A stretch of 64,000 nt of DNA. It comes from Tieghemostelium lacteum. Its lineage: Eukaryota > Evosea > Eumycetozoa > Dictyosteliales > Raperosteliaceae. The stretch spans positions 310,001-374,000 of the forward strand of contig LODT01000025.1 in NCBI GenBank assembly GCA_001606155.1, in the 5' to 3' direction. The notes beneath the pieces were generated by a model, which was not told where the DNA came from, made no database searches, and was given only the letters and a program-made list of their open reading frames with translations. Positions 1 through 64,000 of this stretch are shown piece after piece (positions within the stretch are counted from its first letter, which is position 1; each line of letters opens with the position of its first letter). Both the position numbers and the translations under genes were made by a program.

Positions 1-528
1 CCTTGGTTAGCTACTAATGTATGGTTGGTAATTTACATCTTTATTGAAGGTTGTCTCTTTGGTGTATTGGGTTACTTAATCTACAGAGAATACAAGAATG
101 TATCTTCCATCAGTGCTCATGGTAAATTACCAGAGGAAACTTATAAAAAAGTTAGAAAGATTATCAGACTTTCCATCTTTGCAATTATTTCTTCCATGTT
201 GGTAGCTCTATTCATTTGGGCTGGTACTTTCTGGAGACCAAGTTCAAACAAACAAATTGTAGCCTGGTTATTCATTCAAAGAGGCACTGGTTTCATTTGG
301 GTTGTATCATTGTTAGTATGTCTATCTGCTAATGATAGAGCTGATGGTGATTCTGCTAGTGGTAGTTCTCATAAATGGTCTTCAAAGATGAAGGATCTTG
401 CCTTCTCTAAAGGTTCCGATATGGAATATGTAGTTGAAGACGAAGAAACCAAAGGTGCCGACCAACAAGTTAAATCCTCAACTCAAACTATTGATGTATC
501 TGCTCAACAAGGTGCATCAAACCCATAA
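1..528 (+). CDS. C-terminal part of a multi-pass membrane protein
   Basis: The frame is open from the first base of the window, so the 5' part of this gene lies outside; the stop is at 526-528. At least three hydrophobic segments are visible: the first right at the window start, one around residues 59-80 after a basic KKVRKIIR stretch, and one around residues 93-112. They are followed by a hydrophilic, Ser/Asp/Glu-rich tail of about 60 residues ending QQGASNP, which is probably cytosolic. The spacing of the segments, with a basic loop before the penultimate helix, resembles the end of THH1/TOM1/TOM3-type or GPCR-like seven-helix proteins, but I see no diagnostic motif and do not assign a family. 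An integral membrane protein is well supported; its function is unknown. Confidence 0.75.
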   Translation, partial: PWLATNVWLVIYIFIEGCLFGVLGYLIYREYKNVSSISAHGKLPEETYKKVRKIIRLSIFAIISSMLVALFIWAGTFWRPSSNKQIVAWLFIQRGTGFIWVVSLLVCLSANDRADGDSASGSSHKWSSKMKDLAFSKGSDMEYVVEDEETKGADQQVKSSTQTIDVSAQQGASNP

Positions 529-1054
529 ATTAATATTTATATAATCAATAATAATAATAGTAATAGTAGTAATCATAATTTAATTCTTATCCTAACTGAA
601 AAATATCTAATTCTATCTAAAAATATAATTCCTTAAACGTGTAAAATAGTATCTAAAACATTTTAATAAATAAAACATTTGTAAAATACCTCAAAAACTC
701 CCAAATGATATTTTATTTGAATTTGACCATCAAGTTTACACTCAAAAAAAATATTAATATTTAAAACAAAATCTATTATTAAATCTACAAAAAAAAAACC
801 ATGCAATTATAATATATAGACATATAAAAATAATTATTATAATATCTATTACTTTCCATTATTTTTATTAAAAAGTGCAAAATGTTACAAATAAATCTCC
901 TTTTTTAATCTGTTTTTCATTTTTTATCTATCTTTGGTTGATTTCTCCCACTTTTAGTAATATTACAATTTGATTGGTTGAATTTATAAAAGAATGAATT
1001 AATAAAATTACTGTATAAAAATAAAACATAAAATTTTCAATTTGATATTCTATA
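529..1054. other. Intergenic, AT-rich; likely promoter of the small secreted gene
   Basis: No coding frame or RNA gene is seen here. TATA-like strings (tataaaag near 986, tataaaaat near 1014) lie 40-70 bases ahead of the next ATG. Confidence 0.4.
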
Positions 1055-1344
1055 ATGAATTTTAAAATTTTAGTTTTAATAGTTTTAGTTTTAGTATTTT
1101 CCAAAGTTTATACACAAAATTATGTGTGTTCAGAACTTAAATATCTCGAGGATGGAAGTGTTACTATCATAGGTAAATTTTAAAATATTTTTTAAATAAG
1201 ATATTATATTTATATATTTTGAATATAGATTGTCCTAAACAACCCGAGGATCCTAGATATTATCAAGGACCACCTAAAGATGAATATGCTGCATATCCAG
1301 ACTGTTGCCCAGTATATATTCTTCCACCAAGTTGGAAAAATTAA
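1055..1344 (+). CDS. Small secreted Cys-rich protein, SVWC-like
   Basis: Two exons, 1055-1172 and 1229-1344, are joined over a 56-base intron (GTAAAT...ATATAG) and give a 77-residue protein. Residues 1-20 form a clear signal peptide (MNFKILVLIVLVLVFSKVYT). The mature part is only about 57 residues with four cysteines: one near the start (NYVCSEL), one just after a DGSVTIID strand, and a CC pair in the string YPDCCPVYI. The DG..I.C...YP.CCP layout is reminiscent of single-domain von Willebrand factor C (SVWC) proteins, known mainly from arthropods, although those usually carry eight cysteines. The family link is inference and the secreted nature is well supported. The frame is continuous across the splice and the stop is followed by AT-rich DNA. 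The function is unknown; extracellular or defence-like roles would be speculation. Confidence 0.7.
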
Positions 1345-1444
1345 AATAAAGAAACTTTTTTTCATGATTGGATTTAAACTAATATTGGTAATTTTAATTA
1401 ATTTTTTAATTTTTTATTTTCAAATCACATAAATTTTGTAAAAT

Positions 1445-3964
1445 ATGAGTGCACCTAGACTTAGTGCTAGAGCATCTGTACTCGATTCAAAGAAAGGATC
1501 GAGTAGTAGTAGTTCAAGCGGACTTAAAACATCAAGCTCAATATCACCACCATTGAAATCTAGTTTAGGGTTGACGAAAGAACCAACTCTTAAAACATCA
1601 AGTGGATTGAGTAGTACGCCCCCTAGTTTATCCACTATTTCTAATATTGGTAGTGGATTAAAATCATCTAGTTCAATATCACCACCACCTACTATAATTA
1701 CAACATCAACATCACCACCATCACCACAATTAACTTCAAATAGATTTACAAAACAATCCTCCATAGGAAATTTAAATTCATTAACAACTACCTCATCTCC
1801 TACTCCAAATAGAAATTCTATAATGATAATGAAGACACCACAGTTATCTAGAGTTCAGGGTAGTGGTCATCAGAGAACTGGTAGTAGATCTGGTAGTGGT
1901 GGTGGTCATTCAAGATGGGGAAGTAATATACCATCTTATCAAGACTATGTAGATGAAGAACTTTTCTATTCTACACCTAATGAAGAAGATGACGAAGAAT
2001 TTGAACAGATTAGAAATCTTCTAAATTCAGAATACTCTGTAACTTCAGTACAACAAATTGGTAGACTACAAAATGAAGGCACAGTAGTAATGAGTTGGAA
2101 AGGTAAAGGAAAAGATAATGTAGTAGATGAACAATTTCAACAGGATAAGAAAGATCTATCTTTTATTAAAGATACTCTAAACAAAACAGACTCAATGTCA
2201 AAACAGATGATATATATCCTAGATTCTTTTAACTCTGGTTTGAGTAATTTAGAAAAAGATGTAGCACCCATCAATGCCTCTATGAAAGAGTGGTCAACAA
2301 TCTACAATAACATCAATGCCACTATGGAAACTATAAAATCAATTCTAGAGAAATTTGATATCACCAAACTTGAAACAAAAATTAGAGAAGGTGCTAAAGG
2401 TGATTATGAATCCTATATGTTTGCATTGGAACAAGTTGGTAAATCTATTGATTACCTACAAGAAAACACTGGTTATAAATCTGCTGATCGTACATTAGCA
2501 GCTCTAAAAGACCTTAAACAGCATGGTATAGGTGAATTAGAAAACAACTTTAAATCACTTTTAGTAAAGATTTCTAATATCATTGATCCAACAACTATAC
2601 CAAAACTACCTTCATCTGGAAAAAGATATCTTGCTATCATACCACCATCATCAGTCGAAGAAATTAGTAAATCCATTGAGTTGTTTTCTAAGCTCAATTA
2701 TCACGGTTTTCTAAAAGAATACAAAGACAAGAGATCTAAATTCATTCTCAATTCACTCCGTAAGATGGCTCCTGAAAAATTCTTAAAACAAATTTCAGAA
2801 ACTAAAAATTTGGCTTATGTTAAAGGTTCACACCCACTGATATCCTATACCTTTGAAACACTGAGACTCTATCAGATTGAATCTGATTTGGCAAAGGAGC
2901 TATTTGGTGACCAGTATCACGTCATTTTAGAAGAAGTTATAGATCATGGACATGAACTTCTCTTGGAAACCACAGAACCTATTACCAAATTTAAAAAGTC
3001 ACCAGGAGATAAGATATTCTCTATTTTCCCACTACTCGATCTCTTTGATAACTTTACCAAACTACTACCAGATTTTATCAATTCCATTTCAGTTCGTGAT
3101 GGTAAACATATAAATGAATTGAAGATTATCATTTCTAATCTGGAGGCAACCTGTACATCATTACTAGATTTCTCACTTGAAAGTGAATCCAAATACCAAA
3201 ACGCCGAAAACACAACTGTAGATGAAGTAACATCCAATACATTAAATTACTTTAAGAGATTAATAGAATATAAAAACAGTGTGGAATTTCTACTATCAAG
3301 TATCAATAATAATAATTATATATCTACAAATAACAATAATACAAATAATAATAATAACAATACAACTACTACAAATACATCAAATAAGAATAGATCAGAA
3401 TCATTATCAGTCAGTACTAACAATCAAAAACTTTATAATTTACAAAATGTAAAGACTTTTAATGATCTTTTTGAAAAGACATTGAAGAATCTACAAAAAT
3501 ATTTACAGGCTAGATATGACACTGACTATGCCAAAAGTTCCAATCCAATCAGAGGAACATTATTCTTGGTGAATAATTATAGATATATACTCACATCACT
3601 ATCTGCAAGTGGTAATCTCATTGATCCAACAACACCAATTTATCACGAATTTGAAGTCATGATGGACAATGAAGTAAAGAAATTCATTGCATTTTGGCAA
3701 GCCCTTATCGATCCTCTGAAATCCTCTTCAGGTCTAGATTCAAAAACTATTCAAAAAAGATTCACCACCTTCACCAAATCCTTTAGTGATTTGGCAAAAT
3801 TGAAATTTGAAGTGCCAGATAAAGAACTACAACAAAAACTGAAGAGTGATGTGAAATCTATAGTCTCTAGAACCTACGAACGTTTTAAAGAGTCAAACAA
3901 ATTACAATCCGAATCATCTGATGATATCAATAGAAAAATTGATAGAATTTTTGATACTCAATAA
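1445..3964 (+). CDS. exoc7: Exocyst complex subunit Exo70
   Basis: This single-exon gene encodes 839 residues. Residues 1-170 are low-complexity Ser/Thr/Pro-rich sequence, an extension relative to typical Exo70. From about residue 235 the sequence matches the N-terminal Exo70 helices (ILDSFNSGLSNLEKDVAPIN and the following NINATME), and helical Exo70 repeats continue to the C-terminus with an Asn/Thr-rich loop around 620-650. The C-terminal region (about 665-835) contains the FLVNNYRYIL motif and the late KFEVPDKELQ segment characteristic of Exo70/EXOC7. The family tethers secretory vesicles at the plasma membrane by binding PI(4,5)P2 and other exocyst subunits. The gene runs convergently toward the PIF1-like gene, with only 50 bases between the two stops. 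The identification is firm; the role of the disordered N-terminus is unknown. Confidence 0.93.
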   Translation: MSAPRLSARASVLDSKKGSSSSSSSGLKTSSSISPPLKSSLGLTKEPTLKTSSGLSSTPPSLSTISNIGSGLKSSSSISPPPTIITTSTSPPSPQLTSNRFTKQSSIGNLNSLTTTSSPTPNRNSIMIMKTPQLSRVQGSGHQRTGSRSGSGGGHSRWGSNIPSYQDYVDEELFYSTPNEEDDEEFEQIRNLLNSEYSVTSVQQIGRLQNEGTVVMSWKGKGKDNVVDEQFQQDKKDLSFIKDTLNKTDSMSKQMIYILDSFNSGLSNLEKDVAPINASMKEWSTIYNNINATMETIKSILEKFDITKLETKIREGAKGDYESYMFALEQVGKSIDYLQENTGYKSADRTLAALKDLKQHGIGELENNFKSLLVKISNIIDPTTIPKLPSSGKRYLAIIPPSSVEEISKSIELFSKLNYHGFLKEYKDKRSKFILNSLRKMAPEKFLKQISETKNLAYVKGSHPLISYTFETLRLYQIESDLAKELFGDQYHVILEEVIDHGHELLLETTEPITKFKKSPGDKIFSIFPLLDLFDNFTKLLPDFINSISVRDGKHINELKIIISNLEATCTSLLDFSLESESKYQNAENTTVDEVTSNTLNYFKRLIEYKNSVEFLLSSINNNNYISTNNNNTNNNNNNTTTTNTSNKNRSESLSVSTNNQKLYNLQNVKTFNDLFEKTLKNLQKYLQARYDTDYAKSSNPIRGTLFLVNNYRYILTSLSASGNLIDPTTPIYHEFEVMMDNEVKKFIAFWQALIDPLKSSSGLDSKTIQKRFTTFTKSFSDLAKLKFEVPDKELQQKLKSDVKSIVSRTYERFKESNKLQSESSDDINRKIDRIFDTQ

Positions 3965-4014
3965 AAAAAGTTGTACAACAACATCAAAATTGTATCTTTA
4001 AAAAAATAAATACA

Positions 4015-5871
4015 CTATCCACTGAGTTTATTTATCTTTTTATTAAATTGAATAACTTTAGAACTAGTTCTAATTGCAGTTCTTTTAAAATCTCTTAAAT
4101 ATAGACCAGAAAGGGAACGAACTCTAGAGAGAGCTACATATCCTTGTCCACAGGCAAAACTTTGTGATAGTTGGCATTCAACCTTATCTAATGTCATGCC
4201 TTGAGCACGATGTATAGTCAGAGCCCACGCCAGCTTCAGTGGTAATTGAACACGACTGGCTTTGTTTTCACTCCACACTCCCCATTCCATTGGTGGAATG
4301 GTAACTTTTTGTCCATCATTAAATAGAACTACTGGTGCCATAGGGTTATCTTGATAGAATTTTGCAAATCTCTTTTTTGCTCTTACTTTTACAAAATCAA
4401 CCACCACACCTCTAGAACCATTCACCAAAGTGTCATTTTTTTCTAGTTTTCTTAAGAGTACAACTTGAGCCCCAACTTTTAAAGTTAGTGATTTTGGAGC
4501 TGGACAATCATTGTCAAGGTTAACAATCATATCTTTATGTCCAGAATCAAAAGATTCATATACTTTAGGCTCACCAGTTAAAGCTCCTAAAGCAAGTGTA
4601 TTTTCATCGTCTACTGATTGATTGGTGGTATAGAGTTTTGTTGGAAGTACACCATTGCTAACGTCCAATGGTCTTGCACATTGTTGTAGAGATTTTACAA
4701 TTCCGTCATGAACCCTACCAACACGTATACTATTGAGAACATTGATAAATTCAATTTCCTTTTGTCTCATTACTGTTGTGAGTTCCAAACACATGTCAAT
4801 ACATGACTCCCATTGAGGACTCTCAAAAGTATAACTTCCCAAAACTGGAGGTAACTGGAAAAAGTCACCTACTAACACCAATTGGATACCACCAAAAGGT
4901 AACTGATTCCCACGAATAATCTTACCAATGGTATTTAGTTTTTCAAAAAGTTCAGAATCAATCATTGAAATCTCATCAATGACCAGTACTTTAACATCTC
5001 TCCATCTTTGTAAATATTTTTTCTTTTTGATGATATTAGCTGCGAGTTTCTCAGCTGTTGCTGTACCTAAATGTATGCCTGCAAATGAATGTAGTGTAGT
5101 TCCACCAATATTCACAGCTGCAATACCAGTTGCAGCAGTTACAAATACTGATTTTGGGAATTTTTCACGTAGTCTTGCAACTAGATGTTTCAAAACAAAA
5201 CTCTTTCCGGTACCAGCACTACCAGTAAAAAATACATTTTTACCTCCTTCCACAATTAAATTTACAATTTTCTCTTGTTCTGATGTTAATGGATGATCAT
5301 TATCCAATTCCTCTTGTTCTTTTGTTGTTGATTTTTTCTCTTTTTCTTTTTTCTGTACAGGTAAATTAATAGATTCTATAGGTGGTATAGGAGAGAGAAG
5401 TGTTGGTTGTTGTATACTTTCATTATCTACAGATTTAATTGTTTTTCCTTTAACTTTAATTTTTGGTGTAACCATATTATTTACATTATTATTATTCATA
5501 TTTATACTATTTAGTGTGCTATTATTCATTGTAATTTTTATTCTCTTTTTTGGTTTATTGTTTTCTATATTTGTTGATGTTGTTGTTGAATTGAAGCTAT
5601 TATTACTAAATGTAGAACTACCTCCATCTGATACCTCAACATCATAATCAAATGTTGTTGAAAAATGATCAATCTCATCACCATATTCATCATATGGATT
5701 GAACGAACTAAAATATCTTCTCCCTTCAAACAATGATGGTTTATAAAATATACTGTTATAACCGATAGGTTTATAAACACTTTGGTTATACTGAGATTTT
5801 ATTGCTGATGCATTATTGTTATTTAATATTTGTTTTTTAAAATGTGTTAGGATATATCTTGTGTTTAGCAT
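4015..5871 (-). CDS. pif1: PIF1-family ATP-dependent DNA helicase, probably mitochondrial
   Basis: One exon encodes 618 residues. The first 50 residues are basic and hydroxylated with no acidic residues at the start (MLNTRYILTHFKKQ), as expected of a mitochondrial presequence. A disordered Asn/Ser-rich linker follows to about residue 195. The superfamily 1B helicase core begins with LTSEQEKIV; Walker A is GSAGTGKS near residue 216 and Walker B is VIDEIS. Further motifs are the GDFFQLPPV segment, TTVMRQ, and the C-terminal LAWALTIHRAQGMTLDKVE and GYVALSRVRSL motifs of PIF1/RecD-like enzymes. The family unwinds 5'-to-3', resolves G-quadruplexes and acts on mitochondrial DNA and telomeres. Localisation is inferred only from the N-terminus, and a nuclear form from a downstream ATG is possible. 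Confidence 0.93.
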   Translation of the reverse strand: MLNTRYILTHFKKQILNNNNASAIKSQYNQSVYKPIGYNSIFYKPSLFEGRRYFSSFNPYDEYGDEIDHFSTTFDYDVEVSDGGSSTFSNNSFNSTTTSTNIENNKPKKRIKITMNNSTLNSINMNNNNVNNMVTPKIKVKGKTIKSVDNESIQQPTLLSPIPPIESINLPVQKKEKEKKSTTKEQEELDNDHPLTSEQEKIVNLIVEGGKNVFFTGSAGTGKSFVLKHLVARLREKFPKSVFVTAATGIAAVNIGGTTLHSFAGIHLGTATAEKLAANIIKKKKYLQRWRDVKVLVIDEISMIDSELFEKLNTIGKIIRGNQLPFGGIQLVLVGDFFQLPPVLGSYTFESPQWESCIDMCLELTTVMRQKEIEFINVLNSIRVGRVHDGIVKSLQQCARPLDVSNGVLPTKLYTTNQSVDDENTLALGALTGEPKVYESFDSGHKDMIVNLDNDCPAPKSLTLKVGAQVVLLRKLEKNDTLVNGSRGVVVDFVKVRAKKRFAKFYQDNPMAPVVLFNDGQKVTIPPMEWGVWSENKASRVQLPLKLAWALTIHRAQGMTLDKVECQLSQSFACGQGYVALSRVRSLSGLYLRDFKRTAIRTSSKVIQFNKKINKLSG

Positions 5872-5952
5872 GGGGTGATCGGAAAGGTAATAAAAAAAAA
5901 AAAATCTAATTTCTTGGAAATATAATGAGATAAATTAGTGTTAGAATTTTAT

Positions 5953-8900
5953 TTATCTAAAAAATGAGATAAATTCATTATCTATGGTTTTAAATTTATA
6001 AAAATTCATTGATGAAATATCATAAATTGGTGTAAATCCTTTGGTTGTTTTAAGAGTTAACAATTCAATGGAATGATTTGAATTTAAAGAATTGAAAAAC
6101 TGTTGGTATTGTGTGTCTTCAATAGTTTCTTTTAGCTCATGTATCACTATTGAAAATGATTTGATAAAACTATTTTGGTTGATGAATGTCATTAGATTAA
6201 AAATGTTTTGGAAATCATCAGTTTCGATAACCAATTTTCTAAGAGCAGTAGCAGTAGAGAGATATACATCCAATTTAGTAGCAGAAATAGCATCTTGAAG
6301 TTTAGTATTGAATCCCAAGACCAGTTTTCTTACATTAATATACACATTACTATCAAATTCTAATTTTATAGAATACATATTAGCAACATCACTATATACA
6401 CTTGTCCTAAAGAGTGGTGTCAATTCTTTATAAACATCTTTAAGTTTTTCATCTGATGGTTCAAATGGGAAACTACCACATAATGATAGTGAGAAATCAT
6501 CTCTATGTGACAACAAACTACCAACACACTTAATTGCATAACTATTATAAGGGTGAACTTTGTTATTCTGAAATAGTCTAACATTCCTCAACATTGGCAT
6601 ATCTTTAAATAATACTTCTTTGTATCCTACATCCATTCTTTTCATTGATACGATATTATCAATAATCGATTTCAATGGGAATATATCTCTGAAATTCAGT
6701 GCTTTACTTTCACTAGAACCTGGATAATTATTCCATGGTATATACACACTTCTAAATTCTTTTTTAAAATTCAGTGGTTTCAAAGGACTTTGAATAGTTG
6801 ACTCCACTATGACATCAAAATGAATCTTTTGTTCATTAAATTTCAACCGTAATGAATTTGGGTTGGTAGATAGTATAGAATAATCTTCATTGATGTTTAA
6901 TGGCCATTTTGTAAAATTATCGAGTCCCAATGGCACACAATAGCAATTGTTTACTATATGTTTTACCATTTTAAACCATTCCCATGACACTAGATATAAT
7001 CTCCACATGACTTTTTGGGAATCCTTCTTTTTCAATATAATCTCTATAATATTTTTATAGAGGTAATTGGGGATTGTCATATGGCTTGGACATTTTGGTA
7101 ATCTCTTGTTTAATACATTTCCTGCAATTTCATATCTGTCTGAGAATATATTGGATTTTGAAAAAACTTTTTCACCATACAAGTCAAAGAGTCTGGGAAT
7201 TAGTTTATTCTCAGTGTCCATAGGTATCAATTTATCGATATACTTTGATAAAGTGTCAAAACAAGTGCAGGTCTCCATCAAATCATATACAATTGTATTA
7301 TGATTTTTTGTTTTACTAGAGTGAATAAACTTTGAAAACAATAGATCAAATACAGCATAATCTGTTTTCTGTGACAGATTGGCAGATACCATAATTGAAC
7401 ATTTTACAAATTCCATTGGAAGGTTAGAATTCCCATTCATTTGTGAATTTAATGAAAATGTCTTTTTGGTTAGTTCCAATAGAATTTCAAGAGGATTCTG
7501 AACATAGACCAAAGCTTTTGATAGAACTTTTGAGAATATATTGGGGGGAAATTCTGAGAATTGTGAATGTCTAATACTTAATGCAACGAAACTATTTATA
7601 TAGTTTACGATTAGACTCGTTTTATTCTGTTGGAAATACTCTAATATTTCAGGTTCCAATTCACAAACGATAGCAATCTTATTGAAAAGTATCAAGTCTT
7701 GAGACCCTGAAAAATAGTCATGTTTTAGGGTTTCATTAAACAATGATTCTAAAACTCTTGATTCATATTTTTTGTTTTTGTATAGTAGTTCAAAGAGTAC
7801 CTTAATAAATTTACCAGATGGGATATTAAGTTGTGATGATAGTATAGAAGACTTGAATCGTTTGGCTATATACTCAATATCATTAATCATCAAATCACTA
7901 CTATAGCTAATGAGAAAATCACCTAGATTTTCATAACGATGATAGACATCCAATGATCTTTTTTCATTGTTAAACGAAGAATGTTCATTCATTGTTTTTA
8001 TATGAAGGTCAACCAAATATTTCATCAAAACATAGTATCTTGGTTTAGCTATTCTATTTGATTTTTGTAAAAATCTAATAGTTTCAACTAATATACCATA
8101 GGTTAAATGAAAATCAGTTAAAGTGGTACCAGGTGGCCTTGACCCTATACTTTGTAGACTTATGATTATATCTTCTTCATAGGTCTGCTTCAAATCAGGA
8201 TACTGTAATAACCAATTGAATAGTCTTAGATTATTGGTATTCAGTTGCGTAGATTCATTAAATTGGTTGATGGCAGTTTGTACAATGAACTCCATGTTAT
8301 CTTGTACTTGAACATGACAAATCTCGACCAACTTTGAAAATATATCATAATGTCCTAATGGATTATCATTTATATAGAATCCAATTAGATTTCTGAATGA
8401 TATATCATCTAATAGTTCAGATACTTGTTTGGAATATTGATGAAACTTTTCAATTATAAAATGAAGATTTTCATTTTTTAAAGTGGCGTTGATTAAAACT
8501 GATATAACAGTTTCATTCTTTATATCATTGTCCAATAGATCATAAAACCATATTACAAATTCATAACCAATCTTTCTATTGAAAGCTTCGTTACTCTTCA
8601 CAATATCTCTTAAATATCTTTTATAAATTAATGTCAATAATCATTTTCATTCCTTTGTAATCTATTTTACTTACTTTTTTAGAATATCTGAATTTTTGGA
8701 ATATAAATATATATTATTTATCTCAATTATTGAATGAAATATGGATAAGATATATAATGGTATTTTATCAGAATTCATATTCTCAACATCTTGAATAACC
8801 TGATAATAGGAATCATATAGTTTATCAACGGATTTACCCTCATGAGAACTTATCATTTGTAAAAGTGAATTTATAGTTTCTATTCTAACTAATTCTAGTG

Positions 8901-9270
8901 TATCTGATAATCCTTTTTCTACTATAGGTTGAATATATGACTTTCTAAATTGTATATGATCCTCGTTATCAACCACCAATTTCAATTTATTATAGAATAT
9001 ATTTATGCTTGATACCAATGCAATTCTTAGATTTTTATTTGGTGAATTTATCCAATCCATATATCTAATTATTATTAAAATATGAATGTTAATAAGCCAT
9101 GAGTTTCAATAAGGTAAAAAGAAATGGTTTGATTTCTACTTTATGTATTCTTTAGATTCATATAATGTTTCATAGTGATCTTCAAAATATTTTCCTAATA
9201 GAGATTTACATGTTTCCAAATCGATAATACTACCATCAATCAATGACGGTAGTTTATTCTTGATTTCCAT
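5953..9270 (-). CDS. Large dictyostelid protein, HEAT-like helices with F-box-like segment
   Basis: Three exons, 9270-9140, 9064-8675 and 8617-5953, give 1061 residues. Both introns (75 and 57 bases) keep the frame. The N-terminal third is alpha-helical and repetitive, resembling HEAT/armadillo repeats (SDTLELVRIETINSLLQMIS). Around residues 690-730 the motif IPNYLYKNIIEIILKKK followed by WRLYLVSWEWFKMV resembles the F-box-like segment that precedes FNIP or leucine-rich regions in many dictyostelid proteins, and the C-terminal part has short beta/leucine-rich stretches. No catalytic motif is seen. I do not recognise an orthologue; it looks like a member of a lineage-specific family. The 5' exon lies head-to-head with NAA50, and about 234 bases separate the two ATGs. 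Confidence 0.75.
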
Positions 9271-9504
9271 TGTTTTTTAGAGTTTTGGTAAAATGATCAA
9301 AATAAAAATCCAAAAAAAACTATTTATAAATATTCTTATATATTTCTGTACATCTTCTCAATGATATTTTTAATATTAATAATCAGATAATTAATAATTT
9401 AATTAGTATCTATCATTTAAATCCATCAAGTTGATTTTACTTTTTAAAACTTTTTTTTTTTTTATTTTTGATCAAAAGCATAAATTGTTTTGTTCATTGC
9501 ATCT

Positions 9505-10079
9505 ATGGTTCAACAAAATATAGAATTGGGAGATTTGACAGATAAAAATATAGGTCAATTGAAACTGTTGAATTCAACAACATTGGCCGTTACCTATGAT
9601 GACAAATTCTATCAAAAACTTTTAGGAAATGGTTTCATCACCAAATTAGCATATTTTAATGATATATTAGTAGGAGCTGTTTCTTGTAGAATAGATCCAC
9701 CAACTCAAGAACTACCACATTCATCATTGTATATTATGACATTTGGTGTATTAGCACCATACAGAAATTTAGGAATAGGTAATTATTTTAGAGTCCAATG
9801 CTCACACTGATTTCTCACCTCAATTGGATAAATAGAATGTTATATTCACTATCATAACACTATTATAAACAAATAGGCAAAAAACTATTAGAATTTGTTG
9901 AATCATTATGTTTAGAAAAAAATTATCAAAAAATATCATTACATGTTCAAGTTGGTTCCGAAGCCATTGACTTTTATAAAAAATATAATTTCATTATTGA
10001 ATCAACTGTAAATAACTATTACAGACATATCGAACCACCTCATTGCTATATAATGGCAAAATCTATCAAAAAACAATAA
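9505..10079 (+). CDS. naa50: N-alpha-acetyltransferase 50 (NatE catalytic subunit)
   Basis: Two exons, 9505-9778 and 9877-10079, encode 158 residues, close to the usual ~165. The protein begins MVQQNIELGDLTDKNIGQLK and follows human NAA50 almost block for block: the substrate-side VTYDDKFY, LAYFNDILVGAV, LYIMTFGVLAPYR, the acetyl-CoA loop RNLGIG (R-x-x-G-x-G) that is completed across the splice, LHVQ, AIDFYKKYNF and NYYRHIEPPHCY. The family acetylates the N-terminus of Met-starting nascent chains and supports sister chromatid cohesion. The 98-base intron falls inside the CoA-binding loop codon GGC. ATG 9505 is chosen because it puts the conserved IELGD near residue 6, as in relatives. Confidence 0.95.
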
Positions 10080-10401
10080 AACTAGTAACATATTATCAAA
10101 AACTCTATACGGCATAAAAAGTTTGAAAAAAAGCGGGTTGTTGCACGGGTATCATAATCAATGAATACAGAGGAAACTATAAAAAGAAGTATAATGAATT
10201 TATTATTTATAATACAATTGTTCTATTTATTTTAAAAATGTTTTGAAAAGGTGCGGGATGAAGTGGGGGGTAGTAATCATTTATATTCTTTTAATTATAG
10301 TTTTAGAAATAAAAGTTGAATGGTTGTATTCGTGTAGTGGTGAGTGGTGTGGTGTGAGATGTTTAAAAATGAAGATGGAGAGGATTTAAATAAGAATTTT
10401 T
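10080..10401. other. Convergent intergenic region with G-rich patches
   Basis: This lies between the 3' ends of NAA50 and the EF-hand gene. I see no gene. G/T-rich strings occur (tggggggtag near 10270, gtggtgagtggtgtggtgtg near 10340), unusual against the AT-rich background. Confidence 0.4.
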
Positions 10402-11787
10402 TTAATATGGGTACATTGTAATATACCATTCAACAAATTCTCTTTCATCGATGGAACCACTGTAGTTTCTATCGATAGAGTAAAAGAGTAATTTAGATTG
10501 ACCTTTTGAGAAATAGACACCAAGATATTGAATGCATCTCTTGAATTCTTTTTTACTTAGAGTACCACTGTAGTTACTATCAAATGTGCGGAAAGCAGCT
10601 GAGGCTTGCATCATTTTAGCAGCCAAATGTGGGGGAAGTCCAACTGGAAGGACAAAAGCTGCTGTTCTTACATATGGAGTTGCATAAGAGTAAGATGGTC
10701 TTACATAGGTTGTTGAGACTGCACCCATACCAACTCCCATACCTACACCAACACCCATACCTACACCCATACCAACACCTGGCATCATACCTACACCCAT
10801 ACCAACACCTGGTTGTGGCATCATACCTACACCTCCTACAGCTCCTGGATAGGCTTGTGGATAACCCATAGCTGGTTTACCCATCATTTGTGGTGGATAA
10901 CCTGGCATACCTGGTTGTGGCATCATACCTGGTTGACCCATCATTGGTTGTTGTGGTGGATAACCTGGCATACCTGGTTGACCCATCATTGGTTGTTGTG
11001 GATAACCTCCTGGAATTGCACCTTGTTGTGGTGGATAACCTGGCATACCTGGTTGTTGTGGTGGGTAACCTTGCATACCTTGTTGTTGTGGTGGGTAGCC
11101 TGGCATACCTGGCTGTTGTTGTGGTGGGTAAGCACCTTGTGGTTGTTGTGGATATGCACCTGGTTTACCTGGATAGGCGCCTTGTGGTTGTTGTGGTGGA
11201 TATGCACCTTGTTGTTGTTGTGGTGGGTAAGCACCTTGTTGTGGTTGTTGTGGTGGATATGCACCTTGTTGTGGTTGTTGACCTGGATATGCACCAACAG
11301 TACCAGCACCTGGAGCTTGTTGTGGTGGGTAAGCACCTTGTTGTGGTTGTTGTGGTGGATATGCACCTTGTTGTGGTTGTTGACCTGGATATGCACCTTG
11401 TTGTGTTTGTTGACCTGGATAAGCACCAACAGTACCAGCACCTGGAACTGCTTGTTGTTGTGGTGGATAAGCACCTTGTTGTGGTTGTTGGCCTGGATAA
11501 GCACCAACAGTACCAGCACCTGGAGCTTGTTGTTGTGGTGGATAGGCACCTTGTGGTGGTGGTGTTGATGTATTAGGTGGTGGTGGATAAGCACCTTGTG
11601 GTGGAGGTGGGGTTGATGTATTTGGTGGTGGAGGATAGGCACCTTGAGGTGGTGGAGGATAGGCACCTTGTGGTGGTGGAGTTGATGTTGCACCTGTACC
11701 TCCTGGCATGACTTTAATTGGCATTTGTGACATACCGTCAGCATAGGTACCTTGTGGTGGTGGATTTGAAGGTGGTTGATAACTCAT
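10402..11787 (-). CDS. cbpP: EF-hand calcium-binding protein with long GAYP-repeat N-terminus (CBP-P like)
   Basis: One exon encodes 461 residues. Residues 1-360 are almost entirely Pro/Gln/Gly/Tyr/Ala/Met, built of repeats such as [24 protein letters not shown] and GVGMGVGM. The C-terminal ~85 residues hold two EF-hands with canonical 12-residue loops, [12 protein letters not shown] and [12 protein letters not shown], after a helix ([16 protein letters not shown]) like those of penta-EF-hand or ALG-2-type proteins. Length and layout match D. discoideum calcium-binding protein P as I remember it, so the symbol is offered with reserve. Such proteins bind calcium reversibly, and the YPPQQ-type tail suggests multivalent or phase-separating behaviour (inference). 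The opposite strand is open for long distances only because the repeats lack stops in other frames. Confidence 0.85.
10820..11700. repeat. Tandem degenerate repeats encoding GAYPPQQ / MPGYPPQQ
   Basis: Imperfect units of roughly 21-30 bases (gtggatatgcaccttgttg-like) are repeated dozens of times inside the EF-hand gene. Some larger blocks, such as the one encoding [14 protein letters not shown], recur four times (near 11290, 11430, 11500 and 11560), which suggests recent internal duplication. Confidence 0.85.
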
Positions 11788-12280
11788 TTGATTACTTTAA
11801 TGATGAATTGTAAAATTAAAAAAAAAAAAAAAAAAAAAATTAATTTCTAAGGTCTTCAAGTCATAAAATTAAACTATCACACAAAATGGTGTGTTTAAAA
11901 AAAAAGATTTCTTAAACACAAATATCAAATGCTTTGAATTTTAATGTGAAATACAACTTTTTTATAACATTTCTAATTATAAAACTTGAATAATTAATCC
12001 TATTTCAGAGCTGAACTTTTTGATTAAATTTCTTTACATTAATAACGATATAAATTTTCAATAATGTTATCTCTATATTAGTTTTAGATTTTTGATCCTG
12101 TGAAAATAGTATTTAAATTAAGTTCAATTCTAATGGTTATAGAGTTCCTATGATTTTGATTGTTCAATATTAAAAAGTAATAATGACGGATTGCAAAAAC
12201 GATAATCGATTACTGTATAAAATTTTTTTTTTTTTTTACTCTTTTTTTTTTCAGATTTGATAGTTTTTAAATAAATAAAG
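11788..12280. other. Divergent promoter region between EF-hand and MAM33 genes
   Basis: No gene is seen. It holds a poly-A tract (11819-11840) next to the EF-hand gene start, and long T tracts at 12222-12252 ending ttttttcag, about 25 bases before the MAM33 ATG. These are homopolymer tracts typical of dictyostelid promoters; a 5'-UTR intron ending at the cag is possible. Confidence 0.45.
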
Positions 12281-13243
12281 ATGTCAGGTAAATTCATTGG
12301 TAATTTTGTTCAAACATTCCAACAAGGTAAAACCATTTTCAATACCTCTAAAGGATTGAAAAAAGGATTACTTACATGTTGTGGTAGTAATTTTACAGCC
12401 GTACCAAAGAGTCACGGACATCACCATCACAGTGCACTAATGAATACCAACTGTTCAAAGAGTGGTATTAAAACTCACCTCTTCCAACCAACTTCATTAT
12501 CTAATTTCTCCATCAGACAATATTCCAATAAAATTCAATCTACACCAACACCAAAATCACTTTTAAACAGTTTGTGTGAAAATGAAATTAACGATTTCAA
12601 AGAACTCATTCCAGAGGAAGACAATGTCAAAGCCTTTTTAGAAGAATCTGGTTTTGTATTACGTCGTTCAAAGGAAGGTTCTAGCGATGTTATTTTCTTA
12701 ACCAAGACATTTGCTGACGGAACTGAGATTACTGTTAAATTTGATTCCATGGAAAACCATGATCAACTACCAGAGGATTTTGATGATTACAATCAAGAAG
12801 GTGAAAATGAAAATCAAGAAGGTGAAGAAGAACAACATGAAGAAAGAGAAGAAGAAGAAGAAGAACAACAAGAAGAAGGTGAAGAAGGTGAAAACCAAGA
12901 AGGTGAGAACCAAGATGATACAACTCCACACGAACATCCATTTGAAATTCAAATCAAATCAACCAAAGGTAATGAAAATACTTTGACTTTTGGTGGTTTT
13001 GCTTCTCAAGATGGTAACTACACCATCTCTGGTTTCTACAAAGGTGGTTTCAATGATACCATCAATCCAGTCGATATTGCAGGTACCTCCGCTGAATTCC
13101 AAGACAATATTCTCTTATTATTACAACAATATGGTATCAATGAGAAATTATCTTTCTTTGTTCACGATTACATTCACACTAAGAAATTGGATGATTACAT
13201 TTCCTCTTTTGAAGCCTTAAAAGATTTTGTAGCTCGTAAATAA
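12281..13243 (+). CDS. MAM33 / p32 (C1QBP) family mitochondrial matrix protein
   Basis: One exon encodes 320 residues. A basic, Ser/Thr-rich N-terminus of about 85 residues (MSGKFIGNFVQTFQQGKT..., with a HGHHHHS stretch and SIRQYSNK just before the mature part) looks like a mitochondrial presequence. The mature domain starts with SLLNSLCENEINDFKELIPE and shows the family's beta-sheet segments: GFVLRRSKEGSSDVIFLTK and EITVKFD, then a very acidic EGEN/EEEEQQEE insert (about residues 175-215), then FEIQIKST, YTISGFYKGG and the C-terminal helix YIHTKKLDDYISSFEALKDF. p32 proteins form acidic doughnut-shaped trimers and support mitochondrial translation and OXPHOS. The domain match is strong; the exact role here is inferred from the family. 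Confidence 0.9.
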   Translation: MSGKFIGNFVQTFQQGKTIFNTSKGLKKGLLTCCGSNFTAVPKSHGHHHHSALMNTNCSKSGIKTHLFQPTSLSNFSIRQYSNKIQSTPTPKSLLNSLCENEINDFKELIPEEDNVKAFLEESGFVLRRSKEGSSDVIFLTKTFADGTEITVKFDSMENHDQLPEDFDDYNQEGENENQEGEEEQHEEREEEEEEQQEEGEEGENQEGENQDDTTPHEHPFEIQIKSTKGNENTLTFGGFASQDGNYTISGFYKGGFNDTINPVDIAGTSAEFQDNILLLLQQYGINEKLSFFVHDYIHTKKLDDYISSFEALKDFVARK

Positions 13244-13600
13244 ATTCGTTCTATATAATTATTATAAAGAGAGAGAAAGCATATTTTTTTATTTTTAAAC
13301 TTTATCTCCTTAATCTGTGATTTCTTCTGTTCGACTATTACCAAATCTAATTTAAATTTTATATTAAAATAGAGTACCATCAAAACCATATTTTATTATG
13401 ACTTTTAGTGGGTTAAATTCAATTTTGAACACTGATATTATTAATTTTATTATAAAATGAAAAAAACACCGAGTTTAGAAATGAATTGTTGTGCACTTGG
13501 TGTGTGGGTGGGTTCTATTGAATTCTAATATTTATAAATTATATTCATTTCATTTGAAATTTCAAATTTGTTTTATTATTCTTATTATTATATAATTTCA
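13244..13600. other. Intergenic region with a GT-rich block
   Basis: No coding sequence is seen. A short G/T-rich block (ggtgtgtgggtgggttc, 13499-13516) stands about 90 bases ahead of the next ATG and could be a G-box-like regulatory site; this is inference from base composition only. Confidence 0.3.
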
Positions 13601-14141
13601 ATGATTCCATTTTATAAAAATAATAATAGAAATCAAATAATTTTAGAAAAAGAGAATGAATCTAAACTACAATTACCAACAATACCAACACAACAACAAA
13701 CAGGTGATGAATTTGGTTTTCTTTTTGATTTATTAATTAAATTTAAAAGTAAATTATATTTAAAAATAAGAAATGATAGAAATATTATACAGAGTTGTTA
13801 TTCAAAATTAGAATTTTTAGAAAATGAGCTTAATAAGAGTAAGTAGTGATTTTTAATCTATAGCTGATTATATATTTGATTATTTACTTGGTTTCTAAAT
13901 TTAAGAAAACCAAATAATAGAGGAACTGAATCAAATAGTTATGGTATTGTCAAGTAAAAAACTGGAATTGGAATCACAAAATGAATTATTGAACTACCTA
14001 AAATTGGAATATTCACACTTTACTAAAGAAAGAGAGAGATTCAAGGAGACTATTGAATTACATAAAAAAGAGTTGAATGACTTTAGAGAATCCTACATGA
14101 GCACCCTAAATAATAATAATAATCAAACTACAAAAGAATAA
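13601..14141 (+). CDS. Small coiled-coil protein of unknown function
   Basis: Two exons, 13601-13838 and 13906-14141, encode 157 residues. The 67-base intron (GTAAGT...TTTAAG) splits a Lys codon and the frame continues cleanly. After a short polar N-terminus comes a hydrophobic segment (FGFLFDLLIKFKSKLYLKI, about residues 38-56). From residue 60 to the end the protein is a nearly continuous heptad-rich coiled coil (YSKLEFLENELNKS, LNQIVMVLSSKKLELESQNE, FTKERERFKETIELHKKEL), ending in a short Asn run. No named family is recognised. It resembles small adaptor subunits of tethering, kinetochore or lysosome-related complexes only in general style. The gene is convergent with the following 85-residue gene. 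Confidence 0.7.
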
Positions 14142-14436
14142 TAATAATAAAAATAAAAGAGTCCTATGTGAATATTGATTTGATATTTTAAATATACAAA
14201 TTTGTTTTATATTGCAATTAAAGTGGATGATTGTTTGCTGTTTTGAGGGGGAGGTATTGTTTGCAGTTTTATGGTGAAATTGGTAATAGTGAAAACCTAA
14301 ATCTAGGAATTGAAAAATAAATATGTTATATTTGAAAATGTGTTTGGTTGGTAATGTTGTGTATGGGTGTGTATTTGTGTGTTCTTGTTGTTGATTTATA
14401 ATAATTTTAAATATTTTTTTAACTTTACAAAAGATA
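14142..14436. other. Convergent 3' region with G/T-rich strings
   Basis: No gene is seen. It contains ttgagggggaggtatt near 14240 and gtgtatgggtgtgtatttgtgtg near 14360, on the 3' side of both neighbouring genes, so these are not classical promoter positions. Confidence 0.3.
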
Positions 14437-14782
14437 TTAAGACGCTTGAGGTGATGATGTCTTTTGATTTCTTTGTTGATGTACTTTTGCTACTCTATCA
14501 TAAATCTCTTTAAATGTTTTCTCTCCAAATTCCTAATAAACCAAGTATATGAATAGTAAGTAACTCTTTTTTCTTATCTTACTATCCAATAGTCAATATT
14601 CAATTTGAAAAACTACATACCTGTACAATTGGTTGCTGTAAAACACCTTTAATTATAAAATCCTCAATTGAACATGAATCAGATTGACTGTTTGGTGACT
14701 TATCACGAGTTCCCATTATAACATATCCACCTGATACATATACAAATATCCATGTTTCGTTTTTTTTAATTTCCCAAGCCAT
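14437..14782 (-). CDS. Small conserved-looking protein, 85 residues, unknown
   Basis: Two exons, 14782-14621 and 14532-14437, are joined at phase 0 over an 88-base intron (GTATGT...TTATTAG). The protein begins MAWEIKKNETWIFVYVSGGY, a strand-rich start, continues VIMGTRDKSP and an Asp/Ser loop, and then has a helical half (SIEDFIIKGVLQQPIVQ, KTFKEIYDRVAKVHQQR). It has no signal peptide, membrane segment or zinc-like Cys pattern. The compact alpha/beta make-up and absence of low complexity suggest a folded, conserved protein, but I do not recognise the family. Splice signals and frame continuity support the model well. Confidence 0.65.
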
Positions 14783-15350
14783 TTTCTACTGTTAGGCACT
14801 CTGTTGTTTAATATATTATGTACAAAGATAAGTTTGTTGTGAAGATCAATAGCAAAACCAAACTTTTAAAATCTGATTACTGCAATTTATACTCCTTACT
14901 ATCCACAAAAAAATGATAAATAACAAAAAAAAAAAAAAAAAAAAATTTTTTTTGATTTAAATTTTTAATTAATATAAAATAGAACTTCAAAGATTTAAAA
15001 ACTATACTTCTAGAATTATTATTATCTAAAGATAAGAAACATTATTTTTAAAATCTATATTTTTAAAAATATTTATTATAAAATTTTAATTGTATTGCCA
15101 TAGAATATTTCACATATATATAAACTTGGGATATAAAATTTAATTAAAATATATTAAGAAATTAATGATATAATAGCTTCTAATGATTTCCCAAAAAAAA
15201 ATGCATAAAAAAATTAAAAATAAAAGGCGAATAAGGTGGGGCCGAATCCCGATAAGATCAAAACGAATAACTTGTTTATTTTTTTTTTTTTTAAATAGTG
15301 CTATATACATTCATTCATTTCACTGTGTTTATTCAGATAATAACAGGAAA
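14783..15350. other. Divergent promoter region upstream of PurL
   Basis: Poly-A and poly-T tracts (14925-14952) and several TATA-like strings are present. The frame upstream of the PurL ATG stays open back to 15183, but the segment 15267-15336 reads like a 5'-UTR intron (gtttatttttttttttt...ttattcag), so I do not treat the upstream frame as coding. Confidence 0.45.
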
Positions 15351-18300
15351 ATGAAAATTAAACACTATTTCAGAAAACCAGCAATTTCAGAACATGAGAT
15401 TAAGAAATTAATTCACAAGAGTTCAAATTCAAAGATTCAGTCTATAGAGAGTGAATATTGTTTCAATGTAGAAGTTGAAAAAGATACAACAGAAACTGAG
15501 GAACAGACACTAGTTTGGCTACTTTCAGAGACATTTGAACCACAGAATTTCTCATGTCATGCCTCATTCCTAAAAACTCAGTCCCAGAATGACGTCATTG
15601 TTGAAGTAGGACCACGTATGAATTTTACAACTACCTATTCTTCTAATGCCGTATCCATTTGCAGATCATGTAATATTGAATCTGTTCAGAGAATTGAAAG
15701 ATCTAAGAGATTTCTTATTCATTCCTCGGAAGCTTTGACACCGTTGGAAATTGGTAAATTTGTAGAGATGATACATGACCGTATGACTGAATGTATTTAC
15801 AAAGAGGCCATTCAATCGTTCAAGAATGATATGCTTTCTGAAAGTACATTACAGCAGCAACAACAGGTCAAAACCATTCCAGTTCTAGAACAAGGAAGAG
15901 CAGCATTGGAACAGATAAACAAAGATATGGGTTTAGCTTTTGACGAAGCTGATTTGAATCTCTATACCGATCTCTTTAAAAATCATCTCAAACGTAACCC
16001 AACTGAAGTTGAATGCTTCGATATCGGTCAATCAAATTCCGAGCATTCTAGGTATGTTTCATTCCTTTTTTTAACTTTTAGATGTATACTAATTATTTGA
16101 ATTTGTCTGTGTGTGTGGTTTTAAATTATAAATAGACATTGGTTTTTTAATGGAAATTTAGTAATTGATGGAGAGAAACAAGATAAAACTCTATTTCAAA
16201 TTGTAAAGAATACATTAAAAGTTAATGTTGGAAATTCATTAATTGCATTCTGTGATAATTCAAGTGCTATTAAGGGATTTGATACTAAGGTTTTAGTACC
16301 ATCTAGTGCAACAGGTCCAAGTAAATTCATAGAGAGTGAAAGAAACCAACCTATTCTCTTTACAGCTGAGACTCATAACTTCCCAAGTGGTGTTGCACCA
16401 TTTCCAGGTGCTGAAACTGGTACTGGTGGAAGAATTAGAGATACTCATGCAACAGGTAGAGGTTCACTCGTTGTAGCAGGTACTGTTGGGTACTCAGTAG
16501 GTCAATTACTAATTCCAGGCTATAACCTACCATGGGAGACCAAAGACTATGGCTATCCTGATAATCTAGCTACTCCATTAAAAATTGAGATTGAGGCTTC
16601 TAATGGTGCTTCAGATTATGGAAATAAGTTTGGTGAACCTGTTATTATAGGGTTTACTCGTTCTTATGGTCAAACACTTCCAAATGGAGAGAGAAGAGAG
16701 TATATCAAACCTATAATGTTTAGTGGTGGTATTGGGTTTATGGATGAAAGACATTTGAAGAAAGATCAACCTGAGTTGGGTATGACTATTGTTAAAGCTG
16801 GTGGACCTGCTTTTAGAATTGGTATGGGAGGTGGCAGTGCAAGTTCAATGGTTGGAGGTGATAATAAATCAGAATTAGATTTCTCAGCTGTACAAAGAGG
16901 TGATGCTGAAATGGGTCAGAAACTCAACAGAATCATTAGAGCTTGTGTTGAAGTTGATATGAATAAGGAATCTAATCAAAAGAATCCTATTGTATCTGTA
17001 CATGATCAAGGTGCTGGTGGGGCTGGTAATGTGTGTAAAGAGATTGTTGATCCATTAGGTGCAAAGATTTATCTTGATAGATTCCATTTGGGTGATAAGA
17101 CTTTGACTCCTATGGAAATCTGGGGTGCTGAATACCAAGAACAAGATGCACTTCTTATTAAAGATCAAGATAAAGAGTTCCTACAAAAGGTATCTAAGCG
17201 TGAGAGATTACCTATTGCTTTCGTTGGTGAGGTTTCTGGAGATGGTCAAGCTCAACTTATCGGAAACCAAGGTCAACTTTATGTAGATTTACCTTTAGAA
17301 AAGGTACTTCAAAAAATGCCTCCAAAGACATTTAACATGTCGAGAAAACAAAAGAAATTACTCCCATTTTGTCTACCAAAGGAACTAGAGCAAAGTGATG
17401 TTGAGGATATAGTTAAGGAGTCCCTATCTAGAGTTTTAAGATTACTTTCAGTTGGTAGTAAAAGATTCCTTATTAATAAGGTTGATCGTGCTGTAACAGG
17501 TCTTGTAGCAAGACAACAATGTGTAGGTCCACTACATACACCATTATCTAATGTAGCTGTTATTGCATCTAGTTACTTTGAAAAAACTGGTGCTGCAACA
17601 TCCATTGGTGAACAACCAATCAAAGGTTTCATATCTGCAAAATCAATGGCATATCTAACTGTAGGTGAAGCAATGACTAATTTAGTATGGGCAAGTATAA
17701 CTGATATTAAGGATATTAAATGTTCTGGTAACTGGATGTGGGCTGCTAAACTTGAGGGTGAAGGATCAGAACTCTATGATGCCGCTGTTGAAATGCATGA
17801 TACTATGGTACAAATTGGTATTGCTATTGATGGAGGTAAGGATTCTTTGAGTATGGCTGCAAAGGCTCCAAATGGTGAAGTTGTAAAGGCACCTGGAACA
17901 TTGGTAGTTTCAACTTATGTATCTTGTGATGATATTACCAAGACTATAACTCCAGATTTGAAATTGTCAAGCCAACAAGACAGTGTACTGATATATATTG
18001 ATTTGGGTTGTGGAAATAATTTCTTGGGTGGTTCAGCATTAACTCAGGTTTTCAATCAAATTGGTGATGGTCAACCACATAGAGATACAAACCTTTTGGT
18101 AAGGGTATTTCAAGCTGTTCAACAATTGGTTAAAGAGGAACTGATTACAGCTGGTCATGATAGATCTGATGGAGGTTTGATTACAACTCTTATTGAAATG
18201 TCTATATCTGGTAACAGAGGTTGTGTTATTGATTTACAATCTGGTAACAATTCTGACAGAATGAATATTATTAAATTACTATTCAATGAGGAATTGGGTA

Positions 18301-19463
18301 TGGTTATTGAACTAAAGAAAGAGAATTTAGAAAAAGTTAAAACTATTCTATCTAATCTACCCTACCATGTCATTGGTTATACCCATATTGGTACTGATGA
18401 AGATAGATTCCAACTGTCAGTTAATGGAAAATTGATTGTAAATCAAACTCTAGAGGAACTAACTAAGCAGTGGGAAGAGACATCCTATCAATTGGAATTG
18501 ATTCAAGTTCCAAATCCAAATTCAGTAAATTCAGAATTTAATCAAGTTTTGAAAAGATCTAAAAAGGGTAAAGGGTTAGGTCCAACCTATACACTTACCT
18601 ATACAGATTTGAGTAATGAAATTAAATTACTCACTCAACAGTCCCGTCCAAAAGTTGTTATTCTCCGTGAGGAAGGGTCTAATGGTGACAGAGAAATGGC
18701 AGGTGCATTCTATTTTGCTGGATTTGAACCATGGGATGTTACAATGTCAGATCTTATTCAAGGCCATGTTGATATCTCTCAGAGTCAATTCAAAGGTATT
18801 GCATTTGTTGGTGGATTTTCTTATGCAGATGTTATGGATTCTAGTAAAGGTTGGGCAGGTTCTATTAAATTCCATCAAGCAGTTGCCAAACAATTTGAAC
18901 AATTCTATATGAGACCAGACACATTTTCACTAGGTCTTTGTAATGGTTGTCAATTGATGGCTTTATTAGGTTGGGTACCTTGGAGAGATATTCCACAAGT
19001 TAATCAACCAAGATTTATTCATAATAAATCTGGTAAATTTGAGTCCAGATGGGTTACACTTCGTGTAATGCCATCACCAGCAATCTTATTAAAAGGTATG
19101 GAAGGTTCAGTTTTAGGTTGTTGGTCACAACATGGTGAAGGTCAAGCATTTTTCCAAGATCAACAAATACTAGACCAATGTAAACAATTACAATTGGCAC
19201 CTATTCGTTATGTAGATGATGAATCTCAAATTACAGAAACCTATCCACTCAACCCATCAGGTACACCAGAGGGTATTGCAGGTCTTTGCTCTAAAGATGG
19301 CAGACATCTTGCACTGATGCCACATCCTGAAAGATCATTTTTACAATGGCAATGGCCATGGACTCCACAAAATATCAAATCTCAATGGTCAGGTGTAAAT
19401 AACACTAGTCCATGGATTAGAATATTCCAAAATGCTAGAATATTTGTCGGTGATTCTAAATAA
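15351..19463 (+). CDS. purL: Phosphoribosylformylglycinamidine synthase (FGAM synthase)
   Basis: Two exons, 15351-16051 and 16136-19463, give 1342 residues, the expected size of the large eukaryote/proteobacterial-type enzyme. It performs step four of de novo purine synthesis (FGAR + Gln + ATP to FGAM). Seen in order: the N-terminal PurS-like domain (MKIKHYFRKPAISEHEIKK), SEHSRHWFF spanning the splice, AETHNFPSGVAPFPGAETGT, RDTHATGRG, GGIGFMDERHL, the first synthetase domain's VHDQGAGGAGN, the second one's DGGKDSLSMAA, and a C-terminal class I glutamine amidotransferase with nucleophile in LGLCNGCQLMALLGW and the His/Glu of MPHPERSFLQWQWPW. ATG 15351 is preferred because the conserved N-terminus begins there and the upstream segment looks like an intron with poly-T. 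The enzyme is cytosolic. Confidence 0.97.
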
Positions 19464-19561
19464 ATTAACTTTTTTTGTTATTTACATTTATATATCTATC
19501 TACTGTTTTTTAAGTTATTATTATAGTATTACAAATTTGTGTTTATTGAGATATCCAATAT

Positions 19562-19969
19562 TTAATTTTTATCATTATTAGCAGCACGATCACCACCATA
19601 TAAAATCTTTTTGGATTCCCATTCTTTTAGGGCATCAGTATTTTCAGATACTTTTTTACGTAATTCATCAATGTTAACTAATTGATCTGGGTCCTTGTTT
19701 AATAATTTACTTCCCCATCTTTGGCTCTTTTCACTTATATCATTCTAGTTTTATAGTTAGATATCAAATAAAATGGGTGAATATAGGAGGGATATTACTT
19801 ACAGTATAGTTTGGATCACTATCCCAATCATCTTCTTCATCTACAACCTATTTTCAAATTTCAATTAGTAAAGTGGTCAAATTTCATGTACTATGAAAAA
19901 ACATACATTTGATGGAGTTTTATTTACAACAGATACACCGTGATTTACAGTTTTATCATATACTGACAT
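19562..19969 (-). CDS. Minimal cortactin/HS1 N-terminal-acidic-like protein (Arp2/3-binding DDW)
   Basis: Three exons, 19969-19907, 19847-19803 and 19744-19562, all phase 0, encode 96 residues. Residues 22-45 contain an acidic DDW motif followed by DSDPNYTNDISEKSQRWGSK; human cortactin has [20 protein letters not shown] at the same relative place. The similarity continues: NIDELRKKV aligns with cortactin NIHKLRENV, LKEWE with LKEKE, and YGG with the start of the first cortactin repeat. Then the protein stops: there are no 37-residue F-actin-binding repeats, Pro-rich region or SH3 domain. In cortactin and HS1 this N-terminal acidic region binds and weakly activates the Arp2/3 complex through DDW. 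The likely role, by inference, is a small Arp2/3 regulator or branch-junction ligand. The three small exons would be easy for automatic annotation to miss. The gene is convergent with PurL (98 bases between stops). Confidence 0.82.
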
Positions 19970-20596
19970 TTTTGCACAATAAACAAATAACTAAAAATTT
20001 TTCAAAAAAAAAATCCATCCACATTTCTCCCAAATATTTCAAAATCTCGATATTTATTTAAAATTGTTTGAATAAACTGATAACCTTGATAACTTTTTAT
20101 CCAAAATACAGTATTGATTAACTATTAAGGTAATCGCAAACTATTATGCAATCAATAGTTTTTTTTTCTCCATAATGTTTATCTATGACTTCTAATGTAT
20201 GTATAAAATCTTTGGTATTTAATATAGGAACTTGGTATATTATGTTCTTGAAAGCTTCTAAAATTTATGATATTTTAATAAATACTCACTTTCCAACAAT
20301 TTGCATAAGTATTTGAAATATTAATTATACCTCAACGCTCATCAGAAACTTTATTCATTCTAAATTGTTTTTTTTTAGACAATAATGAATCTCCATTTTA
20401 TTGAAATCAATAGTTTCAATTAATATTTAAATCCTAAATTATAAATGAAAAAAATAAAGAGACGCCATAACGTTCCAAAGCATTGTAAAAATCTGAAACC
20501 GGATCGTAATCTAGATTTTTTAGATTTTTAAAACAAGATGGGAATGTATTCAGTTATTTTTTTTTTTTAGTTTATATTTGACATATTATTTTAAAG
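19970..20596. other. Divergent intergenic region (627 bases)
   Basis: AT-rich, with no frame of substance on either strand. It likely holds both promoters: the one for the cortactin-like gene leftward and the one for the lectin/TIG gene rightward. A T tract at 20557-20568 lies about 30 bases before the lectin gene ATG. Confidence 0.4.
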
Positions 20597-23500
20597 ATGA
20601 AATTCGAATCATTAGTATTACTGATTGTTTCTTTAGTTTTTATCCAAATTAGTTTGGTTAATTCTTGGGGAACTCCAGTTACATTTTTAGGTCACACTTA
20701 CCAGATTATCTTGTGGAATGAAACCACAATTAATGCTGATTGGAGTAGTGCCTACCAGGATGCCATAAACAGAGGTGGATATATGGCAACTTTTTTGAAA
20801 CAAGCTGAAAGTAGTTTTGTAATCAATTCATTTAATTTAACAACAAGTAGGTATTAATTATATGGACCGCACAGTAATAAATATTAACATTTCTAAAATT
20901 ATTTAGATTTACTTCGTCCATTTATAGGAGGTAATTCGTTGGCAACCTATGGAAAGAAATTCTATTGGGAAGCAGGTCCTGAAAAGGGAGAATTATTCTA
21001 TGATAGAGATATGAATAAAGGTTATTTATATAATAATTGGTCACCTAATCAACCAGATAGAGCAAATCCACAAACTGGGCAGGGTACAGAGTTTTATGTA
21101 AATCTACATCCAGCCATGTGGAATGACTATCAAATTAATGCATCAGCAGTTTTAGGATATGTCTTAGAAACTGGTGGTGAAAATGACCCATACATGTCCT
21201 CCTTGGAAACTGATAGTATTGAAATTGTTTTTAAAAATGTAAAAGGTTTCCAAAGAAATGGAATTACAATTAATGTTGTATCAGTATCCGGTAACAAAGC
21301 ATCTTTTCAATGTCCTTTTAAAAAGTGGCTTTCCGATACATCTTTTAGTTGTTATAAACATTATACAATGTCTGGACAATATAATATAACTATAGCTGAT
21401 GGCGTAAGAACTCCATTTACTATAGAACTAGTTCATCCAAATAGTATGTATAAAACACCTACCATATTTAGTTCCAAAATATAATATTAATACAATATTG
21501 TAATATATAGTGCCTTATGTATCCGCTGTAGTTCCACCAACAAATATGGTAACTGGTGGTATTTTTACAATTAATGGAGCATCATTCTCAGATAATATAA
21601 GTGAATTGACTGTATTAATATCAAGTACATTAGTACCTTGCAACCCAACTGCATATATTTTACCTCATAGATCATTTACATGCACACTAGCAGCTGATTT
21701 AACCGCCAATGTGGCACAGATTACAGTTGGTGTCAATGGAATTGTTTTGGAACGTAGAACTAGAATTCCATTCTATAATCAATTAACTGGTCACTTGGTT
21801 ATTCAAGGTGGTAACTTTTTCTGGGAACCTTACATGACCTATAACTATGAAGGTAAGGGTGCAGTACCATTTACACCATTAGATGATTATGTATTGTTAG
21901 GTCTTCTTGAAAACACTCCACAATGTTTCAATACCACTTATGACAGTGCAACAACTAGTTATATATTAGCAGATAGTCCCAAAGCTGGTCAAGCTGTTGT
22001 AACTATTTCAGGATCCCCAAGTGTTGCTACATGTCAAAAGACAGTTTTTGCAGGTTGTGGTTCTCTAGTTGACCCAAATGTTACTAGCAGTAGAACTGCT
22101 CCATTAGGTTGGTTGAATTCCAAACCATGGTTTGTCTCCCCTATAACAACATCATGCAAATTATCTTATCTCTTTGATTTGCCAAATTTTAATCCATATT
22201 TTACCGAAAACCCAAAGGCATATTTGATCTCAACCTATGGTGGTTTAATCTATGTGCCAGTAACAGGTTTAAGACTCACCAGTAGTAAATATGAAATGTA
22301 CCAAGGTTCTAGTAAATTTACACAATATCTTTCACCAAATTGGGAATTCATGGCATTGGAAGTTAATATTCCACCTGGTACAGGTACACATTTTATGGAG
22401 AATGGTTTCTTGACTGTTTCAGTGGATGGTAAATCATCTGGTCTCTCACAGTCATACATCGGATATCTTCCACCAACTATTAATACAACAACAGCCAATC
22501 CACCCACCAATGGAACTTTACTTACTGTCTTTGGAGATAGTTTTGGAGCCGATCCATCAAAGATCTCAATTACAGTAACTTTCCAAACCACAGGTCAACA
22601 ATCTACATTTAGTCCTAATATACTCGTACCACATCAACAATTGACATTTAATTTGATACCAGGTTCAGGTTACTTTTCAGTAAAAGTAAATGTTGATGGT
22701 CAAAATTCAACTTATCATTCGAATTACCATATACCAGTTATCAATAACCACATTCAAAACCAGAAATTAATAACACTAAGTGTTGATAACAGTCTTGTAA
22801 ACTATGTACAATCCATGATGTCTCTTACATTAAACTCCATTACTATACCATTAGTATATAACAACTATACCAGTATTTCATTTACCCTTCCTGATGATGC
22901 ATATGACGGACCTTTGATTCTAACTGTTGATGGACTTCCTTCTGAGATTTATAATCTCACATTAGTACCAATTCTCAATGATATTCAATGGGTTGGTAGT
23001 GGTAATGAAACACAATTAACAGGTCACTTTTTATATCAACCAGATTCTATTACTATTGGAGGTGTGCAATGTGCTTCTATTTCCGTTACATTTTCACAAT
23101 CCATTTCATGTACACCAACTGGAACTGGTATCAATTTAAATACTATTGTTAAACTTGGTAATGGTTTTTCATCTAATACCGTATTGTTCTCTTATCAAGC
23201 TGTTATTGACACTGCTACCAATCCAAGTGGCCAAGAAACTCTGGAGATTAACGGTAACAATTTCAACCAAGATTCTATTATAAATATCCAAAATGCAGAT
23301 GGAACATTTACTATCATTACTCCATCTAATATTGACTTGGATTTCCAAAACGCTACTATTCCACTCACACAAAAGAACACTTTTGTATCCGTTACAACCA
23401 ATGGAATGACAAGTAATCTTAAAGAATTTAAATTGACACCATTTGTAACAAGTATCACAAGTATTTCAACATTAGGTGGAGAAGTAACCATCTTGGGTAA

Positions 23501-26489
23501 CTATCTAAATGTTGATAATGTAAAAGGAATTACAGTACCAGTTTTAGTGAAAATTGGACCAACTATTCAATGTCAGAGCCCAAAATTAGCCTTACCAACT
23601 GATAACCAAAAACTCCTTTGTCAAGTTCCACCAGGTACTGGATCCAATTTAAATGTAACTGTTAGTGTTGATGGAATTGTAAGTAACTCTAATATACAAT
23701 TCTCCTTTGGTAAACCATCCATTGCCACAGCTTTCCAAAATCCACTAAATCTAAAACAATTAATAATCACTGGTAACAATTTTGGAACTGAAATTTCCGA
23801 CATCATTGTAAAACTAAACCAAGACTCTGTTCCGTTAAATTGCATATTCAATCAATCTAACTTGAACTGTGACCTTTTACAATCAAGTAGTGGTGGATAC
23901 GTTAGTTTACAAGTTGTAGATCAACAAAGTGACAATTATAACCTAGAACTTACTCCAATAATCGTTAGTGTTGATCCAGTAGCTTCAACAGCAACATCAA
24001 TTACAATCAATGGTTGGTTCTTGAGATCTAATGCAATAATAACAGATTATACTGGTGAGATTGGTGGTGTACAATGTAATACCATAAACTCTTATGCAGC
24101 TCAAGATTATGTAATTTGCGCTCTATCTGATAACTCTGTACTAGTATCTAATCATACTCCATCAGTTATAGTTTCAGTTCAAAGTAAACCAAGTAATTCT
24201 CTTCCAGTTCAATATAGTACACCAACTATTGCTCTAGTAGTCCAAATTGGAAGAAATATGAAAATCCAAGGTAACACATTCGGTAATTTAGACTCATTAC
24301 CAGCTATTACATATGGTTCAGAGACTTTAAATGGTTGTACCTTCACAACTATTCAGAGTGAAATTTCATGTCCAATTCCAGTAACTAGTGTTAATGGTCT
24401 AGTTACACTATCAGTCTACCAAGGTCAAGATGATTTCCAACTTAATTTGACACCTATTCTAGAATCAGTTGCATATACTCTTACAAGTGGTGGTGTTACT
24501 AATATCACTGGTGTATACTTGAACGATATATTCAGTGGAGTTATACCACTATCTATTGTATCTATTCCATTTGCAACTTCAACATGTGACAATATTCAAT
24601 TGGATACTGTAAACAATGTTATTCACTGTCAAGTTCCTGGAGGATTACCAGCTATTGTATTATTTAGAATTGATATTTCTGGATCATTTGGCATACAAAG
24701 TAATAGTTTAAGATTTGAATATCTACCACCATCAGTTTTACACTACTCTCAAAGTCAATTTATATTAACTTTAACAGGTGAGAGTTTTGGTTTGACCTCT
24801 TATGCCTCAACATTGAGTGTACACGGATACCCATCACCTATAAATTGTGAAATCATAGTAAACCATGTAACCATTACCTGTGATATTGAATATGCCGAAT
24901 CACAATTACTAAATGGTGAAGCTAAAGTTTCAAGTAACACTGATACATCTGAAGCCTTTACATTAAACTTTACACCTATTTTAATAGAAAGTACCAAAGC
25001 TCAAACCAAAGGTGGTTTGATTACCGTAACTGGTCATTTCTTATCACTAAAGAATTCAAACTCCCAAAACAATATAATTTCCGTATCAACCAATTTAGGC
25101 GATGCAATTGCAGATAAATCATTAAGTTCCAATTCAATGATTGTAAAAGTCCCATCTGGTGCACATGGTATTGAAAATCAACTTAAATTGACTATAAATG
25201 GAAAAGAATCTAATAACATTTCATTCTCTGCTGAAAATCCATCACTTGTAGATACCTATACCAACGGTAAACTTTATTATCCAGGTGATGGTGGATATGT
25301 AACTATTGTAGGAACCAACTTTATACTTAACAATAATGACCTAGTTCAAGTAACCATAGGAGGAAACCAATGTGAACAACCAAATGTAATCTCTGATACT
25401 CAACTGATATGCCACTACAAAGACCTAGTAAAACCAGTAGATCAATTTGGTCTTGGTGTTGTAGTTACTTGCGATGGTTTATCTAGTGATGAGATGTTCT
25501 TGTTCCTCTATGACAGTAACTCAGCAAGTTGTCAAGGTACACCACAATGTTCAGGAAATGGAAATTGCTTTAATGGTAGATGCCTATGTACAGGTAACTT
25601 TACAGGTCAATCATGTGAAATTGATGGAAATACATCAACACCACAACAACCAGGAACTGTAGACCCAGATGGTGCTAAATTCTCCAATTTCTCTGTATTC
25701 TTTACACATATTAGAGAAGTTGAAGCAACAACTAAAAAAGTAGTTTTAATCTACCCAGTTTCAGAACTTAAATGGAATGTTACCAAGAACAGTACTACAC
25801 AACTTCAATCTGTTGGTATAATCAATGGAACTTCTATTAAAGTTCAAGTAAATACCACACTTTTCTTGAAACCTGAAACTATTCACTTTGCAGGCGATAT
25901 CTTACAAATGACAGCTAATTCACTTAAATATCAACTATCTATTGAACAATGGCCATTTACCAGTAAATTCAATACCTTAGAGATCATCTATGCCATGCAA
26001 TCACCACAAAGTGAACAAATATGTAAAGAGACACTTTCAAGTAACCAAACTATCGACAATCAAGATGATATCAGAACTATTACAGTTCAGTTGAATGGAC
26101 AGGTATTTATATCACAATTCTCCAAGAGAATCTATTCCGATGGAAGAGTTACAACCACATCAACTAAACTCCTTGATAAATCTGATTCAATCTACCAAAC
26201 TCCATTCTATCAAAATCAACAGAACCTAACTGTAGTATCTCTAACTACTCCACATTTCCAAAATTCCACTATAATTGATCCATCATTCCAATTACTTTTA
26301 CAATCTAATCTCCAAAAAACCACATCAGATACCTGTTCACAAACTGAATCTAAAAAATCTTTATGGTGGATTTCATTGATTGTTGTTGGTGCTGCTGGAG
26401 GTACTGCTGCTGCTATTGGAACTATAATTTACAAAAAAAAGCAAGCTAAAGTTTCCAAATATGAAAGTTCTCTAAGATCTATAAATTGA
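20597..26489 (+). CDS. C-type lectin / IPT-TIG repeat / EGF / ComC-like type I membrane protein
   Basis: Three exons, 20597-20846, 20907-21443 and 21511-26489, give 1921 residues; both introns (60 and 67 bases) restore the frame exactly. In order: a signal peptide (residues 1-23, FESLVLLIVSLVFIQISLVNS); a C-type lectin-like domain (about 30-180, with PFIGG, LYNNWSPNQPD and the FYVNLHPAMWNDY motif); many immunoglobulin-like IPT/TIG domains, each opening with strings such as TGGIFTINGASF, NGTLLTVFGDSFG, GGEVTILGNYL, GGVTNITGVYL or GGLITVTGHFL; one EGF module (CSGNGNCFNGRCLCTGNFTG); a ~230-residue beta-rich region like the ComC supersandwich domain; a transmembrane helix (WWISLIVVGAAGGTAAAIGTII); and a short basic tail. 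TIG and ComC-type proteins mediate cell-cell adhesion, recognition and signalling in dictyostelid development. Many N-glycosylation sequons are present. The ligand is unknown. Confidence 0.9.
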
Positions 26490-26609
26490 TCAAGTAAATG
26501 AAAAAAAAAAAATAAAATTAAAAAAAAATAGATGAATAAGAAACTATTGAATATTTTAGATTTATTCTGCGTTTTTGGAGTTGGGGGGAGATGGAGATAT
26601 TGTATATTT

Positions 26610-27593
26610 TTAATATTTATCAATGAGGAAACGTGACATTACTTTCATAATATTATGAGTAACGACAAATAAAAATATACAAAAAGATAAGAAGAAGATC
26701 ATGTAGTGTAGATAGGGTTCTTGTGGAATATATGAGAATGGCCAACCTCTTACATCACTCCACCATTCGTGAGCCAAGTTGATGTTGAGATAGAAATCGG
26801 AACCATCAGCTAAAGTGATGGTCTTTGGGAACAATGCACTGATATACATTACAGGTAATAACAATAACATACAACCAAACCAAGATTTTCTAGGATATCC
26901 ACCATTCTTGTGTAATGTGAATATAGCCAATGGACAAAACCATACATGATGAGTTGTTGTCAAAATCTCACCCCAAGTGATATCAGGCCATACTATATAC
27001 TCACTGTTTCCAATAGGAAAGACACCAGTTGTCAGACCACATATAGCATCAATAGTCCATAATGAGTGAACTATTGCTGTGCAACTAACAGCCATACCCA
27101 TCATAAATGGTTTATCCAAAACTATTGCAAAAACACCCCAAACTAAAGTGAAGTTACACAACCAAAATGTATCTGCAAAACCAATCCAACCTCTATGTTG
27201 ATATCTATAGTACATTTGTGCACAGTAATACAGTGCAAAGAATACCGCAATTGCATTTATATATTTTCTATTGTGTTGGAAACCACTACCTCCAATCATA
27301 GAACTAGTTTGACTACCCTTTTTAGAACTTGAGACATTTTGCTGTAATGTGACTTTAGTAGCTCTTTTCTTTGATGGTGAGATTTTAGTACTCTTTTGTG
27401 ATGCTTTAGATTGTTGTGTATCGTTATTATGTTGTTCCATTTGACTATCGTCTACATAATACTTTTTGTTGTCATCAGAGAGTTCTGAGGTATCACCCAA
27501 ATTGGCGTATTTGTTAACATGTCTGTTCTTTAGTGATGATATTTCTTCACTCAATTGACTTGGTCCTTCTAATGATTTCTTATTAACTACCAT
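26610..27593 (-). CDS. Multi-pass membrane protein, unknown function
   Basis: One exon encodes 327 residues. Residues 1-105 are polar and low-complexity, with basic KISPSKKRATKV. Six to eight hydrophobic segments follow from YINAIAVFFALYYCAQMYY to the C-terminus. Polar residues sit at regular places between helices: FWLCNFTLVWGVF, CTAIVHSLWTIDAICGL, ITWGEILTTTHHVWFCPLAIF, and NINLAHEWWSDVRGWPF. The H-x-W and THH motifs and the Asp in a helix suggest a transporter or an enzyme handling a lipid or metal. The pattern is somewhat like an uncharacterised bacterial membrane family, which I cannot name with certainty. It is convergent with the lectin/TIG gene, 120 bases apart. Confidence 0.75.
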   Translation of the reverse strand: MVVNKKSLEGPSQLSEEISSLKNRHVNKYANLGDTSELSDDNKKYYVDDSQMEQHNNDTQQSKASQKSTKISPSKKRATKVTLQQNVSSSKKGSQTSSMIGGSGFQHNRKYINAIAVFFALYYCAQMYYRYQHRGWIGFADTFWLCNFTLVWGVFAIVLDKPFMMGMAVSCTAIVHSLWTIDAICGLTTGVFPIGNSEYIVWPDITWGEILTTTHHVWFCPLAIFTLHKNGGYPRKSWFGCMLLLLPVMYISALFPKTITLADGSDFYLNINLAHEWWSDVRGWPFSYIPQEPYLHYMIFFLSFCIFLFVVTHNIMKVMSRFLIDKY

Positions 27594-27975
27594 TCTAATA
27601 TTCAGTAATAAAGAAGGAAGGGTAGATCTTTTTTGGGGTTATTTGTAATAATAAACTGATGCAAAATTTTTAAAAAAAAAAGATACACACACACAAATTT
27701 GTAATTAATATTAATATTATATTTTAAAATCAAACAATTTAATTTTTAAAAACTATTTGTTTGTTTATAAAGGTACAGATATTTAATACACACAATTGAT
27801 TTTATGGAACTCAAAAATAAAAAAATAAAATGTTTTAAAAAAATCATCTTCGATTCGGTTGGGAAATTTCAAGATTTTTAAGTTTGGAGGTGCTTCCACA
27901 TTTAGCTTTCAACTTACATTTTGGTGGGAAAGGGGGTAACCTTTTTAAATGATGGTTTTATTAATTTGAAATAAG
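27594..27975. other. Intergenic, nothing recognised
   Basis: AT-rich sequence upstream of the membrane protein and downstream of the methyltransferase. A tctttt/acacacaca stretch near 27680-27700 is the only low-complexity feature. Confidence 0.3.
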
Positions 27976-28680
27976 TTAGATAAATATGGGATTGGAGGTA
28001 TCGAGATTACGTTCCTTTGGTGTGAAATCCACTGAAGATTGGTTGTACAGGAAGATGTTAAGTGAAGGGTCTCTATTGGAATATGACCATCTCTCAAAAG
28101 AGAATATAATGGATACCATTCTAATATCCCTTTCTTGAGTTTCTGGTCCTTTAGTTCTTACAATTTCTTTTAATCTAGGTTCAATAATCTTTAATGCTTT
28201 TGGTATAAGATAACATGCAATTATAGTTGGGTACACATGTTTTGATTCTATACTACTATCAATACATTTTAATGTATAATCAAATGATTCTTCTGCAAAA
28301 TTTCTAACTCTAAAAAAATATAAATGGTTACAATACTGATTTCCTATCATTGTTATAATCATAAAACCTATAACCTACTGAAAACTAACTAAATGTTCAA
28401 CTTTATCAATTTTTGCTTGTTCATTGGCTTTTTGAATGAGATCAGGGTTTATATCTAACCCTATACCTCTTATACCAAAGTGTTTTGCGGCGTAGAGTAC
28501 TATTCTACCATCACCAGTTCCTAAATCCAATAGAATATCATCTGGTTTGATTTCAGCAATCTCAAGCATCTTTTTTATTGATGCTTGACTAGTTGTAGCA
28601 TATGGGCATATTTGACCTGGAAGTGGGTCATCTTCCTCTAAAAATGGTATCCAACTAGTTGATTCATCTTTATCATCCAT
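27976..28680 (-). CDS. Class I SAM-dependent methyltransferase, FAM173/ATPSCKMT-like
   Basis: Two exons, 28680-28379 and 28309-27976, give 211 residues. Motif I is LLDLGTGDGRIVLYAAKHFG with the acidic motif II in GIGLDINPDLIQKA. It is preceded by CPYATTSQASIKKMLEIA, the PxxPx-like helix that opens FAM173-type enzymes, and followed in exon 2 by YPTIIACYLIPKALKIIEPRL, matching the family's T..CYLLP..N..L.P.L segment. Human relatives trimethylate lysines in mitochondrial ATP synthase c-subunit or the ADP/ATP carrier. This protein lacks an obvious N-terminal membrane anchor or presequence (it starts MDDKDES), so a different substrate or compartment is possible. The 69-base intron ends ttttttag. 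Confidence 0.82.
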
Positions 28681-28905
28681 CTATTCACAATTTTGAGAAA
28701 TCAAATCAGAAAAAAAAAAAAACAAAACTAATCGTTTTTATTTTTCTAATATTAAATACTCAAATAATATTAATTAAAAATATTAATGAATAATTTAAAT
28801 TTATTATAATAAAGTATTTATTTAAATTAATAAATAATATAATTTTTTTTTTTTTTATTTTTTTTTTCATTTTCTGATTTGGAAAATCGATTACACAAAT
28901 AGACA

Positions 28906-29396
28906 ATGAATATTATAAGAAAGAGTATTCTACAGAATAGACAATTATTAAATATATATACAAGAGCAGGTGAATCATATAGATTATCTGCAGGTAAAAT
29001 GAGAAGTGGCAACGAAGATGGTCCACTACATGATTTACCAGATTTTCACTTTGCAGGTAGGTTTCAGATGAACTTTTAGAGTTATCATTTGATAGGCTCT
29101 ATGTGAAATATTTGCAGTATATGATAATTAACTTTAATGTACTATTGAATTACTATAAAGATGGTAGAGAAGTACCATTAACAGAGACACAAAAGAAATG
29201 GATGAAAACAAGAGAAAATGAAAAGAATATATTATTTAAAATAGTCGAGGAAGCTAAATCAGAAAGACAAACTGTTATTGATAAAATTGAAACAATGCAA
29301 GAACACATTAACAAATCCATTAGCACTAGAAAAGAAAAGAAAAGTAAAAAGGATGGTTTATTTAATAAGAAATCTGAAACCACCAAATCTGAATAA
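28906..29396 (+). CDS. mrpl52: Mitochondrial large ribosomal subunit protein mL52
   Basis: Two exons, 28906-29056 and 29161-29396, give 128 residues. The basic N-terminus (MNIIRKSILQNRQLLNIYTR) is a mitochondrial-type presequence. The core GPLHDLPDFHFADGREVPL, interrupted by the 104-base intron inside the Asp codon of FADG, corresponds to the mL52 signature G.YGPLTELPDWSYADGRPAP of animals. It is followed by a long basic helix (KKWMKTRENEKNILFKIVEE), as in relatives, and a Lys-rich tail. The intron could alternatively use an internal cag at 29117, but only the acceptor at 29160 restores DGRE. Confidence 0.82.
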
Positions 29397-29741
29397 TAAT
29401 AATACTTATATAAATCGATCTCTTATTAAACATTATTGTAAAAACAAAAAAATATCATGTGAAGGTGTGAATTTTCAAAAATTTCCCTTTTCATTGCATC
29501 ACATGCGTTCCATTTAAAAATTCATTCATAATTTATGAAATTTCAATATGAACAGAGATAGGAATACAATTTATTTTTAGTTTCTGATAATATTATTAAA
29601 AATTAAGTTTTCATTTTATCATTCTCTCGAAGGTTGGCACATGTTTTGCAAAATGCACAAAATGCACAATTTTTTTTCATTTTAAGTTGAAAAAGTACCA
29701 AAACAACTACATCTAATCGAAAATAGAAGAGATATAAAATA
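29397..29741. other. Intergenic region
   Basis: No gene is seen. The direct repeat gcaaaatgcacaaaatgcaca (29648-29668) lies about 80 bases upstream of the acetyltransferase ATG and could be regulatory. Confidence 0.3.
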
Positions 29742-30839
29742 ATGACATATGAATTAAGACAATCAACTTGGGAGGAATTCTGTAAGAATACTAATGATAA
29801 CTACTTGGAATGGGGTGCACCATTGACACCTGAACAATATCTACAAAGAGAAATTGATACCAAAGAGGTTGTACATGGTCATAGAGGTTGGATATTGACT
29901 TTGGATGGTCAGGCTGTGGCATCTTGTGAGACTTATTCCAATACATCTTTTTATATTAGAAAGAGTGATAAAAAACTTACAGAAGGAATCTCCGAATCTG
30001 TAGCTAGTGTTTTTGTGGAACCTCAATTCAGAGGTAAAGGTTATGCAACCAAAATGATGATACTCCTAAACCAAAAATTCCAGTCTGAAAAAAGAATATT
30101 TTGTGACCTTTATTCCGATGTAGATCCAAAAGTCTATGAAAAGTGTGGTTGGCATCAATTTCCAGCAAAGAGTTTTTATATTAATGAAACAGATTATGAA
30201 AGATTGTTACAGTTGAAACCAAGTTCAACAGGACTTTTGAGAACAACTGAAACCATTACACATCAGAATTATGAGCCTCTTCTTGAACATGAAAAACAAA
30301 AGACAATTCAAATGTTTAATAATATAGTACAGAAAGAGGATACAGACTCTTCTATTCAATACTACTTTGGAAAGATATTCTCTAAGGAGAATTTCCTGTG
30401 GAATACCACTAATGGGAAAGTATATGCACGTTATTTAAATCTACCTACACCTGTCAACTTTGGAATGCTTTTGAAATGTAATGAAGGTTCTATGAAGAGT
30501 TATGTCCTGTGGAATCATGATTTGAAGGATCTTCAATTGAATATACTTAAATTCTTTTGTAAGAGTCAAGAGGAGTTCTTGATACTTATTCAATCTTGTA
30601 TTGAAGAGGCAAAGAAATTCAATATGCCTCAAGTCACTATATGGTACGACTCACATACTACCTCATATCACTTTGATCCACTGTGGTTGGAACCATTGGG
30701 ATTAAAAATTACAACCAGAGTTAAATCATCAATTCCTATGGTTAGTTCTTGGGTACCTTTAGATCCAAATTCAGATCAAATTGTTGACACAACTAAATCT
30801 GGACAATGGATAAATATTGAAAAGTTCAATTGGGTATAA
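29742..30839 (+). CDS. GNAT-fold acetyltransferase, LYC1-like
   Basis: One exon encodes 365 residues. The N-terminal half is a GNAT domain: WILTLDGQAVASCETYSN, SVASVFVEPQFRGKGYATKM (acetyl-CoA loop R-G-K-G-Y-A), and LYSDVDPKVYEKCGWHQFPA. The C-terminal half (YYFGKIFSKENFLWNTTNG through VSSWVP near the end) matches the layout of the fungal LYC1 lysine N6-acetyltransferase C-terminal domain, as far as I recall that family. LYC1 in Yarrowia acetylates free lysine as the first step of lysine degradation. Assignment to the LYC1 group is likely; the actual substrate is inferred only. Confidence 0.8.
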   Translation: MTYELRQSTWEEFCKNTNDNYLEWGAPLTPEQYLQREIDTKEVVHGHRGWILTLDGQAVASCETYSNTSFYIRKSDKKLTEGISESVASVFVEPQFRGKGYATKMMILLNQKFQSEKRIFCDLYSDVDPKVYEKCGWHQFPAKSFYINETDYERLLQLKPSSTGLLRTTETITHQNYEPLLEHEKQKTIQMFNNIVQKEDTDSSIQYYFGKIFSKENFLWNTTNGKVYARYLNLPTPVNFGMLLKCNEGSMKSYVLWNHDLKDLQLNILKFFCKSQEEFLILIQSCIEEAKKFNMPQVTIWYDSHTTSYHFDPLWLEPLGLKITTRVKSSIPMVSSWVPLDPNSDQIVDTTKSGQWINIEKFNWV

Positions 30840-30991
30840 ATTTTAATTGGGTCTAATTAAAATAAAATTTATTTAATATGAGATATGCAAATTATTATTA
30901 TATGAAATTATATATAGATGATTTTATTTTTCAATATAAGGAATAAATAAATGTATATATAGTTATTATTATGTTAAGGTGAGTATGAGGA

Positions 30992-33900
30992 TTATATATG
31001 TGGAGAAATTGGTACTACTGGTGTAGATGGTACTTTAAGTATCAATGCTGAGAATGCACGTGCTAATTGTGGTATTGGATTTTGATTAGGTTGAGAGAGA
31101 AGTGATTTTGAAGCTACTTTATTCAAAAGTCTCAATAGTGCACCAATGATTGCTTTGTTGTCATCTGATAACTTGTATATCAAATCTTGTACTGCCTGAA
31201 GTCTTTGTTCTTCATTTTCAATACCCTCAGCAGCTAACCAATCATTAAATAGTGATTTTGTAAGGAATGGATCTACAGTTTGGAAAAAGTGTTTAAGTAG
31301 CTCTGATGTCATATATACATCTACTTGTTCAGGTTTCATTGTAGATCCATTTACTTTTAGAGAATCTGAATATTTATGACCACCAGCACCATCATCTTTA
31401 GCAATATTTGCAGATTCAATGAGAACATCTGCAGAGAGATCAGCTATATTCTCCAAATAACTTGATGTCTTCATTAGTATAGGTGACTTTAATGTTGACT
31501 TTATTTGACTAGTTGTCGAAGAAGGGAATAATAATTCATAATTTCTAATCATCATCTCCATTACCAGTGACCCAGATAAAGTATCTTTACCATTAGAATT
31601 ATTCAACTTCTTAATAGTCTCAATAGATTGTTTTAATATTTCCTCACCTTCATCTTTACCATTATTATTATTACTTATAGAGTTATTATTATTTACATTT
31701 TCATGATTTTCATCCACTACCACTATATTATTAATTGGTTTTGTAATATTATTACTAGTATTAATGATAGAATCTATTCCATTACTAATATGATTTGGTT
31801 TTGGACTAGGTTTTGGTGGTGGTTGTTGTTGTTGTTGTTGCTGTTGCTGTTGTTGTTGTTGAACTTGCTGTTGTTGTACTTGAGGTTGTTGCTGTTGTTG
31901 GTTATTAACAACAGATTTAATGTTAGAAGAATATCTTGGATTAATATTGAAATTTAAGAATCTTTGAGATTGTTTATCGTGTAGAGCATGATAAAGCATG
32001 TGAACTTGATGTTCAAGACCACGAACTCTTGCGACATCAACCATTCTTTCATCAGTGATGAGGTCATGACCACATTCTAGAATTTGAACGATACCAGAGA
32101 TATAGATCTCAGATGCAATTCTAGCAGCTTCACGACGTGAGAGTTCTCTTATTAGGTCTTGTCGTGACTGGAAATGATCTTTAAGTCTTTTACTACAAGA
32201 CTGGAATACAGGATGTAACTTAAAGTAATCTGAATAGTAACCCTCTTTGATTTGTAGATAGATTCTTTCGAGTTCTATATCCCATTTAGAGAGATCACGT
32301 TCAATGATATTCACTCTCTCGTAAAGTGATGTAACTTCATTACAAACCGATACAAATCTATCACGTAACTCTCTTACTGATCTCTTTTCAATATTTAGAA
32401 AACTGATGGCAGATTCAATCTTTCTCTTTCTGATATCCAATTCCTCGTATTGTTTCATTTCTTTGGATTTTAATTTCTTTTTTTTTCTAAATAGTTCTAG
32501 AGTCTCATCTACTGCTAGTTTCTGATTGACAAGATCCTGAAGAAAGTTAAGAATGGTAGTGGAAACAGCTTCACAATCACCAACAATTTTAGCATTTTCT
32601 TTTAGTTCAGTGTTTACTTGTTTCTTTGTTATTCTATGTTCAAGAATCTGATGAATCTCTGAAGAGAGGTTATGTAGATTCGATGTCAAAAGTACTCTGT
32701 TTTTAAATTGAATTCTCTCTAGTCTATATTTTGCCATATAAAGTACCTCTGATATCTTTTGGTTAATCTCTTCTTCAGTTGAGTTATTATTAATATTCAA
32801 ATTCAAATTCTGAGCTAAATTACTTAACTGTTCCTTTTTATTCAGTACTGGTGAACCACTACTATTTAGATTATCTCTACTACCATTGATACTCTTTCCA
32901 TTACCATTAGTGGCATTATGAAAAAGATTTGGTGATGAATTGGATGAATATCCAGATTTGAATTGGTTTACTGGTGTTGGTTTATTTACAGGTGATTGTA
33001 ATGACAGTGGTGACTTATTAATATTATTACTATTATAATAGTTACCCTGTGATTTTGGTGGTGGTGTACTTTGGTTTAATGGTGGTTGATGATGTTGTTG
33101 TTGTTGTTGTTGGTATGGTGACTGTACATTACTAATATTACTAATACTAGTGGGAGAAGGTGATGATGATTTTAGTTGAGGTGATTGTTTGGATTGTTTT
33201 AGTAATTGGATTTTCTTTTTTTTTAATTCCAAACTTTGTTGTACTTGATTTAGTTGGTCAGATTGATCTTTATTATTTTGTTTAAGTTTTTGAATATCTG
33301 ACATTATAGATTCTAATTTATCTTTATCAATTACAATACTATTAGGATTGAGGTTACTTTGTTGGTTACTATTGTGTTGCTGTTGCTGTTGTTGTTGAAT
33401 ATTAAAATTATTAGCACCATTAATTAAAACACTGTTGTTATCGGAAATTAATTCCTTTAGAGAATCTTCAATGGATGTTAGATTCTTTGTAGCGGCTACA
33501 CTACTACTGGCACCATTACCATTGATATTGACTAACTCATTCAATTTGGAATCTTCTGAATATATTCCGATAATCTCCCGAGACAAAGGTCCGATAGTTG
33601 ATTTTCTAAGTACCTCTCTAAGATCAGAGATTTCATCAATCAATTCCTGACTTTTTAAATCATTCCTATGCAAGGTATTATTTGATTTACTTTTAGGTAG
33701 TGAAGATGTTGGTACATTTAATTGATTATTTGACATCATTTTCTTTAGACTCTTAATATCAATAACCCTGTCTTCATTTAACTCAATTGAAGTTTTTCCC
33801 TAAATTTACAATAATATACAAAAAATATATATTTATATATATTCAAATAAATTTACAAAATTAATACTTTTTACAAATATTGGTACAAGTGGCTTTAGAA

Positions 33901-34061
33901 TGTGATTGTGTTTTGTGGAATTTTTTTTTTTTTAGACTATTCAAAATTTTCCCGTTGTTCCAAATAGCCATCAATATCTAAAGATATTTGTTTTTTTAAT
34001 TTAAAAAAAAGGAAAGCCATAAATCCTCTAAACACATACTTACCCTTTCAAATTTGGTCAT
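30992..34061 (-). CDS. RhoGAP-like protein with long helical and low-complexity regions
   Basis: Two exons: a tiny first exon 34061-34044 encoding MTKFER, a 244-base intron, then 33799-30992; total 941 residues. The middle (about residues 370-640) is strongly helical (KRKIESAISFLNIEKRSVRE, VNIIERDLSKWDIELERIYL) and followed by a Gln-rich tract. The C-terminal ~110 residues (DVYMTSELLKHFFQTVDPFL, KSLFNDWLAAEG, AVQDLIYKLSDDNKAIIGAL, LARAFSALILKVP) look like the C-terminal half of a RhoGAP domain. I do not see a clear Gly-x-x-Arg arginine-finger segment in front, so it may be a catalytically inactive or divergent GAP. The family acts on Rho/Rac GTPases. The gene is divergent from the RRM-like gene. 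Confidence 0.75.
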
Positions 34062-34620
34062 TTTCTTATTAATGGGATGAATTAGAAATTAAATAAAGAA
34101 AATTTTTAAAAATAAAAATAGAATTTAATTAAACTCTCTTTTTCTCACTAGTGTGTTTTTAGTGTGTTTAAACTACTAATACTAAATTCTGATAAAATAG
34201 TGATCTGTGTTATATTATTGTGTTTAAAAATTATTTTTTTTGTTTTATTTTAAATTGATGTTTGGAATACAGATATATTAAAGTTAGTGTTAAATATACC
34301 AATCAAGTGAGTATGTTCGCACACATGAACTACGTCACCCTTATATTCTAAAATATTTTTCTATTTAATTTTAATTTCATATCATAAAGATCACCATTTA
34401 ATAACAATTAATTAAAAATTCGAAATATTTATGATTTCTAATTTATTTCATTTGGTTGAATCTGAAAATTTTAACAAAAATAAAAAAAAATCAAAATTTC
34501 AATTCAAAAGGCATTTTAAAAATCTTGATTTTTTTTTTTTATTCTAAACAACTGATTTCAAGCAAAAGTAAACTTATCATTTTCCTTACTTTAATGATAA
34601 TACCTTGATTGGACTTCACA
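34062..34620. other. Divergent promoter region
   Basis: AT-rich DNA between the RhoGAP-like and RRM-like gene starts, with many T tracts (34228, 34530). No gene is seen. Confidence 0.35.
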
Positions 34621-34680
34621 CCTCTAGAACCTCTCCCAACCCGCCCCCGCCCCCCCTCACACCTCCCTCTCTACCCACAC
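34621..34680. promoter_or_regulatory. C-rich/pyrimidine tract, potential G-quadruplex on the minus strand
   Basis: The 60 bases are almost pure C/T/A with five C runs (ctcccaacccgcccccgcccccc and then ctccctctctaccc). The minus strand carries four adjacent G runs separated by 1-2 bases, meeting the usual G-quadruplex consensus. It ends 13 bases before the RRM-like gene's ATG, so it lies in its core promoter or 5' UTR. Confidence 0.6.
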
Positions 34681-34693
34681 TAAAAATATTTGT

Positions 34694-35641
34694 ATGAATA
34701 TATTAGAAGATAGAAAAGAAATATCAATAGAAAACTTCAATATAAATAATCAACTAGAGCAAAACAATGACACAGGGGTATTAATACAATCAACCACCTA
34801 TGCCAATCATAACAATAGCATAAACAATGGAAATGGAGTAGAATCACAAATTGAATATTCACTCTGTGGACTATTTTCAATTTTATATCCATTTTCAGCA
34901 AATTTTGAAACTGATATTAGTCAATTTAATGTACAGTCAACTTCACCATTCTTTGTTCCAAAACTAGATAAAACACCATCATGGAATGAAATTACTGAAC
35001 AATCAGAATCACTATATTCATCACCATCATCATCCATTCACGGTGGTGATGATATGGATATTTCTGATATCTCAAGTCAATCATCAACCTCATCCTCAAA
35101 CCTCAAAACTAAAAACATCAACAGCCACAACACCAGTACTACTAAAATTAACAAATCATTTCAAAATAATTCAGTACTCTCTCACACCAACTCCAACAAC
35201 TCCAACAACAACAACTACAACAACCATAACAATAGTAAAAACAAATCAAAAAAATTATTTATTGGTGGTATCACATTTGATGATCTATCAAATGACTCAA
35301 ATCTAAAAGAAATTAGAATTCAAAAAATTACAGCTTTATTTCATTCATTTGGTAAAATTTCATTATTTGACCCACATTGGCAAAAAGGGTATGTAATCAC
35401 TGATCATCCACATCAACCATTGTATATTAATATATTGTTATTTTCAAATAGATATTTATTTGTTCATTATCAAAACCCAAAAGATGCACATAGGGTATTT
35501 CAAAACTTTGCAATTCCTCATAAAAAATCAAAATTTATTCAAACTATAAGGGAATCACTGATAAAAGAGAATTTAGATAGTAATTGTGCACCATCTACTA
35601 TCTATGTAAGATTTCCTACCAATCCCAAATCTAAAAAATAA
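34694..35641 (+). CDS. Protein with a divergent RRM-like C-terminal domain
   Basis: One exon encodes 315 residues. The N-terminal 185 residues are Asn/Ser-rich and disordered with a DMDISDISS stretch. From about residue 190, KKLFIGGITFDDL resembles the RNP2 strand of an RNA-recognition motif (LFIGG-type). It is followed by helix KITALFHSFGKISLFDPHW and strands LYINILLFSNRYLFVHYQNP and AHRVFQNF, where YLFVHYQNPKDAHRVF could be the RNP1 strand and second helix. An RNA-binding role is inference. The C-terminus ends IYVRFPTNPKSKK. A C-rich tract abuts the start codon. Confidence 0.65.
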   Translation: MNILEDRKEISIENFNINNQLEQNNDTGVLIQSTTYANHNNSINNGNGVESQIEYSLCGLFSILYPFSANFETDISQFNVQSTSPFFVPKLDKTPSWNEITEQSESLYSSPSSSIHGGDDMDISDISSQSSTSSSNLKTKNINSHNTSTTKINKSFQNNSVLSHTNSNNSNNNNYNNHNNSKNKSKKLFIGGITFDDLSNDSNLKEIRIQKITALFHSFGKISLFDPHWQKGYVITDHPHQPLYINILLFSNRYLFVHYQNPKDAHRVFQNFAIPHKKSKFIQTIRESLIKENLDSNCAPSTIYVRFPTNPKSKK

Positions 35642-36045
35642 TTTGGTGATTTGGAAAAAAAAATTTTTTTAAGTAGATATTTATCTAGTTGATGTGCAAA
35701 TTTATAAAGTTTTTCTTTAAGTACTTTATAAAATATCACCATTTCACCCCCATTTCCCTTATTTAGTGGTTTACCCACTTGTTCACACTTGTAAATAAAA
35801 ATCAAACACAATCGTCTTCCCCTACATTTTTTTTTTCTAATTTTTTTGATTAAATTTGTTTTTTTTTGAAAATAAAAATAAATTGGGTTGCTTTTTGGGT
35901 CATTTTCAATTAATTGTCAATAAAAAAAATTAAAAAAAAACAACATTTTTTTCAAAATTTGAATTATTATTTAAATCATCTGTATTCAAAACCAAAACTT
36001 CTTCTTTTTCTTGTATATATATACTGTATTTAATAAATTGTAATA
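35642..36045. other. Promoter region of the essential light chain gene
   Basis: AT-rich with T tracts (35828-35870) and poly-A (35931-35941). The string tatatatatactgta about 30 bases upstream of the ATG may act as TATA. No gene is seen. Confidence 0.4.
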
Positions 36046-36591
36046 ATGGTAGGAATTTGGATATATTGAGAGATCTCTATATGGTTTTTGAGATATTTCA
36101 AGTTAAAGCAATTATATTAACATTTGAACTTGCACAAAAATAAAATACAGGCATCAGCTGATCAAATTACTGAATGTTTTAATATCTTTGATAAAGATAA
36201 TGATGGTAAAGTCGCTGCCGACGAAATTGGTAATGTACTAAGATCATTGGGAAAAAATCCAACCAATGCTGAAATTGAAAAATTGAAGACTGAAATTGGT
36301 TCAAAAGATTTTGATTTAAACACCCTAAAGAATATCTACAAACAACCAATTAGAACACCAACTGAACAACGTAAGGAAATGATAGATGCTTTCAAAGCTT
36401 TGGATAAAGATGGTAACGGTACTATTCAAGAAGCAGAGTTACGTCAATTATTGACCACTCTTGGTGACTATCTTACTTCCGCTGAAGTAGATGAATTAAT
36501 GAAAGAAGTTAATGTAGATTCAAATGGTTCTGTTAGTTTTGAAACTTTTGTTGATTTAATTGTCAATGGTTATCCTCTATCCAGTATTTAA
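36046..36591 (+). CDS. mlcE: Myosin II essential light chain (calmodulin-fold EF-hand protein)
   Basis: Exon 1 is just the ATG (36046-36048); a 102-base intron (GTAGGA...ATACAG) follows; exon 2 is 36151-36591. The protein is 147 residues. It begins MASADQITECFNIFDKDNDG, close to the known Dictyostelium essential light chain. Four EF-hand positions are visible: loop 1 DKDNDGKVAADE, a degenerate second site (GSKDFDLNTLKN), loop 3 DKDGNGTIQEAE, and a fourth (VDSNGSVSFETF) that is partly altered. ELRQLLTTLGDYLTSAEVDEL and the C-terminal VNGYPLSS are typical of this light chain rather than of calmodulin. It binds the IQ region of the myosin II heavy chain and supports motility and cytokinesis. An intron right after the start codon is common in dictyostelid EF-hand genes. 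Confidence 0.88.
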
Positions 36592-36909
36592 AAATATTAC
36601 AACTAATCAATTAAACAAAACAAAAATAGTATAAAAATAAATAACAATGTTAAAAAAGACTCAACCAACCACAATAATACTTGTTTTTTTTTGTTCAATC
36701 CATTTTGTATCTCTCTGTCACAGGATATAAAAATCAATTACAATAAAAAAGATATCAAATAACAGATTTTAAAATCATTATTTTATTAGTTTTTTTTTTT
36801 TTTTAAAATAACTCATTTTCATGAGATTAAAATTTCAAACAATTTATTCACTTTGCGAAATACAATATTGATATTCTTAGAAATAGAAATATTGATTTGG
36901 AATAATAAC
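36592..36909. other. Intergenic region between light chain and CUE-like genes
   Basis: AT-rich with a T tract at 36791-36804. No gene is seen. Confidence 0.3.
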
Positions 36910-37698
36910 ATGGATAACTCAAAACTCACAGATTATATAGATGAAATCCTCACTCAATTTCCTGATTCATTCAAAATAGCTACAATCATTGAGGTGTTAA
37001 ATGACAATAACAATGATTTAGAACTCACAAAGAATACACTGAGACTCATGGAGAATAAAAGAATGAAAGAGGACGATGACTTTCTCAGTATAAAACCATC
37101 TTTTAAACTTACAGATATAAACCCCATCAAATTACCAATCACACAACATGCACTACATATCTCACATTTAACTTCTGATCAAATTAGGCCTGAGGATGAT
37201 ACACCTTTAAATACATCTGCGAATTGTATGTAATACACAAAATAGATCATTGTGTTGGATCTTCATTTTATTAATAAAACTACTAACCTTTACATATACA
37301 CAGTCAACAGTTTAAATCTCTCATTATCTAGTAGTATGAATAGTTTGAATAGCAGTAATAGTGTTGGAGGTCAATATCCATTTGATTTTAATAATAATAG
37401 TAATATAGATAATACCAATGCATTTGGTAATACCCCAAATATTAGAAAATCAACTAGTTATACAGATCAATTATCAACATCAATTGATGAAAAAATATAT
37501 AATAATAACAGCAATAACAATAATAATAATACTTATAACACTTACAATAATAATAATAGGAATAATATTAATAATAATCATAATAGTAACAATAATTCTT
37601 ATAAAGTAGATCAAGCTTCTACAGATCCATATTTAAACACAAAGAAATTTAATCAAAATAATGGAAATTCATATTCCATTCTTAATAATAATAATAAT

Positions 37699-37756
<58 letters not shown>

Positions 37757-38001
37757 GTAATAATAATAGTAACTTTTCTTCTAGAGGATCAGATCCATCT
37801 TATCTTACAGTAAAACAACAATATGAAGAACTAATGTTAATGTTTGAAATTAAAACCAAAGAATATGAAATAGAGATTGAAAACCTAAAGAAACAAATTG
37901 AAAATTTAGAGATAATTAATAATGATATTCTACAATCAAATAACAAATTGAATTCAAAATTGGAGAAAATTCATAAAATGTCATATACCAATGATGTGTA
38001 A
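36910..38001 (+). CDS. CUE-like N-terminus, Asn-rich middle, C-terminal coiled coil; unknown
   Basis: Two exons, 36910-37225 and 37304-38001, give 337 residues. Residues 1-50 (LTDYIDEILTQFPDSFKIAT, VLNDNNNDLELTKNTLRLME) have the three-helix pattern of a CUE/UBA-type ubiquitin-binding domain: QFP in place of the MFP motif, and a DLELTKNTL third helix with the hydrophobic spacing. A long Asn/Ser tract follows, then a coiled coil (VKQQYEELMLMFEIKTKEYE to KLEKIHKMS). Ubiquitin binding is inference. The stop at 37999-38001 lies only 57 bases before the SRD5A3-like ATG, and the space between reads as an in-phase intron, so the two frames could be one transcript. Confidence 0.65.
37684..37769 (+). 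repeat. (AAT)n trinucleotide repeat coding for poly-Asn
   Basis: About 86 bases of nearly uninterrupted AAT triplets within the CUE-like gene, with isolated tat and agt variants. Such runs are typical of dictyostelid genes and probably vary in length. Confidence 0.9.
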
Positions 38002-38058
38002 ATAGTAATAAACCTTTGATTTTTTTTTTTTAATCATTTTTAACAACTTTCATTTCAG

Positions 38059-38990
38059 ATGTTTTATAAAATTATATTATGGATATCTTATCTGTTTTGG
38101 AGTGTTGCACTATCAATTTACTCAATAAAGTTATTTAGTTCAAGTTTCAACAATGTAACAGCTTATGGTAGATTAAGACCTAACACCAACCAAAATGATA
38201 AATCTAATGATATAATCTCAAGTACTCTCAGATTTCTCTATCTAGATAGAGAAATTTCAATACATAGTAAATATAGTTGGTCTATACTCTATTTTGAACT
38301 TATAACACTTAGTTTTTCAATATTAATGTAAATAGATCGACCCCATTTTAAAAGGTAGATGGAAAATATACTAACACTTATTATCAATTACAAAGTATAT
38401 TTAATCTGTCTATACAATCAAAACTGGTGTTTTTATGTCTACTAATACAAGGTATTAGAAGGTTTATTGAAACTATGTTTATTCAAAAACACACAATAAC
38501 ATATATGAATATACTTCAGTTTATATCTGGTATTGCTTTTTATGTTTTTGTAAATATATCCTTACTCTCTGAGGATATTACGAGTCATACTACTTTACGT
38601 GGTAATTCCGATTCAATAGTATCAATAATATCAACAATTTTATTTATTTATTCAAGTTTTAAACAATATCAATCACACGTTATCTTATCAAATCTTAGAC
38701 CATCGAATAATGTCTATAAATCAACACAACAGCAACAACAAAAACCAATTTATCAAATACCAATGGGTGGTTGGTTTGGATATGTATCATCACCACATTA
38801 CTTTGCAGAGATTTTGATATATCTATCTATTGTCTTTCAATATCAATTTAGAAATCTATCAAGTTGGTTCATTTTGATTTTTGTTATATTTAATCTTACC
38901 GAAAGGTCAATACAAGTTCATCAATGGTATAATAATAAATTTCAAAACTACCCAAAAGATAGGTATGCAATTATACCTTATTTATTATAA
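38059..38990 (+). CDS. srd5a3: Polyprenol reductase (SRD5A3 family)
   Basis: Two exons, 38059-38327 and 38396-38990, give 287 residues. The 68-base intron (GTAAAT...TACAAAG) is the only boundary I found that links the frames. Six or so hydrophobic helices are seen. Family motifs: GIRRFIETMFIQKHT (the R-R-x-x-E motif of steroid 5-alpha-reductases), IPMGGWFGYVSSPHYFAEIL (the human enzyme has IPRGGLFEYVSCPHYFAEIL) and the C-terminal YPKDRYAIIPYLL. The enzyme reduces polyprenol to dolichol in the ER for N-glycosylation. The N-terminal part is shorter than the human protein (318 residues). The unusually close upstream gene raises a read-through or fusion question. Confidence 0.88.
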
Positions 38991-39543
38991 TAAATAAGGA
39001 GGTACTTTGGAATATTAAATTTCACCTTAAGAAATTAGGGGTAAATCCTTTTCTAAAGGTTCTATTGGGTGATAAGATACGATATCTTGTTCCTGTAACC
39101 ACCTTACTTAACTAAAAGGATTTGTATTCCTAAAAAGACAAAAGGGTATCTTATATAGTATACCTACTTAACATTGCTTATGAATTTGATTGTCATTCAA
39201 ATTGGTTTAGTATAATTGGTTTAGTATTAAAGTCTAATAAGTTTATTTGGCTGACTTTTAGATTCTTTAACCTTCAATGTTTGTTCATGTTTACACAAAA
39301 AACCTTAAAACAAAATTAACAATTTATAAATTAATAATTTTTATATTTCTAAAAGACTATTTAAAATATTATTTTATTATTTATTTTGGAGGGGTGTGGA
39401 AGGTGTATACAATTTGTTTAAAGTTGGAAATTAAAACAAGAGGGATGATAGTTAGTTATTATTATTTTTATATATATTATATAAAGGGTTTGAATCAGGA
39501 TTTTGATTGTTCTATTAGTTTTTTTTGATTGTTGTTTTTTATA
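38991..39543. other. Convergent intergenic region of higher complexity
   Basis: Between the SRD5A3-like stop and the UGPase stop. The stretch 38996-39180 is less AT-biased than other spacers and contains a hairpin-forming segment (39058-39100). No coding sequence is recognised. Confidence 0.4.
39058..39100 (+). ncRNA. Candidate structured RNA hairpin, unproven
   Basis: GGTT at 39058-39061 pairs with AACC at 39097-39100. Inside, gataagata pairs with tatcttgtt (wobbles allowed) around a cga loop, with a further GG/CC pair below it. The size is like short dictyostelid class I ncRNAs, but the known CCTTACAGCAA motif is absent, so this is only a structural candidate. Confidence 0.2.
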
Positions 39544-41055
39544 TTATTGATCAAGAATTCTTAAATTACCAGAGATTACTTTATTTTCAAAGATGGAGCC
39601 TTCTGGAATATCAATTCTTGAACCATGATTAGCAACAATGATAACAGTACCCTTTAAAACTACATTAGCACCAAAAGTTACATCACCAGAGACAGTGAGT
39701 TGGTCCAATTCCAAGATATCTGGAATACCTTTGAGTCTTGCTTGATAGTCAGAGACCTTTTTAAAGTTATCACCCAATTTAACTAGTGGTACAGCGGTAA
39801 ATGGTCTATTTTTATTCATTTGAAGTGATCCATTCTCCAGGCTGTAGAGATTGGATTGAACAATAAAGAGATCAGATGTTGATTTTACAGGAAGGAATCT
39901 TGAACGAGGTACATTTACACCTCTGGCATTATTAAAGAATTGAATAGCGGCACCAGCAGCAATTTCCAATTGCAAAATAGATTTACCATCTGCAACTTTT
40001 GGATTGATAATGATGTCCATGTCATCTAGTAGATTCTCTTTGAGAACACGATCAATAGCCTTGAGATTTACCCAAATATTGTTGGTATTGAAAATCTTAA
40101 ACTTCTTGATGCTCTTGAATTCCTCAACTTTGTTACTTGGAACTTGAGCAATTTCCAAGAGTTTAGCCTTTCCTTCGTAGTCAATCAAAGTACCACCTTT
40201 GACATCTGCACGAGTTTTATTGGTAACCTCCATTATATATTCACATTTGTTCTGGTCCATAGTCTGAAGAATGTTGAAATCAACATCAGCACCCAAATTA
40301 TCAACATTGGAAATGAACAAGTACTCTTTACCCTCATTTAATAGAGTCTCAAGAAGACCGCTATTTTGCAAGGCAAAGAAGACATCACCATGACCAGGTG
40401 GATACCATTCAGCATCGTCACCAAATAGTTTCTCTGGAACTGGCATTAAATTATCCTTGAGAATACGTGGGAAACGACTCTGATTAAATGAGTGAATCTT
40501 GACATCAGAGTACTTGTATTTTTGAATAATCTTACCAGTTTCATGATGAGTATTAAAAGAGTTCATCAGTACCAATGGTACACGAATATTGAATTTCTCA
40601 TTCATCTCCTTAATCTGTTGTACTGTAAGATCGAGGAATGTCTTTTCCGATCGAACCTCAATAACAGATTTTGGACCTGTGCAACCCATGGTAGTTCCCA
40701 AACCACCATTCAACTTGAGAACTGCCAATTTACTTGCAAGTTTTGCACGCTCATCATGTGAACATGCTGGAAGATCCTTATAGTTGAGAACCATTTCTTG
40801 TGGAGGTGGCTTAATTTTGTCCCAATCAATCATCTTCTTTCTATTCTTTAGGAATCTAGTAAAGAGTTTGTTGATACTTGGTATCTCTTTGTTTATAAAT
40901 TCTTTCTTTATAGCTTCATTTGGTGCTGTTTGTCCGATACTTTCTAATCTCTTTAAAAATTGATCTTCAACTGCCAAATCACTAGATCTTACTCCAAATG
41001 ATTGTAATTGAGGACTTTGTGGTAATGGTGATTGTTGTATATTTTGTTTAATCAT
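39544..41055 (-). CDS. UGP2: UTP-glucose-1-phosphate uridylyltransferase (UDP-glucose pyrophosphorylase)
   Basis: One exon encodes 503 residues, the usual size. The nucleotide-binding loop is LKLNGGLGTTMGCTGPKS; other family motifs are LVLMNSFNTHHET, PRILKDNLMPV, WYPPGHGDVFFAL, LFISNVDNLGA, KGGTLIDYEGK, FNTNNIWVNLKAI and a C-terminal left-handed beta-helix (VTFGANVVLKGTVIIVANHG). The enzyme makes UDP-glucose for trehalose, cellulose and glycogen synthesis, a developmentally important pathway in dictyostelids. The N-terminal 40 residues are Gln/Ser/Pro-rich and not conserved. Dictyostelium has two such enzymes; which one this is cannot be settled here. Confidence 0.95.
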   Translation of the reverse strand: MIKQNIQQSPLPQSPQLQSFGVRSSDLAVEDQFLKRLESIGQTAPNEAIKKEFINKEIPSINKLFTRFLKNRKKMIDWDKIKPPPQEMVLNYKDLPACSHDERAKLASKLAVLKLNGGLGTTMGCTGPKSVIEVRSEKTFLDLTVQQIKEMNEKFNIRVPLVLMNSFNTHHETGKIIQKYKYSDVKIHSFNQSRFPRILKDNLMPVPEKLFGDDAEWYPPGHGDVFFALQNSGLLETLLNEGKEYLFISNVDNLGADVDFNILQTMDQNKCEYIMEVTNKTRADVKGGTLIDYEGKAKLLEIAQVPSNKVEEFKSIKKFKIFNTNNIWVNLKAIDRVLKENLLDDMDIIINPKVADGKSILQLEIAAGAAIQFFNNARGVNVPRSRFLPVKSTSDLFIVQSNLYSLENGSLQMNKNRPFTAVPLVKLGDNFKKVSDYQARLKGIPDILELDQLTVSGDVTFGANVVLKGTVIIVANHGSRIDIPEGSIFENKVISGNLRILDQ

Positions 41056-41910
41056 TATTCTATCTGTATGTTATTGTTGTTGTTGTTCATATAAAAATAT
41101 TTAAATAATAAAGTGTGTTGAAGTATGTTTTTTTTTTGTAATTAAAAAAAATGTATTAAAATATTAGAATATTAATTATTTGAATGCCTATATATTCCAA
41201 AGTGTCTATAAAAAAGGAATAGAAGGAATAACAAAATTGGAACTGTAGAAATGAAAAAAAAAATTATTTAATTAAATGAAATAAAAAATACTTTTTTTTT
41301 TTGTTATAAGTTCCCAAGTGATTTAAATTACAAAAAGATTAGATATGATAGAGAGATATGTATATATTTACATTGATAATAGTAAATCAATACTGATATA
41401 ATTAAAATGAAAATGAATGAAAATTTCAATTTGGAAGAATTATTTTTAAATTTCCAATCTAGCTATGGAAAATGTTGATTGTTTTTTTTTTTTAAAATGT
41501 ATTATTGGAGAAAGAGGGGGTGTATTTTTAAACTCAAACCCAAATGAGAGATGGTGTTTGATTGTAGGCTTTATTGTTATTGGGGGATTTTATAAAAATA
41601 AAACAAATTTACAAAAAGTCTTTTAACTAAATTTGAATGGTGAAAATTTACAAAAAAAAATAAAAACATTTTGATGACTCAGAGAGGAAATGTAAAGTAC
41701 ATAAAGGGATTTTCAATTGTCAATTTAAGAAGTGAACAAAATGTTCATCCCTAAATGTCACAGAGCATTAATTAATTAATAAATTACCTGTAAATATATA
41801 GATTTTTTTTTCTATATTGTTTATTCTAGAGTAGAAGAAATGAAATATTATATTTTGAAAAATAATGATTTTTCTAATTTATAACATTTTTTCTTCTGCT
41901 TGTTTTTGTG

Positions 41911-42245
41911 ATGTGGTGTGTGTTTGTTAGTGTGGTAGTGGCATCTCAGATATGTAGTGTTTTCAAAATTATATTACTTTTGGAGAGTGTGTGTGTTGTT
42001 GTACCCAATTACAGAGTGTATATCAACAAATACAAAAATGGTGGTAAAAAAAAAACAATAACACTACTCACACTTTGGATTAGTATTCTCTCTCTCTATG
42101 ATTATTGAAAGGTTTAGCTATTCTGGATAAAGAAAGTGGTTATAAAATTATTGAAAAAGACTGGAAAGTTTTAAATTCAGAGTGTGTTTGTGTTGGATTC
42201 CATAATGTTAGTAATGATGAGTATCCATCTCTAACTGTTGTGTAA
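41911..42245 (+). CDS. Possible small two-exon gene, weak
   Basis: The segment 42118-42245 reads AILDKESGYKIIEKDWKVLN and ends NDEYPSLTVV before a TAA, with amino-acid use that looks genuinely coding. It is preceded by a usable acceptor (tttag). A donor at 42044 (gtaaaa) would join it in frame to 41911-42043, giving 86 residues with a Val/Cys-rich N-terminus. That first exon is T/G-rich DNA and may not be coding; a different upstream exon is possible. No family is recognised. Confidence 0.25.
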
Positions 42246-42385
42246 TTGTTATGATGAGAATAGGAAAAAGTAACAATTATAAATTAAAAATTGATTACTA
42301 AGTTTTTTGTTGTTGTTGATAATTTTCCAATCTTTATATTCGCACTTATAATCATAAGGATATTAATAAATATTAATTTATTAAA

Positions 42386-42440
42386 TGTGTATTTGGTGTG
42401 TGAGTGTGGTGGGGGAGTGTGAGTGTGGTGGTGGTGGGTT
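42386..42440. promoter_or_regulatory. T/G-rich block, G-box-like
   Basis: A 55-base stretch of GTG/GGTG units (C/A-rich on the other strand). Dictyostelid G-boxes bound by the developmental factor GBF are G/T-rich in this manner. Here it lies downstream of the SLC35-like gene and about 1.3 kb upstream of UGPase, so its function is uncertain. Confidence 0.25.
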
Positions 42441-42559
42441 ATTCGTCATAAAAAACATTAAAGAGAGATCAAATTTTGATATCTAGATAAATTCTTTTTT
42501 GTTGATTCTTATTGTTATTATTGATTAGTGTGTTTGTATTGGACGGACAGATCTGTTGA

Positions 42560-43717
42560 TCAAGAGGTAGAGGTAAATTTTAAATAAGAGTACCACATAC
42601 TACCTAGAATATTAATACAAATTCCCAAAATATTCATTGGAACTATAATAATATCTTTAAAGATTATGATTGCCAACACTGCAGTCAAGATATTTTTAAC
42701 CTGACCAGTTACAGAGGTGGTAAGAGGTGAACACACATTAGTACAATAGAATATACAGAAATTCAATACAAAACCCAAGACTACTGACAAGACAAAGTAT
42801 ATTTGAAAATACCTATTATAGAGATACTGGTAATCAAATAGGTATCCAACCTCTTGATTATAAAACATGAATACTGTAATCATTGGCAGTGACAATACAC
42901 TATTATAATACAACATATCAAATGTAGATATCTTCTCTGCCACCTTTTTCACCATTACCAAATAACTAGCTTGAAATAGGCAACTTGTAAGCGCCAGTGT
43001 GTATCCTATACCTGAAAATGTCAAATCTGTGAATCCAGCTAAAACAGCACCAAATACCATTACCATTACACTTCCAACTATTCTGTAAGGTGTAACCTTC
43101 TTCAATAATACATATTCCATAACAATAATAACCAATGCTACTAATCTCTTTAAACTACTATACATAGGTATGTTTAGTTTCCCTAATGACCCTAATCCTA
43201 AAAGTACATTTAAAATGTAACAAAACGATAATGGTAATAGCTATATTTATATATATAAAAGATGGCATGTTAAAAACTATATCTATCAAAATTTGAAGAT
43301 TTTGAGTGCAAAGTATACTTTTTTAATTGTTGAATAGTCCATGGAGATATTGACATGAAGTACACCTATGAACTTTAGGAGTAACATGGAGAATATAGTA
43401 ACTATCATTTGACAGAACAACAATACATTTGAAGCTTCAAATTGATAGGTTGTAATCACCTTTTTATTGAAAATAGTCTGTGAAAGACTGACAACACCAT
43501 AGAGTACAACTGCGAATATACTCTCAGCTCTAGGTGATTTTAATAGGGTTACTAACTGGGATTGTAAGAATTTTATATATTCATACTCCATTTCATTTCC
43601 ATATTTTTCTTTTAGTTCCTCTCGATCTTTTTCTAATTGATTTTTGTCTATGTAGTAGTCTACTGAGGTTTTGTCCATTAGTATAGACGTATTCTTTTCG
43701 AGATCATCCACAGACAT
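42560..43717 (-). CDS. Nucleotide-sugar transporter-like membrane protein (SLC35D/TPT type)
   Basis: Two exons, 43717-43319 and 43240-42560, are joined at phase 0 across a 78-base intron and give 359 residues. A charged N-terminus of about 70 residues precedes roughly ten hydrophobic helices. Features of the drug/metabolite-transporter fold are NKKVITTYQFEASNVLLFCQ in helix 1-2, LGLGSLGKLNIPMYSSLKRL, ASYLVMVKKVAEK, and the C-terminal SVTGQVKNILTAVLAIIIF with its small-residue/Lys motif (TG..KN) typical of GDP-mannose/UDP-sugar carriers such as VRG4 and SLC35D. It is probably in the Golgi, exchanging a nucleotide-sugar for the monophosphate. The substrate is not determinable by eye. Confidence 0.85.
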
Positions 43718-43900
43718 TTTCTCTTATCGTATTTTAACACATTTAGTTTTGGTTATAAAAAAAAATAAAAATAAATTTTTACAAAAAACTATTTAGTCTT
43801 TTGGTGCCACCTTGCAACAAAGAGGCGGTTTTAGTCCAAAATAACGATTGTTTTTTTTTGTTTTTTTTCCTTTTTTATAAAAAAGCTTTAATTATTTGTT

Positions 43901-46223
43901 TTATTTAGCCATAACTGTAACATTTGAGGGTAGAGGAGATTCACTGGGTTGATCAGTAGTATCAAAATTGGAGGTGTTGAATGAACCTAAACCAGCACAG
44001 GAGATGATAGTGGATTTAGGATCAACAGTTGGAATGACAGCTGTAGATGCTCTGGGGTTGGGAGTTGGTCCTTTTGGTGACAATAATCTACCTGTATTGC
44101 TACCTGTAGAGTTTGATAGATTGGAACTTAAACCACCATTTGCAGTACTTGCTGCTTTGGAATTGGAGATTAATTGTTGAATTTCTGTGCAGAGCTCTGT
44201 CATTTTTTGTAAATGTTGTGGTGTGTTATCTGATTTCAATGAACTTGCTATATCTTTCATTGGAAGTGGACTGTGTAGAAGAGATTGGTTTCTAGCAAGT
44301 CCAATTTTAAAGAGTGATAGCCCACGATGAGTTGTACCATTGTCATCCCAATGGAGTTTCTCAAGTGTTGAGTTTACCTGTAAAAGCTTACCAATAGCTG
44401 CTGCTAAGATATCTCCAATAGCATGTCCAGAGATATCAATCTCTTTAAGAGTGTTATTGTAGTAGAGTGAACAAACTACAGGCAACAAATCACCTTTTAA
44501 TTGTGACTTAGTACCACCTTGAATTACAATAGATCTCATAAAATAGTGAGTTTTGGATTTCTTTTCTAGAAGATTGATTATAGATTCAATCATTTGAGTT
44601 CTGGCTTTGGATCTACGTATAAAGTTACCAGAGATATCAAGTGCTCTTAGACATGGATGATTAGAGAGATGGTCACAGAGTTGACTTACACCTTCATCGC
44701 CTAGATCATTATCTGAGACATTGAGTGATTCAAGTTTCATGAGGTTACCTTCTCCAAATAAATCACTGATAATCTCAACTGGAATAGAACATTTTGAGAG
44801 ATTTAGTTGAGTTAGGAATATAGAATGGTTGAGGAAATTAATCATATCTCTGTGGACATTATGTTTCTTCTCTACTTTGTTTCCTGAGCTGTCAAAGTTT
44901 GTAAGTGTCTTACAGACTTTGAGTTGATGGAATTGAGGATTTCCATTACTCAAATTCAAATGTGTTAATGCTTTAGATTTTCCAAGGAAATTAGATATAG
45001 CAACACTACCGTCATTTTCCAGACGGTTTTGACTGATATCTAAATTCTTGAGATTGGATATCAATGATTCTTGACTTGCCAAACACTCACAGAGTGCCAA
45101 CATGGATGATTTACCAGCAGAACAATTACTTAAAACCAATGATCTTAATTGATATCCATTGAGTTGGCAATTCTTGAGAAGTTCAACAACTGCCAACATA
45201 CCTTTATCCTCAATTGCATTATCACCAAGATCCAATTCCTTCAATGGTAGTGCCTTGTTTGATTGTAATGCATCTACAAGTTTCTCTGTCAAACCTCTAT
45301 CTAAACCTACACCATTCAAAACCAATTTTTCAAAGCATGTATTTTGTGAAAGCATGCTGATAATAGACAACAGACAATCACTTGAAAGTTTTATACCACG
45401 AACTGAAAATGAGGTGAAATACTGATTGATTGCCAATGCTGCCATAATTGGTTTGGCATCAGTACCTATTAATCTCTCCTTTTTATAGAAGAAACCATAA
45501 TCAAATTCCTTGATTGGTGAACCTGCTAATATATTGTCTACATGCCAATTTACCTCATTAATTGGCTGAATATTCATAAAATCACACATTGAAAAGTAAG
45601 TTAGAGTGAATCCACCACATGAACCCATCTCTGGTTTTGCCATATTGGCATTCACTGGATTATTAAATATCTCTGTTTGTCTAGATTCTGGTAAAACCAC
45701 AATCTTAACTCTGTTACTCTTCATTGTTGGGAAATTCAATGAAAATAGATAATCTACTGCAAATATAATCTCATTGGTATCCTGTGGGAAATCAATACCC
45801 AATACCAAAGGTTCTTTACCATTATCACTTCTAAGTTTAATTGTAATCTAAAAGTTGTGGTGGAGTGAATCTGTATTAATAATCTCTCTTTCTCTCCACT
45901 CCAACAAAACTCTATTCTCTTTTCTAACTTACTTCTTTAGGATTATCAGATCTCAATTCTAAAATATCCAAAAGATGATAATCAAACTCTAATTTTCCAC
46001 CAACTTTGAAAAAGAATATTCTATTATTACCAATCAATATAAACAATTTCCTAGCTTTCTTTCCTTTAACCTCCACTTTCTGAAGATAATTCTCATCTTC
46101 ATTCTTTTGGCTCAATACCAAATCAATGTTTTCTTTGAAAAGTTTTTTACAATTAATATCAATGATCTAAATGTGAAAAATGTGTAAATTCATACTTCTT
46201 TCTATCTGTGTTAGAATTTCCAT
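43901..46223 (-). CDS. CARMIL-family leucine-rich-repeat protein
   Basis: Clear exons are 46166-45933 and 45847-43901, joined at phase 0, giving 726 residues. The 5' end is unresolved: ATG 46223 opens a short segment (MEILTQIER) but no GT donor gives the needed phase. The N-terminal region (KVEVKGKKARKLFILIGNNR, FDYHLLDILEL) matches the CARMIL PH-like domain. MGSCGGFTLTYFSMCDF then matches CARMIL CGGF...CDY, and NEVNWHVDNI its EEVQWDVDTI. At least ten LRR units follow (LKELDLGDNAIEDKGM, LKNLDISQNRLENDG, LESLNVSDNDLGDEG). The tail is Ser/Pro-rich and about 90 residues long, lacking an evident capping-protein-interaction motif or long Pro-rich region. CARMILs regulate capping protein and Arp2/3-based motility; this shorter form may do only part of that. 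Confidence 0.8.
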
Positions 46224-49200
46224 ATTAAAAGGCAACCTAAATAAATAATAAATACAATATATTTACAAATAAGAAAATAAATAAATAAATAGTGTAAGTG
46301 TCCTCTTTTTTGTGATAACTAAAAATTTTTTTTAATTTAATTTAAATTTTAGCAAAAATTGGGTTTTTTTGATATTTCAAATAAAAATCATTTCTTTATT
46401 TGTATTTTAACAATAATTATGATTTCATTCTTAAATTTCATTCGTTATTATAATACAATACTTCTAGTAAATTGAACTTTATTGTGTAAATATCAAAAAT
46501 CACATAAATATTTAATGTTCAAATCTTTAATAAAAGTATAAGATTTAAATCAATCTAGATTTGATAAATAAATAAATCTATTTTTAAAGTTGAGTCTATC
46601 ATTTCGGAGCTTTTTTAAACTAAGTTTTTTTTTTTATTTTGTCACAACACAAATAAGCATCAATGCATCACCAACAACTTTTCAAGACAATAAAAACACC
46701 CCCTTTCAAGAAAACTAAAATATATATTTTCTCTTAAAATGGATGAATAGTATAGATATGTGTTGGTCAATATTCAAAAAGAGGACATCACAAATGCAAT
46801 GACATATGTTATTCAAAATGTAAATTACATCTTCAAATTCTGATTGGATCAATCAAGTCATCAAAAACAAAAAAAAACTAGTACATTTATTAAATGGAAA
46901 CAATGACTACTTATTATTGTTATTAAACATTCAAATTCAAATAACAAGTATATATTTATAATAATTACTATTATTACTATAGAGCTATTTTCAAAAAGGT
47001 ATTTAAAAATTTTATATTAAATTATACATTTTACACACTCTCTCTATATATATACACCAGTATACACCTCACTGAAATGAAGTTTTTCGAATTGTGTAGC
47101 TCCCACTTATTGTGTAAACAAAATGATAATCCAAAAATATTAACTGTTCACAATTCATTCATCATATCTATTCTATAATTAATATATTATAATTATATTT
47201 TAATTTAATATACAAGCATAACAACAGTAACAACAACTACAACAACAATAACAGTAGTACTACTTTTATACCCATTACTAATTACAGATCAAAATTTAGT
47301 ATGATCACTATTAACACTTGTTAATAATTCATTTATTTCCATCTCTATTGTTGCTGTTTGTGTTGTTTATTATGCATTTTGTTTTGGAAAAGAGATAATA
47401 ATATTTTATTTTGTCGCTGTTGTTGTTGTTGTTGTTTTTAATGTGTTTAAAAATAGTATAATATCACACCCCCACTTTTTTTCTCCTCACTCACTGTAGT
47501 GTTTTTTATATATTCTATTTTTTTTTAATTTTTTATAATTGTTCATAATTATCACTTTGATCTACTACCATATGATGAGAGTGGGTAGAGAGGGTAGTTT
47601 TTATTTCAATTTCACAACACATCAAAAGTGAGAAAAGAGTGGATGAAAATAATTGTAATTTATCCAATTTTTTTATATTTAAAACCAAATATAGTATATT
47701 TATTTTACATTACATTACATGTAATTAAAAATTAAAAATAGCTGATCATTGTGAAGTAGAGGAATAAAACAAAAATATTCTCAACAACAACAACACCAGC
47801 AATAACAATAACAACAAAATATAAACTTTTAGTTTAAAAATTCAATAGCACAGCAAACTTGTTATTATCTTCTATCTTTTTTAATTATATTCTTTATAAT
47901 TCCATAAATCTCATTTTCTTCAAAGTTGTTGAGATTCCACCTATTGCACAATCATTTTTATATTTTCAATTTATCTAAATAGGAATAGGATTAATAGAGA
48001 TTGATAGAGTTTATTAACATAGGTTTCATTCATTTACAAGTTTATACATAAGAGAATCCAAGATATTTGACATTGATTGGAGAGTTTTCAATTCATATTG
48101 CTTCTTTTTCATTTTTACTTAAACCATCAGTAGAGTAATAATAGTAGGTATTTAAAATAATTCTTTTCCTTCATTTGTATATATTCAATAATAATCTCCA
48201 CAAATTTGTATTGATTCTCATTGATAATGTGGAAATACAATAGACTATGATATCATATTGTGTTTTTTTAATTTTTATTGTTTATGTTAATAATCAACAT
48301 CTCCATCTCCATTAACATAATGAAAATTATAATAATGTTGATTATCCATCATTTAAAATATATTTACGATCTTATTTGATTGCCTGATCTTTGTGTGTTT
48401 TTCAAAAATAGATCAGTTTATTGGGAAAATTGGAGAGAGTGTGTGTGGGGAGAGTGAAATTAGTGCTATTTAAATACAAGTATAAAATTTATAGGAAAAC
48501 GGTGTGTGTGGGTATTGGGCTGTATTTATTTAATTAAAAAACAAAACTGCAGATAGATACTATTGTTGATTTTTTTTGACAACACTAGTTCAACAAATAT
48601 AAAACAAAAAAAGTATATCACCCCCACTGATTTTCACCACCCACCCACTCACCACCCACACATTTTTAAAAAACAATTATATTATAGTGTTTAATGTCAA
48701 AAAAATTTTGATAAGTTATATTTTATGAAACCACCCCCACTTAAGTTCTCTTTCTATCCACCTCCCAACCCCACACCCACTCTTAACCTTTCCCAAGGAA
48801 ATTAACACAGAGAGTGTATTTTTATAATCTCAACTCTCTCTCCTATGAAGTGTTGTTTATTGTTGTTTTTCAGAAACAGTTTGATTGCTGACAAAGTCGT
48901 TTTTGTTTTATATCAACTACAATATTAAAAACACCAACATGAACTCTCCCTCTTTGTATTGTTTTTCAGCTTCTGAATCTTAAAATATAAAAATATTATC
49001 TCTCTCGCACACAACACCCTTTTATACCATCCCAACCCCAACACCAAAAATGTAACAACAATTTAAAATTACTATTACTGTTCCAGTTCAATTGCTTCTA
49101 TAGTTGCAGCTATTGTTAACACTGCTGCTGTTGTTGTTGGATTTATTTACCTTAATATATTTTATTTTATTTTTTTTTTTTAAAAATACCAAACAAGGGG

Positions 49201-49915
49201 AGAATATCTTCTTTTTTCCTATTATTTCCATCATCAAATCAATCATCTCAAATCACATCAATCAAAAAAAAGTACATTTCACAAAATTTTGAGAGAGATA
49301 GAGTTATTGTGTTTATTTTTCCAAACTTGTTTATCACTCTTTTCTCAATTCTCTTAATTTTTTATTTCCAAACAACATAGCCTAATTAATAATCACCATT
49401 ATATTTTTAAATTACTGTTGTGTTTTTTGCATTATTATTATTATAAAATTATTATTAGTTTACTTTATATTTTTTTTTTGTTTGTGGTGTTAATATCACA
49501 ACAACTTCACCTCATTCACATCAAACACTTTAATCTATTATTTTATTGACATTAATAAAAAAAAAGTCACCATATAAACTTTAAAATATATCTTGATCTT
49601 GAGGTAATAAAAATCATAAACAACAACAGCAACAACAAATTATATTTTAATTTCAAACAATAACAATATTATTTTTTATTTTTATATTTTTTACCATTTA
49701 TATATAAAATTATAAATATTTCAAACAATTTGTCTAAACCCAATAATATTCCATATTTCACCATATTCATTTTATTTTATTTTATTTTACATTCAATTAA
49801 ACAAAATTTGATCTAATACCATCTTTATTTGCAGATTACTATTTTTTTAATTTTCAAAAAAAAACCATATACACCACATCTCATATTAAAAACAAAAATA
49901 ATTCATTACAATAAT
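46224..49915. promoter_or_regulatory. 3.7-kb gene-free region, probable long regulatory/5'-leader region
   Basis: No convincing coding sequence on either strand. It is mostly AT-rich with CAA/CAG/AAC triplet patches (47220-47260, 47790-47820, 49600-49650), GTT patches (47415-47440), and C/A- or T/G-rich blocks concentrated between 48420 and 48800. It is by far the longest spacer in the window and ends at the start of the duplicated-domain nuclear protein, so it is most simply read as that gene's regulatory region and/or long spliced 5' UTR. Confidence 0.45.
48618..48792. promoter_or_regulatory. Cluster of C/A-rich (G-box-like) blocks
   Basis: The strings caccacccacccactcaccac (48636-48656), ccacccccacttaag (48731-48745) and aaccccacacccactct (48768-48784) are CA-rich elements much like dictyostelid GBF-type G-boxes on the minus strand. 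They lie 1.1-1.3 kb upstream of the next ATG. Composition is the only evidence. Confidence 0.35.
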
Positions 49916-52900
49916 ATGAACAATGACATAAAGTCTTTTGCAAATTCACCACCACTATTAAATAATAATAGTAATAATAATAATAATAACAACAATTCAT
50001 CGAATAATTGCTATGATGACAATGTTTATTCACTATTGAATTTAAGTAAAGGTTCAAGTTCAAGTTCAAGCTCATCAGCATCTACCAATTCAAATAGCAA
50101 TAATAATAATAACAATGATTTTTCGTCAACATCACCACAATCATCACATTCAGGAATTTTACCATTGGATTCATTATTATATATGAGTTCAAAAAAGGAA
50201 AGTTATTCGCCTCCATTACCACCGCCATCTAATGCCAATACATTTTTACAATTTCCAGAAAGAATTTTAAAATCACCTAGCGATCTGTCATTTCACCAAA
50301 ATAGATTTGAATACTCAAATAATAACGATAATAATAATAACAACAATAATAACAATAATGAATTATATTCATCAAGTAACAGTATACAGAATGGTTATAA
50401 TTCTTCCATTCCAATTCAAAATATATTATCAAGTCCTCTAGGTCAAAATCAAAATCAAATTAGTATAAATAGTTTAAATAATCATAATAATCATATTTTA
50501 GTTTCAAATAACAATAATTCAAATAATAATAATATTAACAATTCAAATAATAATACTAGTAACAAAGAATTATGTTTATATGATGAAGATTATATAAAAT
50601 CAGTTTATTTAATTTGTGGAAAATGTAACTCAAAACATAATATCAGTATGTATTTTCTATTTTATTTGTCTTTTGTGGAATTTTAAAATTAATTTTAAAT
50701 TTAAATTAGGTATAAATGAATTTTTTAAACATGATATAAAAGTTATTCCAGGACCAGAAGATAAATCCTATGAATTCAGATGTTTTTCATGTTCCAAAGA
50801 ACCATTGTTTTTTAGACATTTATTCAAAACTTGGAAAGAGATGATTCATACAAGTCTTTATAATCTGGAGAGAGAGAAAAGATACAGGTTCTCTCATTAT
50901 CGGGAGATTATAAAATATGTTTTAGTGCATTCTAAAGAACTTTTGGTTGAGAGAGAGAAAGTAATGGATATCAAAATGAAGAATGTAATGACTGCAACTT
51001 TGAGTTACAATAGAAAGGTGTTTGTGTCATTTGCAAGAGATTCTGGAATGTGGAGTAACTATAGACAAGGTGACGATGTAACTGAGGATGATAGAGGGCT
51101 ACTACTATGGAAGGGAAATGATAGCTGGGATACCAGTAACCTGATAAACCGCGATCAATCTCATACTCTTCGTTGTAAGGTATGTTCTCATAACAGTCAA
51201 TTCTACTTTAGAGATCTCATTGGAAGTACTGTAATACCAGGACCCGGTGACACCAGATATGAGTTTATTTGTTACAATTGTTCTCCAAATAAGAAACCAC
51301 AATTGACACATCTCTCCAAATCATGGAAAGAAGTGGCTCACACTGCACTCTATAATTTGGAACTTTTGAAAAAGTATCGTTTCTCACATCAGATTGAAAT
51401 TGCATCTTATGTTAAAGGTCATCAGGAATCATTTGCTTTCAATCGTGAGATGGATAATATTAAAAATCGTCTTTCCACTGTTTTATCACGTTACAAGAAA
51501 AACTTTACATCTATTGGTCGTTACACCGGAATGTGGAGTAACTGGAGAGACGGCGATGAAAATCTTCCTGAACTTCAAGATTTTGATGATGATGAGGAGC
51601 TTTTTGATGCAGTAGATCCCGATGATCCCAATTTTAAATTACAATCACCAAGTAAGAAATCACCAAAAAAACAAAATAATTCAAAATCTCCACTTTCATT
51701 ATCAGAAGATTCAAAAAAGAGAAAAGACACATCACCTTATTCTTCTCCAAAGAAATCAAGTCAAATTTCAACACCTCAAAAATCAGGGTTGTCAACACCA
51801 TCTTCAAGTACTGCTTCTTCACCTTTGAAATCAACATCACCTACACCAACAAAACCTGGAAAACATCCAGCAACACCATTGTTGCTAGATCAAAGTCCAT
51901 TACAAAGAAAGTCACCAAATACATTCAGTAATATCATTCAACAACAACAGCAACAACACATGCAGCAGCAACATCAGTTATACTCTACCAATCAATTTAT
52001 ATTCTCACCCAATGCAAACAATAATGATTCTTCAAATAATTTAATGTCATTTATTCATGCATCTCCAAATGGATCCAGTGCAGGAAATGGAGGACATAAT
52101 CCAAATGGATCACCTAAACAATCCCCAGACAGCTCTATTAACACACCAACTCTCAACAATTCACCAAATTTCAATAATGTATATTCTCCAATTATATTTG
52201 GAAACGGTGGTGCTAATAGTACTAATGGTAGAAGTAAATTCACAAGTTATAATATTTCCAATTCCATTTTATCACAAACATCTCCATCATTGCAACTTGG
52301 TGGAAATATTTCAAATAATGCCAATGGGGTATTGGGTGAATGTTTCATGTGTAAGAAAACAAAATCTCTACCATACAAGTGTGTTAAGAATCCAATTTAC
52401 CCATATACAACATGCTCAAGACAATATTGTAGAGATTGTGCAATGATGCATCAAAATCAAAAGTATTCAATTCATGAATCCTATTGTTGTCCAGAATGTT
52501 TCTTTACATGTTCATCTTCTGTAACTAGTGCCAACTCAAGTTTTGACCAAATTCCTCCACCTCCATCACTACAACAAAATCAACAACAACAACACTACCA
52601 ACAAAACAACTCAATAAGCAGTTTTTACTTGATGAATAATGATAATTTTATCATTAACCCAACACCAACCCTCTACAGCACCATGAATAATAACAATTCT
52701 AATGATACTTTGATTATCAACAAGAATAAATTGGTACAACAACCACAACAAATTCAACAAATTCAATTGTTACCAAATAATTTGAATAACAATAATAACA
52801 AGACTGTTTCTAGAAAAAACAATGATTCTAAGGATCAGCTTTTGAATGGTTTTCCATCATCTCATGATCACAAAAATTCACCAAAAGATAAAAGAATTAA

Positions 52901-53420
52901 ACTTGATCACCCATCTGACCAGTTGATTAGTATCAGCAGTCCACATTTAACCAATCAAATACCACAATTACAATCCACCAATAACACAAATAACAATAAC
53001 AATTTTTACCAATACCCACAACAACCTCAACAACAACAACAACAATACTATAGTAATGGAAGTACCTATGAAAACAGACAATTATTTTCAGGATCCAATA
53101 ACAGCTCAAATGGATTGGCACAGTTTAGTAACAACCAATCTGGTTATTACACAAATCATGTCCCATCATTCCCATTTCCTATAGTATCCACAAATAACAA
53201 TAACAACAATAACACTAATAACAATATTAATGGTAATAATCAAAACTCTGGTATTCACCATCATATTACACTACCAAATCTCATGAATGACAATTTGATT
53301 AATAACAATAATAATTCATTCCAAATGAACAACCACCAACTCCATCATTCACTAAAATCTTTGTCACCAGAGACTAAAATTACTCCAAATGGTGTCTATC
53401 TAATTGGACATGATAAATAG
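49916..53420 (+). CDS. Probable nuclear zinc-finger protein with tandem-duplicated ~140-residue domain
   Basis: Two exons, 49916-50645 and 50710-53420, give 1146 residues. The first 225 residues are Asn/Ser-rich. Then a domain occurs twice. Copy 1 (about 230-370) has CGKC, then VIPGPEDKSYEFRCFSC, TWKEMIHTSLYNLE, FSHYREI and DSGMWSNYRQGD. Copy 2 (about 396-530) has CKVC, VIPGPGDTRYEFICYNC, SWKEVAHTALYNLE, FSHQIEI and YTGMWSNWRDGD. Each looks like a four-Cys zinc ribbon plus a winged-helix-like segment. Near 787-845 a second Cys-rich module (CFMCKKTK, CSRQYCRDCAMMH, CCPECFFTC) resembles the R1/4CXXC zinc finger. The rest is Ser/Pro/Gln/Asn-rich with KKR-type basic patches. A nuclear transcription or chromatin role is inference. 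It lies behind the long gene-free region. Confidence 0.75.
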
Positions 53421-53644
53421 TAGATCAATTTTTATAAATCAAGTCTTAAAAATTTAGATCCATATTTTCCAATACGCATGAAACATAACATATAATAATA
53501 CAAGATTTAATTAAAAAAAGATAGAATATTGTAATAAATATTCTAGAATTAAAAAATATATAAACAAAAAATAAAAACAATAAGTAAATAAATAAAACCT
53601 TAATATAAATTAAATGTCCTTTATTCTATTAAAACTAGTTTAAT

Positions 53645-55368
53645 CTAATAATCAGTCATTAAAGTATCAACGATTTGATATCTTATGGTATCTGGGGATG
53701 GTAAATTAGTGTTTTGGTAATAGGAGACTATACACAATTCATTTGACATATTTGATAATTTCAAATTGGATATTTTTTCTTGTAGTCTTTGTAGTTCTAA
53801 TGTGGAATCTTTTAAATAAAAATTTAATGGAGGAATTTGGAAAAATAATGGCTTTACATATGTAATGTTAACATTAATATAAAATAATAAGATTCTTTAA
53901 AAAAATATACATACAGCATCATAATGCAAAATTAATTCAATTTCACCAGTTTCATCAGCAACAATAAACTTTGCTAAATATATATAACTTACATCATTGG
54001 ATTGGCAATATTTACAAATAGGTAGATCAACTAATTTAGGTCCAGAATCTAAATTATAAATTGTATTGGTTGGAGTAGCTCTATCACATCTCTTACAGAG
54101 AATCTGTGTGAAATCTTGTACATTCAATGGGAAATGTTGTTTTAATACACCACTGATTAGATACTTATTAGGACATTGTCTACTAGCAATAACATCCTGT
54201 ATAGTGGATACTGGTTGTAACCCAGAATATTCAGTTCCTATTTAAATAGTTTTAGAAAATAAATAAATATATGGTTATTGAAGAGTGTAGGGTATTATAT
54301 AGTAATAATCACACACATACTTGTTAGTTGTCTACCTCTATTATTTTTCATAGATTTATCAGAAATAGTTTTAAAATTCTCTTTTGGATCAATAATGGAA
54401 CTTGGTTCTGATGTATTAGGTCCATTGTAATTGTCAATAGCTTTACCATAGTCATCTTTAAGTTTTAAAACCATTATATTATCATTTTCTAACTTTTGTA
54501 TTTTAGTTGTAAATTGAAACTTCAATTCTAGAACATTTTGATACTGTTTACAATATATTCGTTCAATGTATAGCCAATCACCTTTTTTAAAGTTTTCAAA
54601 AATGTCTATGGTTTTTTGTTCAAATGCAGTTGCATAGATAACCATACCTAGTTTATCTTCATAAGCTGCTTGACCATGACCAGTACCATCCCACAAACCT
54701 ACTGACAATCTCTTTGGCGGTCCAAATATAGGTTTTATACTAACAATCTGACATGTCAAAGTAGCATAACATCCAACCACTAAATCACCAATCCTATTAA
54801 TAAATGCATTATTTGAGTTTTTAAATGAATTTTTTGCAAGATCAGGATTGAAGTGTTGTGCGGCATTTGAGGCATTGAATACATTACTATTGTTATTATT
54901 GGTATTACGTTGTTCTGGGTGAGCATAATTGTCTAAACCAGATTCCAGTAATCTCTCATAGAACTGTCTGAGTTGTTGAAATGCTGCTTCATCATTACTA
55001 TTAAAATTTAAATTACCTCTAAGTGATATTGGTTCATTAGCGTCATTCTGAATAACTATTTTAGTAGAATTGATAGCATCTAGATTTGCAGTCCCTAGTT
55101 TATGATCCCCTGTTTTTGTAATTTTTAAATCATGGAATCTTATAATTGTACCAGGTTTAATAAACTCTATATAATGATCATCTTTAAAGAATAAATTGAT
55201 ACCAAGAGTCTCTGTTTCCAAAGTTTCGTCTGTAACTTTTAATGTAATAAAATAATCTTCTTTTGATTTCTTTATCTCTGATGCTCGTACTACTACACAA
55301 TATATTGAATATAATGTTCCAGTTTGTGTAATATTTTTAATTTTCCTATATATTATTTGGTTATTCAT
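53645..55368 (-). CDS. pot1: POT1-like telomere single-strand-binding protein
   Basis: Three exons, 55368-54321, 54237-53915 and 53851-53645, give 525 residues; all splices keep frame. OB-fold 1 (about 12-130) contains GTLYSIYCVVVRASEIKKSK, VTDETLETETLGINLFF and GTIIRFHDLKI, matching POT1 G.IVNVYGVV, IVDQT and GDIVRFHRLK. OB-fold 2 (about 190-300) has CYATLTCQIVSIKPI, LSVGLWDGTG and GDWLYIERIY, matching YFDLTCQLL, LLKVWDGT and GSFLRIYSL. A third OB-like part in exon 2 carries CKRC and CKYC, 23 residues apart, then FIVADETGEIELILHYDA. POT1 binds the telomeric G-strand overhang and recruits or limits telomerase. The human Holliday-junction-resolvase-like insert is absent. The 3' exon would be missed without splicing. 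Confidence 0.88.
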
Positions 55369-55479
55369 TTTTTTTACTTTGTCAGCAATTACTCTGTTGT
55401 GAAATTCAGAGAAATCTCATAGGTCATATATAAGATAAAAAAAAAAAAAATTTTCATTTTAATAATAAACATCTTGATA

Positions 55480-56394
55480 ATGGAAAATTATAAATATACA
55501 AAAAACTTTGATAAAAAATCACTAAAAATTCTGATAGCAAGTGATATTCATTTAGCTATTGATAATATTAAAAAATTAGGAGAAACACTAGAAAGAAAAA
55601 TAGATGAGTAGGTACAATCATTTCAATCACATTTAGAATTAAAGACCATTAGGATTAATTATTAGATGTTAAATAATAGAATAGATTATGTATTTTTACC
55701 AGGTGATTTATGTAATTTTGATCCAAAGAATTGTGATAATTCAGAACTAGTTTCAGCATGTGAAGGTGAAATGAGTAGTGTCATTTCAGCATTTGAAAAT
55801 ATATTTTACAAAAAGACTATATATCTACCAGGCAATCATGATGCTAAAACTACTTTACTGAATGATGTTAAACCAAAGTTAACATCTTTCTCTGAGAATA
55901 TACATAAACAATGTTTTAGAATACATAATGATATAGTTATGGTAGGTCTTGGTGGAAGTTTACCAGGTTACCAAGATGGTAAAGAAAGATGGGTTGGATA
56001 CCCATACCAAAGTGAAGATCAAGTTGAAAAAGATTTGAAATCAACAGTACAAGCAGGTAAAGATTCAGGTTTAATTAAAGAAACTGATAAAATCTTACTA
56101 TTTACACATATGGGACCTTACTATTCTGCAACTACTATTGATCAAGTGGAATCACCAAGTTCACCAATATACTCTGGAAGTAAATCTATCAATAGTTTTA
56201 TACTTGCAAATCAGTCAAAAATTCTATTGAGTATTCATGGTCATACACATCATTCACTTGGAATGAATAGAGTTGGTAAGACTTATGTAGTCAATCCAGG
56301 GTCACTAAGAACAGGGCACTATGCTATATTAACTTTAGAAAAATATCTAAATGAACTCTGGAGAGTTAAATCTACAGAGTATCACATTTTATAA
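55480..56394 (+). CDS. Calcineurin-like metallophosphoesterase
   Basis: Two exons, 55480-55607 and 55680-56394, give 280 residues. The acceptor at 55679 (aataatag) is inside what looks like an open frame, and only this choice restores KIDEIDYVFLPGDL. All five metal-binding blocks are visible: ASDIHL (D-x-H), LPGDLCN (GD), LPGNHDAKT (GNHD), LLFTHMGPYYS (H) and SIHGHTHHS (GHTH). A family-like glycine strand GLGGSLPGY follows GNHD. It ends VNPGSLRTGHYAILTLE, as in YfcE/MPP-type small phosphoesterases. The substrate is unknown. POT1 is divergent from it (112 bases between start codons) and CDK5RAP1 is convergent (78 bases between stops). Confidence 0.88.
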
Positions 56395-56472
56395 ACACCC
56401 CCACTCTTAAAATGTACTATAAACAAATTTACAAATCCTAATTTCAGCATTTTATTTGGGGATTTGATTGAG

Positions 56473-58212
56473 TCAATTTTCATTTATCATCACTTTCTTA
56501 TGCTGATATTGTTGAAAGTGTTCAATGGAAGATTTCATTATTGGGTTACCTTTTAGTGTGATTTCAGAACCATCTTCAATTTCCACCAAAACATAGTCAC
56601 CTACATTAATAGGTTCTGCACTGTCCTTAAAATGATTTGGAATGATTACTTTTTTGTTGGTATCAGTTCTACCAATGTAATGTTTATCCGATCTCTTAGA
56701 AATTCTATCAATTAAAACTAAATGTTTTTTACCAATTTCTTTGTGTGTGTTTTGTTTTAGTACTCTGTAGAAGGTGTCAACCACTTGTTGTAGTCTTTTA
56801 CTTTTGACATCCAATGGTACATCATCCTTCATTGTTCTGTGAGCATGTGTTTTCTCTCTTAGTGAATAATAGAACATGAATGCATGGTCAAATTTAACAT
56901 ATTCCAGTAGAGATAGTGTATCCAGATGTTCTTCTTCTGTCTCGTGGCAGAATCCTGAAATGAAATCAGAGGATATAGTAGCCTCTGGTAATACACGTCT
57001 AATTGTATTAATAAGCTCAATATAAGATTCTCTTGTATATCCTCTTCTCATATTCTTTAGAACATTTGAGTTCCCACTTTGAGCTGGTATATGAAGTGAT
57101 TTACATATATTAGGTCTTTCTTTAATCAAATGTAACAAATCATCTGGGAAATCTTTAGGATGAGGACTAGTGAATCTAATTCTCATTTCAGGATCCACTA
57201 AACTTACTTGATCGATCAACTGTGTAAAAGTCACACCTTTTTTTGGTGATTTGTATATAGTGTTAAACCCATCTCTAGGCAGACGTTTTTCAGTGTTTTC
57301 TACATGATGTTCTTCCTCTAGATAATTATAACTGTTTACATTCTGACCTAGTAATGTAATCTCTTTATAGCCTTGTTCTGATAACTGTTTAACTTCCTCT
57401 AAAATGGATTGTACAGGTCTAGATCGTTCTTTACCTCTAGTGAAAGGTACTATACAATAACTACACATGTTATTGCATCCTCTCATTATACTAACATAGG
57501 CACTAACTGAATTCTGACTAGTTCTAACCGGTGCAATATCAGCATAGGTTTCGTCAGCTGACAACATTACATTTATAGCAGTTTGCTGCTCACCATCTTC
57601 AATTGCCGATAAAAGACTTGGTAATGACCTATAAGCGTCAGGTCCCACCACCAAATCCACTTTCATCTCTGATTCCAATAATTTCTGTTTCAGTCTCTCT
57701 GCCATACACCCCAATACACCCACTAGTAATTGTCCGTTTTTTAATTTTCTCTTTTGTGCTCTCAACTCTGAGAGTCTACCCCAAATCTTTGATTCAGCAT
57801 TCTCTCTGATTGCACATGTATTCAAAAATATAACATCAGCGTTACTGTCACTATCTGTTATCTGGTATCCAGATGATTTCATTATACTATTAATAACTTC
57901 AGTATCTGCAAAGTTCATTTGACAACCATAAGATTCCACATAAACTCTTCTACCTTCTCCTGTAATCTCTGAATTTCTCAAATAAGGTGGTGGTATATAC
58001 ACCTCACCATTATCTTTTTCATCTATCTTTGTATTCTTTTGTTGTTCCAACTTAATGAATTCGCTTAAGTTCGGTGCATCTTTTAATTTATTCTTTATAT
58101 TTTCAATCTTTAATGTATTTTCATTCGTTGATGCAATGGTCGAGTATTGTCTAAAACTATATAAATTTCTAAATTTATTTAGATTTCTACAGACAGATCT
58201 CTGTAAAATCAT
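56473..58212 (-). CDS. cdk5rap1: CDK5RAP1, mitochondrial tRNA methylthiotransferase (MiaB family)
   Basis: One exon encodes 579 residues. The N-terminus ([20 protein letters not shown]) is basic and Ser/Arg-rich, fitting a mitochondrial presequence. The MTTase domain has its three cluster cysteines in [23 protein letters not shown] and [10 protein letters not shown]. The radical-SAM motif is [19 protein letters not shown], followed by [30 protein letters not shown] and [15 protein letters not shown]. The TRAM domain ends the protein (about 505-570, [13 protein letters not shown] through [15 protein letters not shown]). The enzyme converts i6A to ms2i6A at position 37 of mitochondrial tRNAs. 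A 40-residue insert after [10 protein letters not shown] ([19 protein letters not shown]) is like that of animal CDK5RAP1. Confidence 0.95.
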
Positions 58213-58554
58213 TTTCGATCAAATGATTCGTTAAATAAAAATTTTTACATCTAAGCAATAAAAAAACAATCTTAATATATATTTATTTATCTTCTTTGAA
58301 ATGAAGAATGAATTGTTCTACCAAATTGTCATTTTCCTTGTCAGTTTTCCATATATGAAATGTAGGACTATAACATTTTTTTCAGAAATAAAGACTACAT
58401 TTTATTTTAAATTAAATAAAAATTATGAACTAATACTATTGAAAATATGATACTCAATTGTTTTTAATATTGAGATACTATTTTAAGGATTATCTAGAAT
58501 GATAAAGAAATTAAATAGATTTATTTGTGTATGGTTATTTTCTTTACGGTGGTG
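58213..58554. other. Intergenic, nothing recognised
   Basis: AT-rich spacer upstream of CDK5RAP1 and downstream of the PEHE-like gene; no frame of substance. Confidence 0.3.
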
Positions 58555-61554
58555 TTATTTATCAACATGATTATTATTGTTATTGTCATTGTCATCATTG
58601 GTATCATTTTTGATACGTTTAAATCTTAAAATATTTGGATTGATTGGATCGGTTTTAACACTTTCCCATTTATATTCATGATCGTTCCACCAACCATTTG
58701 TTTTAGTATCTGTCATTTGAGTATCACCTTCAAGATCATCCTCCTCTTCTTTTGGTGGTTCATCAATAGAATTTACAGTACTTAGAGTTCTCTTTTTTCT
58801 CTTACTGATGGCTAGTGATGGTGAAGGAGTTGGTGTAAAATTGAATAAATTTGGTAATGACTTTTGTCTAGATGCTTGTTGTCTGGAAGTTGGTGGAGGT
58901 GGTGATGTTGGTGTTGTAGTTGCTGGTTTTTTAATAGGAGTGCTACTGGTAGATCTTGATAGTCTTGGAGCTGATTTCTTACTGGTCTTTGGTGAAAATT
59001 GTGTTGGTTTTAGAGGTGGTGATTGTAAGTGTTTATTATTAATACTACTAGTACTGGAATTTAATTTACTAGTTGAACCTGTTGATTTCTTTATATCTAC
59101 ATCTGAATCAACGTCAGATTGATCAGCATCTGAATTTGCATTAGATTCATCTCCAGATTCTACATCAGTATTGGCATTGGATTCATTTTCATAGGACTCA
59201 TCATCCTCTTCATCTTCGTCATAGTCTTCTTCGTCAGAGTACTGTTCTTCATAATCACTTTCATCTGACTCTGAATCCTCATTATACACAGGACCGTACC
59301 AAGTTTCACCCAAAAGTTTCATATCTTGTTGTTTGTTGAATTGGTAAGATGGTATCAATTCATCTACTGTTATAGTGAAATCTTTAGGTAACAAATCTTT
59401 CTTTCTTCTAGATGTAGATGAAATAGATTGAGCTGCGGATGTCATTATTAAATGATGATATTTTCTTCTTTCTTCAAGTTCTTGAAGTGCATGTCTTTGT
59501 GTGATGGTATCATCATCATCGTCATTATCATCCTCGTCATCCTCAAACAACAATTGGTCATTATCCCCTACATTCTGCATAGACTGATCACCATAACCAT
59601 TCTGGCCTTCATGTTCATTAATAGTTTTATATTGACCATACTCTTTAGACCCCAACTTTTGGTTACCACTATCATCCAATTTTGGTAAAGATAGTTGATT
59701 GTGTATTTTTGTCAAATGAGATTGAGCCTGTTCATATTCGGATGACAAAAGTAGAGGTGAAGGAAGTGAAAGGTTACTACCACACTGTATATTATAATTA
59801 AAAGGGGTAGCAGGAAGATTTGTATTAACCTCTCTCCATTCTGGAGTTACAATTTCATTATAGTTAGAAGGTATGGGATTAGATTGACTAGATGTAGGTG
59901 CAAATACAAAATTCTCTAAAGATGCTATTGGAGATGTTAAATGACTGTGACTGTGTTTCTTGGATGTTGATTTTGGAGTTCCATGTTTACTACCACTAGT
60001 AGATTTTAAACTATTACTACCAGATGATGATTTTGAACTAGATTTCTGTGGTGACTTTAATGATGATGATGTTGTTTTCTTTTTTGATTTACTACTACTT
60101 TTACTTGTAGAAGTAGTAGTTGATTTCTTTCCACTTTTACTGGCTGATGCTCTTTTTCTTTCTTTTTCTTTTTGTCTTTGTTTTTCTCTATCTGCTTTTT
60201 CTTTTTCTCTCTTTTGCAGTTCAATTTCTTTTTTCTTTACCTTGTCCTCTATGGACTCTTTTCTAGTTTGTTTCTTAACATTGTTTAGTGAAATGATATC
60301 TATAATGCCATCATCATCACTTTGGAATTTCAATCTTAATTCTTCTTGTCGTTTTTTCTCTTTTTGTTTTGATGTCAGAGGAGGTGGTTGAGGTACCACT
60401 TGATTTCCATTTTCATCTGTAGTTGTAGTTGTTGCAGTACTAGTTAATTCATCAGCATTTGATTTAGTGGCCAATAAATTTTTACAAGTATTTTCAAATT
60501 TAAAATAACCTTTATGAAAAGTAAAGAGAGGATGAGTTTCCAACTCATTCTGCATCTGTTTGGATTTAACTCTGATGGTTGGTCTTCTAAATAGTTTTTT
60601 TGGCTTTTTGTTTTTTGATAGTCCTGCTGTTCTCACTGAAGAATTTGCTGCTGATAAACCAGGTTCTCTCGTTATTATACCCTTTAATGGTACTAATTTA
60701 CTAGGTTTCTTTGCACTTTGATCTTTCCAAAAGTGAGTAGGTTGTTCACCAAGATGCTCTATAGTGATATTATCATTAATTTGTTCTACCATCTTTGTAG
60801 ATTTTGTTGTAGTTGTTGTTTTTGTTGAATTGTTATTATTATTATCATCTTGAATTGGTTCTGGTATTAAAGGTGTAGGTAAAGGTGGTGGTGATTTTAC
60901 AGTATTTGAATTCTTTGTTATTGATGCAACTTTTGGTAACATTTGATCATTTTCATTGTCTTCTTCATATTCTTTCTCTTCATAGGAAGGCACTGTTCTA
61001 CGTTTCAGTTTATTAAACTTGAGAAACACATGGTCACATAGAGAGCTCTGATACTGTAGATCACGTATCTGAAGATCCAACCAATGACAACGCCACTTTA
61101 TATCATTATAATCCTTTTTCCAAAAGTCTACTTTTCTACCTGAATGATACTGATCTTCAGACTCAGACTCAGTATCTGTATCGTTATTAAAAGTCTCTAG
61201 AATGATTTCATTATAATCCTTTGGTTTACTATTTTTCTCTATACTGTTGATTATAAATCTGGTGGCTACACTCTTACTTGACATGCCTACTGGAATATCC
61301 TTAGACAGCAGTCCTAAAGAACCGCCAGCCAACAATGTCGTGGAACTCTGGTTAGGTGTAGTAGGTGTTGATGTCGTTATACTATTATTTTGTGTTATAC
61401 TATTTGTTGAACCCAATGTATTCTGTCTACCTATTGAACCACTGTTACTATTGTCTATATTGATACCATTCATAGACGCTAGGACTGTATCGTCACTTTC
61501 TTTCTCATCTTTTTGTTCATTTTTTATGGAATTTATTACTGAGGTATCAGTCAT
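58555..61554 (-). CDS. PEHE-domain-like chromatin protein, KANSL1/MSL1-related
   Basis: One exon encodes 999 residues. Around residue 145 the sequence VDFWKKDYNDIKWRCHWLDL continues with QIRDLQYQSSLCDHVFLKFN, similar to the KANSL1 coiled-coil RW.WLQAQ..DLEY.IRQ segment. A Lys/Arg/Ser/Pro-rich stretch follows, and a basic coiled coil (KVKKKEIELQKREKEKADRE) with poly-Ser/Lys. IVTPEWREVN near 570 and LQELEERRKYHHLI near 690 resemble two parts of the PEHE domain (TPxWR and ..RRH.KYE..E), which anchors MOF-type acetyltransferases. A highly acidic D/E region (about 760-820) and proline/serine-rich basic tail follow. A MOF/NSL-like complex subunit is the best guess. The match is motif-level only. 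Confidence 0.6.
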   Translation of the reverse strand: MTDTSVINSIKNEQKDEKESDDTVLASMNGINIDNSNSGSIGRQNTLGSTNSITQNNSITTSTPTTPNQSSTTLLAGGSLGLLSKDIPVGMSSKSVATRFIINSIEKNSKPKDYNEIILETFNNDTDTESESEDQYHSGRKVDFWKKDYNDIKWRCHWLDLQIRDLQYQSSLCDHVFLKFNKLKRRTVPSYEEKEYEEDNENDQMLPKVASITKNSNTVKSPPPLPTPLIPEPIQDDNNNNNSTKTTTTTKSTKMVEQINDNITIEHLGEQPTHFWKDQSAKKPSKLVPLKGIITREPGLSAANSSVRTAGLSKNKKPKKLFRRPTIRVKSKQMQNELETHPLFTFHKGYFKFENTCKNLLATKSNADELTSTATTTTTDENGNQVVPQPPPLTSKQKEKKRQEELRLKFQSDDDGIIDIISLNNVKKQTRKESIEDKVKKKEIELQKREKEKADREKQRQKEKERKRASASKSGKKSTTTSTSKSSSKSKKKTTSSSLKSPQKSSSKSSSGSNSLKSTSGSKHGTPKSTSKKHSHSHLTSPIASLENFVFAPTSSQSNPIPSNYNEIVTPEWREVNTNLPATPFNYNIQCGSNLSLPSPLLLSSEYEQAQSHLTKIHNQLSLPKLDDSGNQKLGSKEYGQYKTINEHEGQNGYGDQSMQNVGDNDQLLFEDDEDDNDDDDDTITQRHALQELEERRKYHHLIMTSAAQSISSTSRRKKDLLPKDFTITVDELIPSYQFNKQQDMKLLGETWYGPVYNEDSESDESDYEEQYSDEEDYDEDEEDDESYENESNANTDVESGDESNANSDADQSDVDSDVDIKKSTGSTSKLNSSTSSINNKHLQSPPLKPTQFSPKTSKKSAPRLSRSTSSTPIKKPATTTPTSPPPPTSRQQASRQKSLPNLFNFTPTPSPSLAISKRKKRTLSTVNSIDEPPKEEEDDLEGDTQMTDTKTNGWWNDHEYKWESVKTDPINPNILRFKRIKNDTNDDNDNNNNNHVDK

Positions 61555-61799
61555 AAAAAATCTATATATACAAGCTAATAAAAAACTCCTTTAATATCAA
61601 TAATATATTGATATATAGTCCTTTGATATTATTACCCAATGTTTCGAAAATTTTTTTTTTTTTTGGTTTTTTTTGAATTTCAATTTTTAAAAAGTTTCAA
61701 AAGTTCATCTCAAACAATTAATTAAAAGACTTTATAAAAAACCCAGTTTTGATATAATGTGAAAGTTAGTGATAAATTAAAAGTAAAAAAACATAATGA

Positions 61800-62170
61800 G
61801 TTCTCCATAGTTAATCACCAATTGCAGTAAAGTTTGATGTTAGTCAATCATTATTACAATAAATTCAACCACTAAATGAAGAAGCAAAATCACAAGCATA
61901 ACAAAATGTTAAAAATGCGAATGCTGAGGTTCAAAATACTTTGTAACATGACTTGTAGATTCCAAGCACTTTCAATGTAATTTAAAGCAATACGATTTAC
62001 TTCATCGCCAGAGCTCCAATCTTCCATCAACTTATTAATTTGACCATAGTCCATCTGAATTGGAATCTTGTTTAACCAATTGTTTATTCAAATGTTGCAA
62101 TGTCTCTAATCATTTGGATTGTTCTTGTCTCCAGAACTCTTTGATTTCTTCTAAACCATATGCAAATTTG
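61800..62170. pseudogene. Broken coding relic(s), segments on both strands
   Basis: On the plus strand, near 61830-61945, a segment reads as coding (KFDVSQSLLQ, then IQPLNEEAKSQA, then QNVKNANAEVQNTL) with stops between the pieces. On the minus strand, from about 62170 down to 61930, another reads FAYGLEEIKEFWRQEQSK, then LETLQHLNKQLVKQDSNSDG and then QINKLMEDWSSGDEVNRIAL in a shifted frame. Both have the Glu/Gln/Lys/Leu-rich make-up of helical, coiled-coil protein. The pieces overlap around 61930. The family is not recognised. At least five interruptions separate the pieces, so it is not functional as one protein. Confidence 0.45.
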
Positions 62171-62269
62171 ACATTTTGAGCAATTTTAATTTTAATGTGA
62201 AATTTTGTTTTACAAATACTTACTTTATAAAGCTGGTTCAATATGACACTAGTTTTGATATATTTACAG

Positions 62270-62421
62270 CATTCTCAACAAATACCACTAACAGCCAACA
62301 ACCAAAATCAAATAACCCATTTGGTGATAAATTTGATTTTTCAAATTCCTTTGATTCTTTGCTGGATAACCACTACAACAACAACAATAAACATTCTTCA
62401 ACACAAATTGTAAATTTATGA
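62270..62421 (+). pseudogene. Isolated 3'-exon-like segment with NPF motif
   Basis: After a usable acceptor (tatttacag, ending 62269) the frame reads AFSTNTTNSQQPKSNNPFGD and on through KFDFSNSFDSLLDNHYNNNN to a TGA at 62419-62421. SNNPFGDKFDF contains an NPF tripeptide, the EH-domain ligand of endocytic adaptors. No upstream exon in matching frame was found, so it may be the stranded end of the relic just upstream or an unrecognised gene's last exon. Confidence 0.35.
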
Positions 62422-62526
62422 TATCTTTATTGTAATATAAATCAGCCATTTATTAATTAAAAGAGAAAATAAAAGTATAAATAAATACAATTTTATCTAC
62501 ATGACCTATTTGTATAATTAATATGA

Positions 62527-62580
62527 AGTGGGAAACAAATGTTTATATTTTACTTACATTTTAAACATTTGTTTCTCACT
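62527..62580. repeat. Inverted repeat (fold-back), 19-base arms
   Basis: The left arm agtgggaaacaaatgttta (62527-62545) and right arm taaacatttgtttctcact (62562-62580) match at 18 of 19 positions when inverted, around a 16-base loop. It could form a strong hairpin in DNA or RNA. Confidence 0.85.
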
Positions 62581-62661
62581 GTCTATTAAATTTGAATCAT
62601 TTTTAGTTGAATTTTGAACCTAAATATCATCAGTTAGGATTTTGGCCCATATTTATCTTAT

Positions 62662-62766
62662 ATAGATCATCTTGATTATTTTTATGCACTCTATGGTGTT
62701 GAGGCTATGGTAGAGAATGGTGGTATCCATAAATCTAGATTTGTGCGCCATCCAAAATTAATTTGA
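62662..62766 (+). pseudogene. Short coding-like fragment
   Basis: The frame reads IDHLDYFYALYGVEAMVENG and then GIHKSRFVRHPKLI before TGA, with a possible acceptor (atatag) at its left edge. Amino-acid use looks protein-like but the piece is only 34 residues and has no partner exon. It is probably another relic in this patch. Confidence 0.25.
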
Positions 62767-62799
62767 CTTGATTACCTGCAGACTAAAGAAAGAACAGTT

Positions 62800-62835
62800 T
62801 TAAATCCACTGGAATCCTCTCTGGATTCAGTGAAT
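62800..62835. repeat. Short imperfect inverted repeat
   Basis: The arms cactggaatcc (62808-62818) and ggattcagtg (62823-62832) pair except for one extra base, around a tctc loop. Confidence 0.5.
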
Positions 62836-62866
62836 ATAACTTTAAAAGTTTTACTCTGTGCATGGG

Positions 62867-62888
62867 AATATGAGAACGTTCTCATATT
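62867..62888. repeat. Perfect 22-base palindrome
   Basis: The half-site aatatgagaac is followed immediately by its exact reverse complement gttctcatatt with no spacer, centred between 62877 and 62878. It resembles a dimeric protein-binding site or a cruciform seed. Confidence 0.85.
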
Positions 62889-63721
62889 TACTTTACTATT
62901 ACAAAATAACTAATAATATGTATTTTCTACCCAATTAAATAAACAAAACCAAAAGAAATTATCAGAAATTTTAATTATTTTAAAGAATGAAATATATATT
63001 CAAATAATAATTCAAATTAACAGAATATTAAAAGTTATCCTATGATTATTCTAGAATTTTGAATCTATATCAATTTCCTTATGAATTAGAAAAAACTTAT
63101 TTTAAAATGTCGCCACTACTTTGACTTTGAGATATTCAATAGGTTTTTAAATAATCGACAATGTGACCAATGAACAGTTACTGTTATTAAGACTTGCATT
63201 TTCAATGAAATTTAATATTATGTAAAAGAGATATGCCTTTTATGGACCAGAGACAGAATTCTCTAGTTACAAAGTCACAGTCAATGTCAGTTTGAAAAGT
63301 AAAGTCACCACACAAATAGAGTTGAATTATTTTTTTATAAAAAAGAATTCCCTAATGAAGATAATGAAACGTGAAAATTAAAATTTTTTTTCTATTTTTG
63401 GAAATTCTTTAAAAAAATATAATATAGATATAAAGAGAATTGATTAGTTTTAAGATTTATAAATTAGATAGATGAATAAAAAAACGAAGAAACTATGAAT
63501 GAAATTTGAGATTTCTTTATCATTTATTTAATTAAAAACTTAAAGTTTCAAAAAATATATTATCAATTCCAATAGACATTCTTTTACCTAATATACTCAC
63601 CTATTCTCAACTAAAGATAGAATTATTTTAATATCAAACAGTCATTAATTTCAAGGATTTATATATATTTTTTAATTAAATTTAAAATATTGATTCTTTT
63701 AATTCTTTAACAAACAACAAA

Positions 63722-64000
63722 ATGAATCAATCTTATAATTATGGTATAAAGAATTCTTATAATATATTTCAGAATAATTCAGTAATGAGCTATAGTCATC
63801 ACCAGAATAATATTATTTCCTATTCTCACAATCAACAGCAACAACAGCAACAACAAACTTTGTCAAATTATAATCAAGTGCCACAAATTTCACAAGAGAA
63901 TCCAACATCTCATATTACACAACAACAAATTATAAATCAACAACAAATCATTAATAACCAGTACCACTACCATCAACAACAGCAGACAATAAATAACAAT
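63722..64000 (+). CDS. Start of a Gln/Asn-rich protein, cut by window end
   Basis: From ATG 63722 the frame is open to the last base (93 codons). The residues are MNQSYNYGIKNSYNIFQNNS followed by His/Gln/Asn-rich sequence with Gln runs. The context before the ATG (acaacaaa) is typical of dictyostelid starts. Such N-termini are common in dictyostelid transcription factors and kinases. No domain is visible in the part present. Confidence 0.7.
   Translation, partial: MNQSYNYGIKNSYNIFQNNSVMSYSHHQNNIISYSHNQQQQQQQQTLSNYNQVPQISQENPTSHITQQQIINQQQIINNQYHYHQQQQTINNN

Follow-up and report, generated by a model that had tools for sequence, protein, structure and literature searches.

The window analysed here, a stretch of 64,000 nucleotides from Tieghemostelium lacteum (GenBank assembly GCA_001606155.1, contig LODT01000025.1, positions 310,001 to 374,000), carries on its minus strand a short three-exon reading frame with an acidic DDW motif. 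The question raised by this locus is whether the frame encodes a free-standing counterpart of the NtA of cortactin and, if so, how such a protein would act on the Arp2/3 complex. The features of the locus, in window coordinates, are listed below together with the evidence used for each.

19562..19969, minus strand: whole gene, ATG to TAA, encoding a 96-aa stand-alone cortactin-NtA-like protein (reading frame and PDB match)
19907..19969, minus strand: exon 1, 63 bases, residues 1-21, N-terminal extension (H-x-V-S resembling cortactin residues 8-11, weak)
19848..19906, minus strand: intron 1, 59 bases, GTATGT..TAG, phase 0 (splice signals)
19803..19847, minus strand: exon 2, 45 bases, residues 22-36, with the acidic motif (reading frame)
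19803..19832, minus strand: DDWDSDPNYT, residues 27-36, counterpart of cortactin 20-29, the inverted acidic domain (PDB match)
19745..19802, minus strand: intron 2, 58 bases, GTAAGT..TAG, phase 0 (splice signals)
19562..19744, minus strand: exon 3, 183 bases, residues 37-96 and the stop codon (reading frame)
19673..19744, minus strand: residues 37-60, counterpart of the cortactin loop 30-54 over Arp3 (shuffle z 12.4)
19607..19672, minus strand: residues 61-82, counterpart of the cortactin helix I55-T76 (shuffles and predicted helix)
19592..19600, minus strand: YGG, residues 85-87, weakly resembling the start of cortactin repeat 1 (alignment)
19542..19547, minus strand: AATAAA, possible polyadenylation signal, 14 bases past the TAA (sequence)

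Re-translation of the minus strand returned the coordinates, the exon sizes of 63, 45 and 183 bases, the length of 96 aa and the motifs as described in the initial annotation. The codon usage analysis, trained on two neighbouring ORFs, gave +0.41 bits per codon for the joined frame and -0.54 and -0.32 for the other two frames, and both introns scored about zero or below on the same measure. GC content was 0.24 and 0.28 in the introns versus 0.29-0.36 in the exons, and GC at third positions was 0.155 in the gene versus 0.195 in its neighbours. The enumeration of alternative splicing, with introns limited to 40-200 bases, yielded 283 two-intron and 8 one-intron open solutions at the locus. The proposed 96-aa model was the second longest among the two-intron solutions; the longest, of 101 aa, differed solely by a GTACAT intron-1 donor located 15 bases downstream. 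Since splicing alone leaves many solutions, the three-exon model was chosen because of its homology to cortactin. Exon 1 rests on the frame, the codon usage and a weak similarity, because residues 1-36 searched by themselves against the PDB did not find cortactin; 127 of 5000 shuffles reached the cortactin score of exon 1, and an Mto2 match of residues 1-36 (0.1) was taken as chance. At the level of sequence, the cortactin-NtA-like gene was confirmed as real.

Homology to cortactin was analysed by phmmer against the PDB chain sequences (177,635 distinct). The 96-aa protein gave two matches below E 0.1, and both were cortactin (8TAH, 3.6e-11; 8P94, 2.9e-10). Five filovirus GP2 matches (E 0.12-0.37) and the designed-coil matches (E 0.12 and above) were taken as chance. 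Cortactin was still the top match when residues 37-96 were searched alone, without the DDW motif (6.2e-5 and 4.7e-4, the next match being at 0.12), indicating that the homology spans the NtA and involves more than the common DDW. Each segment was further scored against cortactin in comparison with 5000 shuffles. The score of the full protein was reached by none of them (z 18.8), as was that of the loop at residues 37-59 (z 12.4), and the helix segment at residues 60-79, the weakest core segment tested apart, was equalled by 1 of 5000 (z 6.0). In the reverse direction, the mammalian NtA used as query on the 23.3-Mb genome hit one locus, this gene only (3.5e-4, 42% identity), and the 96-aa protein searched against its own genome found only its own three exons. 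The likeness to the cortactin/HS1 N-terminus that had been noticed at first sight thus held as homology to the cortactin NtA over the acidic motif, the loop and the helix, as supported by the PDB search, the shuffles and the reverse search. Acidic-plus-tryptophan motifs for the same Arp3 site occur in NPFs and Arpin (PMC10613254), which could speak for convergence on an acidic Arp3-binding motif without shared ancestry with cortactin; this is extremely improbable, as the segment without the acidic motif matched cortactin first and the loop scored so far above its shuffles by itself. No Pfam model matched the 96-aa protein even at E 10, so that a Pfam-based annotation would miss the gene, whose exons of 63 and 45 bases are also easy to overlook, and the single NCBIfam match (E 0.094) was regarded as meaningless.

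The segments of the protein were mapped one by one onto cortactin. DDWDSDPNYT is identical to cortactin 20-29 at 5 of 10 positions, with mostly conservative replacements at the remainder, and the position of cortactin D27 is taken by N34. The loop is the best conserved segment, with 10 of its first 16 positions identical. The single-sequence AlphaFold2 model (mean pLDDT 61.8) placed a helix at residues 61-85, with pLDDT of 84 for residues 61-70 and 79 for residues 71-80, and also a helix at residues 33-51, where cortactin has a meandering loop. The hydrophobic moment of helix 61-82 was not unusual (689/5000 shuffles), and that of the cortactin helix was no better (1652/5000). The two proteins have in common the DDW motif, an ND-[IV]-SEK-x-QRWG-x-K loop and an I-x-x-LR-x-x-V helix, with 45% identity over cortactin 30-73. 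Of the "same order and spacing" claimed by the initial annotation, the order was retained, whereas the spacing is only approximate: the amoeba protein is 7 residues longer before DDW, 1 residue shorter in the loop and 5 residues shorter before YGG. The likeness of YGG to cortactin is too short to count as evidence, and the YGG tail (residues 80-96) alone was weak (172/5000 shuffles). Identity to HS1/HCLS1 was 48% in a three-sequence alignment.

In architecture the amoeba protein differs from both relatives, having 96 aa versus 546 in the 8P94 chain and lacking the repeats, the helical domain and the SH3 of cortactin. HS1 also differs in having repeats, which Pfam recognises as 4 stretches in its sequence, and it carries an SH3 domain. 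PF02218, the model of the 37-residue F-actin-binding cortactin repeat, matched the cortactin and HS1 sequences, and the same search did not find it in the 96-aa protein, nor was a Pfam match to SH3 obtained there; as proposed earlier, the protein has no F-actin-binding repeats or SH3 of its own that Pfam recognises. PF02218 and the cortactin repeat sequence found nothing in the whole genome, in a search with no positive control in a eukaryote, and the same kind of genome search was able to recover Arp3 (73% identity) and the NtA (42%). The absence of repeats elsewhere in the genome is therefore likely, short of proven, as no control genome gave a signal. The result suggests that the NtA device can exist without the filament-binding repeats of cortactin.

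The protein stops just past YGG, where repeat 1 of cortactin begins, so that the gene could be taken for a decaying, non-functional piece of a once longer cortactin, although the YGG match is weak. This reading is very unlikely. The frame is open over three exons with canonical splice sites and coding-like codon usage, and the strong conservation of the Arp3-contacting segments argues for selection. Downstream lies a convergent gene for phosphoribosylformylglycinamidine synthase (Pfam GATase_5, FGAR-AT_PurM_N-like and AIRS_C) with its stop at 19463; because only 98 bases separate the two stops, any further cortactin part at the 3' side would overlap this gene. Two simple repeat patterns also found nothing in 15001-24000 on either strand.

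How a free-standing NtA would act can be read from the published structures of cortactin. In the inactive Arp2/3 complex (8TAH), cortactin 20-29, the only part visible, act as an inverted acidic domain that binds between subdomains 3 and 4 of Arp3, at a site common to NPFs, Arpin and cortactin (PMC10613254). Cort1-76 was reported to lack F-actin binding, yet to synergise with NPFs, for which residues flanking the motif on either side are needed, and to raise NPF-driven polymerisation (PMC10613254). At the branch (8P94), the NtA wraps activated Arp3, and residues 21-79 touch each of its four subdomains as well as ArpC2; residues 24-54 meander over Arp3, and the helix 55-76, placed beside the hinge helix of Arp3, supports both the W-loop and the daughter filament's first subunit (PMC11102864). 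The same study found that the NtA alone slows debranching, less than the full-length protein, and that the repeats add grip along the daughter filament (PMC11102864). The suggestion that the segment after the acidic motif has a contact surface of its own is supported, as that surface is already visible for cortactin in the branch structure.

On this basis the gene probably encodes a free-standing cortactin NtA that acts as a small clamp for activated Arp3, a mechanism that we infer on good grounds, every binding and cellular step included. W29 and the surrounding acids would occupy the basic pocket that lies between subdomains 3 and 4 of Arp3, residues 37-60 would cross the Arp3 surface, and helix 61-82 would sit in the cleft beside the hinge helix and the W-loop. 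Binding would favour Arp3 in its activated state, as found at the branch, and would slow debranching. The protein may also help displace the C-A segment of WASP/SCAR, a step that is doubtful because displacement as the source of NPF synergy was rejected in PMC10613254 and favoured in PMC11102864. Being repeat-less, the protein would be expected to bind branch junctions and not filament sides, and would form a weaker, quickly exchanging small clamp where cortactin lays a long staple on the daughter filament. The same binding could have the opposite effect, in which the protein competes with the acidic segments of WASP/SCAR and damps nucleation like Arpin, with no filament tether. The common Arp3 site is consistent with such a competitor, as are the lowering of NPF-driven activation by cortactin at high concentration (PMC10613254) and the failure to find F-actin repeats in the protein or its genome. 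Damping is nevertheless unlikely, given that Cort1-76 raises polymerisation and the NtA alone protects branches; moreover, the acidic motif by itself would suffice for an inhibitor, yet conservation is highest in the loop, which in cortactin becomes ordered on activated Arp3. A clamp on activated Arp3 is preferred over a plain acidic competitor because this loop is seen at the branch and is not visible in the inactive complex.

Arp3 of the same genome was located on contig C18 within 397832-399230, minus strand, with 289/414 identities to vertebrate Arp3. Of the 10 basic pocket residues named for 8TAH, 8 stay basic (R230 is replaced by Q and K251 by T), and the hinge helix (10/10) and the W-loop (8/8) are identical to those of vertebrates. 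The Arp3 "cortactin loop" 155-164, contacted in 8P94, is not conserved and is one residue shorter (SRQVGERTLT vs SKNATE-NLT); this divergence might alter the contact with the helix and could be a lineage-specific change of partner. Arp3 of S. pombe likewise keeps 8/10 pocket basics and an identical hinge helix and W-loop, and cortactin is reported not to be conserved in yeast (PMC6057921). Pocket conservation was accordingly not informative as a test of co-evolution, and the comparison indicates compatibility, because the S. pombe protein scores equally. As a separate observation, the position equivalent to S. pombe Y402 is V in this Arp3 when counted by hand, and PMC11673790 gives I for Tieghemostelium lacteum.

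Other proteins that act on the Arp2/3 complex were also compared. Yeast Abp1, a type-II NPF, stabilises branches, as is predicted for the amoeba protein, and likewise uses acidic motifs (PMC6057921), and differs in having an ADF-homology domain and an SH3; a cortactin-type loop is not mentioned in the relevant passages of PMC6057921. Arpin and the WASP-family acidic domains bind the same Arp3 site as cortactin, whereas their acidic motif is C-terminal and of opposite polarity (PMC10613254), and the loop and helix of cortactin are not described for them in the portions of the literature cited here.

The NtA-only form may be ancestral, reduced or gained by transfer. In two published surveys cortactin arises no earlier than Holozoa, one of them placing it "since Holozoa" after a search of 151 proteomes (PMC4824007). 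In the open-access literature on cortactin in amoebozoa, including Dictyostelium and Tieghemostelium, and in Capsaspora, no amoebozoan NtA was named among the matches listed; one may have been reported before or be deposited in a database without a name. The Holozoa-only distribution in the surveys (PMC4824007) would fit a horizontal gain in which an animal or another holozoan supplied the segment encoding the NtA. Such a gain is improbable, however, since identity to mammalian cortactin over the loop and helix is only 45%, and the AT-rich codon usage, like that of the neighbours, and the two short introns suggest long residence. A search for a viral carrier found none either: the viral contigs searched gave 3, 40 and 3 pattern matches with the own protein, the three-sequence alignment and the mammalian NtA, respectively, none of which was confirmed. 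The three-sequence alignment also gave 115 pattern matches in prokaryote species contigs, and none was confirmed. As a tentative view, for which the case is somewhat short of even, the NtA may predate Holozoa, going back at least to the ancestor that Amoebozoa share with animals, and may have begun as a free-standing clamp of activated Arp3, to which animal cortactin later added the F-actin repeats and SH3.

Judged from the data above, the protein is a free-standing NtA homologous to that of cortactin, and by architecture it is not a cortactin. With an NtA-only protein occurring naturally in an amoeba, the contact that stabilises branches would no longer be confined to Holozoa, and the amoeba cell would allow the effect of the NtA to be separated from filament binding and from SH3 signalling. 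Because dictyostelids lend themselves to genetics, the in vivo role of the NtA itself is directly testable.

Several other genes were noted in the window. The large protein adjacent to the NtA gene (20582-26489, plus strand) contains IPT/TIG repeats, ComC supersandwich and EGF-like domains by Pfam, and by eye a membrane segment at its C-terminus; a TIG/ComC_SSD protein of this kind fits a dictyostelid-like gene content. Immediately upstream of it, two ORFs appear C-type-lectin-like by eye, with no Pfam match. The frame at 10402-11796, minus strand, encodes long GAYPPQQ-type repeats followed by EF-hands, of penta-EF-hand style by eye, and its repeat region also leaves long, probably spurious frames at 10717-11568 (plus strand) and 10986-11783 (minus strand). 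A POT1-like telomere single-strand binding protein is encoded at 54295-55416, minus strand (PF02765, 1.5e-11; PF16686, 1.7e-5, below the cut-off), and a RhoGAP domain protein (3.9e-13) with glutamine-rich stretches at 30992-33799, minus strand.
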